From Halococcus sediminicola (GTDB taxonomy: Archaea; Halobacteriota; Halobacteria; Halobacteriales; Halococcaceae), in the NCBI RefSeq assembly GCF_000755245.1, contig NZ_BBMP01000007.1:248001-312000 (forward strand): DNA of 64,000 nt, in the 5' to 3' direction. This document shows, in pieces, positions 1 through 64,000 of the stretch. The notes below the pieces were generated by a model. That model saw only the letters and a list, made by a program, of their open reading frames with translations, made no database searches and was not told the DNA's origin. Each line of letters opens with the position of its first letter. Position 1 is the first letter of the stretch. Made by a program: the position numbers and the translations under genes.

Positions 1-392
1 ACGATGGCGAGCGAGACGTGGATGGCGAGCGTCGGGAGATAGACGAACCGATATATACTATCGGGACCCGGAAACGGTGCCGGCCCGAGCAGCGAGACGC
101 GGTAGAGATAGAGGACGAGGAAGGTGACGAACAGTGCGAGCGAGACACCCATCAACGTGCGATGGCGGCGGACTGCGCCGCGCCTGATGGCTCGCCAGCC
201 GGTGGCGATAGTGACGATGGCGAGGGCGCTGACGAGAACGTTCACGAGGGGAATCGCGTCGAGCACCGCCGTCGGGGCACGTGGAAGCGTTCCCTCGAAC
301 GCTCCGAGAACGGCCCCGAAGACGAGCGCGAGCGATACCGCAGAGAGCAGTCCCGCAAGCGCCGGCACGTGATTTCGTGCGCGAAGCTCCAT
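1..392 (-). CDS. DUF420 membrane protein, N-terminal part (cut by window edge)
   Basis: The reading frame opens with ATG at 392-390 on the minus strand and runs without a stop to base 1, giving about 130 residues. Visible parts are a transmembrane stretch (about residues 9-30), a second one containing VNVLVSALAIVTIATGWRA, an RRGAVRRHR loop and a third segment LMGVSLALFVTFLVLYLYR. This layout and the R-x-x-x-R-R-H-R loop match the DUF420 protein encoded at 35433-36041 in the same window. DUF420 proteins resemble CtaM-type cytochrome oxidase assembly factors; that role is inferred from the family. The 3' end lies outside the window. Confidence 0.8.
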   Translation of the reverse strand, partial: MELRARNHVPALAGLLSAVSLALVFGAVLGAFEGTLPRAPTAVLDAIPLVNVLVSALAIVTIATGWRAIRRGAVRRHRTLMGVSLALFVTFLVLYLYRVSLLGPAPFPGPDSIYRFVYLPTLAIHVSLAI

Positions 393-428
393 ACCTCGGG
401 CTTGGGTGGTGGCCCGCTTGTAGTTTGG

Positions 429-1721
429 TTATTCGTCCGCGAAATCGTCGAAGCGTGCCTGACCGTCGGTCGGTTCCGGGACCGACGCCGACCGATCGGC
501 CGTCTCGTCCGCATCCGTCTCTCCTGTTCGCTCGATCCCGCCGTCGGCCCGCTCACCCTCGTGGGCGTCGAACCCGTCGAGGCTAGCCTGTTCACCGGAT
601 TCGAAGGCGAGGTTCGAAACCCTGACGCCGACTTTCCTGACTGCCGTGTCGTCGAACTCCCCAAGGAGGTCGAGCGCCACGGTCCGGAGGAGATCGGCAT
701 CGGCCACCGGGCCGGGCAGCGAGCGCGCGCGGGTGTTGACGTCGAACGGCGGGGTGACGACCTTGATGCCGATGGTGCGATAGAGCGCCTCCTCGCGCTC
801 TGCGCGCTCGGCGACGGCGGTTGCGAGCGCCGCGACACGCTCGCGGAGGTCGTCCACGTCCTCGGTAGCCTCGGTGAACGCCGACTCGCGCGAGAGACTC
901 TTCGGGCGGCCGACGGGCGTCACCGCTCGGGTGTCGTCGCCGCGGGCGAACGCACGGATCTCCCGGCCGCGCTCGCCGAACCGTTCGTCGAGCCTGCTCG
1001 GGGCGGTCTCCGCGAGGTCGCCCGCCGTCTCGATGCCCATCTCCCGGCATTCGCGGGCGGTCACGGGACCGACGCCGTGGACAGATTCGATGTCGAGTGG
1101 CGCGAAGAACTCGGCTACCTCGCCGGGTTCCACAGTCACGAGTCCGTCCGGTTTGTCGCGGTCGGCGGCGACCTTCGCGGCGCTCATGTTGGGGGCGACG
1201 CCGATGCTCGCGACGACGCCTACTTCCTGGAGGATGCGCTCTTTGACGTGACGGGCGTAGCCCTCGGCGAGCGTCCGGCCGTCGACGCGCTGCCACGAGG
1301 TCCGCTCGGTGACGTCGAGGGCCGCCTCGTCGATGCTCACCTCGCGGACGATGTCGGCACAGTCGTGTAGAACCTCCCGAACCTCCTCGCCGACGGTCTC
1401 GTAGTAATCGAGATCGACGGGGAGATAGTGACCAGTGACCTCGTCTGCGTTCGCATCCTCGACGCGAGGCAGTCGATCGAGCGCCGTCGAGATGGCCTGT
1501 GCGCTCTCGATGCCCTCGGCGCGGGCTTCGTAGCTCGCGGTGGCGACCGCGCCGTGGCTCTCGCCGGCCTCGTAGCCCATGCCGACGACGACCGGTTCGC
1601 TCTCCAAGTCGGGATTGCGGCGGCGCTCACAGGCGGCGTAGAAACAGTCCATATCGACGTGGAGGACAATGGAATCGTCCTCGGCGACGCCGGGCAGCCG
1701 CGAGCCGCCGCGCTCGACCAT
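429..1721 (-). CDS. dinB: DNA polymerase IV (Y-family, translesion)
   Basis: This 430-residue protein is a Y-family polymerase that copies past damaged bases. Near the N-terminus is the metal-binding segment VLHVDMDCFYAACE, followed by the YEAR motif typical of the fingers and the catalytic SIDEA motif around residue 130. A helix-hairpin-helix thumb segment (VHGVGPVTARECREMGI) and the little-finger domain follow. An acidic low-complexity tail ends in QARFDDFADE, which looks like a PCNA-interacting peptide. Length fits archaeal Dpo4/DinB plus the tail. It reads away from the partial DUF420 gene's 5' end with only about 36 bases between them. Confidence 0.95.
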   Translation of the reverse strand: MVERGGSRLPGVAEDDSIVLHVDMDCFYAACERRRNPDLESEPVVVGMGYEAGESHGAVATASYEARAEGIESAQAISTALDRLPRVEDANADEVTGHYLPVDLDYYETVGEEVREVLHDCADIVREVSIDEAALDVTERTSWQRVDGRTLAEGYARHVKERILQEVGVVASIGVAPNMSAAKVAADRDKPDGLVTVEPGEVAEFFAPLDIESVHGVGPVTARECREMGIETAGDLAETAPSRLDERFGERGREIRAFARGDDTRAVTPVGRPKSLSRESAFTEATEDVDDLRERVAALATAVAERAEREEALYRTIGIKVVTPPFDVNTRARSLPGPVADADLLRTVALDLLGEFDDTAVRKVGVRVSNLAFESGEQASLDGFDAHEGERADGGIERTGETDADETADRSASVPEPTDGQARFDDFADE

Positions 1722-1843
1722 ACACGACGTCGGTGCGGCGAGCCAATGAGCGTTGGCAAACGAGGGGTGGGCAATCGCCGATCAGTCAGTTCGACACAAA
1801 GTTTATTACAGACACTGTGAAAGAATGACGTGCGTCAGACAGC

Positions 1844-1942
1844 ATGACGACAATCAGAGATCCCCTCCGGCGGCTCCGATGCGCGCTCGAACTCAGCTAC
1901 ACCGCAGAGGAAAGCAATACCGGCTGGGTCGACGACCTGTAA
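1844..1942 (+). CDS. possible 32-residue small protein
   Basis: ATG at 1844 opens a 32-residue frame ending in TAA. It is rich in Arg and Leu at the start (RDPLRRLRCALELSY) and acidic at the end (EESNTGWVDDL). A TATA-like stretch (AAAGTTTATTACAG, about 1798-1811) lies roughly 35 bases upstream. It fills the 300-base gap between dinB and tRNA-Trp. I recognise no family; it could be chance. Confidence 0.25.
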   Translation: MTTIRDPLRRLRCALELSYTAEESNTGWVDDL

Positions 1943-2019
1943 CGACGACGAGACAGCCCCGTTCCGCGATTTCGGATGCGTAGCTCGACGATTCGAATGT
2001 TTTTCTCGCCACAGCAAAG

Positions 2020-2197
2020 TGGGGTCGGAGGGATTTGAACCCCCGATCGACTGATATCTCCGGTCGCGCCTCGGTCCTCCAGAGGGTCGTCACGGCGGGC
2101 GATGATCAGTCGCCCGCTCTGTATATCAGTCTGGAGTCTCGTCACCGAGCGCGGTGCCTCTGGAGTCAGTCGCCATACCTGGCTTGGCCACGACCCC
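2020..2197 (-). tRNA. trnW: tRNA-Trp (CCA anticodon), split by a 104-base intron
   Basis: Read on the minus strand, the acceptor arms GGGGTCG (2197-2191) and CGACCCC (2027-2021) pair perfectly and A at 2020 is the discriminator base. The D stem is GCCA/TGGC, the anticodon stem ACTGA/TCAGT, and the anticodon CCA lies at 2163-2161. The T loop is TTCAAAT. The 5' exon spans 2197-2160 and the 3' exon 2055-2020, with an intron between canonical positions 37 and 38, the usual site in haloarchaeal tRNA-Trp. No CCA tail is encoded. Confidence 0.96.
2056..2159 (-). ncRNA. box C/D-like guide RNA inside the tRNA-Trp intron
   Basis: The intron has two box C-like GTGACGA motifs, a D'-like CTGA and a D-like CCGA near its 3' end, closed by a CTCGG/CCGAG stem. 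Two segments complement the host tRNA. CTCTGGAG pairs with the anticodon region CTCCAGAG. CTGATAT pairs with ATATCAG across the 3' intron-exon junction. In Haloferax the tRNA-Trp intron is known to guide 2'-O-methylation of C34 and U39, and these matches fit that job. The D box is degenerate. Confidence 0.75.
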
Positions 2198-2271
2198 GCG
2201 AGTTGGTGTAGAACGAAACCACCGAAAACGATTTCGGTTGCGCCTCGTGATTCGACCGCGCCACCGACCGG

Positions 2272-2484
2272 TCACGACGCGCTCCGAAAGAGGACGAACG
2301 CACCGACGGCGACGAAGACGACGGCGAACACGTACGAGAGGAGCGGACTGTTGACCGTCCCGGACACGATCGGGTCCTCGGTGTCGAGAAGCCTAAAGAC
2401 CGGCTCGCCCGTCGAGAGATTGTACGCGAGCACCCCGAGTCCCACTGCGAGCATCGAACCGCCACGCCGTACTCCCCTGTTCAT
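2272..2484 (-). CDS. small two-TM membrane protein, unknown function
   Basis: This 70-residue frame starts with MNRGVRRGGSM and could also start at the internal Met (2454). It has one hydrophobic segment (MLAVGLGVLAYNLS) and a second near the C-terminus (LLSYVFAVVFVAVGAFVLF), joined by an acidic loop (FRLLDTEDPIVSGT). The polar and hydrophobic pattern looks like a real protein rather than a shadow, and no longer frame covers the region. I do not recognise a family. It lies between tRNA-Trp and the winged-helix-like gene on the same strand. Confidence 0.55.
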   Translation of the reverse strand: MNRGVRRGGSMLAVGLGVLAYNLSTGEPVFRLLDTEDPIVSGTVNSPLLSYVFAVVFVAVGAFVLFRSAS

Positions 2485-2521
2485 CGAAATTCCGTCCCAC
2501 GAGCAGCGCTTCGACGGCGGG

Positions 2522-2908
2522 TCACGCCTGCACGAGTCGGTAGTACGTGACCGGTTCGCCGTCGCGGTCGAGGTTCCGTCGCTCGATGGTGTCCTCGGCG
2601 ACGAGTTCGGCGAGCGCTTCGTCGATGTCGTCGCTCACGAGTCCGCTCGCGGCGATGTCGCCGGCCGCGTCGAGGATCGAGTTCGGCAACACCGACAGCT
2701 TCTCGTGGACCGTGTCGGGGTCTTCAGATTCACCGAAATCGACGCCACGGTGGACCTCCGCCCGCGTGTAGGCCTTCTCGCCGTTCCGACTGAGGAAGGC
2801 GAGGATCAGGTCCTTGTCCGTCTCGTACTCCCCGACCGTATCGGTCCGGGGCGCGCTCTCGTCGGCGTCGAACCGGCCCTCGTCCCACTCTCGACTGGTG
2901 ATCGGCAT
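2522..2908 (-). CDS. haloarchaeal protein with probable winged-helix fold
   Basis: The 128-residue acidic protein has a pattern like a MarR/winged-helix domain: DLILAFLSRNGEKAYTRAEVHRGV (helices 1-2) followed by helix-rich regions and an EELVAEDTIERR-like wing near the C-terminus, ending YYRLVQA. It may bind DNA or simply share the fold. The start ATG (2908) follows the conserved-looking N-terminus MPITSREWDEGRF. It is the first of several minus-strand haloarchaea-type genes spaced by about 50 bases. No precise function can be given. Confidence 0.75.
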   Translation of the reverse strand: MPITSREWDEGRFDADESAPRTDTVGEYETDKDLILAFLSRNGEKAYTRAEVHRGVDFGESEDPDTVHEKLSVLPNSILDAAGDIAASGLVSDDIDEALAELVAEDTIERRNLDRDGEPVTYYRLVQA

Positions 2909-2960
2909 ACCTCATCTATGCCCGTCGAGGCGCTAATAAAACTATCTGCTCGGCGGACGA

Positions 2961-3188
2961 TTACTCGCGGTCGGTCTCGCTCCAGGCACATTCTTGACAC
3001 TTCTGTCCGGTGACGAACTCGGTGATCGACGGCATGTAGCCGACTTCGAGCACGTCGCCGCCGCAGTCGGGACACTCCCGCTCGGCGTCGGCGATCGGTT
3101 CGGCGTCCATCACGTTCTCGCCCTCGATGAGTTCGGCGAGCGTCTCCGGCGTGACCATCCGTCCCTCGACGACGCGGTTTTGGGCCAT
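2961..3188 (-). CDS. DUF5795-type small zinc-ribbon protein
   Basis: The 75-residue protein starts at ATG 3188 (MAQNRVVEGRMVTPETLAEL). It carries two Cys pairs, ECPDCGG and KCQECAW, that would bind one zinc ion in a ribbon. This matches a small family I know as DUF5795, found in haloarchaea; the function is unknown. Longer upstream extension of the frame is possible but lacks protein-like sequence. It is followed in the same orientation by the winged-helix-like gene. Confidence 0.82.
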   Translation of the reverse strand: MAQNRVVEGRMVTPETLAELIEGENVMDAEPIADAERECPDCGGDVLEVGYMPSITEFVTGQKCQECAWSETDRE

Positions 3189-3213
3189 GCGTGGGGTTGG
3201 GGAGGGGTGCTCT

Positions 3214-4035
3214 TTACAGCCACGGCGCGCGGTCGGGACCGAGGTCGGTCTCCTCGACCGCATCGGCTGACGGTTCGTCCTCGGTCTCCTCACTCATCTC
3301 GTCGGCCTCACCGGGGTCGAACGCGAGCAGCGCCGTGACCGCGAGCACCGCGAGCGCGAGCGGCGCGTCGCTGGGGACGAATCCGAGTACCGAGAGGCCG
3401 AGCACGCCCAGCGCGACCGCGCTACCGAAGCGAAAACGGTCGATATCCACGGCGTCGTGGAGCCACGGACTGGTGACGGCGACGGCGAGCGCGAACGCCA
3501 CGCCCGTGCCGGCGGCCGCCACGCCCCGCAGAACGAGGGAGAGGTCGGGCACCGTCACGAGCTGTGCGTTCGCGGGGTCGAGGCTCGCGAGCATCCCCAG
3601 TCCGACGATGACCGCCGGTCGGGGAAGGTATTCCCCGACGCGCGCGCTGGCGGTCTTGGCCGCGACCGCGAGGATGACCAGCGCGGCGAAGCGCTCGAAG
3701 ATAGCGAGGTCGAGCAGGCTCTCGATGGTCGGTGCGAGCGCCGCCTCGACGCCCGCGAGCGCGAGGACGACCACGCCGACGGCGAGCGTCGTCTCGACGC
3801 GCTCGCGACGGCTCCCGCTCATCTCGGCGAGGATCACGGCCACGGTCGCGCTCCCACCGAACACCAAGAGACCGACTTCGAGGATGCCGGCCGGGTCCGA
3901 GAGTGCGCCGGCGAGCACCATCGCCGGGAAGATGCCGTCGACGAGCGGCAGCGCCATTACGGTCGCCAGCAGGCGGGCCGCGCCGCCGACGCGCTGTTCG
4001 AGGCGGAGCGCGACCGGGTGTTGGGAGTGACTCAC
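3214..4035 (-). CDS. DUF5794-type polytopic membrane protein
   Basis: The 273-residue protein has about seven hydrophobic segments, for example LLATVMALPLVDGIFPAMVL, ILEVGLLVFGGSATVAVILA, VVLALAGVEAALAP, LVILAVAAKTA, and VALGVLGLSVLGFV. It ends in an acidic tail (EADEMSEETEDEPSADAVEE). The family resembles DUF5794, a haloarchaeal membrane protein of unknown role. Its ATG overlaps the stop of the small gene at 4032-4214 (ATGA), so the two are probably translated together. It sits 25 bases upstream of the DUF5795-type gene. Confidence 0.85.
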   Translation of the reverse strand: MSHSQHPVALRLEQRVGGAARLLATVMALPLVDGIFPAMVLAGALSDPAGILEVGLLVFGGSATVAVILAEMSGSRRERVETTLAVGVVVLALAGVEAALAPTIESLLDLAIFERFAALVILAVAAKTASARVGEYLPRPAVIVGLGMLASLDPANAQLVTVPDLSLVLRGVAAAGTGVAFALAVAVTSPWLHDAVDIDRFRFGSAVALGVLGLSVLGFVPSDAPLALAVLAVTALLAFDPGEADEMSEETEDEPSADAVEETDLGPDRAPWL

Positions 4036-4214
4036 GGCGAGCGGTGGCTCTCTCCCGGAGCCGACGGGTGGTGTGAGTCACGATTTTCGGGGGAATCGCC
4101 CGTGACTCGCGTCGCCAGTGTGAGGGTGCACGCTGCTGTAAAAATGGTAGCGACCACGAAGCCGAGGGTCGTCCGGGCAGCGGTGCGTACGGTTGGCGGA
4201 CTGGCGACGTCCAT
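4032..4214 (-). CDS. 60-residue single-pass membrane protein
   Basis: Starting at ATG 4214 (MDVASPPTVRTAARTTLG), the protein has one hydrophobic segment (FVVATIFTAACTLTLATRV) and a polar tail rich in Ser, His and Pro. The stop overlaps the start of the DUF5794-type gene by four bases, a sign of a real coupled pair. A TATA-like TTTATGATC (minus strand, about 4235) lies about 25 bases before the ATG. No family is recognised. Confidence 0.5.
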   Translation of the reverse strand: MDVASPPTVRTAARTTLGFVVATIFTAACTLTLATRVTGDSPENRDSHHPSAPGESHRSP

Positions 4215-4337
4215 ACACGGATAACTGCTGACACGATCATAAACGTTCTGTGAGACGCGGCCACACGAACCCCACGAACGATACACGGGGATTCATCCTC
4301 TCGGAACGTTTTTGCTTCGCGCTCCCACACCGATTAC

Positions 4338-5822
4338 ATGGCGACTAATCGTTCGGAGCCGTTCTCCGAGAAACTCGACGTTCCCGAAGCGCTCACGTTC
4401 GACGACGTCCTGCTCCGCCCGAAGGAGAGTCGCGTCGAACCCGACGACGCCGACACCGCGACCCGCGTCTCGACGTCGGTCGAACTCACGGTACCGGTCC
4501 TCTCGGCGGCGATGGACACCGTCACCGAGAGCGAACTGGCCATCGAGATGGCGCGCCGTGGCGGTCTCGGCGTGCTCCACCAGAACATGGACGTCGAGGA
4601 GGCAGTAGAGGAGGTCGACCGCGTCAAGCGCGCCGACGAGTTAGTCATCCGCGAGGTCGTGACCGCCAGCCCCGACCAAACGGTCCGGGACGTGGATGCG
4701 ATGATGGACGAGGAGGGCGTCAGCGGCGCGCCCGTCGTGAGTGAGGACGGCGAGGTATTGGGCATCATCTCCGCGACCGACGTCCGCCCCTATCTGGAGG
4801 TCGGTGACCGTGACGAGGTGCGCGAGGCGATGACCGACGAGGTCGTCACGGCCCCCGAGGAGGTGGGCGCACGCGAGGCGCTCGAACTCATGTACGAGCA
4901 CAAGATCGAGCGCGTGCCGGTCGTCGACGACGGGAACCGTCTGACGGGACTGGTGACGATGCAGGGCATCCTCCAGCGCCGCGAGTACGACTCGGCCGCC
5001 CGCGACGACGAGGGGCGGCTGCGCGTCGGCGTCGCCATCGGCCCGTTCGAGAGCGAGCGCGCCACCGCGGTGGACGCGGCGGGTGCGGACGTCCTCTTCA
5101 TCGACTGCGCGCACGCGCACAACCGCAACGTCATCGAGAGCGCCCGCGAGATCGAGGGGAGCGTCGCGGCCGACGTGGTGGTCGGCAACGTCGGCACGCG
5201 CGAGGCCGCCGCGGCGCTCGTCGACTTCGCCGACGGCATCAAGGTCGGCATCGGTCCCGGTTCCATCTGCACGACGCGCGTGGTCACCGGGACGGGCATG
5301 CCCCAGATCACCGCCGTCGCACAGGTCGCCGACATCGCCAGCGAGCACGACATTCCCGTGATCGCCGACGGCGGGATTCGCTACTCGGGCGACGCGATCA
5401 AGGCCATCGCGGCGGGTGCCGATGCCGTCATGCTCGGGTCGTACTTCGCGGGGACCGACGAGGCTCCCGGCCGGGTCGTGACGATGAACGGCAAGCGCTA
5501 CAAACAGTACCGAGGCATGGGCTCGGTCGGTGCGATGCAGTCGGGCGGCGGCGACCGCTATCTCAAGGAGACCGACGAAGAGGAGGAGTTCGTCCCCGAG
5601 GGTGTCGAGGCCGCCACACCCTACAAGGGCAGCGTCGAGAGCGAGCTCTTCCAGCTCGTCGGCGGGATGAAGAGCGGGATGGGCTACGTCGGAGCCGCGA
5701 CAATCCCCGAGTTCAAGCGCCGCGCGGAGTTCGTCCGCGTCTCGTCGGCGGGCCAGACTGAAGGCCACGCCCACGACGTCGTGATCACCGACGAAGCGCC
5801 GAACTACAGCCCGGACAGTTAG
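4338..5822 (+). CDS. guaB: inosine-5'-monophosphate dehydrogenase
   Basis: GuaB oxidises IMP to XMP with NAD, the committed step to guanine nucleotides. The 494-residue protein has an N-terminal barrel part ([13 protein letters not shown]), two CBS domains (about residues 100-210) and the catalytic loop GPGSICTTR with its active Cys. The flap region ([16 protein letters not shown]) and the C-terminal [13 protein letters not shown] follow. Length is normal for the family. A TATA-like CGTTTTTGC lies about 25-30 bases before ATG. It is transcribed alone, divergent from the membrane-protein genes upstream. Confidence 0.98.
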
Positions 5823-5892
5823 GGAAGCGAGGAGTTCGAAAGACCACTCACACCGGCGACGTTTTTATCGCCAGCCGCGACGAGACCGGTGT

Positions 5893-6276
5893 ATGAGTGT
5901 TCCCGATGAGGTCGAGGAGCTGATCGCCGACGCGCCGCTGAGTGCCCACCTCGCCACCGCGGCCGACAACCGCCCGCACGTCGCGCCCGTCTGGTACGGC
6001 TACCGCGATGGTGTTGTGAGCGTGCTCACGACCGGGAAGAAGTTGAAGAACATCCAGGCGAATCCGCGCGTCGCCGTTTCGATCGAAAAACAGGGCGACG
6101 ACGGTCCCGAATGGTCGGTTTCGCTGCTCGGGACGGCCACGGTCGTCGAGGACACCGACCGGACGCGGGCCGCCCGTGAGCGCGTCTTCGGCAAATATCG
6201 TGAGACCGATGATGATGAAGGAGAGGGGACGCTGGTCGAGATCGAGGTCGGTTCGGCGACGAGCGGACACTACTGA
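5893..6276 (+). CDS. pyridoxamine 5'-phosphate oxidase-like FMN-binding protein
   Basis: The 127-residue protein has the split-barrel PPOX fold signature: HLATAADNRPHVAPVWYGY, then GVVSVLTTGKKLKNIQANPRVAVSIE and a VSLLGTATVVEDTD strand. Such proteins bind FMN, F420 or heme; the exact cofactor and substrate cannot be told. TTTTTATC at about 5860-5868 gives a TATA-like box about 30 bases before ATG. It follows guaB but probably has its own promoter. Confidence 0.85.
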   Translation: MSVPDEVEELIADAPLSAHLATAADNRPHVAPVWYGYRDGVVSVLTTGKKLKNIQANPRVAVSIEKQGDDGPEWSVSLLGTATVVEDTDRTRAARERVFGKYRETDDDEGEGTLVEIEVGSATSGHY

Positions 6277-6454
6277 CTTGTGTTTAACTGACGACCGAAC
6301 TCCGAGACTCAGCCGTTGACTCGCCGGAATACGGCCGACAATCGGTCCAGGTTGAAGCCGCGGGGTGGATATGTCGAAACGTGTCGGGTTTTATTTCCCA
6401 ACGGACACGATCTCCGTCCATGTCGGGAATACGTCACCGTGGAATGATCGCCTC

Positions 6455-7117
6455 GTGAGCCGTCGCGGACAGGGACTCTACGACTGGTGGAGCCGTCATC
6501 GGGGGCTGTTCAGCCGGCTCTACGACATCGCCTTCCTCGGCCGCGAGTCCGAACGCCGCGAGCGGGCGATCGAAGCGCTCTCGCTCGATTCGGGCGAGCA
6601 GGTGCTCGAACTCGGCTGCGGACCGGGCAACTCCTTCGCGGCGCTCCGGACCCGTGTCGGGAGCGCGGGGCGCGTCGTCGGCCTCGACTACAGCCCCGGG
6701 ATGGCTCGTCAGGCCCGTCTGCGAGCGCGCGACAGCGGCTGGGCGAACGTCCACGCCATCCACGGTGATGCGGGCCGGCCCGGTCTCGCCGACGGGGCGT
6801 TCGATGCAGTCTACGCCTCGATGTCACTGAGTGCGATGCCGGAGCCGGATCGAGCGATGGAGGCGGCCTATCGAGCGCTGCGCCCCGGCGGTCGGATCGT
6901 GGTGCTCGACGCACGCCCGTTCCAGGAGTTCCCCTGGACGCTGCTCAATCCGGTGGTCGTTCCGCTCTCGAAGTGGGCCACGAACTGGTTTCCAGACACC
7001 GATATTCCGGCGCAAATCGCCGATCGGTTCGAATCGACGAGGATCGCCACCTTCGACGGCGGCGTGACGTTCATCGCTACCGCACGGAAACCCGAACGGA
7101 CGACTGGTTCCCGATAG
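6455..7117 (+). CDS. class I SAM-dependent methyltransferase
   Basis: The protein has the SAM-binding motif VLELGCGPGNSF, then VVGLDYSPGMARQARLRA, GDAGRPGLADGAFDAVYA and a PGGRIVVLDARP strand, as in UbiE/PhcB-type small-molecule methyltransferases. The substrate is unknown. The frame is open from ATG 6371. I favour GTG 6455 because MSRRGQGLYDWWSRH is protein-like and because TTTTATTT (about 6388) would place the transcript start inside the longer frame. The choice is uncertain. Confidence 0.85.
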   Translation: MSRRGQGLYDWWSRHRGLFSRLYDIAFLGRESERRERAIEALSLDSGEQVLELGCGPGNSFAALRTRVGSAGRVVGLDYSPGMARQARLRARDSGWANVHAIHGDAGRPGLADGAFDAVYASMSLSAMPEPDRAMEAAYRALRPGGRIVVLDARPFQEFPWTLLNPVVVPLSKWATNWFPDTDIPAQIADRFESTRIATFDGGVTFIATARKPERTTGSR

Positions 7118-7204
7118 CTTTCGAGCCGATCAGCCCCGATACACCGGATTTCCGGCGATGGCGCTCATCCGCGAGCTTTTGACCCATCCACCGTTCTACG
7201 ACGC

Positions 7205-7993
7205 ATGACTTCCTCTTGGTCCCGGGTCGTCGCGCGCCTCGGATCGAGCGCCGAACGGCTCGCGATCTGGGCGCTCGTGATCGGCCTGGTCCTCGCGAGC
7301 GGGGTCGGCTGGTACGTGACGCATCCGCTGTCGGGGAGCGAGGAGTCGATTGCGACCGTGCGCGCTGACGAGCGGGTCTCGGTCGGCCAGTACGACGGGA
7401 CGTACGTGCTCGAACCCGCCAACGGGGAGCCGAGTGCCGGACTCGTGTTCTACCCCGGCGCGCACGTCGCCCCGGACGCGTATCTCGCCTCGCTCGCGCC
7501 GCTCGTCTCGCGGACGAACGTCGCGGTGTACGTCCCTCGGATGCCGCTCGGCTTTGCCGTGTTCGATCCCGACGCGGCCGGCGACGTGATCGCCGCCCAG
7601 CCGACGATCGATCGCTGGTTCGTCGGCGGCCACTCCCTCGGTGGGGCGATGGCGTGTCGCTACGCGGACGGAGGGCGCGGTCGCGTCGACGGTCTCGTGC
7701 TCTTCGCCTCCTACTGTGAGGCGAGTGCCACGCCGAACGTTTCGACGCTGAGCGTTACCGGCAGCGCGGATACCGTCCTCGACCGCGAAACATACGCCGC
7801 CCGACGTGCGAACGTTCCGGCCGACGCGACGATCGTCGAGATTCGGGGGATGAACCACTCGGAGTTCGGCTCCTATATCGGCCAGCGTGGCGACCAGCCG
7901 GCACCGATCGGGTATCGAACCGCCCACGACCGACTGGCGGACAGTGTCGTTCCGTGGTTCGAAAACCGGACCGGTCGGGGCACTCGGTCGTGA
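7205..7993 (+). CDS. membrane-anchored alpha/beta hydrolase
   Basis: The 262-residue protein begins with a signal-anchor (LAIWALVIGLVLASGVGWYV) and continues with an alpha/beta-hydrolase domain. The nucleophile elbow is GGHSLGGAMA (Ser around residue 142), with downstream Asp (SADTVLD) and His (GMNHSEFGSYIG) as likely triad partners. The YPGAHVAPDAYL segment resembles dienelactone hydrolase-like enzymes. It probably acts at the outer face of the membrane; the substrate is unknown. It lies between a methyltransferase and the TrmB-like regulator, both on the same strand. Confidence 0.85.
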   Translation: MTSSWSRVVARLGSSAERLAIWALVIGLVLASGVGWYVTHPLSGSEESIATVRADERVSVGQYDGTYVLEPANGEPSAGLVFYPGAHVAPDAYLASLAPLVSRTNVAVYVPRMPLGFAVFDPDAAGDVIAAQPTIDRWFVGGHSLGGAMACRYADGGRGRVDGLVLFASYCEASATPNVSTLSVTGSADTVLDRETYAARRANVPADATIVEIRGMNHSEFGSYIGQRGDQPAPIGYRTAHDRLADSVVPWFENRTGRGTRS

Positions 7994-8062
7994 GTACGGT
8001 CGAGCACTGGTCGATGGGGCCAAAGCACAGTCCTCAATTAGGTGGTGTAGTGTAGAACGATT

Positions 8063-9100
8063 ATGTCCTCCGAGGATCTCGGTGACGAACTCGCGCGGAT
8101 AAACAGACGGTTCGACCTGAGCGAGTACGAGACGAGCGCCTACCTCGCCGTGCTCGAACACGGCCGCCTGACCGCCGCGGCGATCACCGAACGGACCGAC
8201 ATCCCCCAGCCGCGCGTCTACGACACCGTCCGCACGCTCGAAGAGCGCGGATTGGTCGAACTCAGGGAATCGCGCCCCATCGAGGTGCTCGCTATCGATC
8301 CGAAGGAGGCGTTCGGCGACATCCACGCGTCGCTCGACACGCTCGTCGGCGACCTCGAAACACGGTACACGACGCCGGCACGCGACACGGAGGCGACCTC
8401 GCTGGTCAAATCCCGCTCGACGATCCTCCGCCGTCTCGAAGCGATCATCGAGGGGGCCGAGTACGAACTCATCCTCTCGCTGACGCCGGCGCTCGTCGAC
8501 CGCTTCGCGGACGTGCTCGCCGAACGCCGCGAGGCGGGCGTTTCGACCGAACTCCTCCTCACGCCCGCCGCCGACGCCCCGCCCGCCGACGAGTACGACT
8601 ATCCCACCATCGCCACCGCCGTCCGCGCCCGCCGCGGCATCACTACGCCGGTCCTCGCGGTCGCCGACGGCACCCACGCCATCTACGCCACACAGGACGC
8701 GCTCGTCGCCGACAACGAGCGCTACGGCGTCGTCTTCGACCGCTCGGAACTCGGCTTCCTGGTCTCGGGCTTTTTTGATACGCTGCTCTGGACGACCGCC
8801 GAGGTGGTCCTCGACCGCGACGACGAGCGCTCGTTTCCACGGCGCTACGCCTCGATACGGCGCTGTGTGGCCGATCTCGTCGGCCGCGACGGCGAGTTCG
8901 AGGCGCTCGTCGAGGGGCGGGACGTCGAAACCGGCGAGCATCGCTCGGTCGCGGGTCAGGTCGTCGACGTCGGCACCAACGGGGCGAATCAGACGGCACA
9001 CATCATCGTCGAGACCGAGAGGGGAAGAGTGACCGTCGGCGGACAGGTCGCCGCCTACGAGGACGTCGAGGCCCACGAACTCCGAATCGAACGTCCCTGA
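8063..9100 (+). CDS. trmB: TrmB-family sugar-metabolism regulator
   Basis: The 345-residue protein has an N-terminal winged helix (EYETSAYLAVLEHGRLTAAAITERTDIPQPRVYDTVRTLEERGLVE broken into helix 2-3 and wing) and a C-terminal sugar-sensing domain that includes a phospholipase D-like fold and a beta-rich end. Haloarchaeal TrmB proteins control glycolytic and gluconeogenic enzymes. The downstream, convergent gene is a GAPN-like dehydrogenase, which supports a carbon-flow role. Whether it is the orthologue of the well-studied Halobacterium TrmB is not settled, since several paralogues are common. Confidence 0.85.
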   Translation: MSSEDLGDELARINRRFDLSEYETSAYLAVLEHGRLTAAAITERTDIPQPRVYDTVRTLEERGLVELRESRPIEVLAIDPKEAFGDIHASLDTLVGDLETRYTTPARDTEATSLVKSRSTILRRLEAIIEGAEYELILSLTPALVDRFADVLAERREAGVSTELLLTPAADAPPADEYDYPTIATAVRARRGITTPVLAVADGTHAIYATQDALVADNERYGVVFDRSELGFLVSGFFDTLLWTTAEVVLDRDDERSFPRRYASIRRCVADLVGRDGEFEALVEGRDVETGEHRSVAGQVVDVGTNGANQTAHIIVETERGRVTVGGQVAAYEDVEAHELRIERP

Positions 9101-9152
9101 CTGACTCGACCGCTCGCCGACGAACACCGTCGTCGAGAAGTCCGTCGTGTGC

Positions 9153-10583
9153 TCAGAGGACGATGCTCTTTCGCCGGACGAACTGCTCGATGCTCACGCC
9201 GATTCCTTCACGATTGATGCCCGAACGCTTGTTGCCGCCGAAGGGAACGTCGCCGAGACCGTGCGACGGCGCGCCGTTGATCCGGACCGCACCGGCGTCG
9301 ATTCGCTCGGCCACGTCCATCGCACGGTCGTGGTCGGCGGTGAACACCGCCGCATCGAGCGCGAGGTCGCTCGCGTTCGCCACCGCGACGGCGTCGTCCG
9401 CGCTCTCGATTTTCGTCACGGGGATCACCGGGCCGAACTGCTCCTCACGGACGATGCGTGCGTCGCGCGGGACGTCGGCGAGCAGCGTCGGCTCGACGAA
9501 CTGGTCGTCACGCTCGCCACCGCGAACGAGGCGTGCACCCCTCTCGCGCGCGTCCGCGACGAGTTCCTCGACCCAGTCGGCCTGTTCGGTGGAGATCAGC
9601 GGGCCGAGGGCCGTCTCCTCGTCGAATAGGTCGCCGGCGGGCCACTCGTCGATCGCGTCGTCGATCGCCGCGACGAGGGTGTCGTGGATCTCCTCGTGGG
9701 CGAGCACGCGACTGACCGCCGAGCAGCGCTGGCCGGCGTACTTGAGCGCGCCCTTCGCGCAGGCTCCGGCGGTCGCGTCGAGGTCGGCGTCGGGGAACAC
9801 CACGGCGGGCGCGTTGCCGCCGAGTTCCATGTGGAGGTTGACGATCCCGCTTTCGCGCGCGACGTGCTCGCCCGCGGCCGACGAACCGGTCATCGCGATC
9901 GCGTTCACGGCCGACGAGCCGGCGAGCACGTCGCCGATGTCGCTCGCGTGGCCCGGGACGAAGTTGAAGCCGCCGTCGGGGATGCCGGTCGCGCTGATGA
10001 TCTCCGCGAGAATCGCAGCGCTCACGGGCGTCTTGCTCGCGGGCTTCAGGACGACGCTGTTACCGGCGGCGAGCGCGGGCGCGACCTGGAGCGCGGTCGT
10101 CGAGAGCGGGTAGTTGTACGGCGTGATACAGAGGACCGTTCCGATGGGTTCGGGCACGGTCATCGTCCGCCAGCCCTCGTGGCTCGCGGTGGTACCCTGC
10201 CGGTACTCGCCGGTGAGGTTACGAGCCTCACCGACGGCGCGCTCGAAGCGCTCGGCGGCCGATTCGACCTCGCCGCGCGCGCTGGCGATGGGTTTGCCCG
10301 CCTCGTGGACGATGACCGCCGCGAGTTCGGCCTTCCGTTCGCGCAGTTCCGCGGCGATTGTTTCGAGCCATGCGACACGTTCGGGTATCGTGGTGTCGGC
10401 GAGTGCGGCCTGTGCGCCCTCGGCGGCGGCGAGGGCGGATTCGGCCTGTTCTCGATCCGCCGCGCTTACTCGGGCGAACACGCCACCGTCGGCGAGATCG
10501 GTCACTTCGATGACCCCGTCGCCGCTCTCCCACTCCCCGTCGATGAACGGCGCTCGGTCGTGCGTGGTCGATGCGGTAGCCAT
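9153..10583 (-). CDS. aldehyde dehydrogenase, GAPN-like
   Basis: This 476-residue NAD(P)-dependent aldehyde dehydrogenase contains the NAD-binding ITPYNYPLS and VLKPASKTP segments, the catalytic Glu in MELGGNAPAVV and the catalytic Cys in KYAGQRCSAVSRVL. The GQRCSAV variant is typical of non-phosphorylating glyceraldehyde-3-phosphate dehydrogenases and close relatives such as lactaldehyde dehydrogenase. The start is ATG 10583; an in-frame GTG two codons upstream is less likely. It converges with the trmB-like gene. A perfect inverted repeat lies at its promoter. GAPN activity is an inference. Confidence 0.85.
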   Translation of the reverse strand: MATASTTHDRAPFIDGEWESGDGVIEVTDLADGGVFARVSAADREQAESALAAAEGAQAALADTTIPERVAWLETIAAELRERKAELAAVIVHEAGKPIASARGEVESAAERFERAVGEARNLTGEYRQGTTASHEGWRTMTVPEPIGTVLCITPYNYPLSTTALQVAPALAAGNSVVLKPASKTPVSAAILAEIISATGIPDGGFNFVPGHASDIGDVLAGSSAVNAIAMTGSSAAGEHVARESGIVNLHMELGGNAPAVVFPDADLDATAGACAKGALKYAGQRCSAVSRVLAHEEIHDTLVAAIDDAIDEWPAGDLFDEETALGPLISTEQADWVEELVADARERGARLVRGGERDDQFVEPTLLADVPRDARIVREEQFGPVIPVTKIESADDAVAVANASDLALDAAVFTADHDRAMDVAERIDAGAVRINGAPSHGLGDVPFGGNKRSGINREGIGVSIEQFVRRKSIVL

Positions 10584-10604
10584 ATACACACCACGAGCGC
10601 CGCG

Positions 10605-10619
10605 AGTAAAACGTTTACT
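10605..10619. promoter_or_regulatory. inverted repeat AGTAAA-ACG-TTTACT at the dehydrogenase promoter
   Basis: Two 6-base arms flank a 3-base centre, 22 bases upstream of the dehydrogenase ATG. The position coincides with where a TATA box would sit in a leaderless transcript, so a bound repressor could block it. The neighbouring TrmB-like protein is an obvious candidate binder; the known TrmB motif in Halobacterium has TACT/AGTA half sites, and both are present here in related arrangement. Confidence 0.5.
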
Positions 10620-10812
10620 ACGCGACGAGTTAATATCGAGAAATGCAAGGATAGACCGATCATGACTGCCCTATCGAAAAGAACCATTGGAGATAGCGGG
10701 ACCAACCGTGAGGCGTGGCGTTCCATCCGAGAACGTAGAGCGTGCTAACTATCAGCAGCAAGGTCGCGACGAACGGAGCGGTGCGGTGACTCGAAACCGG
10801 TCAGGAAATGGA

Positions 10813-10886
10813 CGGGCCGGGAGGGATTTGAACCCCCGACTGTCTGATTAAGAGTCAGATGCTCTGCCTAACTGAGCTACCGGCCC
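10813..10886 (-). tRNA. trnK: tRNA-Lys (CTT anticodon)
   Basis: On the minus strand the acceptor stem GGGCCGG (10886-10880) pairs with CCGGCCC (10820-10814), and G at 10813 is the discriminator. The D arm is GCTC-AGTTAGGCA-GAGC, the anticodon loop CTCTTAA gives CTT, and the T arm contains GTTCAAATC. There is no intron and no encoded CCA. Confidence 0.97.
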
Positions 10887-10949
10887 TGACGATTCGGGGT
10901 TATTCGGCCCCAGTCAAATACGTTTTCCTTCGCCAGAGGCAGGCGTCGC

Positions 10950-11124
10950 GGTGCCGTGCGGTCGCGGAGCGGAGTGCGGTTGCGGGGCGGTGCGGAACAG
11001 CGTCCGCACGAACGAAGTGAGCGCGGTTCACCGCTCGCGCGGTTTGCGAGCGGAAGTTTTTGGTCCAGATTTTTGGACGGGGTTCGAGGTGAGCGCAGCG
11101 AGCCGAGGACCCCGTGTAAAAAGG
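10950..11124. repeat. GC-rich intergenic element with hairpin, haloarchaeal repeat type
   Basis: Between tRNA-Lys and the sdhA stop lies a stretch of imperfect repeats: several GCGGTGCGG-like units, a GAACGAAGTGAGCGCGG block, and GGTGAGCGCAGCGAGCC. Two TTTTTGG copies stand 14 bases apart (TTTTTGGTCCAGA then TTTTTGGAC). Similar GTGAGCGCAGCGAGC strings recur in haloarchaeal intergenic regions, so this is probably a dispersed non-coding element. I see no credible protein in it. Confidence 0.5.
11078..11122 (-). terminator. probable terminator of sdhA
   Basis: Read on the minus strand, a T5 tract (complement of 11118-11122) comes about 9-13 bases after the sdhA stop and is followed by a 6-bp hairpin with arms CGGGGT (11078-11083) and ACCCCG (11109-11114). 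Archaeal termination relies mainly on the T tract; the hairpin may protect the 3' end. Confidence 0.5.
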
Positions 11125-11130
11125 TGGGTG

Positions 11131-12993
11131 TTAGTAGTGCCGTTCTTTCGGCTCGTAGCTCTTGTCCTCGCCGTCGAGGATGACCGGTGCGTAGTAGAGG
11201 TCCGGCGTGCCCTCGTTCCACGCGAGCATCGTGTGTTTGATCCAGTTCTCGTCGTCGCGCTCCTGGTACTCCTCGCGCCAGTGGGCACCGCGGAACTCGG
11301 TGCGTGCGAGCGCAGACAGCGTGATGGCCTCGGCGAGGTCGATGAGATTGCGGGTCTCGATCGTGTGCTGGAGGTCGGTGTTGAAGGTGCGAGAGGGGTC
11401 GTTGACGTACACGTCCTGATAGGCCTCGCGGGCCTCGCGGATGTCACGCAGCGCCTGCTTCAGACCCTCTTCGTTGCGGAAGACGTTCACGTTCTCGGTC
11501 ATCGACTCCTGGAGCTTCGAGCGAATCTCGGCGTGCTGGACGCCTTCGTCCTTCTCCAAGAGGTGTTCGATGCGCGCGCGTTCGTCGTCGAGCGCACGCT
11601 CGACGGTCTCGTCCATGCCGACCACTGCGCCGCCGTCGGTTGCGCGATCGTCGCCCGCTCGCCCGCCGTCGGCGGCCACGTCGTCGGGTGTATCGAGCGC
11701 GCCCGGCGTGACTGGGGTGTCGACCTCGCCGGAGCCGATGCTCGCGGAGGGACCCGTCTCGATCTCGGCGGCCTCCATCTCCTTGCCGGCGGCGTGGCGA
11801 CCCGCGCGTGCGCCGAAGACGATGAGTTCCGGTAGTGCGTTCCCACCCAGCCGATTCGAGCCGTGGACCGAGACGCAGGCACACTCGCCGGCGGCGTACA
11901 GCCCGCCGATGCAGGTCTCGCCGTTCTCCGAGACCTCGATGCCGCCCATTGCGTAGTGCTGGCCGGGCTTGACACGCATCGGGTCCTCCAAGGGATTGAC
12001 ACCCTCGAAGTCCTCCGAGAGGTGGATGATGTTCTCCAGTCTGTCGGTGATGCGCTCCTCACCGAGATGACGCATGTCGAGGTGGACGTAGTCGTCCTCG
12101 AACCCTCGGCCCGCGTTGATCTCGGTGAGTTCCGCCCGCGCGACGACGTCGCGGGAGGCGAGTTCGCCGACGTTCTTGGCGTAGCCACCCTCGAACATGA
12201 AGCGCTCGCCCTCGGCGTTGTAGAGGATGCCGCCCTCGCCGCGGACGCCCTCCGTGATGAGCACCCCTGTCGAGGGCAGCGTCGTCGGATGGAACTGGAT
12301 GAACTCCATGTCCTCCAGGGGAACGCCAGCCCGGTAGGCCATCGCGGGACCGTCGCCAGTGTTGGCGACGGCGTTGGTGGTGTGGTCGTAGACCTGTCCG
12401 GGTCCACCCGTGGCGAGGATCACGCCGTTACGGGCTTTGAACGCGTCCACCTCTCCAGTTTGAACGTCGTAGGCCACGACACCGTGGCATTCACGATCTT
12501 CGGGGGCCTCGTGGTCCGTGACGGCGAGGCGCGAGACGTACCACTCGTCATATACGGTAATACCTCGCTTGACGACCTGCTCGTACATCGTGTGCAGCAG
12601 GTGATGGCCCGTCTCCGCGCCGGCGTAGGTCGTGCGCGGGAACGAGAGGCCGCCGAACGGGCGCTGGCTCATCCGGCCGTCGTCGTCTCTGGAGAAGGCC
12701 ATCCCCCAGTTTTCGAGCTGGACGGTTTCGTTGGGACTCTGGTGACAGAGCGTCTCGATGGCCGGCGCATCCCCCAAATAGTCAGACCCCTTCATCGTGT
12801 CCTCGGCGTGGCTCTCGAAGGAGTCGCCATCTCGGAGCACGGCGTTGATCCCGCCCTCGGCGGCCCCCGTGTGGCTGCGCACGGGATGAAGTTTCGAGAC
12901 GAGCGCCACGTCCGCGCCCTCCTCGTTCGCCGCGACCGCCGCCCGAAGGCCGGCCCCGCCAGCGCCGACCACGATGACGTCGTGTTCGTGCAT
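11131..12993 (-). CDS. sdhA: succinate dehydrogenase flavoprotein subunit
   Basis: SdhA oxidises succinate to fumarate with covalently bound FAD on the cytoplasmic face of the membrane. The start ATG 12993 gives MHEHDVIVVGAGGAGLRAA, the dinucleotide-binding fold at the normal place. Then come the flavinylation region SHTGAAEGGINA, the substrate-binding HPTTLP, GSNRLGGNALPE near the FAD and a C-terminal RTEFRGAHWREEYQERD. About 30 residues at 495-530 are a variable acidic insertion. Length is 620 residues. The frame stays open upstream to 13182, but that extension is not conserved-looking. It is separated from sdhB by two foreign-looking genes on the other strand, so it must have its own promoter or rely on long antisense read-through. 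Confidence 0.97.
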   Translation of the reverse strand: MHEHDVIVVGAGGAGLRAAVAANEEGADVALVSKLHPVRSHTGAAEGGINAVLRDGDSFESHAEDTMKGSDYLGDAPAIETLCHQSPNETVQLENWGMAFSRDDDGRMSQRPFGGLSFPRTTYAGAETGHHLLHTMYEQVVKRGITVYDEWYVSRLAVTDHEAPEDRECHGVVAYDVQTGEVDAFKARNGVILATGGPGQVYDHTTNAVANTGDGPAMAYRAGVPLEDMEFIQFHPTTLPSTGVLITEGVRGEGGILYNAEGERFMFEGGYAKNVGELASRDVVARAELTEINAGRGFEDDYVHLDMRHLGEERITDRLENIIHLSEDFEGVNPLEDPMRVKPGQHYAMGGIEVSENGETCIGGLYAAGECACVSVHGSNRLGGNALPELIVFGARAGRHAAGKEMEAAEIETGPSASIGSGEVDTPVTPGALDTPDDVAADGGRAGDDRATDGGAVVGMDETVERALDDERARIEHLLEKDEGVQHAEIRSKLQESMTENVNVFRNEEGLKQALRDIREAREAYQDVYVNDPSRTFNTDLQHTIETRNLIDLAEAITLSALARTEFRGAHWREEYQERDDENWIKHTMLAWNEGTPDLYYAPVILDGEDKSYEPKERHY

Positions 12994-13147
12994 ACCCGTG
13001 GTCAGGGCCACCGAGACTTGAGGCTGTTCATGCCCGGCGTAGGGTTCCGGGGTTTTCGGGACCGTGGACGATAGTACATCATTCATCAGAGAAACTTGGT
13101 AGAAGGAAAATTCGTATGCGTGGGCGTGATTAACTACAGACCGAGAG

Positions 13148-13918
13148 ATGATTGAAGCCGATTTTTGGCGTTTCTGCGCCACAATCTCTGCGACAATGAT
13201 TGGTCTTGTATTTGTCGGAACGTTCTATTATCTCGAATCTGGCTGGGAATCGTTCAGATTCGTGCAAGGAGAGCTAGAAGAACTGTCTGTGGATTTTGCC
13301 AAACTAATCATCGCGTACTTTTCAACCACCCTGCTACTCTCCATTGCTCAGGAGCCGTTTCTGCCTACCTACGTACAACTCATATCTTTTGTTGCTCTTG
13401 CGATAGCGACTGGTGTTGCCACTATGTCGCTCTCAAATGATCTGGAGTATTTTCACAGTTTGAGTTACGAAACATCCATCCGCTGGGGGAAAATCGGGAA
13501 TTGGCTGTATTTCGCGGTCGTTTTCGTCATTCCATTTTCTATTCATCTCTGGGGACACAGATCTACATTCACGTCGTCCCTCATAAGGTATCCAAGGGGA
13601 GAGGCCGCGGCATGGGTCGTGCTTCTTGCACTCGTCCTTGGATATTGGTACTTGATCCAATTTTTGCTCCTTCCATACCAGAGTCACAAGCGTGAGCGAG
13701 ATATAGCAGAACGGATGAACAAAAAAGACGTTCGCAGCGGAGAGACTCCATCCAACGAAACGTGGGATGATGATCAGATGCAATTTGCCAAAGATCGAAT
13801 TACATCTGGATTGAATGATGAGGGTTTGGTGTACCAGCCCGGGGATTATCTTTCTGGGGAACTTGATGAGCCAATCCTACATTTCGCACCGCAGGTGTCG
13901 GATTTGGGGAGGCAATGA
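13148..13918 (+). CDS. AT-rich five-TM membrane protein, unknown; inserted in the sdh cluster
   Basis: I do not recognise this 256-residue protein. It has about five transmembrane segments: residues 8-27 (ATISATMIGLVFVGTFYYL), 48-65, 70-95, 115-135 (LYFAVVFVIPFSIHLW) and 152-176 (WVVLLALVLGYWYLIQFLLL). A charged cytoplasmic tail of about 80 residues follows (SHKRERDIAERMNKKDV). Its stop overlaps the next gene's start by four bases, so the two form an operon. Four sampled rows across this gene pair gave 108 G+C in 240 bases (45%), far below the flanks, and codon use is unlike the neighbours. It lies opposite in strand to sdh. Probably acquired by transfer. Confidence 0.85.
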   Translation: MIEADFWRFCATISATMIGLVFVGTFYYLESGWESFRFVQGELEELSVDFAKLIIAYFSTTLLLSIAQEPFLPTYVQLISFVALAIATGVATMSLSNDLEYFHSLSYETSIRWGKIGNWLYFAVVFVIPFSIHLWGHRSTFTSSLIRYPRGEAAAWVVLLALVLGYWYLIQFLLLPYQSHKRERDIAERMNKKDVRSGETPSNETWDDDQMQFAKDRITSGLNDEGLVYQPGDYLSGELDEPILHFAPQVSDLGRQ

Positions 13919-14244
13919 TCCACGTGCAGATAACAGATGATTGGACAGACGATAAACAGTTGCTCGACTACTCATGCCTTTTTGCGCAGAATGTTGGATC
14001 TGTAGCCTTAGATTCACATCGAGATTTAACAGGTGTGGAAGTGAGAATATGGCGAAGGCAACTACTACCGGAAAAAGAACATCCTGATGACTTCCTCGTA
14101 TTAAAGCTCCGATGGGAGCATCATGACTTGAACGCGTTAGAGACGTTCGAGTCTGATGCTACAAAGATTCGTAAATCTGTGTCAGATATTTTGTTCAACA
14201 CTAATCTCTTCCCAAGAGGATTGATTGACAACGAATCAAGCTAA
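13915..14244 (+). CDS. 109-residue soluble partner protein, unknown
   Basis: The protein starts at ATG 13915 within the stop of the membrane gene (ATGA overlap). It is soluble and mixed in charge, with motifs DDWTDDKQLLDYSCLFAQN, VEVRIWRRQLLP and LKLRWEHHDLNALETFES. The W-rich beta-like strands followed by a helical C-terminus suggest a small alpha/beta fold. No catalytic motif, HTH or zinc site is visible. It ends 16 bases from the sdhB stop, facing it. AT-rich like its partner. A membrane effector with a soluble regulator is one reading, but nothing proves it. Confidence 0.8.
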   Translation: MIHVQITDDWTDDKQLLDYSCLFAQNVGSVALDSHRDLTGVEVRIWRRQLLPEKEHPDDFLVLKLRWEHHDLNALETFESDATKIRKSVSDILFNTNLFPRGLIDNESS

Positions 14245-14259
14245 GAGGCTGGAAAGCTG

Positions 14260-15111
14260 CTACCAGAACTTCAGGTTGTCTTTGACCGCTTCGCGCTTCA
14301 TCTCTTGGATGTGCTCGGTCAGCGGAATGTCCTTCGGGCAGACCTCGGTACAGGAGAACTGGGTCTGACAGCGCCAGACACCATGTTCCTGTTCGAGGAT
14401 GTTCATCCGGTGGGCCTTGATGTCGTCCGCTTCGCGCTCGTCCATCGCGAACCGGTAGGCTTTGTTGATCGCGGCGGGGCCGAGATACTCGTTGTCGCCG
14501 GCGGCGATGTTACACGAGGACTGACAGGCGCCACACCAGATGCATCGGGTGGACATCTTGATCTTCTCACGGTTCTCGCGGCTCTGGAGCTGTTCTTCAC
14601 CATCGGGCGTGTCGCCTTGGAAGTACGGCTCGACGGCCTCCATCTGGTCGTAGAAGTGCTCCATGTCCACCACGAGGTCCTTCTCGACTTCCTGATGGGG
14701 CAGCGGTTCGACCCGCACGGGTTTGTCCAGATCCGACAGCTGGGTCTGACAGCCAAGCCGCTGTGAGCCGTTGATGAACAGCGCATCCGAGCCACACACC
14801 GCCTGCCGACAGGAGTGCCGGAAGGTGAGCGACGAGTCGAACTGGTCGCGGGCGTACATCAGCGCGTCGAGCACCGTGGTCCCCTGTGAGGCGGGCACGC
14901 GAAAGTCGTCGAAGCGGGGTTCGCGCTTGCCCTCGACTTCGGGGTCGTAGCGAAATACCTTGAGATGCGCGTGCGGTGTCTCGTCGTCGGTCGATTCCGT
15001 CTCTGTGCGCTGGACCTCGCGCTCGCTCTCGCCGAGGCGCTTGCGTTCGAGGCGCTGGTCCTGTGGCGATTCGTCTCCGTCCTGTTCGCTTCGTTGTAGC
15101 TGTGTACTCAT
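14260..15111 (-). CDS. sdhB: succinate dehydrogenase iron-sulfur subunit
   Basis: SdhB passes electrons from FAD to the membrane anchor. The N-terminal 45 residues are a polar, charged extension before the ferredoxin domain. The [2Fe-2S] ligands are in RHSCRQAVCGSDA and LGCQT, the [4Fe-4S] and [3Fe-4S] ligands in CIWCGACQSSC and the later CQTQFSCTEVCPKDI. The 283-residue length is long because of the extension. It follows sdhD by 4 bases. The expected next gene, sdhA, lies about 1.27 kb further on. Confidence 0.97.
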   Translation of the reverse strand: MSTQLQRSEQDGDESPQDQRLERKRLGESEREVQRTETESTDDETPHAHLKVFRYDPEVEGKREPRFDDFRVPASQGTTVLDALMYARDQFDSSLTFRHSCRQAVCGSDALFINGSQRLGCQTQLSDLDKPVRVEPLPHQEVEKDLVVDMEHFYDQMEAVEPYFQGDTPDGEEQLQSRENREKIKMSTRCIWCGACQSSCNIAAGDNEYLGPAAINKAYRFAMDEREADDIKAHRMNILEQEHGVWRCQTQFSCTEVCPKDIPLTEHIQEMKREAVKDNLKFW

Positions 15112-15115
15112 GGAT

Positions 15116-15481
15116 TTACACCAGTCCCGTCATCGCGAGCGCCAGTCGGATTCCCTGCACGACGAGTCCCGCACCGGCGATGACCAGTACGCCGAGAACG
15201 GCCTTCTTTTGGGTGCCCTTCAATCCCTGATTGACGAGGGCGTTGAACACGCCGTTGACGCCGTGGAACGTCGCCGTCACGAGGAAGAGCACCATCGTGA
15301 CGAAGTAGCCCACTTGACTCATCCGGGCTTGGGACCCCAAGAAAGTGATCTCGTAGGCGTGGTTGACGAAGTGCAGCAACATGAAGTGGAAGGCGAGCAC
15401 GATGACGAGAAACGCCGCCGTCAGTCGCTGGAGGAACCACGCCCAACCGCGCCGGTCGAAGGATGAATAACGCTCGGCCAT
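15116..15481 (-). CDS. sdhD: succinate dehydrogenase membrane anchor subunit
   Basis: The 121-residue protein has three hydrophobic segments (FLQRLTAAFLVIVLAFHFMLL, VGYFVTMVLFLVTATFHGVNG, LGVLVIAGAGLVVQGIRLAL). His residues in FHFMLLHFVNH and TATFHGVNG are candidate heme or quinone-site ligands. It starts directly after the sdhC stop (adjacent bases) and is 4 bases from sdhB, so all three are one transcript. Confidence 0.93.
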   Translation of the reverse strand: MAERYSSFDRRGWAWFLQRLTAAFLVIVLAFHFMLLHFVNHAYEITFLGSQARMSQVGYFVTMVLFLVTATFHGVNGVFNALVNQGLKGTQKKAVLGVLVIAGAGLVVQGIRLALAMTGLV

Positions 15482-15874
15482 TCAGAAGGCCCCCGAGAGG
15501 AACGTCGGCACGCTCGCGACGGCGATCGCACCCGTCAGCACGAGCGAGGCGTAGAAGCTCTTGTCTTGTGATTCGAGACCGACACCGAGATCGATGAACA
15601 GCAGCCGGATTCCGTTCATGATGTGGAAGGTCGCCACGGCGAGCAGCCCCACTTCGAGGACGCGAACGAGCAGCAGGCTTTCGAGCGAGCGCAGCGTCGT
15701 CGTGTACAGCTGCGGCCCCGAGATCGCCGTGCTCAACACGGCGACGTGGGTGAACAGGTAACCGATGAGCACCCAGCCGGTGAACTTATGAAACACCCAC
15801 GCCCACATGCCGGGCGCGAACTCCCGCCACCGCCCGAAATCCTCGACGAGACCCCGATTGTGCGACTGACTCAT
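15482..15874 (-). CDS. sdhC: succinate dehydrogenase cytochrome b556 subunit
   Basis: First gene of the sdh transcript. The 130-residue protein has the SdhC signature [20 protein letters not shown], followed by two more transmembrane segments ([21 protein letters not shown] and [13 protein letters not shown]). His residues in FHK, FTHV and TFHIMNG are the likely heme b ligands. A TATA-like box stands about 25-30 bases before the ATG. Confidence 0.95.
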
Positions 15875-15898
15875 GCACTCGGAACCTCGAACCCGTCC

Positions 15899-15904
15899 GA
15901 TAAA
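15899..15904 (-). promoter_or_regulatory. TATA-like box of the sdhC promoter
   Basis: The minus strand reads TTTATC 25-30 bases upstream of the sdhC ATG (15874), which is the spacing expected for a leaderless haloarchaeal transcript. Confidence 0.55.
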
Positions 15905-16144
15905 GGCGTTACGTCACCGGACAGCCGGCCCGCACAGACACTGCAAGCGAGCAGCGTCGGGGATCGACGACCGACACGACGACGAACACCCGAACGACTT
16001 CACCGGTTTTGAGCGCGATGACGAACGATTCACTAGAAGAAACGAGACGGCAAGATCCGAATGCTACCAGAAGGATTAGTGTGCGCTAAAAATTTGATTC
16101 GATAGCAACCATTATAGTCTTCGGGACTACATAGCAAGACGAGA

Positions 16145-16219
16145 ATGAACGACAACCTCCGTTCGAACGGCTGTACCGCTTTCGACCGTGACCGGTGCGA
16201 TCGCCATTGTGGTGGGTAG
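16145..16219 (+). CDS. possible 24-residue Cys/His-containing leader peptide
   Basis: ATG 16145 opens a 24-codon frame (MNDNLRSNGCTAFDRDRCDRH, then CGG) that ends with TAG five bases before the preferred start of the metal exporter. It has three Cys and one His in a short space. TTATAG at 16112-16117 lies about 30 bases before it, followed by a perfect TAGTC-TTCGG-GACTA hairpin (16115-16129). It may regulate the exporter or be chance. The 320 bases between sdhC and the exporter hold nothing else that I can name. Confidence 0.3.
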   Translation: MNDNLRSNGCTAFDRDRCDRHCGG

Positions 16220-16224
16220 CGACG

Positions 16225-17451
16225 ATGCTCCCGCTGCAACTCGACGTCCAGCAAGCGATCGGCATCTTCCTCGGTTCGGTCCGCGACGGCTTCGTTCAGG
16301 TCTCGGCGTTCGTTGCGATCACCGTCCTGCTGTTCGGCTACCTCCAGTATCGGACGGGCGGGCGGGTCGTCGAGTTCCTCGAAAACAACGAGCGACTCCA
16401 ACCCATCGCCGGCGGACTGCTCGGGCTGACGCCCGGCTGCGGCGGCGCGATCGTCGCAATGCCGCTGTACATCCGGGGTACCATCAGCTTCGGAACGGTG
16501 GTCGCCACGCTTGCGGCGACCGCGGGCGACGCGGCGTTCGTCATCATCGCGCTCGCGCCCGAGGCCGCGCTCTACGCCTACGGGATGGCGTTCGTCTCCG
16601 CCGTCCTGTTCGGCTACGCGATCGACTGGTGGGGATTGGGCGTCGGTCGTGTCGACCGCGCGGTCGAGCGCATCGGCCGGCCGATGACCGACGGCGGGTT
16701 CGCAACCACGAGCGTCGCCGACGGGGGGCCGAGCGTCGCCGGCTTCGAGATGGACGGTCACGACCACGACCACGAGCGAAAGACGTCGGGCGCGATGGCG
16801 AAAGTCACCCACGGTATCCACGTTCTGTGGTGGGTGGTGGCGATCGCCGGGTTGGTCGCCGGCGTGCTGTACCTCGCTCGCGGCGCGCCCGAGATTCCCT
16901 TCGAGTTCGGGTTCTCCTTTTTCGGGCTGTTCACCGTCGCCGGTCTCGTCGGGACGACGCTTTCGTTCTACTTGCACTTCTTCGGCCGACGGTTCATCGG
17001 CGAAGGCGACGCGGGCCGTATCCGTGAATCGTACGCCGACGCCTACGACACGTTCCAGCACGCGGCCATGGAGACCAGCATGGTCACTGTCTGGGTGATC
17101 GGTGCCTACCTCGTCTACGAGTACGCCGTCGTGCTCCTCTCGCTCGACATCGGGGCGCTCGCGGCGGCCGCGGGTGTTCTCGCGCCGCTCGCGGGTGCGG
17201 CGCTCGGATTGGTTCCCGGCTGTGCGCCACAGATCGTCTTCGCCGGCATCTACGCCGAAGGGGCGATCCCCTTCTCGGCGCTCGTGGCCAACGCGATCAG
17301 TCAGGACGGCGACGCGCTGTTCCCGCTGATGGCGATCGACATGAAGGCGGCGATCATTGCCACGATCTACACGACGATTCCAGCGGCGGTCGTCGGTGTC
17401 GCGGTCCACTACTTCTGGCCGTTCGCCCAGTTCGGTTTCGGGGTGCTCTGA
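16225..17451 (+). CDS. ArsP_2-type 10-TM heavy-metal exporter
   Basis: The protein is made of two homologous halves, each with a Gly/Pro/Cys motif: LTPGCGGAIVAMPLY near residue 85 and LVPGCAPQIVFAGIY in the second half. These are hallmarks of the putative 10-TM manganese/heavy-metal exporter family (ArsP_2). The central cytosolic loop carries the His/Asp cluster DGHDHDHERK, a likely metal-binding site. The frame is open from GTG 16195, but ATG 16225 gives a normal N-terminus (MLPLQLDVQQAIGIFLG). It stands upstream of a P-type metal ATPase on the same strand. Confidence 0.85.
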   Translation: MLPLQLDVQQAIGIFLGSVRDGFVQVSAFVAITVLLFGYLQYRTGGRVVEFLENNERLQPIAGGLLGLTPGCGGAIVAMPLYIRGTISFGTVVATLAATAGDAAFVIIALAPEAALYAYGMAFVSAVLFGYAIDWWGLGVGRVDRAVERIGRPMTDGGFATTSVADGGPSVAGFEMDGHDHDHERKTSGAMAKVTHGIHVLWWVVAIAGLVAGVLYLARGAPEIPFEFGFSFFGLFTVAGLVGTTLSFYLHFFGRRFIGEGDAGRIRESYADAYDTFQHAAMETSMVTVWVIGAYLVYEYAVVLLSLDIGALAAAAGVLAPLAGAALGLVPGCAPQIVFAGIYAEGAIPFSALVANAISQDGDALFPLMAIDMKAAIIATIYTTIPAAVVGVAVHYFWPFAQFGFGVL

Positions 17452-17479
17452 CGAGCGGCGTCTCGCTTTCCGCCATCGC

Positions 17480-17672
17480 CAGTACGCGCCCGACCTCGCC
17501 GAGCGGTACGACGCGACGCTCCACGCGCTGTTCGTCGTCGATACCGACCGGGGTTGGCTGACGCTCTCGAAGGCCGGGGTCCACCACACATACCGAGAGG
17601 TCGACCGCGAGAGACGTCCCGGTGGTGGCCGTCAGCACGTCCGCTTCGGAATACGATCGGATCACGACCTAG
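17480..17672 (+). pseudogene. decayed universal stress protein (UspA) fragment
   Basis: The 310-base gap between exporter and ATPase holds the remains of a UspA-like gene. One frame reads YAPDLAERYDATLHALFVVD (from 17483) and LTLSKAGVHHTYREVDRE, the usual mid-part of an archaeal Usp. After about 17611 the similarity shifts frame and reads VPVVAVSTSASEYDR, ending at TAG 17670-17672. There is no start codon with a proper N-terminal strand, and the nucleotide-binding GxxGxG region is missing. Confidence 0.7.
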
Positions 17673-17733
17673 TAATCTATGTCGGCTTTGTTCACAACCT
17701 CTAATACTGGAACCGGCTATTTTGGCAGCCAGA

Positions 17734-17743
17734 TTAATAAAAA
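17734..17743 (+). promoter_or_regulatory. TATA-like box of the P-type ATPase
   Basis: TTAATAAAAA is centred about 26 bases before ATG 17765, the right distance for a leaderless start. Confidence 0.55.
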
Positions 17744-17764
17744 CGCGTCCCGTATGGTCGGCAA

Positions 17765-20146
17765 ATGGATGCAGCCGATTCCGACTCGCCGGCCGACGGA
17801 ACCGATACCCCGCCGGACGAGCACGCCGACCGCGAAACCGAGATTGGAGACGAACCGTCGAATTCGGCTTCGACGGACGAGGGAACCGTCGTCCAGCTCT
17901 CGGTTCCCGACATGGACTGCCCCTCCTGTGCGGGGAAAGTCGAGCGCAGCGTTCGGAAACTCGACGGGATCGAGGGTGTCGATCCACAGGCGACGACCGG
18001 CACGCTCACCGTCGCCTTCGACGACGATCGCACGACGCGGGAGGGAATCGCCGAGCGAGTCGAGAAGGCCGGGTACGACGTCACCGACGCTGCGAGTCAG
18101 AGATCGAACGACGAGAGCGATGCGAACGAGAGCATCTGGACGAGTCGGCGCGCGATCAAGACGTGGATCAGTGGCGGGTTCCTCGGGCTGGGTCTCCTCT
18201 TCGAATTCCTCCTGACCACGCAGAACGCCGCCGTCGGAACGGTTCTCGGCAGTGAACTCCACGTCGCGGACGTCCTCTTCTTGATCGGCGTTGCGGTCGG
18301 CGGCCAGGAGATCCTCCGGAACGGCTACTACTCCGCGCGAAATCTCAATCTCGACATCGATTTCCTGATGTCGGTCGCCATCCTCGGCGCGCTGGTCGCG
18401 AGCCTCGCGTTCGGCGAGGCGCTCTACTTCGAGGCCGCCACACTTGCATTCCTGTTCAGCGTGGCCGAACTGCTCGAACGCTCCTCGATGGATCAGGCCC
18501 GCAACTCGCTGCAGGAACTGATGGATCTCTCGCCGGACGAGGCGACCGTCAAGCGCGACAACGGTGAGGAGACGGTGCCGGTCGACGAGGTGTCGGTCGG
18601 CGCGGTCGTGGTGGTGCGTCCGGGCGAGAAGATCCCGATGGACGGCGACGTCGTCGACGGCGAGAGCGCGGTCAACCAGGCCCCCATCACCGGCGAGAGC
18701 GTTCCGGTCGATAAGACCACCGGCGACGAGGTGTACGCGGGGACGATCAACGAGGAGGGCTACCTCGAAGTGCAGGTCACCTCCGGGGCCGCGGACAACA
18801 CCCTCTCGCGCATCGTGGAAATGGTCGAGGACGCCCAGTCTAACAAGACCGAGCGCGAGCAGTTCGTCGAGCGCTTTTCGGCGTGGTACACGCCCGTCGT
18901 GGTCGCGTTTGCGGTCCTGGTGACGCTCGTCAGCCCGTTCGTCCTCGGGACCACGTGGTCGACGGCCGTCGTCCACGGTCTCACCCTACTGGTGCTCGCG
19001 TGCCCGTGCGCGTTCGTCATCTCGACGCCCGTCTCGGTGGTGTCGGGTATCACGAGCGCCGCGGACAACGGCGTGCTCATCAAGGGCGGTAACCACCTCG
19101 AAGCGATGGGCGCGGTCGACGTGGTGGCCTTCGACAAGACCGGCACGCTCACGAAGGGCGAACTCACCGTGACGGACGTCGTTTCGCTCAACGGCAACAC
19201 CGAGGAGGACGTCCTCCGGTGTGCGCGCGGGCTCGAAAAGCGCAGCGAACACCCGATCGGCGAGGCCATCGTCGCCGAGGCCGGCAGCGCGGGCGTCGCC
19301 GAACGGGAGATCGACGACTTCGAGAGTATTACCGGGAAGGGCGTACAGGCGGAGCTCGACGGCACGCCACACTTCGCCGGCAAGCCAGGACTGTTCGACG
19401 ACCTCGGGTTCGACCTCTCACACGTCCATGCGACGACCGACGGAGGCGTCGTCACGGAGACGACCCGCCAGCTCTGCGAGCGCAACGATTGCTTGGACTT
19501 GCTGGAGGAGACGGTACCCGACCTCCAGTCTGAAGGAAAGACCGTCGTACTGGTGGGGACCGAAGACGAGATCGAGGGCATCGTCGCGGTCGCCGACGAA
19601 GTGCGCGCCGAAGCAGAGCGGACGGTTGCCCGGCTTCGGGAACTCGGTGTCGAACGCACGGTGATGCTCACGGGCGACAACGACCGCACCGCGCGCGCGA
19701 TCGCCGAGGGGGTCGGCGTCGACGAGCATCGTGCGGAGCTGCTCCCGGACGAGAAGGTCGAGGCCGTCGAGGAACTAGTCGACGAATACGATGGCGTGGC
19801 GATGGTCGGCGACGGGATCAACGACGCGCCGGCGCTCGCGACCGCGACGGTCGGGGTTGCGATGGGCGCGGCCGGCACGGACACGGCGCTCGAAACCGCC
19901 GACATCGCGCTGATGGGCGACGACCTATCGAAACTCCCGTATCTCTACGAACTCGCGGGCGACGCTAACGGCGTCATCCGCCAGAACATCGTCGGCAGCC
20001 TCCTCTTCAAGGCCGGACTGGCGGTCGCAGTTCCGTTCGGCTACGTCCCGATCTGGCTGGCAGTGCTCGCGGGCGACGCCGGTATGACCGTCGCCGTGAC
20101 CGCCAATGCGATGCGACTCTCGCGCGTTCGAGCGAGCGACGAATGA
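17765..20146 (+). CDS. heavy-metal P1B-type ATPase (Zn/Cd/Pb-like)
   Basis: This 793-residue pump uses ATP to expel soft metal cations. The N-terminus has an acidic spacer and one HMA domain with the metal-binding MDCPSCAGKVERSV (about residues 47-60). The actuator motif is TGESVPVDKT. The membrane CPC motif is at residues 413-415 (ACPCAFVIS), the phosphorylated Asp is D457 in DKTGTLTKG, the SE-HP locus is KRSEHPIGEAI, and the hinge is GDGINDAPAL. The MDCPSC type HMA and overall form resemble ZntA/CadA more than CopA, but Cu cannot be excluded. It shares a strand and region with the ArsP_2 exporter. Confidence 0.95.
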   Translation: MDAADSDSPADGTDTPPDEHADRETEIGDEPSNSASTDEGTVVQLSVPDMDCPSCAGKVERSVRKLDGIEGVDPQATTGTLTVAFDDDRTTREGIAERVEKAGYDVTDAASQRSNDESDANESIWTSRRAIKTWISGGFLGLGLLFEFLLTTQNAAVGTVLGSELHVADVLFLIGVAVGGQEILRNGYYSARNLNLDIDFLMSVAILGALVASLAFGEALYFEAATLAFLFSVAELLERSSMDQARNSLQELMDLSPDEATVKRDNGEETVPVDEVSVGAVVVVRPGEKIPMDGDVVDGESAVNQAPITGESVPVDKTTGDEVYAGTINEEGYLEVQVTSGAADNTLSRIVEMVEDAQSNKTEREQFVERFSAWYTPVVVAFAVLVTLVSPFVLGTTWSTAVVHGLTLLVLACPCAFVISTPVSVVSGITSAADNGVLIKGGNHLEAMGAVDVVAFDKTGTLTKGELTVTDVVSLNGNTEEDVLRCARGLEKRSEHPIGEAIVAEAGSAGVAEREIDDFESITGKGVQAELDGTPHFAGKPGLFDDLGFDLSHVHATTDGGVVTETTRQLCERNDCLDLLEETVPDLQSEGKTVVLVGTEDEIEGIVAVADEVRAEAERTVARLRELGVERTVMLTGDNDRTARAIAEGVGVDEHRAELLPDEKVEAVEELVDEYDGVAMVGDGINDAPALATATVGVAMGAAGTDTALETADIALMGDDLSKLPYLYELAGDANGVIRQNIVGSLLFKAGLAVAVPFGYVPIWLAVLAGDAGMTVAVTANAMRLSRVRASDE

Positions 20147-20257
20147 ACCGTGTCGTCGGCCGGGTGCAGGTCGCACGAAGAGCGGAATCGGTCTTCGATA
20201 CTCTTTCGTCGGTTCGGACGGCCGACTCGGCCGGGGTGCGTACCCGGTCGCCGACCG

Positions 20258-21277
20258 CTACGCGGGCAGACTGCTGTTCGACTGCTCGCGTTCGAGCGCG
20301 TGTCGGGTCGAGGTGTCGAGTTCGACGAGATGACAGAGCGGGTTGCCCGGATATACCAACGGATTTTCGAGCACACCCACCAGCAGGCCCGTAAAGGGTG
20401 CGGTCACGGTCTCGCTGTCGGTCTTGAACGGGTCGGTGATGGTACAGACCGCTTCGCCCTCCTCGACGAGGTCGCCGCCGTCGTAGTGCATATCTACCAA
20501 TCCACCCACGTCCGCCCGGAGCCACGTCTTCTCGGCGTCGCCGTCGATGACGGTGCGCCAACCCGGCCACCGAACCGCGCTCACGCGCTGCATCCCGAAC
20601 TCCGCGAGCACGCTCTCGACGCCGGCGAGCGCGCGATCGATGAGTCCGCGCTGGAAGCGATGGGCCTCGCCCATCTCGATGGTGATCATCGGCACCTCAC
20701 GAACGGTCGCCTCGTGGCGCAGGGTCCCCTCCGGGCCCACGCCGTCGATGACGACGTTCGAGGCGAACGATTTGGCGACGCGCTCGACGCCCTCCTCGGC
20801 GGTGTTCGCGCGGACGTGGAGCATGTTGGTGCGCCCGCGCGTCGAGGTGTGGAAATCCAGCCCGAAATCACAGGGAGCGACGAAGTTTTCGAAGATGTGA
20901 TTGGCCATCCGGCGCGCGCTCGTGCCCGTCTCACTGCCCGGAAACGACCGATTCAGGTCGCGGTCGTAGATGGGTAGATAGCGCTGCTGGGCGAGGAATC
21001 CCGGGACGTTCAATACTGGGAGACAGACCAGCGTCCCGCGGAGGTCGTCGTGGTTCCAGTCGTGGGCGACAGTTCTGACGACCTCGATGCCGTTGAGTTC
21101 GTCGCCGTGGGCCGCCGCGCTGAGGACCCCCGTCGGTCCCGGCTCGGAGCCGTTGACGATGGTTACCGGGATGCGAACCGGATCGCCCATGTACGTCTCA
21201 CTGATAGCGTAGCGGATGTCCCGCGTCTCGCCCGGTTCGACCCGGCCCCCGTCGTAGCTGAACGCACCGTCGGCCAT
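20258..21277 (-). CDS. succinylglutamate desuccinylase/aspartoacylase-family protein
   Basis: The 339-residue zinc hydrolase of the M14-like AstE/AspA family starts at ATG 21277 (MADGAFSYDGGRVEPGE). The zinc motif is AAHGDELNGIEVV (His and Glu), with a later His in FGLDFHTSTRGRTN. A catalytic Glu region is PMITIEMGEAHRF. A C-terminal barrel-like domain (GGLVDMHYDGGDLVEEGEAV) resembles a swivelling lipoyl-like fold. It is divergent from the RimK-protease fusion. This pairing suggests a joint amino-acid tagging/untagging role, inferred only. Confidence 0.88.
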   Translation of the reverse strand: MADGAFSYDGGRVEPGETRDIRYAISETYMGDPVRIPVTIVNGSEPGPTGVLSAAAHGDELNGIEVVRTVAHDWNHDDLRGTLVCLPVLNVPGFLAQQRYLPIYDRDLNRSFPGSETGTSARRMANHIFENFVAPCDFGLDFHTSTRGRTNMLHVRANTAEEGVERVAKSFASNVVIDGVGPEGTLRHEATVREVPMITIEMGEAHRFQRGLIDRALAGVESVLAEFGMQRVSAVRWPGWRTVIDGDAEKTWLRADVGGLVDMHYDGGDLVEEGEAVCTITDPFKTDSETVTAPFTGLLVGVLENPLVYPGNPLCHLVELDTSTRHALEREQSNSSLPA

Positions 21278-21368
21278 TGCTCGCGCCTCGGCAGCCACAC
21301 GTAAAGCCCTCGCGTCTGCCGGCCGCACGGCTGCCGGCCATCGCCATAGCTTTGCCGAACGCGCAGCG

Positions 21369-22727
21369 ATGAAGGATATGGACGAGACAGCAGCGGTTCG
21401 CGTGGGCGTGTTGAGCCTCCACACCAGCAAGGAGACCAAAGCGATCTTGAACGCCGTCGAGGACCTCAGCCACGAACCCGTCTGGTTGCGCCGGGAGAAC
21501 ACGGCGATCTCCATCCGCGACAGCGAGGTGAGTCTCGAACCCGAAGTCGACGTCGTCGCCAACCGATTACTCCTGTCGAACACCGAAGAACCGGCCGAGG
21601 GACTCGGCCTCGCGGCGACCTTCGAGCGCGTCCGCCCGATGCTCAATCGTCCGGGACCCACCTTGACGGCGATCCACAAGTTCGCCACCGCCGCCCGACT
21701 GGCCGACTGGAACGTCCGCGTGCCGGATGCGCTGCTCGCGCTCTCGAACGACCGGCTGAATCGTGGCCGCGAGCGCTTCGGCGATGTCGGCGTCTACAAG
21801 ACTGCCATCGGCACTCACGGTGGTGGGACGTGGAAGGTGGACCTCGACGAACCTGTGAACCCGAAAGTCGGCAAGCGACAGGCCTTCTTGCAGGAACTCA
21901 TCGAGCGCGACGCGAGCGAACACCGCGACCTCCGAGTGTACGTCGTCGGCGACCGCATCATCGGCGCGATGCACCGCTACGCGCCGGAAGGCGACTGGCG
22001 GACGAACGTCGCCCTCGGCGGCGCGGTCGAGAACGTCACCGACGAGATCCCCGACGAGGCCCGCGAGACCGCCCTCTACGCCGCCGACGTGATGAACCTC
22101 GACTACGTTGGAGTCGACCTCATCGAAGGAGAGAAAGGCTGGTACGTCCTCGAGATGAATCCAACAGCCGGCTTCAAAGGTCTCTACGAGGCCACCGGCA
22201 CGAGTCCCGCCCCCTACATCGCCAAGCACGCCATCGAGAAGGTCGGGGGGGAAGTCGACGACGAGCGCGTGCGTGACCTCGCGGCGACGCTCGACGACTC
22301 CCGTCCCACGAGTATGCCCCGCACCGAACGGCCCGCACCCGGCCAGACGCCGACGGTCGGCTACATCGAGGACGTGGTGGTCAGCGGCACCAGCGGCTCC
22401 CAGTCGACGCTCGCGAAATCCGACACGGGCGCGACACGAACCAGCATCGACACCTCGCTGGCGGCCGCCATCGGTGCCGGACCGATAAAGAGCATGACGC
22501 GCGTGCGCTCGGGCAGTTCGAAATCCGGCACGGCCCGCCCGGTGGTCGATCTCGTGGTGGGCGTCGGCGGCACCCAACACACCGTCACTGCGAGCGTCGA
22601 GGACCGCAGCCACATGAGCTATCCACTCCTGCTGGGCCGAGACATCCTCAAGCACTATCAGGTTGACGTCCGCCGGCGTGCCGACAGCGACGAGCCACGG
22701 CCCGAGGAGGAAGCACTCGAAGAATAG
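21369..22727 (+). CDS. RimK-type ATP-grasp ligase fused to an Asp-protease-like domain
   Basis: Residues about 10-300 form an ATP-grasp ligase: KFATAARLADWNVRVPDALL, the Gly-rich lid TAIGTHGGGTWKV, and VLEMNPTAGFKGLYEATG near the active site. After a Pro-rich linker (RPAPGQTPTV), residues about 330-440 match the RimK-associated RimB/retropepsin-like domain with SDTGATRTSID (Asp 352) and HMSYPLLLGRDILKHYQVDV. In bacteria these are often separate proteins. RimK-type enzymes add amino acids, often glutamate, to a C-terminus or small molecule; the target here is unknown. Divergent from the aspartoacylase-like gene by about 90 bases. Confidence 0.9.
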   Translation: MKDMDETAAVRVGVLSLHTSKETKAILNAVEDLSHEPVWLRRENTAISIRDSEVSLEPEVDVVANRLLLSNTEEPAEGLGLAATFERVRPMLNRPGPTLTAIHKFATAARLADWNVRVPDALLALSNDRLNRGRERFGDVGVYKTAIGTHGGGTWKVDLDEPVNPKVGKRQAFLQELIERDASEHRDLRVYVVGDRIIGAMHRYAPEGDWRTNVALGGAVENVTDEIPDEARETALYAADVMNLDYVGVDLIEGEKGWYVLEMNPTAGFKGLYEATGTSPAPYIAKHAIEKVGGEVDDERVRDLAATLDDSRPTSMPRTERPAPGQTPTVGYIEDVVVSGTSGSQSTLAKSDTGATRTSIDTSLAAAIGAGPIKSMTRVRSGSSKSGTARPVVDLVVGVGGTQHTVTASVEDRSHMSYPLLLGRDILKHYQVDVRRRADSDEPRPEEEALEE

Positions 22728-22736
22728 GGATACCGG

Positions 22737-23318
22737 TCAGGACTCGTAGTGTCGCCAGATGTAGAGCGTGGCGAGGCTTCGGTACGGTCGCCAGCGCTCG
22801 GCGACCGCGCGCATCTCCTCGCGCGTCATCTCGCCGTCGCCGTACAGCGACTCGATGCCCCGGCGCACCGCGAGGTCGCCGAGCGGGAGGACGTCCTCGC
22901 GACCGAGCGCGAAGATGAGATACATCCGCCCGGTCCACTCGCCGACGCCACGAATCTCGGCGAGTTCGTCGATGACTTCCTCGTCGTTCGCATCCGCGAA
23001 CCCCTCGCGAGTCAGGTCGCGCTCGCGGAAGGCTCTGGCGGTGTTTCTGACGTACTCGGTCTTCGTCTCGCCGAGGCCCGCATCGCGGAGTTCGTCGGCG
23101 TCGGCGGCGAGCACCGCTTCGGGTGTGAGGTCGTCGAACAGTGCGAACACGCGTTCGCGGACGGCGTTGGCCGAGGCCGTCGAGATGGACTGATTGATGA
23201 TGGAGATCACGAGGCGCTCGAAGGGGTCGTCCGCGACGTCGAGTTCGAGTTCGCCGAACTCCTCGATCAGTGCGCGCAGTACGGGGTCCTCGCGCAGCGT
23301 ATCGTGGGCATCGGACAC
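22737..23318 (-). CDS. HhH-GPD base-excision DNA glycosylase (AlkA-like)
   Basis: The 193-residue protein has ISIINQSISTASANAVRERVF (helical start of the fold), the helix-hairpin-helix IRGVGEWTGRMYLIF and the catalytic Asp in VLPLGDLAVRRGI. This fits 3-methyladenine glycosylases that remove alkylated purines. The start is GTG 23318 (VSDAHDTLREDPVLR). It runs in the minus direction and converges with the RimK-fusion gene, with 9 bases between the stops. Confidence 0.9.
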   Translation of the reverse strand: MSDAHDTLREDPVLRALIEEFGELELDVADDPFERLVISIINQSISTASANAVRERVFALFDDLTPEAVLAADADELRDAGLGETKTEYVRNTARAFRERDLTREGFADANDEEVIDELAEIRGVGEWTGRMYLIFALGREDVLPLGDLAVRRGIESLYGDGEMTREEMRAVAERWRPYRSLATLYIWRHYES

Positions 23319-23395
23319 GGAGCAGGTGCGAGCGCGACGGCGATAGCGGTTGTGGTCGCGGCCGTCGGGGGTTGCTTGTCGACTACAAACAGTCT

Positions 23396-24238
23396 TCAGC
23401 CGAGCGCAACGTCGAGCGAGAGCATCACGACGAGTCCGACGATGGTGCCGAGCGTCGCCATCCGTTCGTGACCGTTGGCGTGGGTCTGCGGGACGATTTC
23501 GTCGATGATGACGTAGAGCATTCCGCCGGCGGCGAAGCCCATCGCGTACGGGAGGATCGGGGCGGCGAACGAAACCGCGACCGCGCCGAACACCGCGATG
23601 GGGAGTTCGACCAGCCCCGAGCGAACCCCCGTGATGCCGGCGTAGAACAGCGAGCCGAGCCCGGCGTTGCGGGCGGCGACCGCGACCGCGAGTCCTTCGG
23701 GAATGTTCTGGATGCCGATGGCGAGCATCAGCGCGATGGCGTTGCTCAGGTTGCCCGAGCCGAAGCCGACGCCGACCGCGAGCGCCTCGGGCATGTTGTG
23801 CAGCGTGATGGCGACGATGAAGATTATCAGGGGTGTGATCCGGCGCTCGTTGGCCGCTCGCTGGGCCGCGACCGCCTCGCCCCCGTCGGTCGAGAACTCT
23901 TCGCTGCTGCGACCGGTGACGAGGCGCTGGACGTAGGGAACCCACTTCTCGCCGCGGTCGAGCACGACCGCTCCTAATAGGATCCCGACGACGACCGGAA
24001 AGAGGCTTCCACCGGCGTAGTCCTCGATGCCCGGGATGATGAGGCTCGTGAAACTCGCCGCGAGCATGACGCCGCCCGCGAAGCCGAGCGCCCCGTCGAG
24101 CGCGCGCTCGCTGGGATTGCGCCAGACGACCACCGACAGCGCGCCGACGGCGTTGAGACCGGCGATGACCAACCCGCCGACGAGTGCCTGCCAGATCGGA
24201 TCCGTGCCGGCAAACCGGACGAAGAGGTCCTCTAACAT
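23396..24238 (-). CDS. ZIP-family divalent metal transporter
   Basis: The 280-residue protein has eight predicted TM helices with the ZIP motifs TLHNMPEALAVGVGFG (helix 4) and QNIPEGLAVAVA (helix 5), the GufA/ZupT-like form. It likely takes in zinc, manganese or iron. A small His/Glu-rich loop stands after helix 3. A possible DtxR/SirR-like inverted repeat lies 87 bases upstream. It shares a region with the P-type ATPase, exporter and the DNA glycosylase but not their operon. Confidence 0.92.
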   Translation of the reverse strand: MLEDLFVRFAGTDPIWQALVGGLVIAGLNAVGALSVVVWRNPSERALDGALGFAGGVMLAASFTSLIIPGIEDYAGGSLFPVVVGILLGAVVLDRGEKWVPYVQRLVTGRSSEEFSTDGGEAVAAQRAANERRITPLIIFIVAITLHNMPEALAVGVGFGSGNLSNAIALMLAIGIQNIPEGLAVAVAARNAGLGSLFYAGITGVRSGLVELPIAVFGAVAVSFAAPILPYAMGFAAGGMLYVIIDEIVPQTHANGHERMATLGTIVGLVVMLSLDVALG

Positions 24239-24324
24239 CGCTGTACTCGGTCGTGTCGGTTCCCGACGGTCGTGCGGGCCGCCGCAGCCGGGGTACAGCT
24301 GTTGTCTCGCATCTAACTACTGAA

Positions 24325-24336
24325 TTAGTCGGCTAA
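24325..24336. promoter_or_regulatory. possible metal-regulator operator TTAG-TCGG-CTAA
   Basis: A 4-base inverted repeat with a 4-base centre, flanked by A/T, sits upstream of the ZIP gene and beside a TATA-like ATATCTTTTAG (minus strand). DtxR/SirR-family operators often contain TTAG/CTAA half sites. The match is short. Confidence 0.3.
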
Positions 24337-24708
24337 AAGATATGAGTTTCGTCTGAAAAACACTCGTGACCGGCGGTCCGGCGTGCGTTCGACGGCGCTG
24401 TACCGTCGGTCGGAAAGCCGGCGGTCGTCGGTTCGATCCGCTCGACCGTCAATGGGCCGTCGACGACGCCGACGGAACGCTTCCGGTCGACAGCACGGAA
24501 AACGGGCCGGCCGGTTGACCCCCGGCCCGTGGTTCGCGTATGCTCCCACACTCGGCGGCCCCGTGTCGGCCGAGCGTAGCGCAGACCCCGCGTGTCTGCG
24601 TTCGTCGTTCGACCGGCCAATATCTTAAGGGTTGTTACCAGTTAGCACGTGGGACGGTGACAGTGCCTTCGGATTCGATCGCGTGGCGACTCGCCGCGGT
24701 CGCGCCGG
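24337..24708. other. non-coding gap, nothing identified
   Basis: About 370 GC-rich bases separate the ZIP promoter from the pyrimidine-dimer glycosylase. Open frames here (for example 24333-24620 minus) are Arg/Thr-rich and lack protein-like patterns. I found no tRNA, RNase P or SRP RNA signatures. Confidence 0.6.
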
Positions 24709-25053
24709 TCAGCGGTCGTGTTCGCGCGCCCGGGCGGCGCAGTCCTCACACCGGTCGAACAGTTCGTCGCGGTTCGCTTCGGGGTCGACCGCGCCGGCAC
24801 CGTAGGTGGGACCGTCGTAGGCCAGCGGCGAGTCGTGATTCATGCCGCGGTCGATCATCTCCGCGGCGAGTCGGGCGTGGCGCCGTTCGAGCCGGGTCGT
24901 GTCGATGTTTCCCTTCTCGGCGTGCCCCTCGGCGATGGCCGCCCCGTGGGGATGGTTGTCGATGGTTCCCACGAGTTGGTGGTGTTCTGCATGCTCGCCG
25001 CGCAGATGGTCGTCACAGAGGAGTTCGGGCCGAACGCACCACATCCGAGTCAT
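24709..25053 (-). CDS. pyrimidine dimer DNA glycosylase-like protein
   Basis: The 114-residue protein starts MTRMWCVRPELLCDDHLRGE and matches the Pyr_excise (T4 endonuclease V-like) family, with HQLVGTID, RRHARLAAEMIDRGMNHDSPL and an acidic CEDCAAR end. These enzymes cut beside UV-induced pyrimidine dimers. The T4 protein begins with Thr after Met, as here (Thr2 is its nucleophile), though the family assignment of that residue to this protein is inferred. Such a UV-repair enzyme suits a sun-exposed halophile. Confidence 0.8.
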   Translation of the reverse strand: MTRMWCVRPELLCDDHLRGEHAEHHQLVGTIDNHPHGAAIAEGHAEKGNIDTTRLERRHARLAAEMIDRGMNHDSPLAYDGPTYGAGAVDPEANRDELFDRCEDCAARAREHDR

Positions 25054-25181
25054 TGCCGATACGAGCGGGACCAGCCATAGATGCCCACCGATTTCGCGGT
25101 GCGCGTGGGGTGGGTTGGCGCAAAAGCGGCGCGTCTCCGTGGCCGCGTCGAGCGGTTCGCGGACGGACGGCCGCGGTCAGT

Positions 25182-26051
25182 TCACAGCAGTTCTTCGACG
25201 TTGTCGGCGACTTCCTCGGGGGTGTCGCCGACGGGCACCCCAGCATCCGAAAGCGCCTCGATCTTGCTCTCGGCGGTGCCGGCACCGGACCCGCTCACGA
25301 TGGCCCCCGCGTGGCCCATGCGCTTGCCGGCCGGTGCGGTCCGCCCCGCGATGAAGCCCGCCACAGGGGTACTCATGTTCTCGTCGATGTACCGGGCAGC
25401 CTCCTCCTCGTCGCTGCCGCCGATCTCGCCACACATCACGACCGCCTCGGTTGCCGGGTCCTCTTCAAATAGCGAAAGGGCCTCCACGAAGTCCGTCCCG
25501 ATGATTGGGTCGCCGCCGATGCCGATCGCCGTGGTCTGGCCCAGTCCGCGGTCGGTGAGGTTATCCACGACCTGGTAGGTCAAGGTGCCCGATCGGGAGA
25601 TAAGCCCCACGTTACCCGACGAGAAGATGTTGCCCGGCAGGATGCCGAGTTTGGCCTCGCCGGGCGTGATCACGCCGGGGCAGTTCGGCCCGACGAGGTG
25701 TTTGTCGGTCTCGCCGAGGCGCTTTTTCACCCGGCTCATGTCCTGGGTCGGAATTCCCTCGGTGATGGCCACGACCAGATCCACCGGTGAATCGAGCGCC
25801 TCGAACAGCGCGTCGGCCGCGAACGCCGGCGGGACAAGTACAACAGAAGCGTCGGCGTCCTCGGCCTCGGCGGCCCCCGAGACGGTGTCGTAGACCGGCA
25901 CGCCGTGGACCTCCTCGCCGCCGCGACCGGGAACCGCACCCGCCACGACGTTCGTGCCGTACTCGATCATCTGACCGGCATGGAATTCGCCTTCCCCACC
26001 CGTGATTCCCTGCACCACCACACGAGTGTCCTCGTCGACGAGCACGCTCAT
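25182..26051 (-). CDS. sucD: succinyl-CoA synthetase alpha subunit
   Basis: SucD carries the phosphohistidine and CoA-binding Rossmann domain of succinyl-CoA ligase. The 289-residue protein has [22 protein letters not shown] at the N-terminus (CoA loop, shortened here), [28 protein letters not shown] and the active-site [13 protein letters not shown] with the phosphorylated His in [10 protein letters not shown]. Its ATG overlaps the sucC stop by four bases. With sucC it links succinyl-CoA to succinate and ATP/GTP in the TCA cycle. Confidence 0.97.
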
Positions 26052-27190
26052 TGTGCACCTCCGGCCTGCTCGACGGCTTTCTGGACTGCGCCTTCGAGCG
26101 TCTGCTCGACGTCGAGCGCGTCGGCGTTCAGGATCTCCATCCCCTCCTCAGCGTTCGTGCCCGCCAGTCTGACGACGACGGGTTTCGGGAGGTCGTCGAA
26201 CTCCTCGATGGCGCTGTTGATGCCCCGTGCCACCTCGTCGCCGCGGGTGATCCCTCCAAAGAGGTTGAACACGACGCTGTCGACGTTCTCGTCGGAGAAG
26301 ACCATGTCGAGCGCGTTCGCCACGCGCTCGGCCTTCGCGCCGCCGCCGATGTCGAGGAAGTTCGCGGGTTCGCCGCCGTAGTAGTCGACGAGGTCGAGGG
26401 TGGTCATCACGAGGCCCGCGCCGTTGCCGATGATCCCCACGTTCCCGTCGAGGCGGACGTAGTCGAAGCCGTACTCGTTGGCCTTCGCCTCCAAGTCGTC
26501 GCCGGCGGCCTCCTGTTCCATCTCGGCGAGGTCGGGCTGGCGAAAGAGCGCGTCGTCGTCGATGTTCATCACCGCGTCGGCCGCGACGACTTCGCCTTCT
26601 CCTGTGATCATCAGCGGGTTGATCTCGGCCTCGCTCGCGTCACGGTTCTCCCAGAGATCGAACAACGTCGAGAGCACGCCCGCCACGTCGGAGGCGACCT
26701 CGCGATCGACGCCCGCGTCGTACACGGCGCGGCGGGCCTGATAGTGATGCATCCCGAACGCCGGGTCGATGTGCTCGCGTGCGATGGCCTCGGGGTTCTC
26801 CTCGGCGACCGACTCGATGTCGACGCCACCCTCCGAGGAGACCATCGCCACGGGCTTGCCCGCACCGCGGTCCATCGTCACCCCTACATATAATTCGTCG
26901 ACGAAGTCCACGGCCTGCTCGACGAGGACGCTCTCGACGGTGTAGCCCTTGAGATCCATACCGAGGATGGAGTCGGCGGCCTCGCGCGCTTCTTCCTCGT
27001 TCTCGGCGAGTTCGATGCCGCCAGCCTTGCCGCGTCCGCCGACGTGGACTTGGGCTTTGACCGCGACCGGGTAGCCGATGGCGTCGGCCGCCTCACACAC
27101 CTCGTCGGTGCTCTCGGCCAACGTCGCGTCGGGTGTCGGCATTCCGGCCTCGGCGAAGACCTCCTTTGCCTGATATTCGTGGAGTCGCAT
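26048..27190 (-). CDS. sucC: succinyl-CoA synthetase beta subunit
   Basis: The 380-residue ATP-grasp subunit starts [18 protein letters not shown] at ATG 27190. It shows the nucleotide-binding [18 protein letters not shown], the metal-site [19 protein letters not shown], and [14 protein letters not shown] plus [16 protein letters not shown] near the C-terminus. First gene of the sucCD operon. The SDH complex encoded 11 kb away takes its product succinate. An upstream in-frame extension to 27310 lacks homology-like features. Confidence 0.97.
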
Positions 27191-27242
27191 CACCTCGTGA
27201 GCGGAGTGGCGAGCGCTTAAATCCCCGCGATTCGGGCAGCAC

Positions 27243-27911
27243 TCAGCACACGTCCGGCGAGTCGGCGATGACCCCGTCGACGCCCGCGCGTTCGAGAGCG
27301 CGGGTCGCAATCGAGCTGTCGATGGTCCAGACGTTCACTTTCATGTCGGCGTCGTGGGCGCGTTCGATGGCGTCGGTCAGCAGCCAGTGGCCCCAGTGGA
27401 CGTGAATATACTCGCAGTCGAGCGCGAGCGCGTTATCGAAGTCCTCGTCGGCGTTCAGCCCGAAGAGGTAGGCCAGTTCCACCGTGGGGTCGTCGGTTTC
27501 GAGGTCGTCGAGCGCTTCCCCGTCGAAGGAAGAAACGACGACCTCGTTTTCTACTGTGGAGGCAGCGGCGACCGCCTCGTTGGCGATGTCGCGCTCTTTG
27601 AGTTCGAGGTTGATGCCCGTATGCGCGGGAATCGCGTCGGCGGCCGCTTCGAGGGCGGGAACCCCGGTGCCCGTCTCCAGCACGTCGAGGTCTTCGAGCT
27701 GTGCGAGCGGAAGGTCGTCGACGCGTCCCGAACCATCGGTGTCCCTGTCGACAACCTCGTCGTGGAAGACGACGAGTTCGCCCGAGCCGCATCGGCGGAC
27801 GTCGAGTTCTATCATGTCGGCGTCGGCGACCGCGTTCTCGATGGCGACGAGCGTGTTCGCGGGGTAGCGGTCGGCGAAGCCGCGGTGGGCGATGAGCCGC
27901 ATCGCGGGCAT
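27243..27911 (-). CDS. glycerophosphodiester phosphodiesterase
   Basis: The protein begins MPAMRLIAHRGFADRYPANT with the catalytic HRG, followed by metal-binding Glu/Asp in NTLVAIENAV and DMIELDVRRC, and VVFHDEVVDR with the second His. The TIM-barrel ends with VNVWTID. This is the GlpQ/UgpQ family, which hydrolyses glycerophosphodiesters to glycerol-3-phosphate. In an archaeon with ether lipids the substrate may be headgroup fragments. The frame is open to 27968, but the shorter start avoids crowding the divergent gene at 27977. Confidence 0.9.
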   Translation of the reverse strand: MPAMRLIAHRGFADRYPANTLVAIENAVADADMIELDVRRCGSGELVVFHDEVVDRDTDGSGRVDDLPLAQLEDLDVLETGTGVPALEAAADAIPAHTGINLELKERDIANEAVAAASTVENEVVVSSFDGEALDDLETDDPTVELAYLFGLNADEDFDNALALDCEYIHVHWGHWLLTDAIERAHDADMKVNVWTIDSSIATRALERAGVDGVIADSPDVC

Positions 27912-27976
27912 TTGGCGTTCGACGACCAAAGCCTGCTCGGCGGGAGCTTTTTCTCGCCGGTCGGTCATGGAGGGAC

Positions 27977-28960
27977 ATGCGCGCCGTCAGATTCCACGAC
28001 CACGGCGGTCCCGAGGTGCTCACTGTTGACGAAATCGACGAGCCGACCCCCGGCGCTCGTGCGGTGCTCGTCGGGATTCACGCCGCCGGCGTCAATCCCG
28101 TGGACACCTACTTCCGAGAAGGAGCCTACGAGCCATTCGAACTGCCGATGACTCCGGGGATCGATTTCGCCGGCGAAGTGCGCGAGACCGGCGACGAAGT
28201 CGAAGGCTTCGCGCCCGGCGACCGCGTCTACGGAACCGGCATCGGCCGCAATCATCACGGCGGCTACGCCGAGTGCGCGACCGTCCCGACCGACCGACTC
28301 GTTTCGCTGCCCGACGGCGTGGACACCACGATGGCGGGCGCGGCGGGCGTCGTCGGCGTGACGGCGTGGCGCGCGCTCGTCGACCACGCGGGCCTCGAAC
28401 CCGGCGAGACCTGCCTCGTCCACGGTGGTTCCGGGGGAGTTGGCCACGTCGCGGTCCAGCTCGCCGCCGCGGCCGGCGCACAGGTGTTGACCACCGCCAG
28501 CCCGGACTACCACGACCGACTCGCCGAACTCGGAGCGGATGCGGTCTTCGATTACTCCCGAGAAGATCTCGCGGAGGCAGTCGAGGAGAGGGCCAGCGGG
28601 GTCGGCGGAACCGACGGTGTGGACGTGATTCTTGACCACCGCCTCGACGACTACCTCCAGTTCGACGCCGAGGTGGCCGCGACCGGCGCACGGGTGGTCG
28701 GTATCGGCGAAAGCGACCCGGCGGTCGGTTTGGAAAACGACGGCGTCGCCCGCAGCAAGGACGTCAACTACCAGTTCATGAGTATGTTCAACACGCCGGA
28801 TTTCAGGGTTCCGCTCGCCCGACTGGCTCGGCTCGTGAGCGCTGGCGACCTCACCATCGACGTCGCCCACGAGTACGAACTGGCGGATGCGGGCGAGGCC
28901 CAGCGCGTGGTCTTAGAGGAGAGTTTCCTCGGCAAACTCGTGCTCGTTCCCGAGGAGTGA
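27977..28960 (+). CDS. zinc-free alcohol dehydrogenase / quinone oxidoreductase (MDR family)
   Basis: The 327-residue protein has the MDR N-terminal GroES-like domain (MRAVRFHDHGGPEVLTVDE, HAAGVNPVDTYFREGAY, PGIDFAGEV) and the NADPH-binding VHGGSGGVGHVAVQLAAAAG. It lacks the structural zinc Cys cluster, as quinone reductases (Qor) do. It reduces quinones or enones with NADPH; the physiological substrate is not shown. Divergent from the glycerophosphodiesterase. Confidence 0.9.
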   Translation: MRAVRFHDHGGPEVLTVDEIDEPTPGARAVLVGIHAAGVNPVDTYFREGAYEPFELPMTPGIDFAGEVRETGDEVEGFAPGDRVYGTGIGRNHHGGYAECATVPTDRLVSLPDGVDTTMAGAAGVVGVTAWRALVDHAGLEPGETCLVHGGSGGVGHVAVQLAAAAGAQVLTTASPDYHDRLAELGADAVFDYSREDLAEAVEERASGVGGTDGVDVILDHRLDDYLQFDAEVAATGARVVGIGESDPAVGLENDGVARSKDVNYQFMSMFNTPDFRVPLARLARLVSAGDLTIDVAHEYELADAGEAQRVVLEESFLGKLVLVPEE

Positions 28961-29017
28961 CTCGGCCCCCGAATCGCGTCTCGGAACGTTCGTAATCCGG
29001 TGTAGAGTAGGCCGGGT

Positions 29018-29983
29018 ATGTCGCTGCTCTCGGTCTTCGCCACGGCCATCCTCCCTATCGTCACCATCGCGGCGGTCGGCTTCGTGCTCGGACGGTTGCG
29101 AGAGATCGACGTCGAGCCGCTCAATACCGTCACCGTCTACGTGCTCGTACCGGCGCTGGTCTTTCACAGCCTCACGACGACCGCCGTCGGCGGCGCGACA
29201 CTGGTAAAGGTGCTCGTCGGCGTCGTCGCGTTCATCCTCCTGATGGCGGGGATCGCCGAGGGCGTCGGGCGCGCACTCGGCGAGAGCGAGCCGATACAGA
29301 GCGCGCTCGTGTTGGTGAGCGCCTTCTCGAACTCGGGCAACTACGGGATTCCCCTCTCGGAGTTCGCCTTCGGCGCGACCGGGCGGGCGACCGCGGTCCT
29401 GTATCTCGTGGGCCAGAGCGTCGTCATCTATACTATCGGGGTGTATCTCGCCTCGCGGGCCGGCGGCGCGCGCGGTTTGGGCGCAGTGAAGAAAGTATTC
29501 AAACTCCCACTGGTCTATGCGGTCGTGCTCGCGCTCCTCGTGCGCGCGCTCGGTCTCGTCCCGCCGGCCGACGGCGCGGCGATGACGACCATCCAGCTCG
29601 TCGGCGACGCCTCGATTCCGCTGATGCTGATCTTGGTGGGAATTCAACTGGCGAACGCGAACTACGGGGCGGCGCTCTCCCGTGTGGGCTCGGCGAACGT
29701 GCTCAAACTGCTGGTCGCGCCGGTGGTCGGTCTCGCCATCGCGGCCGTCCTCGACTTCGGAAATACGACTGTGGCGCGCGTGTTCGTCCTCGAATGTGCG
29801 ACGCCGGCGGCGATCACGTCGCTCATCCTGCTCATCGAGTTCAGCGGCGAGCGCTCCCCTGAGGGCGTCAGCGGTCCGGAGTACGTCAGCGCGGCCGTTC
29901 TCACGACGACGCTCGTGAGCGTTCCGGTACTGACGCTGGTGATCGTCGCGCTCGAAACGGACCTCGTGACGTCGTTGCTGTAA
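29018..29983 (+). CDS. AEC-family (auxin efflux carrier-type) transporter
   Basis: The 321-residue protein has ten predicted TM helices with the AEC features of two five-helix halves: VTIAAVGFVLGRLREIDVEP, AFSNSGNYGIPLSEFAFG in the first half and ECATPAAITSLILLIEF in the second. Family members export organic acids such as malate or lactate, or auxin in plants. The next gene is a lactate/glycolate-type dehydrogenase, so an organic-acid role is likely. Same strand, about 55 bases apart. Confidence 0.88.
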   Translation: MSLLSVFATAILPIVTIAAVGFVLGRLREIDVEPLNTVTVYVLVPALVFHSLTTTAVGGATLVKVLVGVVAFILLMAGIAEGVGRALGESEPIQSALVLVSAFSNSGNYGIPLSEFAFGATGRATAVLYLVGQSVVIYTIGVYLASRAGGARGLGAVKKVFKLPLVYAVVLALLVRALGLVPPADGAAMTTIQLVGDASIPLMLILVGIQLANANYGAALSRVGSANVLKLLVAPVVGLAIAAVLDFGNTTVARVFVLECATPAAITSLILLIEFSGERSPEGVSGPEYVSAAVLTTTLVSVPVLTLVIVALETDLVTSLL

Positions 29984-30038
29984 TCGAGGTGATACCCGTT
30001 ATCATAGCCCTTAACATCGTTACCCACGCAGAACGGGT

Positions 30039-33035
30039 ATGGCCGTCGACGACGAATTCTACGACCCACCGTCCCTCCAGACTTCGGCCGACGCGCTCGG
30101 CCACGACCACGACGACGTCGCCGAGTACCGCGCGCTCGCCGACGATCTGCGAGAGAGAGTCCGCGGCGAGGTGCGCTTCGACGAGTACTCCCAGATCCTC
30201 TACGCGACCGACGGCAGCATCTACGGCGCGAAGCCTGCGGGCGTGGTCTGTCCGCGCGACACCGAGGACGTCAGTGCGACGATGCGGGTCGCCGCCGACC
30301 ACGACGTGTCCGTGCTCCCGCGCGGCACCGGTTCGTCGCTGGCCGGGCAGGCTGTCGGGCCGGGCTGTGTCGTGCTCGATACGACCCGCCACATGGACTC
30401 GATCCTCGACGTCGATGCCGACGGGAAGACTGTGACCGTCCAGCCCGGCGTCGTCCAGGACCACCTCGACGACCATCTCGACCAGTGGGGGCTGAAGTTC
30501 GCGCCCGACCCAGCCTCCTCGAATCGGGCGACGATCGGCGGCGGTATCGGGAACAATAGTACAGGAGCGCACTCGGTGCGCTACGGCATCACCGACGCCT
30601 ACACCGAGGAGTTGCGGGTCGTGCTCGCCGACGGCTCGCTGATCCACACTCACCCCGTAGTCTTGGATAGTCCCGAGTGGGATGGCCTAGTCGACAAGGA
30701 CGACCGCGAGGCCGAACTCTATCGCACGGTGCGGGGACTGGTCGAGGAGAACGAAGAAGAGATCGACGAGCGCTACCCCACCCTGAAACGATCGGTGTCG
30801 GGCTACAACCTCCACAAGGTCGTCTACGAGAACGAGGCCGGTGAGGAGGTCATCAACCTCTCGAAACTGTTCGTCGGCGCGGAGGGGACCCTGGGGACGA
30901 TCGTCGAGGCGACGGTCGAACTCGTCACGAAACCCGACGAGACGGCGCTCGCGCTCTACTGTTTCGAGGGATTGGGCGACGCGATGGAAGCCGTCCCCGA
31001 GGCGCTCGAGTTCGACGTGAGTGCCGTCGAGCTGATGGACGACGAGGTATTCAGACTAGCGAGCGAATCGACCGAGTTCGCCCAGTACGCAGAACCCATT
31101 CCCGAAGGAACCGCGGCGGCGCTGATGCTCGAATACGACTCCGAACTCCGAGACGACTTCGAGGACGCGATCGGCGAGACGAACGCCCACTTCGTCGAGG
31201 AAGGGAGCGCCTTCGACGTGCTGGAGGCTTACACCGAAGAGGACCAGCTGAAACTCTGGAAACTCCGGAAGGCTGCGATTCCGCTCCTGATGAGTCTGGA
31301 AGGTGATCCGAAACCGTACCCGTTCATCGAGGACGCGACAGTGCCACCCGAAGAACTCGCCGAATATGTGGGTGAGTTCGAGGAGGTTCTCGAAAACCAC
31401 GACACATCGGCGGCCTACTTCGCTCACGCAGGTTCGGGCACGCTGCACATCCGTCCGATCCTGAACCTCAAGGACGGCGAGGGGATCGAGAAAATGCACT
31501 CGATCTCCGAGGACGTCACGTCGTTGGTTCTGGAGCACAACGGCTCCTTTTCGGGCGAGCACGGCGACGGCCTCGCACGCACGGAATTCAACCCGAAGAT
31601 GTACGGCGAGGCGATCTGGAGCGCCTTTCAGGAACTCAAACTCGCCGCCGATCCCGACCGACGCATGAACCCCGGGAAGGTGGTCTACTGGGAAGATGAG
31701 CCGGCCGATATGCGCGAGAACCTCCGATACGGTCCGGAATACTCCTCGCTCGAACCGCAGACCGAGATGGACTTCGAGCGCGAGGGCGGCTTCTCGCACG
31801 CCATCGAGCTCTGTAACGGCTGCGGCACCTGTCGACAGGCCGACTCGAACACGATGTGTCCGACCTACCGCGCCTCGAAGGAGGAGATCCAGACGACGCG
31901 CGGGCGGGCGAACATGCTCCGGGCGGGGATCTCCGGCGAACTCTCCGAGGAGGAGATGTTCTCCGAACGGTTCCAAGAGGAGGTGCTCGACCTCTGTGTG
32001 GGCTGCAAGGGCTGCAAGAGCGACTGTCCCACCGGCGTCGACATGGCGAAGATCAAGACGGAGGTCAAACACGAGTACCACGAGCGCGAGGGGGCGGGCC
32101 TCCGCGAGCGCCTCTTCGCCAACGTCGACAGTCTGGCCGCGCTCGGCAGTCGGTTCGCGCCGCTGTCGAACTGGGGGACGAAACTGCCGGGCGCGCGAAC
32201 CGCGATGGAACGAGTCGCCGGCATCGCTGCCGAACGCGAACTCCCACACTTCGAGCGCGAGAGCTTGGAGGAGTGGTTCGCCGCCCGTGGCGGCTCCAAA
32301 GTCTCGCTCGCCGACGCCGCCGAGAAGGCCCTGCTCTTTCCCGACACCTACACGAACTACAGCAACACCACGCCGGGGAAGGCTGCCGTGTTGACCCTCG
32401 AAGCAGCGGGCGTCCACGTCGAGATCCCCGACGAGGTGGTGTCGAGCGGTCGGCCAGCCTACTCGAAGGGCTTTCTCGACGAGGCTCGCGGGCGCGCGGA
32501 GACGAACGTCGCGGCGCTCGACCCCTACGTTCGTGACGGCTGGTCGGTCGTCTTCACCGAACCCTCGGACGCCGTGATGTTCCAAGACGAGTATCTCGAC
32601 CTCCTCCCGGAAGACGTCGCAACCGAGCGCGTCTCCGGCAACGCCTACGGTGTACTCGAATATATCGACGTGATGCGACTCGATGACGAGATCGAGTTCA
32701 CGGAACAGGAGACGTCACTGAGCTACCACGGCCACTGCAACCAGAAGGCGCTCAACAAGGACCATCACGCGGTCGGCGTTCTCAGACGGGCTGGCTACGC
32801 CGTGGACCCGCTCGATTCGGGCTGCTGTGGGATGGCCGGTTCCTTTGGCTACGAGGAAGAACACTACGACCTCTCACAAGCCATCGGGGACATCCTCTTC
32901 GAACAGGTCGAGGGGAGCAACGCCGCCGAGGTGGTCGCTCCTGGAACTTCCTGTCGCACCCAACTCGGCGACCGCAAGGGTGAAAGCGCGCCGCGCCATC
33001 CGATCGAGAAGGTCGCGCTGGCGATCGCGCGCTGA
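30039..33035 (+). CDS. FAD/Fe-S D-lactate (or 2-hydroxyacid) dehydrogenase, GlcD-GlcF type fusion
   Basis: The 998-residue protein joins a FAD-binding domain (about 50-270, with PRGTGSSLAGQAVG and IGGGIGNNSTGAHSVRYG), an FAD-oxidase C domain (about 290-560), a ferredoxin-like part with CNGCGTCRQADSNTMCP and CVGCKGCKSDCP, and two cysteine-rich CCG-type motifs (YHGHCNQ and DSGCCGMAGSFG). This arrangement oxidises D-lactate, glycolate or D-2-hydroxyglutarate and passes electrons to quinone. The exact substrate cannot be told. A TATA-like TTATCATAGCCCTTAAC lies before ATG. Confidence 0.95.
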   Translation: MAVDDEFYDPPSLQTSADALGHDHDDVAEYRALADDLRERVRGEVRFDEYSQILYATDGSIYGAKPAGVVCPRDTEDVSATMRVAADHDVSVLPRGTGSSLAGQAVGPGCVVLDTTRHMDSILDVDADGKTVTVQPGVVQDHLDDHLDQWGLKFAPDPASSNRATIGGGIGNNSTGAHSVRYGITDAYTEELRVVLADGSLIHTHPVVLDSPEWDGLVDKDDREAELYRTVRGLVEENEEEIDERYPTLKRSVSGYNLHKVVYENEAGEEVINLSKLFVGAEGTLGTIVEATVELVTKPDETALALYCFEGLGDAMEAVPEALEFDVSAVELMDDEVFRLASESTEFAQYAEPIPEGTAAALMLEYDSELRDDFEDAIGETNAHFVEEGSAFDVLEAYTEEDQLKLWKLRKAAIPLLMSLEGDPKPYPFIEDATVPPEELAEYVGEFEEVLENHDTSAAYFAHAGSGTLHIRPILNLKDGEGIEKMHSISEDVTSLVLEHNGSFSGEHGDGLARTEFNPKMYGEAIWSAFQELKLAADPDRRMNPGKVVYWEDEPADMRENLRYGPEYSSLEPQTEMDFEREGGFSHAIELCNGCGTCRQADSNTMCPTYRASKEEIQTTRGRANMLRAGISGELSEEEMFSERFQEEVLDLCVGCKGCKSDCPTGVDMAKIKTEVKHEYHEREGAGLRERLFANVDSLAALGSRFAPLSNWGTKLPGARTAMERVAGIAAERELPHFERESLEEWFAARGGSKVSLADAAEKALLFPDTYTNYSNTTPGKAAVLTLEAAGVHVEIPDEVVSSGRPAYSKGFLDEARGRAETNVAALDPYVRDGWSVVFTEPSDAVMFQDEYLDLLPEDVATERVSGNAYGVLEYIDVMRLDDEIEFTEQETSLSYHGHCNQKALNKDHHAVGVLRRAGYAVDPLDSGCCGMAGSFGYEEEHYDLSQAIGDILFEQVEGSNAAEVVAPGTSCRTQLGDRKGESAPRHPIEKVALAIAR

Positions 33036-33036
33036 C

Positions 33037-33267
33037 TCACTCGCCGCCCGACTCACCGAACAGCTGGCCGAGCGTCCGCAGCAGGTCCACGACCGATTCG
33101 AGGATCGCGTCGATGCGCTCGATGAGGTCCTGTACCCCTTCGAGTTGGAGCACGACCGCCGCGCCGCCCGACAGTTCGATGGAGAGGGCTGCTGCGTCCG
33201 GGATACCGAACACGACCGCGGCAACGCCGACGACCAACAGTCCGACCGCTACGGGAAGTGGTTTCAT
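33037..33267 (-). CDS. 76-residue two-segment membrane-associated protein
   Basis: Starting at ATG 33267 (MKPLPVAVGLLVVGVAAVVFGI), the protein has one strong TM segment, a second weaker one (AAALSIELSGGAAVVLQL) and an amphipathic helix (IERIDAILESVVDLLRTLGQL). The frame is open further upstream but without good sequence. Its stop faces the dehydrogenase stop. I do not recognise a family. Confidence 0.6.
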   Translation of the reverse strand: MKPLPVAVGLLVVGVAAVVFGIPDAAALSIELSGGAAVVLQLEGVQDLIERIDAILESVVDLLRTLGQLFGESGGE

Positions 33268-33356
33268 GGGGCGACGATATCTCGTGCTCACGTATACCGG
33301 TTGTGGTGATACATCGTGCGCCACGGTATCCACCCGCTCGCCTCGAATCGTTCGGT

Positions 33357-34406
33357 TCAGGAATCGCGCTGCTGGCGGGCACACTCGGTAATGGGGTCGA
33401 GAACACTATCCGCGATCTCGTAGGGGTCGGTCTCGCCGGCCGTGACGCCCGCGACGAGTTCCTCGATGCCGCCGCGGGCGGCGATCTCTTCGGTGAGGAG
33501 GTCGGCGGTGTCCTCGCGCAGGAGGGTACGGATCTCCTCGGCGTAGCGGGCGCGCGCCTTCGCGTCGAGTTCGCCCGTCGCTTCGAGGTGTGTCCGATGG
33601 TCGTCGAGCGCGTCGACGTACTCTTCGACGCCCTCGCCGTGCGTGGCGACCGCCTCGACGATCGGCGGCATCCAGCCGTTTTCGGCCTCCGTGCGCTGGA
33701 GCGCGACCGCCTCGGCCGAGTCGGCGTGATGGCCCGCATGGTGGCCGGTCGAAGAGTGCCCGTCGTCGTCCCCACGCAGTTGGAGCATCTCCTGTAACTC
33801 CTGAACAGTCCTATCGGCACCGTCAAGGTCAGCCTTGTTCACGACGAACACGTCGGCGATTTCGAGGATGCCGGCCTTGAGCATCTGCACGTCGTCGCCG
33901 CTGCCGGGTTGGACCAATACGGTCACCGTGTCGGCGGTTTTCACGATGTCGATCTCGTTTTGCCCTGCACCGACGGTCTCGACGATGATGCGGTCCTTGC
34001 CGAAGGCATCGAGCGCCTTCACGGCGTCGGCGGTGGCGATGGAGACGCCCCCGAGGCTTCCGCGCGCGCTCATCGACCGGAAGAAGACGTCCATATCGCC
34101 GACGTTGGAGGCCATCCGGATGCGATCGCCGAGCACCGCACCACCAGTAAAGGGCGAGGAGGGGTCGATAGCGATGACGCCCACGGTCAGCCCCTGATCG
34201 CGGTAGTGCTCGGCGACCTTGTCCACGAGCGTGGATTTTCCCGCACCCGGACTGCCGGTGATGCCGATGACCTCGGCGTTGCCGGTGTGGTCGTAGAGCG
34301 CGGAGACCAATTCGCGGTGGTCCGGCGAGCGGTTTTCGATCTTCGTGATCGCCCGCGCCAGCGCGCGGTGGTCGCCGTCGAGCAGGCGGTCGAGCAGCTC
34401 GCTCAT
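33357..34406 (-). CDS. meaB: methylmalonyl-CoA mutase-associated GTPase MeaB
   Basis: MeaB is a G3E GTPase that protects and reloads B12-dependent methylmalonyl-CoA mutase. The 349-residue protein has the P-loop GSPGAGKSTLVDKV, DPSSPFTGGAVLGDRIRM, the ETVGAGQNEIDI switch and NKADLDGADRTV for guanine binding. A His-rich insert DDGHSSTGHHAGHHAD near residue 215 is unusual for the family. It overlaps the mcmA2 stop by four bases and is translated with it. Confidence 0.95.
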   Translation of the reverse strand: MSELLDRLLDGDHRALARAITKIENRSPDHRELVSALYDHTGNAEVIGITGSPGAGKSTLVDKVAEHYRDQGLTVGVIAIDPSSPFTGGAVLGDRIRMASNVGDMDVFFRSMSARGSLGGVSIATADAVKALDAFGKDRIIVETVGAGQNEIDIVKTADTVTVLVQPGSGDDVQMLKAGILEIADVFVVNKADLDGADRTVQELQEMLQLRGDDDGHSSTGHHAGHHADSAEAVALQRTEAENGWMPPIVEAVATHGEGVEEYVDALDDHRTHLEATGELDAKARARYAEEIRTLLREDTADLLTEEIAARGGIEELVAGVTAGETDPYEIADSVLDPITECARQQRDS

Positions 34407-34822
34407 TCGCGCTCGGGGGTGTTCTCGCGGACGAACTCGATGGTATCGGCCATCGATGCGCCGGGGCCGAAGATGGCCGACACACCGTTGTTCAGGAGGT
34501 CGTCTTTGTCCTTGTCGGGGACGATGCCGCCGACCAACACGAGCGTGTCGTCGAGCGCGTCGTACTCGTCGAGTCCCTCCAGGATCTTCGGCACGAGCGT
34601 GTTGTGCGCCCCCGAGAGGATGGAAATCCCGAGGACGTCGACGTCCTCCTGGACGGTGGCCTGCACCACTTCGTCGGGCGAGCGATGCAACCCGGAGTAG
34701 ACGACCTCGAAACCCGCATCGCGGAAGGCGCGCGCGATGACGTGCGCACCGCGGTCGTGGCCGTCGAGTCCGACCTTGGCGACGAGACACCGGATGGGCC
34801 GCTGTGTCTGTTCTGCGCTCAT
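34403..34822 (-). CDS. mcmA2: methylmalonyl-CoA mutase B12-binding (small) subunit
   Basis: The 139-residue protein starts at ATG 34822 (MSAEQTQRPIRCLVAKVGLD) and carries the base-off cobalamin motif DGHDRG (D-x-H-x-x-G), then ISILSGAHNTLVPKIL and LVGGIVP. This is the separate C-terminal half of archaeal methylmalonyl-CoA mutase. The catalytic large subunit is not in the window. Its ATGA overlap with meaB shows a coupled operon, feeding succinyl-CoA to sucCD. Confidence 0.95.
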   Translation of the reverse strand: MSAEQTQRPIRCLVAKVGLDGHDRGAHVIARAFRDAGFEVVYSGLHRSPDEVVQATVQEDVDVLGISILSGAHNTLVPKILEGLDEYDALDDTLVLVGGIVPDKDKDDLLNNGVSAIFGPGASMADTIEFVRENTPERE

Positions 34823-34883
34823 GGACCTCCGTTCTTTCGCCGCCGATTTGGGTCTATCGGTGCGAGCGGTGTACAGTCCGCCG

Positions 34884-35339
34884 TCAGTATCCGTGCGGTC
34901 CGAGCTGTCGACGTTCGTGCTGGACCGCTTCGAAGACCATCCAGAATCCGACCAACCCGGCGAGAAGCGGCGCGAACGTGCCCGGATACGCCCAGTCGAT
35001 GGCTCGTCGGGCGTCGAACGAATAGTACGTCTCCCCGCGCGAGACGAACTTCGGGAGGTCCCGCGTGTCGTCCTCGAAGTCGTAGCTCTGCCCGTCGATG
35101 GCGCTATCGACGATGCGTTTCGTTCCGGGGTCGAGTTGGCGGTAGGGCGTGGTTTCGGTCTCCTGTTGGAAGGAGAGATCCTCGATTTGACCCTTGTAGC
35201 TGTAGTGATAGTCGAAATCCGCCATGCCAAGCCAGAGCGGAGCGCTCGCGAGCAGCACGCAGATGCCGAGCGCCATGAGGCCGAAGCGAAGCGTCGAGTA
35301 CCGTTCGAGCAGCGCGCTGTGGAGCAGCGAGCGAACCAT
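34884..35339 (-). CDS. haloarchaeal membrane protein, unknown
   Basis: The 151-residue protein has an N-terminal TM helix (FGLMALGICVLLASAPLWLG), an extracellular-like domain (DFDYHYSYKGQIEDLSF, ETYYSFDARRAIDWA) and a second TM helix near the end (TFAPLLAGLVGFWMVFEAV). I do not know its function. It lies 61 bases upstream-to-downstream of mcmA2 on the same strand, and is divergent from the DUF420 gene at 35433. Confidence 0.7.
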   Translation of the reverse strand: MVRSLLHSALLERYSTLRFGLMALGICVLLASAPLWLGMADFDYHYSYKGQIEDLSFQQETETTPYRQLDPGTKRIVDSAIDGQSYDFEDDTRDLPKFVSRGETYYSFDARRAIDWAYPGTFAPLLAGLVGFWMVFEAVQHERRQLGPHGY

Positions 35340-35432
35340 GCTTTCAGTACCGATAGAGGTGATATATAACTTGTCACGGTATCGGATGGACGAACCAGAA
35401 GAGGCATACTTCGAGCGGACCGAGTGGTGAAA

Positions 35433-36041
35433 ATGGCAACAGCCAGCACGCACGGCCCGGTCAAGGAGCACCCACTCGCGGCGACCGCCGTGCTCTCGGT
35501 CGTCGGCTACGTGCTCGTCCTCGGGACGTTCGCCGGCATCGTCGACGTCTTTCCACCGATCGGCAACGATACGGTCATCCTGTTTTCGGACGCCATCGCG
35601 GTCGTCAACAGTTTCGCGCTGACGGCGCTGCTCGTCGGCTTTTTCTTCATCCGTCGGGGGGACGTGCGCCGCCACCGCGCAGCGATGCTCAGCGCCTTTT
35701 CGCTCATTCTCCTGTTTCTCGTGCTCTACCTCTGGAAAGTAGGTGGGGGCTTCGAGAAGGAGATCGTCATCGAGCAGGGCCAGTTCCTCGCGGCGTATGC
35801 GGGTCTCATCAGACCGCTCTATCTCGCCATGCTCGCGATCCACATCCTGCTGTCGGCGGTCGCGGTCCCCGTCGTCATCTATCCGGTCGTGCTCGGACTC
35901 ACCCACACGCCCGCCGAACTCAAGGAGACTGCCCACGCCCGCATCGGCCGTATCGCGGTCGCCTCGTGGTCACTGAGCCTCTTTTTGGGTGTCGTGACCT
36001 ATTTCCTCCTGAATCATCTCTACGGCTGGGTGCCACGATAG
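35433..36041 (+). CDS. DUF420 (CtaM-like) membrane protein
   Basis: The protein has six hydrophobic segments, with TAVLSVVGYVLVLGTFAGIV, a His-bearing FFIRRGDVRRHRAAML loop and HILLSAVAVPVVIYP. DUF420 resembles cytochrome c oxidase assembly protein CtaM. ATG 35433 is preferred over GTG 35424. Its closest relative here is the partial gene at 1-392. Genes for heme A synthesis and CoxB lie 4-5 kb away. Confidence 0.85.
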   Translation: MATASTHGPVKEHPLAATAVLSVVGYVLVLGTFAGIVDVFPPIGNDTVILFSDAIAVVNSFALTALLVGFFFIRRGDVRRHRAAMLSAFSLILLFLVLYLWKVGGGFEKEIVIEQGQFLAAYAGLIRPLYLAMLAIHILLSAVAVPVVIYPVVLGLTHTPAELKETAHARIGRIAVASWSLSLFLGVVTYFLLNHLYGWVPR

Positions 36042-36053
36042 CATCCCCCACAG

Positions 36054-37379
36054 TCACCGCCGACCGCCGGGCCGCTCCCGGAACCGGGTCGTGTCCACGC
36101 GAACGGGATCGGGGCCGAACAGCGCCCTCGTGAGAAGCCGTCGCCCGAACGGGAGCCGGGCTATCGGTACGTGCGCAGGAATCGCGAACGGCGCTTTCAG
36201 GAGCGGCCGTTTGACCGGTTCCGGGAGGCTATCGCTGCGGCGGACCAGCCACGAGAGCCCGCGCTCGGCCAGTCGCTGACTTTTCAGTACTCGCTCGACC
36301 GCCGGACGGCGGCGCTCCTCGTACCCTCGCAGCGTCGCCGCTGGAAGCGTTCCCGCGCCACGTTCGAGCGCAGTCGTCACTGTCGTGTGGGCGACGACGG
36401 CGTCCTGTATCGCCAGCACGTTGCCCTGTGCGCCGATCGGCGAGGCGACGTGGGCCGCATCGCCGATGAGTAACAATCCGTCGCGCACCCACTTCCCGCT
36501 CAGTCCCGGCTCGATGTGGAGCAGCGAACACGCGTCGAAACTCGGCAAGGAGTCGGGAAACGCCGGCGCGAGGCTCGGGTCGACCGCGACGAGTCGCTCG
36601 CGGAACGCCTCGATACCGCGCTCTCTGAGTTCCGGATAGGTCCCCTTCTCGATGAACCACCCCAACTGGATCTCACCGCCGCCGACGCCGAAGTACAGCA
36701 GCAGCCCGTGCTCGTTGAGTCGGGACTGAGCCGCGCTGTGGGCGACCGTCTCCGGGAGTTTGAACCAGAGGAGTTCGAGGTCCGATTCGAGGAGTCCGGG
36801 GTCGATGTCGGCGGCCGCCCGCACCGTCGAGAACCGCCCGTCCGCGCCGACGACCAGCCGACTCCGGACGGCGAGTTCGTCGCCGGTTTCGTGGTCGAGC
36901 GCCCGGACGCCGACGATTCGTCCATCCTCGTCGCGGAGGTCACGGACCGGCGTGTGCAGTCGGTACGTGAAGGTCTCGAACTCGCTGGCCGCCTCGATAA
37001 TGGTTTCGAGCAGCGGCGGTTGCTCCATCAGCAGCGCGAAGTCGTAGGGACCGGACAGGTCGTCGAAATCGAACACCTCGTAGGGCTTGTCATAGACGTG
37101 GACCACGCCCCGACGAACCTCCTCGTGGTCGAGTGCGAGCACCCGCTCCAGAAGTCCCATCTCGTCGAACAGCCGGAGGGCGTCCGGCTGGAAGCCAAAG
37201 CCACGAAACTCCCGGTCGAGGTCGGCGTGGCGCTCCAGCAAGAGGACCTCGACGCCGCTGCGGGCGAGCAGGTAGCTCAACACCGTGCCGCCGGGTCCCG
37301 CGCCGACGACGACCACCTCGGTGTCGATGTCGTGTGTCGTTTCTGTCGTCCTCCCGATGACACCCTCTCGGGCTGGCAT
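36054..37379 (-). CDS. FAD-dependent monooxygenase (UbiH/PHBH family)
   Basis: The 441-residue flavoprotein has the GxGxxG fold (TEVVVVGAGPGGTVLSYLLA), the DG motif LVVGADGRFSTVRAA and the GD motif GLLLIGDAAHVASPIGAQG that binds FAD. The Pro-rich, Arg-rich C-terminus is longer than in the simplest members. It likely hydroxylates an aromatic or isoprenoid-quinone-related compound; the substrate is unknown. It converges with the DUF420 gene; the ABC exporter genes lie upstream of it on the same strand. Confidence 0.9.
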   Translation of the reverse strand: MPAREGVIGRTTETTHDIDTEVVVVGAGPGGTVLSYLLARSGVEVLLLERHADLDREFRGFGFQPDALRLFDEMGLLERVLALDHEEVRRGVVHVYDKPYEVFDFDDLSGPYDFALLMEQPPLLETIIEAASEFETFTYRLHTPVRDLRDEDGRIVGVRALDHETGDELAVRSRLVVGADGRFSTVRAAADIDPGLLESDLELLWFKLPETVAHSAAQSRLNEHGLLLYFGVGGGEIQLGWFIEKGTYPELRERGIEAFRERLVAVDPSLAPAFPDSLPSFDACSLLHIEPGLSGKWVRDGLLLIGDAAHVASPIGAQGNVLAIQDAVVAHTTVTTALERGAGTLPAATLRGYEERRRPAVERVLKSQRLAERGLSWLVRRSDSLPEPVKRPLLKAPFAIPAHVPIARLPFGRRLLTRALFGPDPVRVDTTRFRERPGGRR

Positions 37380-37416
37380 GCTGTCCCGGAGGACGCCGGC
37401 GGACTCAACGCTTGCG

Positions 37417-38163
37417 CTAGTCGGTCCGCGGCAGGGCGTACGCCCCGAGTGCGAAGAAGACGATCGCGAGCACGCAGAGCACTACCAGATCGGACTGCCA
37501 GCCACCGCCGCCGGTCGTCACCGCGCGCACGCCGCGGGCGAAGTACGTCAGCGGCGAGAGGTTCATCACTGGCTGAAACCACTCGGGGAGCAGATCGGGC
37601 GGGACGAACGTATCGGACAGAAACAGGAGCGGGAGCGCCAGCGAGTTGCTCGCGGCGATGACCCCATCCTGAGAGTCGGCGAGGCTGCCGAGGAGCGCGC
37701 CCACGCCACAGAAGAGCGCGACCGTGACGAAGACGAACGGGATCACCACTCCCGAGAGTACCACGTTCGCACCCGTGAGGAGGACGACCAGCCCGAGGAT
37801 GAGCAGGCTCGCCAGCCCGATGATGAGCACGTTCACGAGTGTCTGGGCGAGCAGCCACTCCGGGCGGGTGAGCGGCGTCGTGGCGAGTTTCTCGAAGCGA
37901 TTGCCCTCGCGGTGGCGCGCGACCGTGCTGCCGACGCGCGAGAGCGGCGTGAAGAGCACGACGACAGCCAGATAGCCGGGCACGTAGTACGCCGGCGGCT
38001 CGGTAAAGAGTCCGCCGCCGGTCGGTCGCGTGCCGACCAGCACGCCGAAGATGAGGATGAGGATCACCGGGAAGAAGAAGGTGAAGAAGACGGCCGTCCG
38101 CCGGCGCAGGAACGAGCGCCACGCCGCGCTAGTGGCCGCGCCGACCCGTCCGGTCGCCGTCAC
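37417..38163 (-). CDS. ABC-2 type transporter permease
   Basis: The 248-residue protein has six TM segments with the ABC-2 pattern: FLRRRTAVFFTFFFPVILIL, YVPGYLAVVVLFTPLSRVGS, TLVNVLIIGLASLLILGLVV, VVIPFVFVTVALFCGVGALL, ANSLALPLLFLSDTFVPPDL and LVVLCVLAIVFFALGAYAL. Overlaps the upstream ATPase gene by four bases. The pair forms an exporter for an unknown small molecule or lipid. Confidence 0.92.
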   Translation of the reverse strand: MTATGRVGAATSAAWRSFLRRRTAVFFTFFFPVILILIFGVLVGTRPTGGGLFTEPPAYYVPGYLAVVVLFTPLSRVGSTVARHREGNRFEKLATTPLTRPEWLLAQTLVNVLIIGLASLLILGLVVLLTGANVVLSGVVIPFVFVTVALFCGVGALLGSLADSQDGVIAASNSLALPLLFLSDTFVPPDLLPEWFQPVMNLSPLTYFARGVRAVTTGGGGWQSDLVVLCVLAIVFFALGAYALPRTD

Positions 38164-39107
38164 TGCACCGCCCCCGCTTCCCGTCCCCTGCTCGCCAGCG
38201 ACCGCTCTCCGTCGGATCGGTTGCGCGAGCCATCACTATCGGTGACGGCGAGATAGACGTCTTCGAGATCGGGTTGTCGCCACGCGAGTTCCCCATAGGA
38301 TATACCGTTCCGTTCGAGCGCCTCGACGACCGCACCGATGTCGGTCGCCGAAACGTCCTCGACGACGATTCCCGTGGGCCGGGATTCAACGCGATGGCCG
38401 ACGTCGAGCGCTGTCGCGTCGGCGTCGGTCTCGATTTCGAGGCGCGGCCGGCCGCCGTACTCGGCGACGAGGTCGCCGGGCGTCCCGACGGCGGCCAGTC
38501 CGCCGTCGGCGAGCAGTCCTACCCTGTCGGCGAGCCGTTCGGCTTCGGCCATGTAGTGCGTGGTCAGAAGAATCGTGGTGCCGCCGGCCGCAAGGCCCTC
38601 CAGAAGTTCCCAGAGCGCGCGCCGGCCGGCCGGGTCGATTCCGGTGGTGGGTTCGTCGAGCACCAGCAAGTCGGGGTCGTTGACGAGCGTCGCGCCGACG
38701 CAGGTCCGGCGCTGCTGCCCCCCGGAGAGGTCCTCGTAGCGCGTGGCGGCGCTCTCGGTCAAACCTACGTCGTCGAGGACCCCGTCGACATCGCGCGGGT
38801 CGTCGTACAGACCGGCGTAGTAGGCGAGCAGTTCGCGCGCGCTCAGCCGTGCCGGCGGGGCAAAGGATTGGGGGAGCACGCCGAGGCGTGATTTGCCGAC
38901 CGCGCTCGGAGCCTCTCCGAACACCGATACCGAGCCAGCGACCGTGGTGGTGCCGGTCAGCGCACGGACGAGCGTCGTCTTGCCCGCGCCATTTGGACCG
39001 ACCAGCGCGAACACCTCGCCGGCACCCACCGACAGCGAGACGCCATCGAGCGCCACCGTCTCGCCGTACTCCCGGCGAACGTCATCGGCGACGAGTACCG
39101 CATCCAT
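38160..39107 (-). CDS. ABC-2 type transporter ATP-binding protein
   Basis: The 315-residue protein has Walker A ALVGPNGAGKTTLVRAL, the signature LSGGQQRRTCVGATL, Walker B DLLVLDEPTTGIDPAGRRA and the switch His in ILLTTHYMAEAE. It ends with a C-terminal regulatory segment. It works with the permease encoded downstream on the same strand, and the two overlap. Confidence 0.95.
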   Translation of the reverse strand: MDAVLVADDVRREYGETVALDGVSLSVGAGEVFALVGPNGAGKTTLVRALTGTTTVAGSVSVFGEAPSAVGKSRLGVLPQSFAPPARLSARELLAYYAGLYDDPRDVDGVLDDVGLTESAATRYEDLSGGQQRRTCVGATLVNDPDLLVLDEPTTGIDPAGRRALWELLEGLAAGGTTILLTTHYMAEAERLADRVGLLADGGLAAVGTPGDLVAEYGGRPRLEIETDADATALDVGHRVESRPTGIVVEDVSATDIGAVVEALERNGISYGELAWRQPDLEDVYLAVTDSDGSRNRSDGERSLASRGREAGAVQ

Positions 39108-39176
39108 GTCGAACGGGAGAGTCGCGCCCGTTCTAAGGGGTTCGATTCGACCATCGACTGCGAGTGTGTCGTGTGC

Positions 39177-39407
39177 TCACAACCGACTACGGATTTCTCG
39201 GGCGATACCGTCCACGTCGTACTCGTCGTCGGCCTTGTCGAAGACCGTCTCGCCGTCGACACGGACTTCGAGAACACCGTGATCGCCGGTCACGAGCGCC
39301 ACACGGTCGAGTTCGGCCCCGAAGTTCGTGAGCAGCGCGTGCTGGATGTCCTCGGCGCGTTCGAGGAAGCCACAGGGAACACAGTATTCGATTTCGACGG
39401 TCGCCAT
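39177..39407 (-). CDS. Rdx-family (SelT/SelW/SelH-like) thioredoxin-fold protein
   Basis: The 76-residue protein carries the family's redox motif in IEYCVPCGFLERAEDI (C-x-x-C), then the typical VALVTGDHGVLEVRVDGETVFDK and IAREIRSRL. Most relatives in other phyla use Sec or Cys here; this one has Cys. It probably takes part in thiol redox control. It lies between the ABC transporter and the heme synthase on the same strand. Confidence 0.85.
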   Translation of the reverse strand: MATVEIEYCVPCGFLERAEDIQHALLTNFGAELDRVALVTGDHGVLEVRVDGETVFDKADDEYDVDGIAREIRSRL

Positions 39408-39469
39408 GAATCGTGTTACCTCTCAACCGATTTACGCCTATCGCCCGTTCGAGCGGGTCGAGAACGGAT

Positions 39470-40876
39470 TCAGACGAGGATGGCGTCGACGACGATGGCG
39501 AACAACAACGCGCCGAGATAGGCGTTCGAGGCGTGGAACGCCCGGAAGGCGGCCGCTTCGCTCTTTTCGCGGTGGAGTCTGACGACCATCCAGAGAAAGA
39601 GTGCGCCGAAGGCGACCGTCGCGCCGGCGTAGAGCCAGCCGAGCGATGTGACCGCCGTGAGAACGCTCGCACCCAGTAGTGTGGCCGCGAGATACCAGAC
39701 GATGTGTCGGCGAGTGACGCGCTCGCCGCGGACCACGGGCATCATCGGGAAGCCGCCGCGGGCGTAGTCGTCCTTGTACGCGAGCGCGAGGTTGTAGAAG
39801 TGCGCGGGCGTCCAGAGGAAGATGACACCGGCGAGTGCGAGTGCCGGAACGCCGATTTTTCCTGTCACGCCGACCCAGCCGATCAATGCGGGAAGCGCAC
39901 CGGCAACACCGCCGAGAACGGTGTTTTGCACCGTGTTCGGTTTGAGTACGAGCGTGTAGATCACACTATAGAAGAGGATGGCACAGAGACCGAGCGCCGC
40001 CGCCAGTAGGTTCACCGAGAGGAACAGCGCCAAGGAGGCGGCCGCGAGCAGGACGCCGAAGGTCAGCGCGTTCGAGACACCGACTCGGTCGGTTGCGAGC
40101 GGGCGGTCGCTCGTCCGCTGCATCTTCCGATCCTTTTTGCGTTCGAGCACGTGGTTGAAGGTGCCGCTCGCACCGATGGCGAGCACGCCGCCGCCGAGCA
40201 CTCTGACGACGACCCCGGCGTCGAGGGCCGGCCCCGCGGCGAGCGCCATCCCGGCGGCCGCCACCAGACAGAGCAGCCACATCAGCCGCGGCTTCATCAG
40301 CGTGAAATACGCCGACCCGACCGCTCGCGCGCGGGCGAGCGGGCCGGACGGCTCCGGTGTCGGGGTTTCATCGGTGTCGGTCGACGCGGCCGGCGTGGTC
40401 GCGGTCGGCTCGTCGAGAGTCGTCGATACCGAGTCGTCGGCATCGAGTTCGAGCGTCCACGCGAGTGCGAGGACGAGTCCGACGAAAATCGCCATCCCGG
40501 AGAGCAGGTGGAGCGTCGAGATCCACTCCATCCCGGCGGTCGCGGCGAGTGCGCCCATCCCGATCTGGACGGGATAGAGAACGAACGGAACCAATAGGAT
40601 GGTCTTCGCGCGCCGCGGTGCGGACGAGCGCCACGCGGCGACGAGCGCGGCGAGCACGACAACTCCCACGAGAACGGCGGCGAGGCGGTGGCCCCACGCG
40701 ATGAGTACGCGCGGGTCGGTGAAGTCGGTGCCACAGAGCGGCCACGTCGAGCAGGCGCGCGTCGCCTCGGTCAGCGCCGTGGTCGCGCCGACGACGATGA
40801 GGAGATAGACGCCGATGGCCGCGGCCGCGAGCAGCGTCGTCACCCGTCTGCGTTCGGAAACTGTATCGGCTGTCAC
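39470..40876 (-). CDS. fused heme A synthase-like / heme O synthase (CtaA-CtaB)
   Basis: This protein fuses two heme-modifying enzymes. Residues about 15-150 resemble a half-length CtaA (heme A synthase; TRACSTWPLCGTDF, AWGHRLAAVLVG, STLHLLSGM with His ligands). A Thr/Pro-rich linker (DETPTPEPSG) follows. Residues about 185-460 are a UbiA-family protoheme farnesyltransferase (CtaB) with the NHVLERKKDRKMQRTSDRPL motif. The likely start is GTG 40876. It makes heme O and A for the terminal oxidase, fitting with coxB beside it in divergent orientation. Confidence 0.9.
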   Translation of the reverse strand: MTADTVSERRRVTTLLAAAAIGVYLLIVVGATTALTEATRACSTWPLCGTDFTDPRVLIAWGHRLAAVLVGVVVLAALVAAWRSSAPRRAKTILLVPFVLYPVQIGMGALAATAGMEWISTLHLLSGMAIFVGLVLALAWTLELDADDSVSTTLDEPTATTPAASTDTDETPTPEPSGPLARARAVGSAYFTLMKPRLMWLLCLVAAAGMALAAGPALDAGVVVRVLGGGVLAIGASGTFNHVLERKKDRKMQRTSDRPLATDRVGVSNALTFGVLLAAASLALFLSVNLLAAALGLCAILFYSVIYTLVLKPNTVQNTVLGGVAGALPALIGWVGVTGKIGVPALALAGVIFLWTPAHFYNLALAYKDDYARGGFPMMPVVRGERVTRRHIVWYLAATLLGASVLTAVTSLGWLYAGATVAFGALFLWMVVRLHREKSEAAAFRAFHASNAYLGALLFAIVVDAILV

Positions 40877-40988
40877 GGTGTGGTAACTCGGTTTCGATCT
40901 TCGCAACCGTCGTACTTAGGCCCCCCGCTTTCGGCCATCGGCGGGGGAGTCAGCAGGTATTTATGCACCACTGCCGAAGCGCCGCCAG

Positions 40989-41834
40989 ATGAACAAAACG
41001 CGTCTCGGGCGGTACGCCCTGCTGGCGGTCGGGCTCGTATTCGTCGCGACGGAGCCGGTGTTGGCACAGTCGGTCAACGCGGATCTCATCTACGAACTGA
41101 ACGCGAAACTGCTGTACGTCGCCATCCCGATAACGCTCCTCGTCCAGGTCATTCTGGTCTACACGGTCTGGCGATTCAGGAACAACGACGACCCGCAGCC
41201 GACCCGCGAGAACCGCCGCCTCGAGATCACGTGGACGCTCGCGACCGCCATCATCCTGCTGTTCGTCGGCATCGCCTCCTATACGGTGCTCGGCAACCCC
41301 GCCATCGCGCTGACACCCGATGCCGGCCCGAGCGCCGAACCACAGGCCCAACAAGGGATACAGCCGGCGGTCACCCACCCGAACCGGTCGGGAGCGACCG
41401 CCCCCGAGACGCAGAAAGCCATCCAGATCGAGATCGACGCCTACCAGTGGGGGTGGGAGTTCATCTATCCGAAGGCGGGCGTCAACTCCTCGTCGGAGCT
41501 CGTGATACCGGCGAACAAACCCGTCTATCTCCACATCACCTCGCGTGACGTCATCCACGCGGTCCACGTCCCGACGCTCGGTCTCAAGCAGGACGCCATC
41601 CCCGGCCAGTACAACACCATCAAAACCAACGCCACGAAACCCGGCAGCTACCAGCTCTACTGCGCGGAGTTCTGTGGCTCCGGTCACTCGAAGATGCTCG
41701 CCAACATGACCGTCATGCCCCAGGGCGAGTACCAGTCGTGGCTCGACGAGCAGAAATCGGGCGGCTCGAATTCGAGTGCAAGCGGGTCGGCGAACAGTTC
41801 CGCGATAGCGCCCGTCGCCGCGAATCCGGCTTAA
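40989..41834 (+). CDS. coxB: cytochrome c oxidase subunit II
   Basis: The 281-residue protein has a signal peptide (ALLAVGLVFVATEPVLA), two TM helices (VAIPITLLVQVILVYTVWRF and TWTLATAIILLFVGIASYTVL) and a CuA domain with AYQWGWEFIYP, SRDVIHAVHVPTLGLK and the ligands in YCAEFCGSGHSKM. An internal Pro/Gln/Ala-rich loop (PSAEPQAQQG) is inserted after the second helix. It ends with a Ser-rich tail that overlaps the radB stop by four bases on the other strand. Confidence 0.95.
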   Translation: MNKTRLGRYALLAVGLVFVATEPVLAQSVNADLIYELNAKLLYVAIPITLLVQVILVYTVWRFRNNDDPQPTRENRRLEITWTLATAIILLFVGIASYTVLGNPAIALTPDAGPSAEPQAQQGIQPAVTHPNRSGATAPETQKAIQIEIDAYQWGWEFIYPKAGVNSSSELVIPANKPVYLHITSRDVIHAVHVPTLGLKQDAIPGQYNTIKTNATKPGSYQLYCAEFCGSGHSKMLANMTVMPQGEYQSWLDEQKSGGSNSSASGSANSSAIAPVAANPA

Positions 41835-42526
41835 ACTTCCTCGTCGACGTTTTCGAGACCACTATCCGTGATCGTGAACCGACAGGTTTCCCCGGCGGCT
41901 TTCGAACCGTGTTTTTCGAGCGTCGCACGACGATTGCCCGCCCGGAACCGTTCGAACCGAAGGATGACGCTCGTGAGATGCGAGAGCGTGTGGCCGCCGA
42001 GCGCCCGCGCCCGGCCCGACTCGCTGTCGGGGTCGGTGAACACCTGATTCGTGAGGAGTACCGCGAGATCGTGTTTGCGCGCCAGAGCGAGCAGATGCGT
42101 GACCTGCCGACCGATCTGTCGGAGCGCCTCGCCCTCGTCGCGGGCCGTCCGTTCGAGTCGATAAAAGCCGGTCGCGCTGTCGAGGACGACAAGGGAAGCG
42201 CGCTCGGCGAGGTCTGCAGCGTCGCGAACAGCCTCCTCCTGCTCGTCGAAATCGAGCGCCTCGGCGACGACGATGCGCGAGGTGAGGTCCTCGATGTCGC
42301 CATCGCGCGCCCGGGCGAGTTGCTCGAGGCGCGCCACGGAGAGGCCCTCGGTGTCGATGTAGTAACTCGACTCGCCGGCGGCCGCGGTTTCGACGGCCGC
42401 CGAAAGTGCAAGATTCGTCTTGCCGGCCGCGGGCGGGCCGTAGACCTGTGTGACGGCTCCCCGCGGGAGACCACCGCCGAGGAGGTCGTCGAGGGCCACG
42501 CAGCCGGTCGGAATCGGTTCGGTCAT
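41831..42526 (-). CDS. radB: DNA repair and recombination protein RadB
   Basis: The 231-residue RecA-fold protein has Walker A VYGPPAAGKTNLALS, the GCVALDDLLGGGLPRGAV N-terminal motif and Walker B LVVLDSATGFYRL. It lacks the long N-terminal HhH domain of RadA, as RadB does. It is a recombination mediator that interacts with RadA. Its stop overlaps coxB's stop by four bases (convergent). Confidence 0.95.
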   Translation of the reverse strand: MTEPIPTGCVALDDLLGGGLPRGAVTQVYGPPAAGKTNLALSAAVETAAAGESSYYIDTEGLSVARLEQLARARDGDIEDLTSRIVVAEALDFDEQEEAVRDAADLAERASLVVLDSATGFYRLERTARDEGEALRQIGRQVTHLLALARKHDLAVLLTNQVFTDPDSESGRARALGGHTLSHLTSVILRFERFRAGNRRATLEKHGSKAAGETCRFTITDSGLENVDEEV

Positions 42527-42604
42527 GACGGCGATTTACCCCCACGGGACAAAAACCGTCCCGTCCGGGTGAGGGTTTAGGCAGCTGTGGGTCGGAGGGC
42601 AACC

Positions 42605-43339
42605 GTGATCGTCGTCGCCACCGCCGATTTCGAACTCTATCACGGTCTCGTCACCGAACTCCGCGAGCGCGGCGTCGAGTTCACGACCGTGGAACCCGGC
42701 GACGCCCTCCCCGAGCGGACGCGCGTCCTCGTGGTCGGCGACGGCGACCCCACACCCGACGAAGACGTCGAAATCGTCCATGCCGACCCCGAGAACCCCC
42801 GGCAAGCGGCCGATACCGCACTCTCGTCGTTGCGCGACGGTGGCCAAACGGTCGTCGGCGTCGACCCCGGCGAACGACCGGGTATCGCGGTGCTGTCGGG
42901 CGAGGTCGTGGTCGCGGCCTTTCACGTGCCGCTCGCCGATGCCGCGAGTGTCATCGCCGAGGAGATCGCCGACGCTGCCGACCCGATCGTGCGGGTCGGC
43001 GACGGTGCGCGGCTCAAGGGAGCTGCACTCATCGACGATCTCGATGTTCCGGTCGAGTTGGTCGACGAGACCGCCACGACGCCCTCACTCGGCACCGGTG
43101 CGCGCGGGATGGGTGACGTGCTCGCCGCCGTCAACATCGCCCGGCGTTCGGGCGAGCGGGTCCGCGAGCGCACCATCGAACCCACCGTCGGCGAACTCGA
43201 CGTCATCAAGGCGCGCTCGCGCGAGCAATCTGAGACCAACCGGGAGATCGACGAGGCGCTCGCCCGTCGGGTCGCGGCCGGCGAGTTGACCATCGAGGAA
43301 GCGCTCACGGAGCATCGGACCCGTGCTAACGGTGAATAG
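42605..43339 (+). CDS. RNase H-fold protein (RuvC/YqgF-like), archaeal, unknown
   Basis: The 244-residue protein starts at GTG 42605 (VIVVATADFELYHGL), supported by GGAGG at 42594-42598, six bases upstream. After an N-terminal domain (EDVEIVHADPENP), the motif VVGVDPGERPGIAVLSG opens an RNase H-like fold as in RuvC and YqgF. A C-terminal helix is rich in charged residues. An archaeal family of this type has no settled function. It is divergent from radB. Confidence 0.75.
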   Translation: MIVVATADFELYHGLVTELRERGVEFTTVEPGDALPERTRVLVVGDGDPTPDEDVEIVHADPENPRQAADTALSSLRDGGQTVVGVDPGERPGIAVLSGEVVVAAFHVPLADAASVIAEEIADAADPIVRVGDGARLKGAALIDDLDVPVELVDETATTPSLGTGARGMGDVLAAVNIARRSGERVRERTIEPTVGELDVIKARSREQSETNREIDEALARRVAAGELTIEEALTEHRTRANGE

Positions 43340-43382
43340 CGAGCCGAGCAGCACGGAGAATAACTCGAATAGCAGCAGCGGT

Positions 43383-43595
43383 TCAGGGGGAGCCGTCACA
43401 GCGTTTCAGGAAACTACGTCCGACCCGAACGGCGACGTCGAGAGCCGAGATCGCTCCGAGCACGACGAGCAGATAGATCAGCCACCAGCCCGCAACAGCC
43501 GCCGCGTGCGATTCGGTCGTCACCGCGATGCCGACATCGACGAGAAGAACCGCTACTGCGACCACAACTAATTTGACCGACAGTGGGATGTTCAT
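43383..43595 (-). CDS. 70-residue small membrane protein, two TM helices
   Basis: MNIPLSVKLVVVAVAVLLVD opens the frame and a second segment reads AAVAGWWLIYLLVVLGAISA. The C-terminus is RVGRSFLKRCDGSP. The family is unknown. It lies between the RNase H-like gene (stop facing) and larC on the same strand. Confidence 0.55.
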   Translation of the reverse strand: MNIPLSVKLVVVAVAVLLVDVGIAVTTESHAAAVAGWWLIYLLVVLGAISALDVAVRVGRSFLKRCDGSP

Positions 43596-43641
43596 ACCCT
43601 ATATTTTAACTAATACATACTATGTCTTCTGCCAACAGTGC

Positions 43642-44928
43642 TCAACGGGTGCGAACTGCGTTCTCGGCCCAGCGCACGACTTCCCGCACAGGGAGATCCG
43701 TTTCGGCGGCGACCGCGCTCGCGTCGTCGTATTCGGCGCTCACGTCGTAAACTTCACCACCCGAATCGCTGGCGATTTTCACCGCGACCTCGTATGCCTC
43801 GCCCACGATTTCGACCGTTGCGGTCTCGAACTCCCGATCGGCCACCCAGCGGTGGCGCGCACCCGTCTCGCGCACGCCGAGAGTCCCGGTCTCGACGGCG
43901 AGTTTGCGGGCCACTCGTTCGGCATCCTCGGGTTTGACGACGACCTTCACGAGATGGCCGGGACGCGATTTCTTCATCGTCGTCGGCAGTATCGAGACGT
44001 CGCGCGCGCCGGCGTCTTTGAGAGTTTCGTGCAGTCCGCCGAGCACCTCGGGCGTGGCGTCGTCGAGGTTCGTTTCGAGCACGCGAATCCCCTCCCGCGC
44101 GAGACCCCCAGTATCGGAGCCGACCAGCGCGCGGAGCACGTTCGGCTGGTCGGGAAAATCGTGGTCGCCAGCGCCGTAGCCGGATTCTTCGACGTCGAGT
44201 GTTGGCAATCGCTCGGCCCCCTTGGCGAAACGAGCGAGGATCGCCGCACCCGTCGGCGTGAGCAGCTCGCTCTCGACCGGCCCGCCGCGAAGCGACCAGT
44301 CGGCACGGGTCGCGATTTCGACCACGGCCGGAGCCGGCACGGGATAGGTGCCGTGGCTCATCGCGACCGCGCCGCCGCCGGTCGCAAGCGGCGTCGTCAC
44401 GACGCGCTCGACGGCGAGCGAATCGAGCAAGAGCGCCGCGCCCACCACGTCCGCGATGGCGTCGTCGGCACCCACCTCGTGGAAGTGGGTCGATTCGAGG
44501 TCGGTCCCGTGGACCGCTGCCTCGCTTTCCCCGAGAATCTCGAAAATCGCCGTCGCGTCGCGCTCAACTCTCTCGGAAAGGCCCATCGAGTCGACGACCT
44601 CGATGACCTCCGCGTAGGTTCGGGACTTGCCGGCTCCCTCGGCATGGCGGTGGTCGTCGTGGGGATGGTCGTGCGTGTGCTCGTGGTCGGCGTGGTCGTG
44701 TCCGTGCGACGACTCGCCATCGCTTGTCTCGCCGTCTTCATCGTCGAGAAGGACGTCGATCGTCGTCGCCTCGATGCCGTTCTTCGTCGTCGTGTCGATG
44801 GCGTATCGGACGTCGAGTGCCTCCTCGACCGGCGTCAGTACCTCGGGGTTCGCGCCGACGGCGAGCAGCGTGCTACAGAGCATGTCGCCGCTCGCGCCCA
44901 TCCGTCCGTCGAAGGCCAGCGTTCGCAT
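43642..44928 (-). CDS. larC: nickel-pincer cofactor nickel chelatase
   Basis: LarC inserts nickel into the pyridinium-3,5-bisthiocarboxylate mononucleotide cofactor of lactate racemase and relatives. The 428-residue protein has the DUF111 pattern (LAFDGRMGASGDMLCSTLLA, RVVTTPLATGGGAVAMSHGTYPVPAP broken by motif ends) with a His-rich metal loop (GHDHADHEHTHDHPHDDHRH, about residues 77-96). The C-terminal half holds LETNLDDATPEVLGGL and KPGHLVKVVVK-like signatures. LarA, LarB and LarE are not in the window. A link with the lactate dehydrogenase-like gene at 30039 is plausible. Confidence 0.95.
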   Translation of the reverse strand: MRTLAFDGRMGASGDMLCSTLLAVGANPEVLTPVEEALDVRYAIDTTTKNGIEATTIDVLLDDEDGETSDGESSHGHDHADHEHTHDHPHDDHRHAEGAGKSRTYAEVIEVVDSMGLSERVERDATAIFEILGESEAAVHGTDLESTHFHEVGADDAIADVVGAALLLDSLAVERVVTTPLATGGGAVAMSHGTYPVPAPAVVEIATRADWSLRGGPVESELLTPTGAAILARFAKGAERLPTLDVEESGYGAGDHDFPDQPNVLRALVGSDTGGLAREGIRVLETNLDDATPEVLGGLHETLKDAGARDVSILPTTMKKSRPGHLVKVVVKPEDAERVARKLAVETGTLGVRETGARHRWVADREFETATVEIVGEAYEVAVKIASDSGGEVYDVSAEYDDASAVAAETDLPVREVVRWAENAVRTR

Positions 44929-45040
44929 AGCGGGGATGGGGGTCGGTGGAGCGAAAAGCCGTCCGGTCGCTACGATGGCTCGGAAAGACAGGCAAAAGGC
45001 ATAACCCCGTTAACGACGGACCCTCGGGTAGCAGCCAGCC

Positions 45041-47266
45041 ATGAACGAAGTCCAACTGGAGGTGGCGAAGGCCTACCCGAACGACTCGGGCCGCGGCATC
45101 GCCCGCCTCGACCCGGATACCCTGTTGCATCTCAAGCTCTCGCCGGGCGACATCATCGAAATCGAGGGTGGCGACCGCACCGCCGCAAAGGTCTGGCGCG
45201 CCGACAGACAGGACTGGAACACTGATACTGTTCGCATCGACGGGTTCACCCGCCAGAACGCGGACGTAGGCATCGGCGAGCGCGTCGAGATTCGGAAAGC
45301 GGAACCCGAAACGGCCGACAGGCTCGTGCTCGCCCCGCCCGAGGAAGCCTCCGTCCAGTTCGGCAGCGACGCGGCCGGCATGGTCAAACGCCAGATTCTG
45401 AAACGGCCGGTGGTCGAACGCGACATCGTGCCCGTGATGAGCTCGACCAACCATCCGTTCATGCGCTCGCCGGGACAGGCCATCCCGCTCATCGCCGTCG
45501 ACACCGAACCCGACGGCGTGGCGCTCATCACCGAGGACACCGACGTCGAACTCCGCGAGGAGCCTATCTCGGGCTTCGAGAAGACCGGCGGAGGCATCAC
45601 CTACGAGGACATCGGCGGCCTGCAGGGCGAGATCCAGCGCGTTCGCGAGATGGTCGAACTGCCGATGAAACACCCCCAGATCTTCCAGAAACTGGGCATC
45701 GAACCGCCTCAGGGGGTGCTCCTGCACGGCCCGCCCGGTACGGGCAAGACCCTGCTGGCGAAGGCCGTCGCCAACGAGACCAGTGCCAGTTTCTTCTCGA
45801 TTGCGGGCCCCGAAATCATCTCGAAATATTACGGGGAGAGCGAACAGCAACTCAGGGAGATATTCGAGGACGCCACCGAGGAATCGCCGGCCATCATCTT
45901 CATCGACGAACTCGACTCGATCGCACCCAAACGCGAGGACGTAACGGGCGAAGTCGAACGGCGCGTGGTCGCCCAGCTACTGACGATGATGGACGGGCTG
46001 GAGAGTCGCGGCCAGGTCATCGTCATCGGCGCGACCAACCGCGTCGATTCGGTCGATCCCGCGCTACGCCGACCGGGCCGCTTCGACCGCGAGATCGAGA
46101 TCGGTGTGCCAGACGAGCGCGGTCGAGAAGAGATCCTCCAGATCCACACCCGGGGCATGCCGCTGTCGGACGACGTGAACCTCTCGCATCTGGCCGACGA
46201 GACCCACGGGTTCGTGGGAGCCGACATCGAGAGCCTCACGAAGGAATCGGCGATGAAGGCACTCCGGAGGTATCTCCCAGAGATCGATCTCGACGAGGAG
46301 GACGTACCACCCAGTCTCATCGACCGGATGATCATCAAGCGTGACGATTTCGACGGCGCGCTCAACGAGGTGGATCCGAGCGCGATGCGCGAGGTACTCG
46401 TCGAACTCCCGAAGATCACGTGGGACGACGTGGGCGGGCTCGACGACGCGAAGGGCGAGATCAAAGAATCCGTCGAGTGGCCGCTGTCGAGTCCCGAGCG
46501 CTTCTCGCGACTCGGCATCGAGCCGCCGGCAGGAGTGCTGCTCTACGGACCGCCCGGCACGGGCAAGACGCTGATGGCGAAGGCCGTGGCCAACGAGACC
46601 AACGCCAACTTCATCTCGGTGCGCGGGCCGCAGCTGCTCTCGAAGTGGGTCGGCGAATCGGAGAAGGCGATCCGCCAGACGTTCAAGAAGGCCCGGCAGG
46701 TTTCACCCACAGTCATTTTCTTCGACGAACTCGACAGCCTCGCCCCGAGCCGCGGTGGCGACGTGGGGTCGAACGTCTCCGAGCGCGTCGTGAACCAGCT
46801 CCTCACCGAGCTCGACGGGCTGGAGGACATGAAGAACGTGATGGTCATCGCCGCGACCAACCGTCCGGACATGATCGACCCGGCGCTCATCAGGTCGGGA
46901 AGATTCGACCGACTCGTGATGGTCGGCCAGCCGAGCATCGAGGGCCGCGAGCGCATCCTCTCGATCCACACCGACGACACGCCGCTGGCGGCCGACGTGA
47001 GCCTGCGCGAGATGGCCGAGATCACCGACGGCTACGTCGGATCGGATCTCGAATCCATCGCTCGCGAGGCCGCGATTCAGGCGCTCCGTGACGACCCCGA
47101 GGCGGACATCGTCGAGATGCGCCACTTCCGGGCCGCGCTCGAGACCGTCCGTCCGACGATCACCGAGGACATCCTCGACTACTACGACCGGATGGCCGAG
47201 GAGTTCAAGGGCGGCGCGGCCGACCCCGCCCGCGGCCGCAGCGGCGGGCGCATCGGGTTCCAATAG
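45041..47266 (+). CDS. CDC48/VCP-type AAA ATPase
   Basis: The 741-residue protein has the N domain (double-psi barrel, [20 protein letters not shown]) and two AAA modules. Walker A motifs are [17 protein letters not shown] and [17 protein letters not shown]; Walker B motifs are [15 protein letters not shown] and [15 protein letters not shown]. The C-terminus ends RSGGRIGFQ. It unfolds proteins and can feed the proteasome, as other archaeal Cdc48 proteins do. The promoter region holds a TATA-like box about 30 bases before ATG. Confidence 0.97.
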
Positions 47267-47270
47267 TACC

Positions 47271-47320
47271 TTTTTACTTCGTCGGGTTCGCGCTTTGCGC
47301 GAACCGCTCCTCGCAAAAAC
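47271..47320. terminator. bidirectional terminator with perfect 9-bp inverted repeat
   Basis: GGTTCGCGC-TTT-GCGCGAACC (47286-47306) sits between the convergent cdc48 and phoU stops. T5 tracts stand outside it on both strands (47272-47276 and the complement of 47316-47320), so each transcript meets a T tract and then the hairpin. Confidence 0.7.
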
Positions 47321-47327
47321 CTGGGGT

Positions 47328-47996
47328 TTAGTAGATGAGTTCGTCGTCGTTGGCGACCATGTAGAGGGTGCGTGCGGAGATGTTGACCGCGTGGTCGCCG
47401 ACCCGTTCGAGGTCTCGAATCGTGAGGAGCAGTCGGGAGACGTCGGCCATGAGCTGGTCGGTGTCCGCGGGGTCGAGTTCCGATTCGATGAGGTCGCGGA
47501 CGACGGTCTCGGAGGCACGCTCGCAGAGGTCGTCGAGTTCGTTGTCGCGCTCGTCGATGGCGTAACAGGCGTCGGCGTCGTTGTCGGCGTAGGCGTCCAT
47601 CGCCGCTTCGACCATCTCCTGGGTGAACTCGCCGATGCCCTGAATGTCGACCTCCGGAAAGACGTCGCGTTCGGCTCGAAGGGTGTAGCCGCCGAGGTTG
47701 GTGGCGAGGTCGGCGACCCGTTCGAGGTCGGTGATGATCTTGAACGAGGCGGCGATGAAGCGCAGGTCGCCGGCGACCGGCTGTTGGAGGGCGAAGAGAT
47801 CGATACAGCTGCGTTCGAGGTCGAGATACATCTGGTTGATCTCGTCGTCGCCCTCGATGACGTCGTGGGCGAGGCGCTCGTCCTTCCGGTCGAGCGCGTC
47901 GAGACCCATCCGGAGGCGTTCGAGTACGATCTCGCTCATGTAGAGGACGTCCTCGCGGAGACTTTCGAGTTGGTCCTGATAGCTTTCGCGGGGCAT
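47328..47996 (-). CDS. phoU: PhoU-domain phosphate regulator
   Basis: The 222-residue protein is all-helical with two PhoU repeats, each bearing the metal-binding DLERVADLATN and DLERVGDHAVN motifs and an E/D-x-x-x-D partner (EGDDEINQM, DERDNELDD). PhoU links phosphate transport and signalling. It is divergent from a second PhoU-family gene; a shared upstream motif precedes both. Confidence 0.93.
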   Translation of the reverse strand: MPRESYQDQLESLREDVLYMSEIVLERLRMGLDALDRKDERLAHDVIEGDDEINQMYLDLERSCIDLFALQQPVAGDLRFIAASFKIITDLERVADLATNLGGYTLRAERDVFPEVDIQGIGEFTQEMVEAAMDAYADNDADACYAIDERDNELDDLCERASETVVRDLIESELDPADTDQLMADVSRLLLTIRDLERVGDHAVNISARTLYMVANDDELIY

Positions 47997-48068
47997 GCCA
48001 ATCCGTCGGACCGTCTACCTAATGTACCCTTCGCCGAAACGACCGCTCGGACCACCGAAATCGGAGAA

Positions 48069-48081
48069 GAATATAGTCCGA
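48069..48081 (-). promoter_or_regulatory. phoU-side copy of TCGGACTAT[AT]TC motif
   Basis: On the minus strand this reads TCGGACTATATTC, 73 bases before the phoU ATG. A matching copy lies before the divergent gene in the same orientation relative to its gene. Confidence 0.4.
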
Positions 48082-48165
48082 ACGAGAGCTATATACCAAA
48101 CTTTGGCTACGGAAACCCTTCCGAGAGCGAAAATAGATGGTCAATCGAGCACGCGATCGGATCAC

Positions 48166-48176
48166 TCGGACTATTC
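48166..48176 (+). promoter_or_regulatory. second TCGGACTATTC motif plus TATA region
   Basis: TCGGACTATTC is followed by the AT-rich CTATATATTATAAG and lies 47-57 bases before ATG 48223. It mirrors the motif before phoU. Confidence 0.45.
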
Positions 48177-48222
48177 TATATATTATAAGTGGATTTATTG
48201 TGCTCGACTGGTGAAGGGGAGC

Positions 48223-49218
48223 ATGGAAACGCGTAAGGTGCAGATCACGGGCGGGTCGACCTATACGGTCTCGTTGCCGAAGGACTGGGCGACCGATCAC
48301 GGCATCGAGGCCGGTAGCGAAATCGAGTTCTACCCCGACGAGAAGTCGCTGTTGCTCGCGCCGCGAACCGGGGCCGAAAACGCCGAAGGAACGCTCGACG
48401 TCACGGGACTGAGCGACGGCGAACTCACCCGTGCGGTCGTGACGATGTACGTCAGCGGCTTCGATATCATCACGCTCGAAACCGAGAGCGTCGACGCCGC
48501 CCAGCGCCGAGCCATCCGCGAGACCGCCCAGGGGTTGGTGGGTCTCGAAATCATCGAGGAGACCGCCGAGCGCGTGAGTCTCCAGGACCTGCTCGATTCC
48601 TCGGAGCTGTCGATCCACAACGCCGTCACGCGGATGCGACTGGTCGCGCTCACCATGCTCGACGACGCCGTGACGGCGCTGCGAACCGGCGACGAGGATC
48701 TGGCGGCCGACGTCATCGGGCGCGACGACGACGTCGACCGGCTCTGGTACATGACGTCACGGGTCTTCCGTGGCGCGCTCAGTCACCCGGGCGCGGTCTC
48801 GGATATCGGCCTGCCCCGAGAGACCTGTTTCGACTACCACACGAGCGCGCGCCAGCTCGAACGGGTCGCCGACCACGCGACCAAGATCGCCGACCTCGCG
48901 GGCGCGCTCGACGGCGTTCCCGACGACGCGGGCGAGGCGCTCGGGACGCTCCACGCCGATGCGGCAACCGCCGTCGAGACGGCGATGGACGCGCTGCTCG
49001 CGGAGGAGTCCGAGGAAGCCGTCGAACTGGCCAACGAGGCGATGGCGCGCATCGAGACGGTCGACGAACGCGCCCGCGAGGTCGACGAGCTGTTGCGGAG
49101 CCTCGACACCCAGTCCGTCCAGCGGCTCGGTCTCGTCGTCGATTCGCTCTCGCGCAGCGCCGACTACGGCGGCAACATCGCCGAGACGGCGCTCCAGAAG
49201 GCCGCACCACGGCCGTAG
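48223..49218 (+). CDS. AbrB/SpoVT N-terminal + PhoU domain phosphate regulator
   Basis: The 331-residue protein begins METRKVQITGGSTYTVSLPK, a swapped-hairpin AbrB-like DNA-binding domain, followed by two PhoU repeats (ERVADHATKIAD, LSRSADYGGNIAE). Haloarchaea have such fused regulators beside phosphate transport genes or phoU. It likely controls phosphate-responsive transcription. Start ATG 48223; the upstream AT-rich stretch acts as promoter. Confidence 0.9.
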   Translation: METRKVQITGGSTYTVSLPKDWATDHGIEAGSEIEFYPDEKSLLLAPRTGAENAEGTLDVTGLSDGELTRAVVTMYVSGFDIITLETESVDAAQRRAIRETAQGLVGLEIIEETAERVSLQDLLDSSELSIHNAVTRMRLVALTMLDDAVTALRTGDEDLAADVIGRDDDVDRLWYMTSRVFRGALSHPGAVSDIGLPRETCFDYHTSARQLERVADHATKIADLAGALDGVPDDAGEALGTLHADAATAVETAMDALLAEESEEAVELANEAMARIETVDERAREVDELLRSLDTQSVQRLGLVVDSLSRSADYGGNIAETALQKAAPRP

Positions 49219-49372
49219 CACCAGATCGGCGTTCGCTGTTGCCACCGGGTGTCGAGGAGCGGTCGCTCGTGGCACACTGATGGTCCACCGAATCGACACC
49301 CTCGTCGACGATTCCCAGTCCGAGCCGGACCCGTTCGGAAGGACATTTGTCGGTCGTGGCCTTCGTGACGGT

Positions 49373-49969
49373 ATGCGCGACCTCGACGAGACCGATCTCG
49401 AGATCATCGAACTGTTGTTGAGCGACGCACGCCGACCGTGGAGCGAACTCGCCGAGGTGGTCGATCTCTCGCCGCCGGCCGTCGCCGACCGCGTCGAGCG
49501 ATTACAGGAGCGCGGCGTCATTCGGCGGTTCACGGCCGACATCGACCGCTCGCAGCTCGGCGGGGGCGTCCCCGTGCTCCTCACGCTCGCAGTCGAGTCG
49601 GCGACGTTCGAGAGCGTTCGAGAGCAACTGTTGAACGCCGAAGCGGTCGAGCACGTGTTCACGACCGCCGAAGGCGACCTCCTGTGTTACGCGCGTGTTC
49701 CCGACGGCGACGTTCCGTCGTGGCTCTCACGAACCGTCGAGCCGGACCGTATCGCCGACTACGGCGTCGAACTCCTCACGGACGCCGAGTGGCGACCCTC
49801 GGTCGGCGGCACGGAGTTCGCGCTCTCGTGTGCGGAGTGTGGCAACACCGTGACCAGCGAGGGCGTCGCCACCCGCATCGACGGCGACCTCTATCAGTTC
49901 TGCTGTCCCTCCTGCGAGGCGCGCTTCGTGGAGCAGTACGAACGACTGGAAGAGGGGGCGACGGGGTAG
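49373..49969 (+). CDS. AsnC/Lrp-type regulator with TRASH metal-binding domain
   Basis: The 198-residue protein has an AsnC-type HTH (RDLDETDLEIIELLLSDARR, then AVADRVERLQERGVIRRF), an Lrp-like middle and a C-terminal TRASH domain with SCAECGNTV and FCCPSCEARF Cys pairs. Such regulators sense copper or other soft metals and usually lie next to copA. The frame is open to 49279, but the ATG at 49373 fits the family start. The next gene is a copA remnant. Confidence 0.85.
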   Translation: MRDLDETDLEIIELLLSDARRPWSELAEVVDLSPPAVADRVERLQERGVIRRFTADIDRSQLGGGVPVLLTLAVESATFESVREQLLNAEAVEHVFTTAEGDLLCYARVPDGDVPSWLSRTVEPDRIADYGVELLTDAEWRPSVGGTEFALSCAECGNTVTSEGVATRIDGDLYQFCCPSCEARFVEQYERLEEGATG

Positions 49970-50030
49970 ATCGCGCTCTCGGCTTTCGAATCGAAAGTCA
50001 GAGTGGGTAATCGTAGCGACGATAGTAAGC

Positions 50031-50282
50031 GTAACCGACCCGCTCGATGTAGTGAAGGCTATCCGCATCTCCGACGGCACGCTCCAGAAGATCAAACAGA
50101 ACCTCTTCTGGGCGCTCGGCTACAACACGGCGATGATCCCGCTCGCCTCGCTGGGACTGCTGCAACCCGTCCTGGCCGCGGTGGCGATGGCCTTTTCGAG
50201 CGTCTCGGTGCTCTCGAACAGCCTGCTGTTCCGTCGGTACACGCCGGACCACGACTACGAACTGTTCGGATTCCTCCGATAG
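50031..50282 (+). pseudogene. C-terminal remnant of a CopA-type copper ATPase
   Basis: The frame around ATG/GTG 50052 encodes 76 residues (KAIRISDGTLQKIKQNLFWA, YNTAMIPLASLGLLQPV, RRYTPDHDYELFGF) that match the last two TM helices and the C-terminus of CopA. Homology continues in frame upstream of the start (DPLDVVKAIRI at 50037-50069), so it is a truncated copy rather than a short gene. The phosphorylation, CPC and hinge domains are missing. It stands just after the TRASH regulator that normally accompanies copA. Confidence 0.85.
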
Positions 50283-50510
50283 GAGGATTCTCGCGGATTG
50301 GAGCGCGATTCACCACAGCCGACACACCCAAGCGGTGTTTTTCGGTAAAACTTCGAACTCGTTCGTGCCAGTTCGGTAACTTACTCTAGGCATTCGAAAC
50401 CACACCATTGGCTCGCTGCACGTGTTCGTCGTCGATGCAAAGCGCATGACAGCACACCGACTGTGGGCAAAAGACTCTAATGAGTGACTCCCTGCGTGGC
50501 GAGTGGTACA

Positions 50511-52367
50511 ATGTCAACTGGTACAACGACACAGACAGACACGCGAACGCGACGACGATTCCTCAAGACGACCGGTGCGGTCGCCGGCGGTGCGGCGCTG
50601 GCGGGCTGTTCGGGCGGGGGCGGTGGCGGCGGGAGTGAGAACGGCTCCAGTGGGACTGGCTCCGCGGGGAACGGCTCCGGCAACCAGAACGCCAGCAGCG
50701 GGCAGTCCGGCGGCAAGAACGCGAACGACCGCCTCGACCTCGTCAACTCGACGGTCTCGTCGTTCGACCCGATCGCGGCCTCGGACACCGCCTCGGGCGA
50801 AGTCACGACGCAGCTGTTCGACGGCCTGATGACGTACCCGGACGGGGCGGTGCCGGTCACCGAACTCATCGCCTCGGACTACGAGGTTTCCGAGGACTAC
50901 ACGACCTACACCTTCTCGCTCAAAGAGGGCGTGAAGTTCCACAACGGAAACGAGGTGACGGCGAACGATTTCGTCTACAGCTACGAACGGCTGGCGGGGT
51001 CGCCGAACTCACAGGCGGTCGCGGACATCCTCGACTCGGTCGGTATCGTCCACGAGACCGACGGCGACGACGCCTACAAGCCGAAGACGCTCGCCACGGA
51101 GGCGGTCGACAAGTATACGTTCCGCTTCGAGATCGAACAGCCCTTTCACGCCGCGTTGCAGGTGCTCTCGAACAACCAGTTCGCGGCGGTCCCCGAGGGC
51201 ATCGTCGGCGACGTCGAGGGCTATGAGGGACGGATGAAACAGGGGAAATTCGCCAACGATCCGATCGGTGCCGGGCCGTTCCGGTTCGGCAACTATCAGT
51301 CGGGCACCAGCGTCAGTGTCGAACGCTTCGACGACTATCACGGGAAGGGGCCACAGATTGCGGGCGTCCGCTGGCAGCTCATCGAGGATTCGAGCGCCAT
51401 CTATAACTACGTGATGGAGCGCAACGCCGACGTCTTCAACATCCCGACCGCCCAGTACAAACAGGACAGGGCGAGCATCGAGCGCACCGACGAGAAAGGT
51501 CGGCGGTTCGGGACGTACGGCCCGCTGCGCAACGGGGCGACGGTGAACTACCTCGAAGTCCCCTCACTATCGGTCTTCTATATCGGGTTCAACGTGCCGA
51601 ACGTCCCCACACCGGTTCGGAAGGCCACGGCGTACGCGCTCAATCAGGCCACCGTCGTCGACCAAGTGTTCAAGGGTCGTGGGCTGCCGGCCTACCACTA
51701 CACGATCCCGAGCATCTACCCCGGTGGGCCGGATGCCTACGAGAAACACGCCAAACAGAACTACCCCTACGGGTACAACGAGACACAGCTCGACAAGGCG
51801 CGGCAGGTGATGGAGAAGGCCGGCTACGGCCCGAACAACAAATTCACGCTCGGATTGACCATCTATCAGTCCGAGACGTGGCTCGAAACCGCACGGCTGC
51901 TGCGCGACCAGCTCGCGAGCGCCCACATCGAGATGCAGATACAGCAGACGCCCTTTTCCTCGCTGCTCGAACAGGTCCAGAAAGGTAGCGTCGATGCGTT
52001 CACGCTCGGCTGGATCGTCCCGTGGGCCGCCCCCGACGCGTTCGTCAAACACCTCAACCCCGCGACCTCCGATACGAGCGCGCCGTCGCCGGAGTCGTAC
52101 ACCAATCGTCCGACCGACACGAAGAACGCAAAGCGCGCCATCGACGCCTGGAAGACCGTCCAGAACAACACCGCGCCGACGAAGCAGGCAAAGCAGGCCC
52201 GCAACGAGGCGTACGTGACGATGGAAGAGGCGAACTGGGAGACGATGGCCAGCCTACCCGTCTATCACGAAGTCACGCCACGCTTTTGGCACGACTCGGT
52301 CGACATCCCACCCTTCGGCATCGCCGGTGACTACAAACAGAAGTTCAACGAGGTCACCCTCGGGTAG
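50511..52367 (+). CDS. peptide/nickel ABC transporter substrate-binding lipoprotein
   Basis: The 618-residue protein has a Tat signal (RRRFLKTTGAVAGGAALAGC) with a lipobox Cys, then a Gly/Ser/Asn linker (about residues 30-65) and a family 5 solute-binding domain (VTTQLFDGLMTYPDG, FSLKEGVKFHNGNEVTANDF, GAGPFRFGNYQSG). It captures oligopeptides or similar compounds outside the cell. No permease or ATPase gene is near it, so it depends on partners elsewhere. It is followed by gamma-glutamyltransferase. Confidence 0.92.
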   Translation: MSTGTTTQTDTRTRRRFLKTTGAVAGGAALAGCSGGGGGGGSENGSSGTGSAGNGSGNQNASSGQSGGKNANDRLDLVNSTVSSFDPIAASDTASGEVTTQLFDGLMTYPDGAVPVTELIASDYEVSEDYTTYTFSLKEGVKFHNGNEVTANDFVYSYERLAGSPNSQAVADILDSVGIVHETDGDDAYKPKTLATEAVDKYTFRFEIEQPFHAALQVLSNNQFAAVPEGIVGDVEGYEGRMKQGKFANDPIGAGPFRFGNYQSGTSVSVERFDDYHGKGPQIAGVRWQLIEDSSAIYNYVMERNADVFNIPTAQYKQDRASIERTDEKGRRFGTYGPLRNGATVNYLEVPSLSVFYIGFNVPNVPTPVRKATAYALNQATVVDQVFKGRGLPAYHYTIPSIYPGGPDAYEKHAKQNYPYGYNETQLDKARQVMEKAGYGPNNKFTLGLTIYQSETWLETARLLRDQLASAHIEMQIQQTPFSSLLEQVQKGSVDAFTLGWIVPWAAPDAFVKHLNPATSDTSAPSPESYTNRPTDTKNAKRAIDAWKTVQNNTAPTKQAKQARNEAYVTMEEANWETMASLPVYHEVTPRFWHDSVDIPPFGIAGDYKQKFNEVTLG

Positions 52368-52401
52368 CCAGCTTTAGGAGGGTAGGGTCACGAACGACTG
52401 C

Positions 52402-54081
52402 ATGCCCGAACCGGATCTGGACCGTTTCACCTCGCGGCGCTCGACCGTCTACGCGAACGAGGGTATCGTCGCCACGAGCCAGCCGCTCGCCGCCGAGGCC
52501 GGCATCGAACTCCTCCGAGAAGGCGGCAACGCCTTCGACGCCGCCGTCGCAGTCGCCGCGGCGCTCAACGTCGTCGAACCCACCAGTACGGGATTGGGTG
52601 GCGACGCGTTCGCGCTCTATCGCACCGCCGACGGCGAGGTGGGCGCGATGCGCGCCTGCGGCGGCGCGCCCGCCGATGCGACCATCGAGAACGTCAGAGA
52701 ATCGCTGCGCGAACACGAAAACTCCACGGAGTGGTATCCCGAGCAGCGAGGGTACGCGGTCGACGGGAGCAGCGATGCGGACGACCTCGGCATGCCGTTC
52801 TTGGGACCTCATACTGTTACTGTGCCGGGCAGCGCGCGCGGCTGGGAGGCGACCGTCGAGCGCCACGGCCGGCGCTCGCTCGGCGACGTACTCCAGCCCG
52901 CGATTCGCTACGCGACCGAGGGCTATCCCGTCTCGGAGGTCATCGCCCACCACTGGCAGAGTGCCGAAGAACTGTTCACCGACGAGCACGCCATCGACGC
53001 CTATCTCAACGAGGGGACGGCCCCCGCGGCTGGCGAGCGCATCCATCTCCCACGTCTCGGGGGGAGTTTGGAGACGATCGCCGAACGCGGTGCGGACGCG
53101 GTCTACGAAGGAGAGATCGGTGAGCGGATCGTCGCCGAAGTCCAGGAGAAAGGTGGCTTCCTCTCCGAAGACGACCTTACAGACTTCGACGTCGAGTTCC
53201 CCGAGCCGGTCTCGACGCGCTATCACGGGAGCGAGATATACGAACTTCCGCCGAACAATCAGGGCCTCATCGCGCTCGAAGCACTCAATATCGCCGACGA
53301 GATCGACGCCGGCGAGCACCCGCTCAACTCGCCCGAGCGCGTCCACTACTTCGCCGAGGCGATGAAACGCGCCTTCCACGACGGCCACCGCTACATCACC
53401 GACCCCTCCTACGAGAACGTGCCGGCGCTCGCTTCGAGAGAATGGGCCGAGCGGCGCGCGGCGGGCATCGACGCGACCGCGAGCGACGTCGAATTCGGTG
53501 TCCCCGATAGCCACGCCGAGGACGCCGACACCGTGCTGGTCTGTGTCGCCGACCGCGAGGGCAACGTGGTGTCGTTCATCAACTCGCTGTTCGCCGGGTT
53601 CGGCTCCGGACTGGTGGCCGGCGATACTGGTATCGCCCTCCAGAACCGGGGCGCATCGTTCTCGCTCGATCCCGAGCACCCGAACAGTCTCGCGCCCGGC
53701 AAGCGCCCGTTCCACACGCTCATCCCCGGCGTGGTGGATTTCGCGCCGGAAGCGGAGAACGAAGATTGGGCGGCCTTCGGCGTCATGGGTGGGTTCATGC
53801 AGCCACAGGGCCACATGCAGGTCATCTCCAATCTCGTCGACCACGACCTGCCACTCCAAGCGGCGCTCGACCGCCCGCGCTGGCGCTACCGCGAGGACGG
53901 TTCGCTCGCCGTCGAGGGGCGCATCGGTGGGCAACTGGCGACGAAACTCACCCGCATGGGTCACGACACACGGGTACTCACGCCGACGCAGTTCGGCGGT
54001 GCACAGGTGGCGAGAACGCAGGACGGGGTGCTTTCGGGCGCAACCGAACCGCGAAAGGACGGGACCGCCGCCGGTTACTGA
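52402..54081 (+). CDS. ggt: gamma-glutamyltransferase
   Basis: The 559-residue Ntn-hydrolase precursor has GGNAFDAAVAVAAALNVVEP, TGLGGDAFALYR and the self-cleavage site before Thr 377 (AEDADTVLVCVADREGN), with GSGLVAGDTGIALQNRG beyond it. The Thr aligns with the known nucleophile, although TTH is changed to TVL. It hydrolyses or transfers gamma-glutamyl groups. Haloarchaea use gamma-glutamylcysteine, so thiol or peptide recycling is likely. No signal peptide is seen. It lies 34 bases after the substrate-binding protein. Confidence 0.92.
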   Translation: MPEPDLDRFTSRRSTVYANEGIVATSQPLAAEAGIELLREGGNAFDAAVAVAAALNVVEPTSTGLGGDAFALYRTADGEVGAMRACGGAPADATIENVRESLREHENSTEWYPEQRGYAVDGSSDADDLGMPFLGPHTVTVPGSARGWEATVERHGRRSLGDVLQPAIRYATEGYPVSEVIAHHWQSAEELFTDEHAIDAYLNEGTAPAAGERIHLPRLGGSLETIAERGADAVYEGEIGERIVAEVQEKGGFLSEDDLTDFDVEFPEPVSTRYHGSEIYELPPNNQGLIALEALNIADEIDAGEHPLNSPERVHYFAEAMKRAFHDGHRYITDPSYENVPALASREWAERRAAGIDATASDVEFGVPDSHAEDADTVLVCVADREGNVVSFINSLFAGFGSGLVAGDTGIALQNRGASFSLDPEHPNSLAPGKRPFHTLIPGVVDFAPEAENEDWAAFGVMGGFMQPQGHMQVISNLVDHDLPLQAALDRPRWRYREDGSLAVEGRIGGQLATKLTRMGHDTRVLTPTQFGGAQVARTQDGVLSGATEPRKDGTAAGY

Positions 54082-54101
54082 CGCGGGGAAATCGGTTCGT
54101 G

Positions 54102-55370
54102 TTACTGCGACCGCTGGGGCGGTCTGAGCGCGAACGCGCCGACGCCCGCGAGCAAGGAGAGTCCGCCGCCGATGAGGAAGGTCGTCGACCACCCCACGAG
54201 AGTGATGAGCCAGCCGGCGACGACGCCGCCGAGGACGCCGCCGCCGACCTTGCCCATATAGACCAGCGCGTAGTTACTGGAGGAGTTGGCCTGTCCGTAG
54301 TAGTCGCCGACGATGCTCGGAAAGAGCGCGAACTGGGGACTCCAGAAGAAGGTGGTGACGATCACGGCGGCGACGAAGCCGAGACCCGAGCCGAGCTGGG
54401 CGAACCAGACGAGCGCGAACAGTCCGAAGCCAGTGAGCAGCGCCATGACCAGAATGGTTCGCCGGCGCGAGAGCCTATCGGAGACGCCACCGACGACGAT
54501 GCGACTCAGCCCGCCGACGAGCGCGAGGATCGTCGCCGAGGCGGTGGCGACGGCCGCCCCGATACCGAACTGCTGGGCGAAGGAGATGACCTTCGCCGTC
54601 AGCATCAGTCCGGCGGCGTTGACGAACGCGAACATGACGAGGAGATCCCAGAACTGCCACGTTCGGATCATCTCACGCCACGTGTAGTCGTCTCCCGTCC
54701 CCGCGCGGGTGGACATCGTCGCCTGTCCGCCGTCGGTGCGTTCCCCGAGCCAGTCGGTCGGCGGGTCACGGAGCACGACCGCGCCGACGAGGATGCCGAT
54801 GCCGATGAGCAGGCCCATGTTACGGAGAACACTGGAATAGCTCCCTACTGTTGCGTTCGCGCGAACGTAGGGGATGAACGCGGCGCTGCCGGCGGCGAAG
54901 GCCATCGTGCCGACACCCGTGGTGAGGCCCCGTCTGTCCGGAAACCACTTGAGCGCCGTATTGACGGCCACCGTGTAGACGATGCCGACGCCGATGGCCC
55001 CCAGCGAGTAGAGTAGATAGACTTGCCAGAGGCTGTTCGCGTAGGCGAGGCCGAGATAGCCGCCGCCGGCGAGCACCCCTGCAAGAAGGCTGATGCGCCG
55101 TGGGCCGTGGCCGTCGCGCCATGTCCCGACGGGGAACTGCGAGAGCGACTGGAAGGCCACAAAGAGGGTGAAGACGAGTCCGAGCGCGGAGAGTTGAATA
55201 TTGAGGTCGGCCGCCAGCGGTCCCTCGATGGACGACCATACGTACTGGTAGGGGCTGATGAGCGCCATCATCACCGCCGCGGCGGCGACCTGCCACCACC
55301 GCGAGTAGCCGAGCGCCTCGCGTGCGCGGGCGCTGTAGTCGACGTCGCCCGATTCGGCCGCGGACGCCAT
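54102..55370 (-). CDS. MFS transporter, oxalate/formate antiporter-like
   Basis: The 422-residue protein has twelve TM helices and the OFA-type motifs: YQYVWSSIEGPLAADLN at the start, GTWRDGHGPRRISLLAGVL in the loop 2-3 signature and a second VSDRLSRRRTILVMALL half-repeat. Substrate probably a carboxylate or other small anion, not proven. It converges with gamma-glutamyltransferase. Confidence 0.88.
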   Translation of the reverse strand: MASAAESGDVDYSARAREALGYSRWWQVAAAAVMMALISPYQYVWSSIEGPLAADLNIQLSALGLVFTLFVAFQSLSQFPVGTWRDGHGPRRISLLAGVLAGGGYLGLAYANSLWQVYLLYSLGAIGVGIVYTVAVNTALKWFPDRRGLTTGVGTMAFAAGSAAFIPYVRANATVGSYSSVLRNMGLLIGIGILVGAVVLRDPPTDWLGERTDGGQATMSTRAGTGDDYTWREMIRTWQFWDLLVMFAFVNAAGLMLTAKVISFAQQFGIGAAVATASATILALVGGLSRIVVGGVSDRLSRRRTILVMALLTGFGLFALVWFAQLGSGLGFVAAVIVTTFFWSPQFALFPSIVGDYYGQANSSSNYALVYMGKVGGGVLGGVVAGWLITLVGWSTTFLIGGGLSLLAGVGAFALRPPQRSQ

Positions 55371-55499
55371 CAGTTCGCCGACCGCCCGACGGCGGAACGA
55401 TCGAACGGGGCGCTGCTAACGAAACGGGATCGGTACATGCGATTACTCGGCCATGATTCCGAATAAAGCTGCTGAAACGACGTTCGCCGACGGGGTTGC

Positions 55500-55856
55500 T
55501 CAGACCTCGTCGCGGTCGGTAAAGGTGTGCCGGCAGGCGATCGACCCGCCGTCGAACTCGTGGACGTCGGCGAAGCCGAACGCGACGCGCTCGCCGTCCT
55601 GCCGGCCGCTGAACGCCCCTCTGACCGCCACCGTCTCGCCGTCGACGACCACGTCGTGAACCTCGTGGGAGCCGTCGTCGAGCGGTCGGTCCTCCTCGTA
55701 GAACGCCCGGAGCGCGTCGCGGCCCTCGATCGGCTCCTGGCCGGGCCGTTCGTAGCGAACGTCCTCGGCGAACAGCGCCACGAGGTCGTCGTAGCGCTCG
55801 GCATCGACGAGGTCGTAGTACCGTCTGACCACCGATTCGGGGTCGTTGCGGTCCAT
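55500..55856 (-). CDS. SnoaL/NTF2-like protein
   Basis: The 118-residue protein has the cone-shaped SnoaL-like pattern: VVRRYYDLVDAERYDDLVAL, FAEDVRYERPGQEPIEGRDA, EVHDVVVDGETVAVRGAF, FADVHEFDGGSIACRHTF. These fold into isomerases, cyclases or binding proteins; no activity can be assigned. It stands alone between two MFS genes. Confidence 0.85.
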   Translation of the reverse strand: MDRNDPESVVRRYYDLVDAERYDDLVALFAEDVRYERPGQEPIEGRDALRAFYEEDRPLDDGSHEVHDVVVDGETVAVRGAFSGRQDGERVAFGFADVHEFDGGSIACRHTFTDRDEV

Positions 55857-55916
55857 GCGGGGGCTACCGTCCCCAGCAGGAAACGTTCTCGGGACGGGTG
55901 TTCGATTATCCGATTC

Positions 55917-57107
55917 TCAGGCGGATTCGTGGTCGCCGAAGAGCGTGCTTCGGGGGAGGTCGAGCCGGACGAGCAGCGGGAGCGTGAGAACGACGACGCC
56001 GGCTTCGAGCGCCGCGGCGGCGAAAAACGCTGTCCCAAAACCGAAGGTCTGGGCGAGCGCGCCGCCGCCCACGGTGCCGACGAGGAAGCCGAGGCTGCCG
56101 AAGACGTTGAACCCGCCCATCGCCGTCCCCCGATCCGCTGCGAGGTCGGTCACGAGCGCCATCGTGGCCGGGGCGACGAGCGCACCGGCGATCCCCAGGA
56201 GGATCATCGTCGCGCCGGCGATCTCGATCGTGGGGGCGAGATAAACTGCGAGTACCGTGCCGCCGTAGAGCACCGATCCGGCGACCACAGGCACGAGGCG
56301 GCCGATGCGGTCCGAGAGCCGACCCATTGGGTACTGGCCGAGCGCGAACGGGGCGAAGAAGAGACCGAGCACGAGACCGGCCATCCCCGCATCGAGGTCG
56401 AACGTCTCCCTGAAGTAGAGCGTGCCGACGAGCGCGAAGAAGCCCGCCGTGAAGCGGTCGGCGAAGCCAAAGAGATAGGGCAGGCCGAGCGCCGGGCGGT
56501 CCGCGAGGCCCGCAAGTGCCGCCCCGACGCCGCCCCGTCGGCTCTCGGGGACGCGGTCCGATAGTCGAATCGCGAGCAGCGCGACGAGGCAGAGCAGGCC
56601 GGCGGCGACGACCAGCGGAACGAGCGGTCCCACACCCGAGAGCTGGCCGCCGAGTGGCGCGCCGAGCGCCGTGCCCGACCCGATGGCGATACCCGCCGCG
56701 CCCATGTTGCGGCCGTGCCCGCCTTCCAAATCCATCAGCATCGTTATCGAGAGTGAAAAGGCTGCGATGGTGAAGCTCCCCTCGACGAATCTGAGGAGGA
56801 GCATCGTCGTGAAGCCGATGTCGGTGAACCACGCGAGGACGACCAGCAGTGCGTAGCTCGCCACGCCGCCGAGTGCACCCGCGACGATGAACGGGACGCG
56901 GCGGCCGGCGGCGTCGCTGCGTGCGCCCCAGACGCCGGCGAAGAGCACGAATCCCGCGTACTCGGCCGCGAGAAACCACGTGCTCGCGTCGAGAGTCGTC
57001 CGTGCGCCGAGCGCCGCGACGAGTTCCGGGACGCCCGGATAGAGCGCCACCTGTCCGAACAGCACGGCGAAAATCATCGCCGCGAGCGTGGCGCGGTCGG
57101 TGTTCAC
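55917..57107 (-). CDS. MFS transporter (multidrug/sugar-type)
   Basis: The 396-residue protein has twelve TM helices, with the loop 2-3 motif GVWGARSDAAGRRVPFIVAG and loop 8-9 MGRLSDRIGRLVPVVAG. The start is likely GTG 57107 (VNTDRATLAAMIFAVLF); the frame continues upstream to 57302, but the extra N-terminus lacks a TM pattern. The substrate is unknown. It is divergent from the GMC oxidoreductase. Confidence 0.88.
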   Translation of the reverse strand: MNTDRATLAAMIFAVLFGQVALYPGVPELVAALGARTTLDASTWFLAAEYAGFVLFAGVWGARSDAAGRRVPFIVAGALGGVASYALLVVLAWFTDIGFTTMLLLRFVEGSFTIAAFSLSITMLMDLEGGHGRNMGAAGIAIGSGTALGAPLGGQLSGVGPLVPLVVAAGLLCLVALLAIRLSDRVPESRRGGVGAALAGLADRPALGLPYLFGFADRFTAGFFALVGTLYFRETFDLDAGMAGLVLGLFFAPFALGQYPMGRLSDRIGRLVPVVAGSVLYGGTVLAVYLAPTIEIAGATMILLGIAGALVAPATMALVTDLAADRGTAMGGFNVFGSLGFLVGTVGGGALAQTFGFGTAFFAAAALEAGVVVLTLPLLVRLDLPRSTLFGDHESA

Positions 57108-57338
57108 GGTATGCTCCGTAGGGCTGTCGGGCGGATAAACTGACGGACTGTGGACGGAGAGAGAAAACCGAGAGGGTTCATTGGAGTCGTAATCACGCAA
57201 TTCCGTACTACGAATATCGGGTCTGTATTCGATAGAAGAAACCGTCGCGGGCTGCATCGAGTGCGACGGGTTGTCAATTGGCGTCAGAGGTTCTCCGACC
57301 ACCCGCGTTTATATCCCCGACGGTAGTGACGCTAGAGA

Positions 57339-58931
57339 ATGGCACCCAAAACGGCCACCTACGACCATATCATCGTGGGTGCCGGCTCGGCAGGCTGCGT
57401 GCTCGCAAACCGCCTCAGCGCGGACGACGAGACCACCGTATTGCTCCTCGAAGCCGGCGAGCCGAACGAGAAGCGCGAAATCGACATCCCGGCCGGGTTC
57501 CCGGAACTGTTCGGGAGTTCGGTCGACTGGGAGTACTACACCGAGCCACAAGAGGCGATGAACGGCCGCGAACTCTACTGGCCGCGCGGCAAGACCCTCG
57601 GCGGGTCGAGTGCGATCAACGCGATGATCTACATCCGTGGCCACCGGGAGGACTACGACCACTGGGCCGCACTGGGCAACGAAGGCTGGGGCTACGAGGA
57701 CGTACTGCCCTATTTCAAGCGAAGCGAACGGTTCGAACCCGGCGATTCGGCCTACCACGGACAGGACGGACCGCTGAACGTCAGCACACCCCGCTCGCCA
57801 CGTCCCCTCTCGAAGACGTTCGTCGATGCTGCCGTCGAGACCGGCGAGACGCGAACCGAGGATTTCAACGGCGAGTCCCAGGAGGGAGTCGGTTTCTACC
57901 ATCTCACCCAGAAGGACGGGAAACGCCACAGCGCCGCCGACGGCTTCTTGAAGCCCGTTCTCGACCGACCGAACCTCACCACACGAACCGGCGCGCAGGT
58001 CACGCGGGTCACCTTCGACGGCGATCGTGCGACCGGCGTCGAGTACGAGATCGACGGCCAGCGAGTCCGTGCCGACGCCGATGGAGAGGTTCTCCTCTCG
58101 GCCGGAGCGGTCAACACGCCACAGCTACTGATGCTTTCGGGGATCGGTGACGGCGACCACCTCCGCGAGCACGGCATCGAGGTGCGCCACGACCTGCCCG
58201 GCGTCGGGCGAAACCTCCAGGACCACCTCTTCGCGTTCGTCGTCCACGAATCGACCGGTGCTTCGACGCTCGACGATGCCGGCAAACTCCGACATCTCCC
58301 GAGATATCTCCTGTTCAAGCGCGGCCCGCTGACCTCGAACGTCGCCGAGACCGGCGGGTTCGTCCGAACGAGTCCCGACGAACCGGCACCGGACCTCCAG
58401 TATCACTTCGCTCCGTCGTACTTCCTGCGCCACGGCTTCGACAACCCGGCGAAGGGCCGCGGGTTTTCCATCGGCGTGACACAACTGCGCCCGGAGAGCC
58501 GCGGGCGTATCTCGCTCGATTCCGGGGACCCGTTCGACGCACCCGCCATCGACCCCCGGTATCTCACCGCGACCGAAGACATGGACGCCCTCGTCGACGG
58601 TCTCCGGAAGGCCCGCGACATCGCGCGTGCCGACGCCTTTGAGGAGCACAGGCAAAAAGAGGTCTGGCCGGGCAAGGATGCAGAGACTGACGCGGAACTC
58701 GAAGCGCACATCCGCGAGACGTCCCACACCGTCTATCACCCGGTCGGGACCTGCACGATGGGCGACGGGCCGATGGCCGTCGTGGACGACCGCTTGCGGG
58801 TTCACGGTCTCTCCGGGCTTCGGGTCGTCGATGCCTCGATCATGCCGACCCTCGTTGGAGGGAACACCAACGCGCCGACGATCATGATCGCCGAGCGCGC
58901 CGCCGATTTCATCCTCGCCAGCGACGATTGA
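57339..58931 (+). CDS. GMC-family oxidoreductase (choline dehydrogenase-like)
   Basis: The 530-residue FAD enzyme has YDHIIVGAGSAGCVLANRLS at the N-terminus, the GKTLGGSSAINAMIYIRGH motif, LLSAGAVNTPQLLMLSGIG, and the catalytic His region TSHTVYHPVGTCTMGDG near the C-terminus. This fits choline or other alcohol dehydrogenases of the GMC family. In halophiles choline oxidation to glycine betaine is a reasonable role, but betB is not adjacent and the substrate is unproven. Confidence 0.9.
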   Translation: MAPKTATYDHIIVGAGSAGCVLANRLSADDETTVLLLEAGEPNEKREIDIPAGFPELFGSSVDWEYYTEPQEAMNGRELYWPRGKTLGGSSAINAMIYIRGHREDYDHWAALGNEGWGYEDVLPYFKRSERFEPGDSAYHGQDGPLNVSTPRSPRPLSKTFVDAAVETGETRTEDFNGESQEGVGFYHLTQKDGKRHSAADGFLKPVLDRPNLTTRTGAQVTRVTFDGDRATGVEYEIDGQRVRADADGEVLLSAGAVNTPQLLMLSGIGDGDHLREHGIEVRHDLPGVGRNLQDHLFAFVVHESTGASTLDDAGKLRHLPRYLLFKRGPLTSNVAETGGFVRTSPDEPAPDLQYHFAPSYFLRHGFDNPAKGRGFSIGVTQLRPESRGRISLDSGDPFDAPAIDPRYLTATEDMDALVDGLRKARDIARADAFEEHRQKEVWPGKDAETDAELEAHIRETSHTVYHPVGTCTMGDGPMAVVDDRLRVHGLSGLRVVDASIMPTLVGGNTNAPTIMIAERAADFILASDD

Positions 58932-59005
58932 GACGGCTGTCTTCCACCACTGGCTCCGTTCAGGATCGGCATCGAGCGCCGAACCTCGGGTCGTGAACGG
59001 GGCGG

Positions 59006-59983
59006 TCAGGCGTGTCCTGAGACGGGCACCGGCCCGTAGGGTTCTTCGAGGTACTCCTGATCGCTTTCCGACAGCGAGATGTCGAGCGCCGCGACGGCCT
59101 GTTCGAGATGTTCGACGCTCGTCGTGCCGACGATGGGTGCGTCGACCCACTCCTTGTGCAGCAGCCACGCGAGCGAAATCTGGGCCATCGTGGCGTCCTT
59201 CTCGTCGGCGAGTTCCTGGACGCGCTCGTTGATTTCCCGGCCGCCGCCCTCGCGGTAGGGATGGTCGTAGAGGTGTTCCTCGCTCGCGCCGCGGTCGGTC
59301 GCGCCGATGTCCTCGTGGGGGCGGGTGAGGTAGCCGCGCGCGAGTGGGCTCCACGGCATGACGCCGATGCCCTTCTCTCCACACAGCGGCAGCATCTCGC
59401 GCTCTTCCTCGCGATAGACCAGATTGTAGTGGTTCTGCATCGTCACGAACCGTTCGAGGTTCGCCATCCGGCTCGTGCGCAGCGCGTCGGCGAACTGGTG
59501 GGCCCACATCGACGAGCCGCCGATGTACCTGACCTTGCCGCGGCGCACCGCATCGTCGAGCGCGCCGAGGGTCTCGTCGATCGGCGTGTCCTCGTCCCAG
59601 CGGTGGGTCTGGTAGAGGTCGATCGTGTCCATGCCCAGCCTGTCGAGCGAGTTGTCGAGTTCCTGCTCGATGGCCTTTCTGGAGAGTCCGCCGGCGTTCG
59701 GATTGCCCTCGTCCATCGGGTGATAGACTTTCGTGGCGACGACCGGCCAGTCGCGGTCGTAGCCCGCGAGCGCGTCGCCGAGTACGCGCTCGGAGTCGCC
59801 CTTCGAGTACATGTTCGCGGTATCGAAGAAGTTGATGCCGAGGTCGATCGCGCGCTCGATGATCTCGTGGCTCGCCTCCTCTTCGAGTACCCAGTCGCGC
59901 CAGTCGGAGTTTCCGAAGCTCATACAGCCGAGACAGAGCCGACTGACCTCCATGCCCGTGCCACCGAGCGTCGTGTATTCCAT
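59006..59983 (-). CDS. aldo/keto reductase
   Basis: The 325-residue TIM-barrel enzyme has the catalytic tetrad: Asp and Tyr in NFFDTANMYSKGDSE, Lys in VVATKVYHP, His in LYQTHRWDED. It ends with GPVPVSGHA. Family members reduce aldehydes and ketones with NADPH; the substrate is not known. ATG 59983 starts MEYTTLGGTGMEVSRLCLG. Convergent with the GMC gene. Confidence 0.92.
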   Translation of the reverse strand: MEYTTLGGTGMEVSRLCLGCMSFGNSDWRDWVLEEEASHEIIERAIDLGINFFDTANMYSKGDSERVLGDALAGYDRDWPVVATKVYHPMDEGNPNAGGLSRKAIEQELDNSLDRLGMDTIDLYQTHRWDEDTPIDETLGALDDAVRRGKVRYIGGSSMWAHQFADALRTSRMANLERFVTMQNHYNLVYREEEREMLPLCGEKGIGVMPWSPLARGYLTRPHEDIGATDRGASEEHLYDHPYREGGGREINERVQELADEKDATMAQISLAWLLHKEWVDAPIVGTTSVEHLEQAVAALDISLSESDQEYLEEPYGPVPVSGHA

Positions 59984-60088
59984 GTCGTCACGTCGACGGC
60001 CGCCGGGAAAAGTCGTAGCATCGACCCCGAGACCGACTGTGGCCGGCGTCGACCGACGGTATATGCTGCCCGAACTCCGAGAGACATC

Positions 60089-60547
60089 GTGAACGCAGCC
60101 ATCGAACGCACGCCCGACGGCCGCCGGGTCGTGATCGCCCGCACGATCGACGCGCCCGCCAGGACCGTCTGGTCGATCCTGATCGATACCGACCGCTGGC
60201 CCGAGTGGGGACCGTCGATCGCGGCCGTCGACTGCCCCGATCGGTTCATCGAGAACGGATCGAGCGGCCACGTCGAAACCGTGGGTCCGGGTGCGCTGCT
60301 CCCGGGCCTGCCGGACGGTGGACTACGGGTGCCGTTTCGCGTCACGAGCTGTGCCGATCGTCGGTGGACGTGGCGCGTCGCTGGCGTTCCGGCGACCGGT
60401 CATCGGGTCAAGTCCTGGGGCGAGAACTGTCGGGCGGCGTTCGAGATTCCGTTGCCCGCGGCGGCGTACGCGCCCGTCTGCCGGCGGGCACTGGTCACGA
60501 TCGAACGACTCGCGCGCGGCGCTACTGGGGAGCGAGGACGTCGCTGA
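60089..60547 (+). CDS. SRPBCC (polyketide cyclase-like) protein
   Basis: The 152-residue protein starts at GTG 60089 and has the START/SRPBCC pattern ARTIDAPARTVWSILIDTDR, WPEWGPSIAAVDCP, GGLRVPFRVTSCADR and a C-terminal helix. Such proteins bind hydrophobic ligands. Its 3' end overlaps the zinc-finger gene on the opposite strand by 26 bases. No substrate can be given. Confidence 0.75.
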   Translation: MNAAIERTPDGRRVVIARTIDAPARTVWSILIDTDRWPEWGPSIAAVDCPDRFIENGSSGHVETVGPGALLPGLPDGGLRVPFRVTSCADRRWTWRVAGVPATGHRVKSWGENCRAAFEIPLPAAAYAPVCRRALVTIERLARGATGERGRR

Positions 60548-60755
60548 TGGGCCGGAGGTCTTCCTTCAACCCTGTGCCGTCGCAGTCGTCGTTCGGGCAG
60601 TCGTATCGCCAGCCGTCCGTCGTCGCGTACCGCTCGGCGAAGCGCTCGCCACAGACCTCACAGACCAGCTGTGCGTCCGAGCAGACGTCGCGGTGGAGTT
60701 CGAGTTCGAGGTCGCTCCCGAAGGTCCGCTTGCAGTTTCTGCATGTTCGGGTCAT
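60522..60755 (-). CDS. small zinc-finger protein
   Basis: The 77-residue protein has three Cys-rich units, RTCRNCKRTF, CSDAQLVCEVCGERF and YDCPNDDCDG. The first unit plus His/Cys in ELHRDVC resembles a C2H2/C2HC finger. It is a haloarchaeal type of small zinc protein that may bind nucleic acid or protein. Its 3' end overlaps that of the SRPBCC gene. Confidence 0.75.
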   Translation of the reverse strand: MTRTCRNCKRTFGSDLELELHRDVCSDAQLVCEVCGERFAERYATTDGWRYDCPNDDCDGTGLKEDLRPISDVLAPQ

Positions 60756-60844
60756 ACTTGCCGATTCTCAGCCACGGGGTATATGCGTGCCGCTTTTTCG
60801 CCCCGGTCCGCGGGAGTTTTGCCCGCGCGGGGTGAGGGAGAGAT

Positions 60845-61330
60845 ATGGCCACCTACGAGCGCGAGACGTACCTGCGCGCGCCCTTCGAGGACGTCTGGGA
60901 GTTCCACTCGGCGATCACCGGGCTGACGGCGGTCACACCGAAATTCATGAACCTCCGCGTGGAGGCCGCGCGCGGCCCGGACGGCGAACCGGATCCCGAC
61001 ATCTTGGAGGAGGGCTCCGAGATCGACCTCTCGATGCGCCCGTTCGGCGTCGGGCCGCGACAGGGCTGGACCTCCCGCATCGTCGAGCGGCGACGCGACG
61101 GTGATGCAGGGCTGTTCCGCGATACGATGCACGACGGCCCGTTCGAGCGCTGGGTCCACACCCACAGTTTCTACGCCGACGCCGGCGGCACGATACTCCG
61201 CGACCGCGTTGAGTATCGCCTTCCCTGTGGCGATCTCGGTCGCCTCGCCGAACCCTTTGGCGAGATCGGTTTCGAGCCGATGTTTCGCTATCGCCACCGT
61301 GAGACCAAGCGCCGGCTCGAGCGGCCGTGA
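60845..61330 (+). CDS. SRPBCC-fold protein, cyclase/dehydrase type
   Basis: The 161-residue protein reads TYLRAPFEDVWEFHSAITGL, VTPKFMNLRVEAARG, SMRPFGVGPRQGWTSRI, and ends with a helix (RYRHRETKRRLERP). It is a START-like fold related to the family used in polyketide cyclases. It lies in a set of two SRPBCC proteins with an unlinked zinc protein between; no function is proven. Confidence 0.82.
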   Translation: MATYERETYLRAPFEDVWEFHSAITGLTAVTPKFMNLRVEAARGPDGEPDPDILEEGSEIDLSMRPFGVGPRQGWTSRIVERRRDGDAGLFRDTMHDGPFERWVHTHSFYADAGGTILRDRVEYRLPCGDLGRLAEPFGEIGFEPMFRYRHRETKRRLERP

Positions 61331-61379
61331 GGTTCGTGCGAATCGCACCGTGTTTAACCCAGCGGACTGAGCAGTATCC

Positions 61380-62837
61380 ATGAGCGACCGACAACAGGAC
61401 CTCGGCATCACCGAATCGAAAGAGCACAGCCCCGGCGAGTGGTACGCCGACGTCGTCCAGAAGGCGGAACTCGCCGACTACGCGCCGATGGGCGGATTCA
61501 TCGTCACTCGCCCCCGAGGGTACGCCCTCTGGGAGGGGATTCAGGACCATCTGGATGGGTGGTTCAAGGACACAGGAGTGCAGAACGCCTACTTCCCGCT
61601 GTTCATCCCCGAGAGCTATCTCGAACGCGAGAAAGACATCGTCGAGGGGTTCGACCCCGAGGTGGCGTGGGTCACACAGGCGGGCAACGACGAACTCGAC
61701 GAACGGCTCGCCGTGCGGCCCACCAGCGAGTCCATCATCACACCCTTCATGAGCCAGTGGATTCGGAGCCACCGCGACCTCCCGATGCGGCTGAACCAGT
61801 GGTGTTCGGTCGTGCGCTGGGAGGCGACGGACACCAAACCGTTCTTCCGCACGAAGGAGTTCCTCTGGCAGGAGGGCCACACCGCCCACCGCGACGGCGA
61901 GGGCGCGTGGGAGGAGACGATGCTTCGACTGGAGCAGTATCGCCGCCTCCACGAGGACGTGCTCGCCATCCCAGTGCTGGAGGGCCGCAAGCCCGAACAC
62001 GACAAGTTCCCCGGGGCCGATACGACGACCGCGATACAGACGCTGATGCCCGACGGGAAGTCACTACAGTCGGCGACGAGCCATTACTTGGGTGACGGGT
62101 TCGCCGAGGCGTTCGACGTGACCTACGTCGATGCCGACGAAAACGAACACGTCGCCCACACGGCTTCGTGGGGCCTCTCTTGGCGGGCACTCGGCGGGAT
62201 GGTCATGACGCACTCGGACGACCAGGGACTCGTCTTGCCCCCCGAACTCGCACCCGAGCAGGTCGTCGTCGTGCCCATCTGGCAGGAGGACACGCAAGAG
62301 GCGGTGCTCGACTACGCCGCCGACCTCGCGGCGGAACTCGACGAGGCCGGTCTCCGCGTGGAGCTCGACGACCGCGACGGGCGCAACCCCGGCTTCAAGT
62401 TCAACGAGTGGGAACTCAAAGGGATCCCGCTGCGCATCGAGGTCGGCCCGAACGAAGTTGAGGACGAGGAGGCGACACTCGTCCACCGTCCGGACGGCGA
62501 ATCGACCGTCGAGAGTCGTGAGAACATCGCCGATACGGTCGAGGACCATCTCGACACCATCTACGCGAAACTGTACGCCGCCGCCGAGGAGGAGTTAGAG
62601 GAGAACGTCCGCGAGGCCGAGAGCCGCAACGAACTGCTTGGCACGATCGGCCAGCACGGCGGCTACGTCAAGACTGCGTGGTGTGGCGACGAGGCTTGCG
62701 AGACCGAGATCAAAGACGAGATCGCCGCCGAGATCGTGATGGTCCCGCTCAACGAGGACGAGGAGCCCCTCGACGACACGTGTGCGATCTGTGGCGACGA
62801 CGCGACCGAGACGGCGTACTTCGCCAAGTCGTACTGA
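61380..62837 (+). CDS. proS: prolyl-tRNA synthetase (archaeal/eukaryotic type)
   Basis: The 485-residue class II synthetase has motif 1/2 regions YADVVQKAELADYAPMGGFI, LAVRPTSESIITPFMSQWI, MRLNQWCSVVRWEATD, motif 3 in the HTASWGLSWRALGGMVMTH part, an anticodon-binding domain and a C-terminal zinc-type domain with CGDEACE and CAICGDD. Length fits the archaeal type. A TATA-like GTGTTTAACC stands about 30 bases before ATG. Confidence 0.97.
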   Translation: MSDRQQDLGITESKEHSPGEWYADVVQKAELADYAPMGGFIVTRPRGYALWEGIQDHLDGWFKDTGVQNAYFPLFIPESYLEREKDIVEGFDPEVAWVTQAGNDELDERLAVRPTSESIITPFMSQWIRSHRDLPMRLNQWCSVVRWEATDTKPFFRTKEFLWQEGHTAHRDGEGAWEETMLRLEQYRRLHEDVLAIPVLEGRKPEHDKFPGADTTTAIQTLMPDGKSLQSATSHYLGDGFAEAFDVTYVDADENEHVAHTASWGLSWRALGGMVMTHSDDQGLVLPPELAPEQVVVVPIWQEDTQEAVLDYAADLAAELDEAGLRVELDDRDGRNPGFKFNEWELKGIPLRIEVGPNEVEDEEATLVHRPDGESTVESRENIADTVEDHLDTIYAKLYAAAEEELEENVREAESRNELLGTIGQHGGYVKTAWCGDEACETEIKDEIAAEIVMVPLNEDEEPLDDTCAICGDDATETAYFAKSY

Positions 62838-62970
62838 GCAGTTCCACACCGATCTTCCTCTTTTTCGGCACTGGCGACCGCGGCACGTACTGACATCCTT
62901 GAGTGGTATTAATACGCACTTATCCCTACAGGGTTAGCCTCTTATCCCTGCCAGTGAGATTCGGTTTCAT

Positions 62971-64000
62971 ATGGATGCCACACGTTCCCACAGAGAGCGG
63001 TCGGCGGCCACGGGACTGGCCGATCCGTCCGAGCAGCGCGCGAACTGCGGCGTCGGGGTCGTCATGGATCTCGACGGGAAGGGCGATCACTCGGTCGTCG
63101 CCGACGGACTCGAACTCCTCTCGAACCTCGAACATCGCGGCACGACCGGCGCGGAGGAGAACACCGGCGACGGCGCGGGTGTCATGCTCCGCACACCCCG
63201 AGAGTTCTTCGCGGACGAACTCTCGGTCGAACTCCCCGAACGCTACGCCGTCGGGTCACTGTTCTTCCCGCAGGACGACGCCGCGCGCGAACGATTACAG
63301 GAACTCGTCGCTGATGCCCTCGCCGAGCACGACCTTTCAGTCGTCCACTGGCGCGCAGTACCGACGGACAACGACGAGTTGGGACAGACGGCGCTCGATT
63401 CCGAGCCTGCCGTCTATCAGGCATTCGTCACGCCCGACGAGGATTTGGCTACCGACGAGTTCGACACGCGACTGTACGTCGGCCGCCGAGCGGTCGAAAA
63501 GCGCGTCGCCAAGCGCGACCCGGCGGGAAGCGAGCGCTTTTATATCTGTTCGCTCGACCGGCAGACACTGGTGTACAAGGGCCTGCTGAAGGGCGATCAG
63601 CTCACCGGCTACTACCCGGACCTCACCGATTCCCGACTCCGCTCGACGTTCGTGATGGTCCACGCGCGCTTTTCGACCAACACGCTCGGCGCGTGGCATC
63701 TCGCTCATCCCTACCGGCACGTGATTCACAACGGCGAAATCAACACCATCCGGGGCAACATCAACTGGATGCGTGCCCGCGAGACGGACATCGATACTGA
63801 AAAGTTCGACGTCGATGCCATCAAGCCGGTCATCGCCGACGCCGAGCAGTCGGACACTGCGAGCGTGGACAACGCGCTCGAGCTTCTCATGCAGTCGGGC
63901 CGCGAGCTACCGCACGCCCTCAGACTCCTGATTCCCGAGGCGTTCCGCGGGAGCGAACACGAGATGAGCGACGAGCGCCGGGCCTTCTACGACTTCCACG
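62971..64000 (+). CDS. gltB: glutamate synthase large subunit, 5' part
   Basis: The gene starts at ATG 62971 and runs off the window. The visible 343 residues are the class II glutaminase domain with RANCGVGVVMDLDGKGDHS (Cys nucleophile after an N-terminal extension of about 26 residues), LLSNLEHRGTTGAEENTGDG and HARFSTNTLGAWHLAHPYR. In the known enzyme the propeptide is removed so that Cys is N-terminal. It makes glutamate from glutamine and 2-oxoglutarate. A TATA-like TATTAATACGC lies about 60 bases upstream. Confidence 0.95.
   Translation, partial: MDATRSHRERSAATGLADPSEQRANCGVGVVMDLDGKGDHSVVADGLELLSNLEHRGTTGAEENTGDGAGVMLRTPREFFADELSVELPERYAVGSLFFPQDDAARERLQELVADALAEHDLSVVHWRAVPTDNDELGQTALDSEPAVYQAFVTPDEDLATDEFDTRLYVGRRAVEKRVAKRDPAGSERFYICSLDRQTLVYKGLLKGDQLTGYYPDLTDSRLRSTFVMVHARFSTNTLGAWHLAHPYRHVIHNGEINTIRGNINWMRARETDIDTEKFDVDAIKPVIADAEQSDTASVDNALELLMQSGRELPHALRLLIPEAFRGSEHEMSDERRAFYDFH

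Follow-up and report, generated by a model that had tools for sequence, protein, structure and literature searches.

What might a RimK-like ligase do that carries an aspartic-protease-like domain on its own chain and is transcribed divergently from an aspartoacylase-like hydrolase, and do the two genes belong together at all? The question is raised by a locus of Halococcus sediminicola (genome 3.76 Mb), which we studied within a window of 64,000 nucleotides (contig NZ_BBMP01000007.1, positions 248,001 to 312,000); positions below count from the first letter of the window. A preliminary description had pointed out the divergent pair, and both genes were found where it placed them, with Pfam matches (Table 1). 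To our knowledge, the targets of RimK ligases beyond ribosomal protein S6 and coenzyme pathways are largely unknown, and we know of no bacterial-type S6 in archaea.

Gene calls and domain assignments

The hydrolase gene (AST) most likely starts with the ATG at 21277; a longer mechanical ORF start at 21688 is disfavoured because the homologues begin at the position of 21277. A chance pair of ORFs was ruled out, since both the sequence and the adjacency are kept across genera.

Table 1. Features of the AST/fusion locus, in window coordinates
Feature	Position	Strand	Details	Basis or remark
HMA-type P-type ATPase gene	17765..20146	+	on the far side of AST	
AST, AstE/aspartoacylase-family zinc hydrolase	20258..21277	-	339 aa	PF24827 match
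AST motif residues	within 20258..21277	-	HGDE, residues 57-60, at 21098-21109; DFH, residues 141-143; E201	
Divergent intergenic region shared by AST and fusion	21278..21368	.	91 bp	AST/fusion gap 84-231 bp at most loci with both genes whole
RimK-RimB fusion protein	21369..22727	+	452 aa	PF08443 and PF05618 on a single chain
RimK-like ATP-grasp ligase domain	21399..22283	+	residues ~11-305	AlphaFold model, folds, LysX alignment
RimB-like retropepsin domain	22356..22679	+	residues ~330-437; DTG, residues 352-354, at 22422-22430	PF05618, profile matches
Glu-rich C-terminal tail	22680..22724	+	residues 438-452, ADSDEPRPEEEALEE; final Glu-Glu at 22719-22724	
HhH-GPD DNA glycosylase gene	22737..23945	-	downstream of the fusion	

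The fusion protein is a member of the RimK family PF08443 (87.1 bits, Pfam cut-off 21), and residues K144, R189, N213, D250, E262 and N264 of its ligase domain are invariant among the aligned haloarchaeal homologues. AlphaFold modelled the ligase part mostly at high pLDDT, and the top Foldseek folds for this domain were RimK-RpsF (5ZK6), RimK (4IWX) and LysX/ArgX (5K2M and 3VPB), with E-values of ~1e-18. The domain belongs to no named equivalog, as it stays below the cut-off of every NCBIfam model: 64.4 bits against 331 for the RimK equivalog PRK10446.1 (ribosomal protein S6--L-glutamate ligase), 99.3 against 275.6 for LysX, 110.3 against 350 for MptN, 54.1 against 300 for CofF and, narrowly, 139.2 against 143.4 for the general RimK-family model TIGR00768. 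Sequence alignment places it closest to LysX; because of this best alignment and the lack of any NCBIfam assignment, glutamate as the added amino acid is uncertain. LysX/ArgX ligases are likewise of the RimK family and modify a protein, LysW, at its C-terminal Glu; that system has a separate carrier protein, a gamma linkage and a biosynthetic role, and the fusion falls under the LysX model cut-off.

The C-terminal domain is assigned by sequence to the RimB-like retropepsins. The fusion is a member of PF05618 Zn_protease, the RimB/RloA retropepsin family (36.1 bits, cut-off 27), and a profile of the domain matched the solved bacterial retropepsins 9G59 (E 2.5e-9), 9G58 (1.8e-6) and 2PMA (5.5e-6); profile-profile comparison with stand-alone RimB gave a probability of 86%. 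Although the Pfam name still refers to an ATP-dependent zinc protease, RimB and RloA, the members that have been characterised, belong to the retropepsin-like aspartic peptidases (PMC11957791, PMC12239564). As first noted, the protein contains the motif KSDTGATRTSID, with D352 correctly numbered (codon 22422-22424), and a ligase and an aspartic-protease-like domain do share one chain, with D352 conserved. The earlier concern that the active site might be unusable did not hold: DTG is intact in 30/30 aligned haloarchaeal homologues, and K350, S351, D352, T353, G354 and A355 are all invariant there. Structure prediction, suggested earlier as a check and run with AlphaFold on single chains, reached a pLDDT of 47 for the protease domain alone and ~30 for it in the full chain, and a Foldseek search with the low-confidence model (pLDDT 47) gave no significant match. 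DTG is replaced (by NPA, DPT or EPV) in the fusion paralogs of loci L208/L224, L209 and L221.

AST is a member of PF24827 AstE_AspA_cat (148.6 bits, cut-off 25) and has the zinc ligands H, E and H and the catalytic E of the AstE/aspartoacylase motif (HGDE, DFH and E201); 19 haloarchaeal homologues all share H57, E60, N109, R110, H143 and E201. The nearest solved relatives of its profile are the N-acetyl-diaminobutyrate deacetylases (DoeB) 3NA6, 6TWL and 6TWM, so AST could be a deacylase. Its scores remained below the NCBIfam cut-offs for DoeB (92 against 402.7), AstE (21.2 against 305.65) and aspartoacylase (29 against 180). The locus had been read as a complete write-and-erase set. The adjacency and conservation of the three families agree with this in part; AST as the eraser of a glutamate tag is a tentative element of it, its nearest solved relatives being DoeB deacetylases. 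Eukaryotic TTLL glutamylases are ATP-grasp writers and the CCP deglutamylases are M14-type zinc erasers; they target tubulin side chains and use no retropepsin. The pairing of an ATP-grasp writer with a zinc eraser resembles that of the fusion with AST as an analogy only.

Retention of the gene pair and related units elsewhere

A fusion ortholog was found in 348 of 391 Halobacteria genomes. Co-occurrence of the two genes, suggested earlier as a check, is strong (both in 347 genomes, neither in 37, AST only in 6, fusion only in 1; phi ~0.9), the counts being confounded in part by common descent and by the adjacency of the genes. A clear gap in E-values told AST orthologs from paralogs. In the single fusion-only genome the fusion lies at a contig end. 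The 37 genomes with neither gene are scattered over ~18 genera, several of which have members with both, and this indicates repeated joint loss. Co-occurrence alone does not establish a joint function, because one deletion can remove adjacent genes.

Sequence searches gave 32 loci, of which 31 have AST, and the two genes are divergent and 84-231 bp apart at nearly all loci where both are whole, one gap being 1,250 bp. The neighbourhood is therefore conserved throughout haloarchaea, contrary to what was first named as a possible refutation. In family f4 (L132-L146) the genes are still divergent though 1-4.5 kb apart; the f4 loci that were read have a GNAT acetyltransferase gene, often together with a polysaccharide-flippase-like gene, in between. 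Five of the AST-only genomes were read: four have fusion fragments beside AST, and the fifth has an incomplete AST gene. Whole AST genes next to fragmentary fusions were seen at L139 (G110), L140 (G168), L141 (G388) and L142 (G184); since AST persists there, it is useful, or lingers, without the fusion. We concluded that AST and the fusion form a real conserved unit.

Other genes around the pair were also compared. Glycosylase homologues lie near the fusion at many loci, at times on the opposite strand. The HMA P-type ATPase gene was considered as a conserved partner of AST and rejected, as other AST loci lack it. AST paralogs on the haloarchaeal plasmids L187 and L188 adjoin copper-translocating P-type ATPases. 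On a Haladaptatus pallidirubidus plasmid (L207), a fusion paralog shares its neighbourhood with a further member of the AstE family and a gene of the glutamate-cysteine ligase family, which suggests a second small pathway.

In the phylum sample, PF05618 domains beyond Halobacteria stand alone. One methanogen family has rimB, rimK and astE as consecutive genes on the same strand; this order recurs on bacterial plasmids of Salinivibrio and Phaeobacter, and the order rimK-astE-rimB on plasmids of Vibrio nigripulchritudo and V. europaeus. The methanogen and Salinivibrio AstE proteins group next to the AST clade of haloarchaea, at moderate support (87/85). The unit of three activities thus predates the fusion or at any rate occurs more widely; as three separate genes it is also found in methanogens and bacteria, and in this respect the preliminary description was incomplete. 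The bacterial triads L219, L214, L148 and L218 are flanked by MgtE/CorA-family transporters (CorA, ZntB), mechanosensitive channels or universal stress proteins. Taken together, triads and AST paralogs often adjoin magnesium/CorA-type transporters, mechanosensitive channels, copper ATPases, cation antiporters and universal stress proteins. The ATP-grasp amidoligase survey of Iyer et al. from 2009 reportedly may already note RimK-peptidase neighbourhoods, and for this reason the neighbourhood itself is not claimed here as new.

RimK and RimB are often separate in bacteria, as had been stated, but bacterial RimB-RimK hybrids with protease activity have been published (PMC11957791). The RimBK hybrid of Desulfotalea psychrophila likewise combines a RimB-type retropepsin with DTG and a RimK-type ligase on one chain; the purified protein cuts polyglutamylated RpsF and gave no RpsF glutamylation in the published test (PMC11957791). 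RimB is N-terminal in that hybrid and C-terminal in the haloarchaeal fusion, and RimB-first hybrids are also annotated in Thioclava and Aureibacter. By its domain order, the fusion is a reversed, archaeal version of the known hybrid. In Pseudomonas fluorescens, RimA-RimB-RimK likewise brings together a ligase and a polyglutamate protease, and RimB stimulates poly-alpha-glutamate synthesis; the proteins are separate there, the target is RpsF, RimA is a c-di-GMP regulator, and an AstE partner is not described in the literature cited for this system. Little et al. (2025, JBC) deal with bacteria only, and archaea and aspartoacylase are absent from their main text (PMC11957791). The RloA retropepsins of Pseudomonas aeruginosa belong to the same peptidase family as the fusion domain, form solved dimers and cut polyglutamate; unlike the fusion, they are secreted, carry a signal peptide and are not joined to a ligase (PMC12239564).

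The glutamate end of the fusion protein

The terminal residue is Glu in 100/101 complete haloarchaeal fusion proteins, and the lone exception ends EEEEEEEL. Among 87 distinct fusion sequences, 68 end in EE; the frequency of E is 99% at -1, 79% at -2 and 38-56% at -3 to -8, and E is rare by -16. The tail after the last conserved strand is 8 to 24 residues long in the distinct sequences, so that it is variable overall and yet best conserved at its very end, where E peaks. In a background of 305 haloarchaeal proteins, taken with a simple ORF filter and not with a gene caller, 34 (11%) end in E and none has EEE within the last 20 residues. The genomic neighbours are E-ended in 10/88 cases for AST and 8/51 for the glycosylase, and the other two RimK-family proteins of the window's own genome have no EE end.

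The feature extends to further fusion paralogs on plasmids or at second loci, 45-66% identical to the window protein: EE ends 16 of 17 of them (intact plasmid-borne copies 9/9, further copies 7/8), some with few post-domain residues. The sole paralog without EE is that of L221, where DTG is lost too; two other paralogs without DTG retain EE, and the EE end is therefore independent of the protease. No EE end was found in any of the methanogen or bacterial proteins examined, whether stand-alone or hybrid, and the Thioclava and Aureibacter hybrids, unlike the haloarchaeal fusion, have no Glu end. For comparison, the last residues of E. coli RpsF, the acceptor of RimK, are GDSEE and those of Pseudomonas RpsF are DNADE (PMC11957791).

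We looked for other proteins with such ends. No EEEE-ended protein was found in the window's own genome. In 16 other genomes we counted 31 sites where EEEE precedes a stop codon, and the fusion accounts for 16 of these; as these genomes were picked for an EEEE-ended fusion, only the rarity of the other EEEE ends is informative. A membrane-associated haloarchaeal protein with EEEEEWEPIEEFEP has a long C-terminal Glu run in some genomes and not in others (L157, L158, L163 and L184). No support was obtained for another conserved target with an EEEE end, since the recurrent candidate is without the Glu end in L163 and L184. The Glu end of the fusion, which the preliminary description had missed, is a new observation and makes the fusion itself a candidate target.

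A possible polyglutamate cycle and its alternatives

From the genes, domains, motifs and C-terminal Glu observed here, together with the co-retention and the related three-gene units, we infer a possible scheme that covers ligation and its linkage, the acceptor, self-modification, cleavage, the AST substrate and a physiological role. Our preferred reading, held at a little less than even confidence, is that the fusion is a single-chain writer and cutter of polyglutamate with its own Glu(-Glu) end as acceptor, and that AST processes the product. The RimK-type ATP-grasp domain would join L-glutamate onto a C-terminal glutamate, most likely the conserved end of the fusion itself, in cis, or in trans inside an oligomer. 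The poly-alpha-glutamate would lengthen to ~5-6 consecutive Glu, the minimum for RimB-type retropepsins, and the retropepsin domain, as a dimer around D352, would then cleave the tail, resetting it and freeing glutamate oligomers. AST would hydrolyse or deacylate the released product and close the cycle, and the adjustable polyanion would probably serve ionic or osmotic homeostasis. Published RimK appends Glu to a C-terminal Glu and RimB cuts runs of ~5-6 Glu; with Pseudomonas RimK, free poly-alpha-glutamate was detected only when RimB was present (PMC11957791). It is possible, though doubtful, that the fusion is a self-primed poly-alpha-glutamate synthase, with its own Glu-Glu as primer, a retropepsin that would release the polymer and AST to recycle it; haloarchaea would then possess a soluble, tunable polyanion tied to ion or osmotic balance.

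Counting against the preferred reading, most encoded tails are shorter than the published RimB cutting length. The best alignment to LysX and the lack of an NCBIfam assignment, the low-confidence model of the protease domain, the EE kept by two DTG-less paralogs and the persistence of AST beside fusion fragments weigh on the same side. The encoded Glu runs in haloarchaeal tails are mostly 2-5, with runs up to four dominating, and since RimB needs 5-6, many tails would be cuttable only once extended.

The acceptor may instead be another haloarchaeal protein, glutamylated and de-glutamylated in trans by the fusion, whose own Glu end would be a side product or regulator. Pseudomonas RimK and RimB do act on RpsF in this way (PMC11957791), and the membrane protein with its C-terminal Glu run would offer a target in some genomes. 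We regard a trans acceptor as unlikely, because EEEE-ended proteins are rare (0 in this genome and, besides the fusion, ~1 per genome in the 16 others), one recurrent candidate loses its Glu end, and the constancy of the enzyme's own end would be left unexplained.

A small-molecule amide ligase like MptN, CofF or NAAG synthetase, with AST deacylating an N-acyl product and GNAT supplying the acyl group in one family, would suit the deacetylase relatives of AST, the GNAT gene that separates AST from the fusion in those f4 loci that were read, and the plasmid paralog whose neighbours are a further AstE-family gene and a glutamate-cysteine ligase. MptN is also the top-scoring NCBIfam equivalog, yet far under its cut-off. 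Such an enzyme would need neither a polyglutamate-cutting protease domain nor a Glu-Glu protein end, and the GNAT gene was found in one family only, which makes this reading quite improbable.

The same sequence signal as for self-glutamylation would be left by a pseudosubstrate, that is, an unmodified Glu end that occupies the acceptor site of the ligase or the protease cleft and turns the enzyme off. A Glu end would suit an acceptor pocket, and the predominance of encoded runs of four Glu or fewer, against the 5-6 of published RimB, also speaks for it. Autoinhibition of the protease alone is improbable given the EE retained by two DTG-less paralogs, and we give the pseudosubstrate as a whole only a slight chance. 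That AST and the fusion are merely syntenic neighbours with unrelated functions would agree with their removal by single deletions and with the glycosylase gene that is likewise nearby at many loci, but is very improbable, since methanogens and bacteria have related AstE genes in operons with rimK and rimB, and the haloarchaeal pair remains divergent and neighbouring after insertions of 1-4.5 kb.

For the preferred cycle of self-glutamylation and cutting, ion or osmotic balance is our leading guess as the role, based on the ion- and osmosis-related gene neighbours and on the hypo-osmotic sensitivity that follows the loss of all three RloA proteases (PMC12239564). In the conserved Glu terminus of its own chain, the enzyme offers a specific candidate target that can be tested directly. 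Should the proposal hold, archaea would have a self-priming polyglutamate system, which would help to account for the repeated joint occurrence of a ligase, a protease and an AstE hydrolase in archaea adapted to salt and in marine bacteria.
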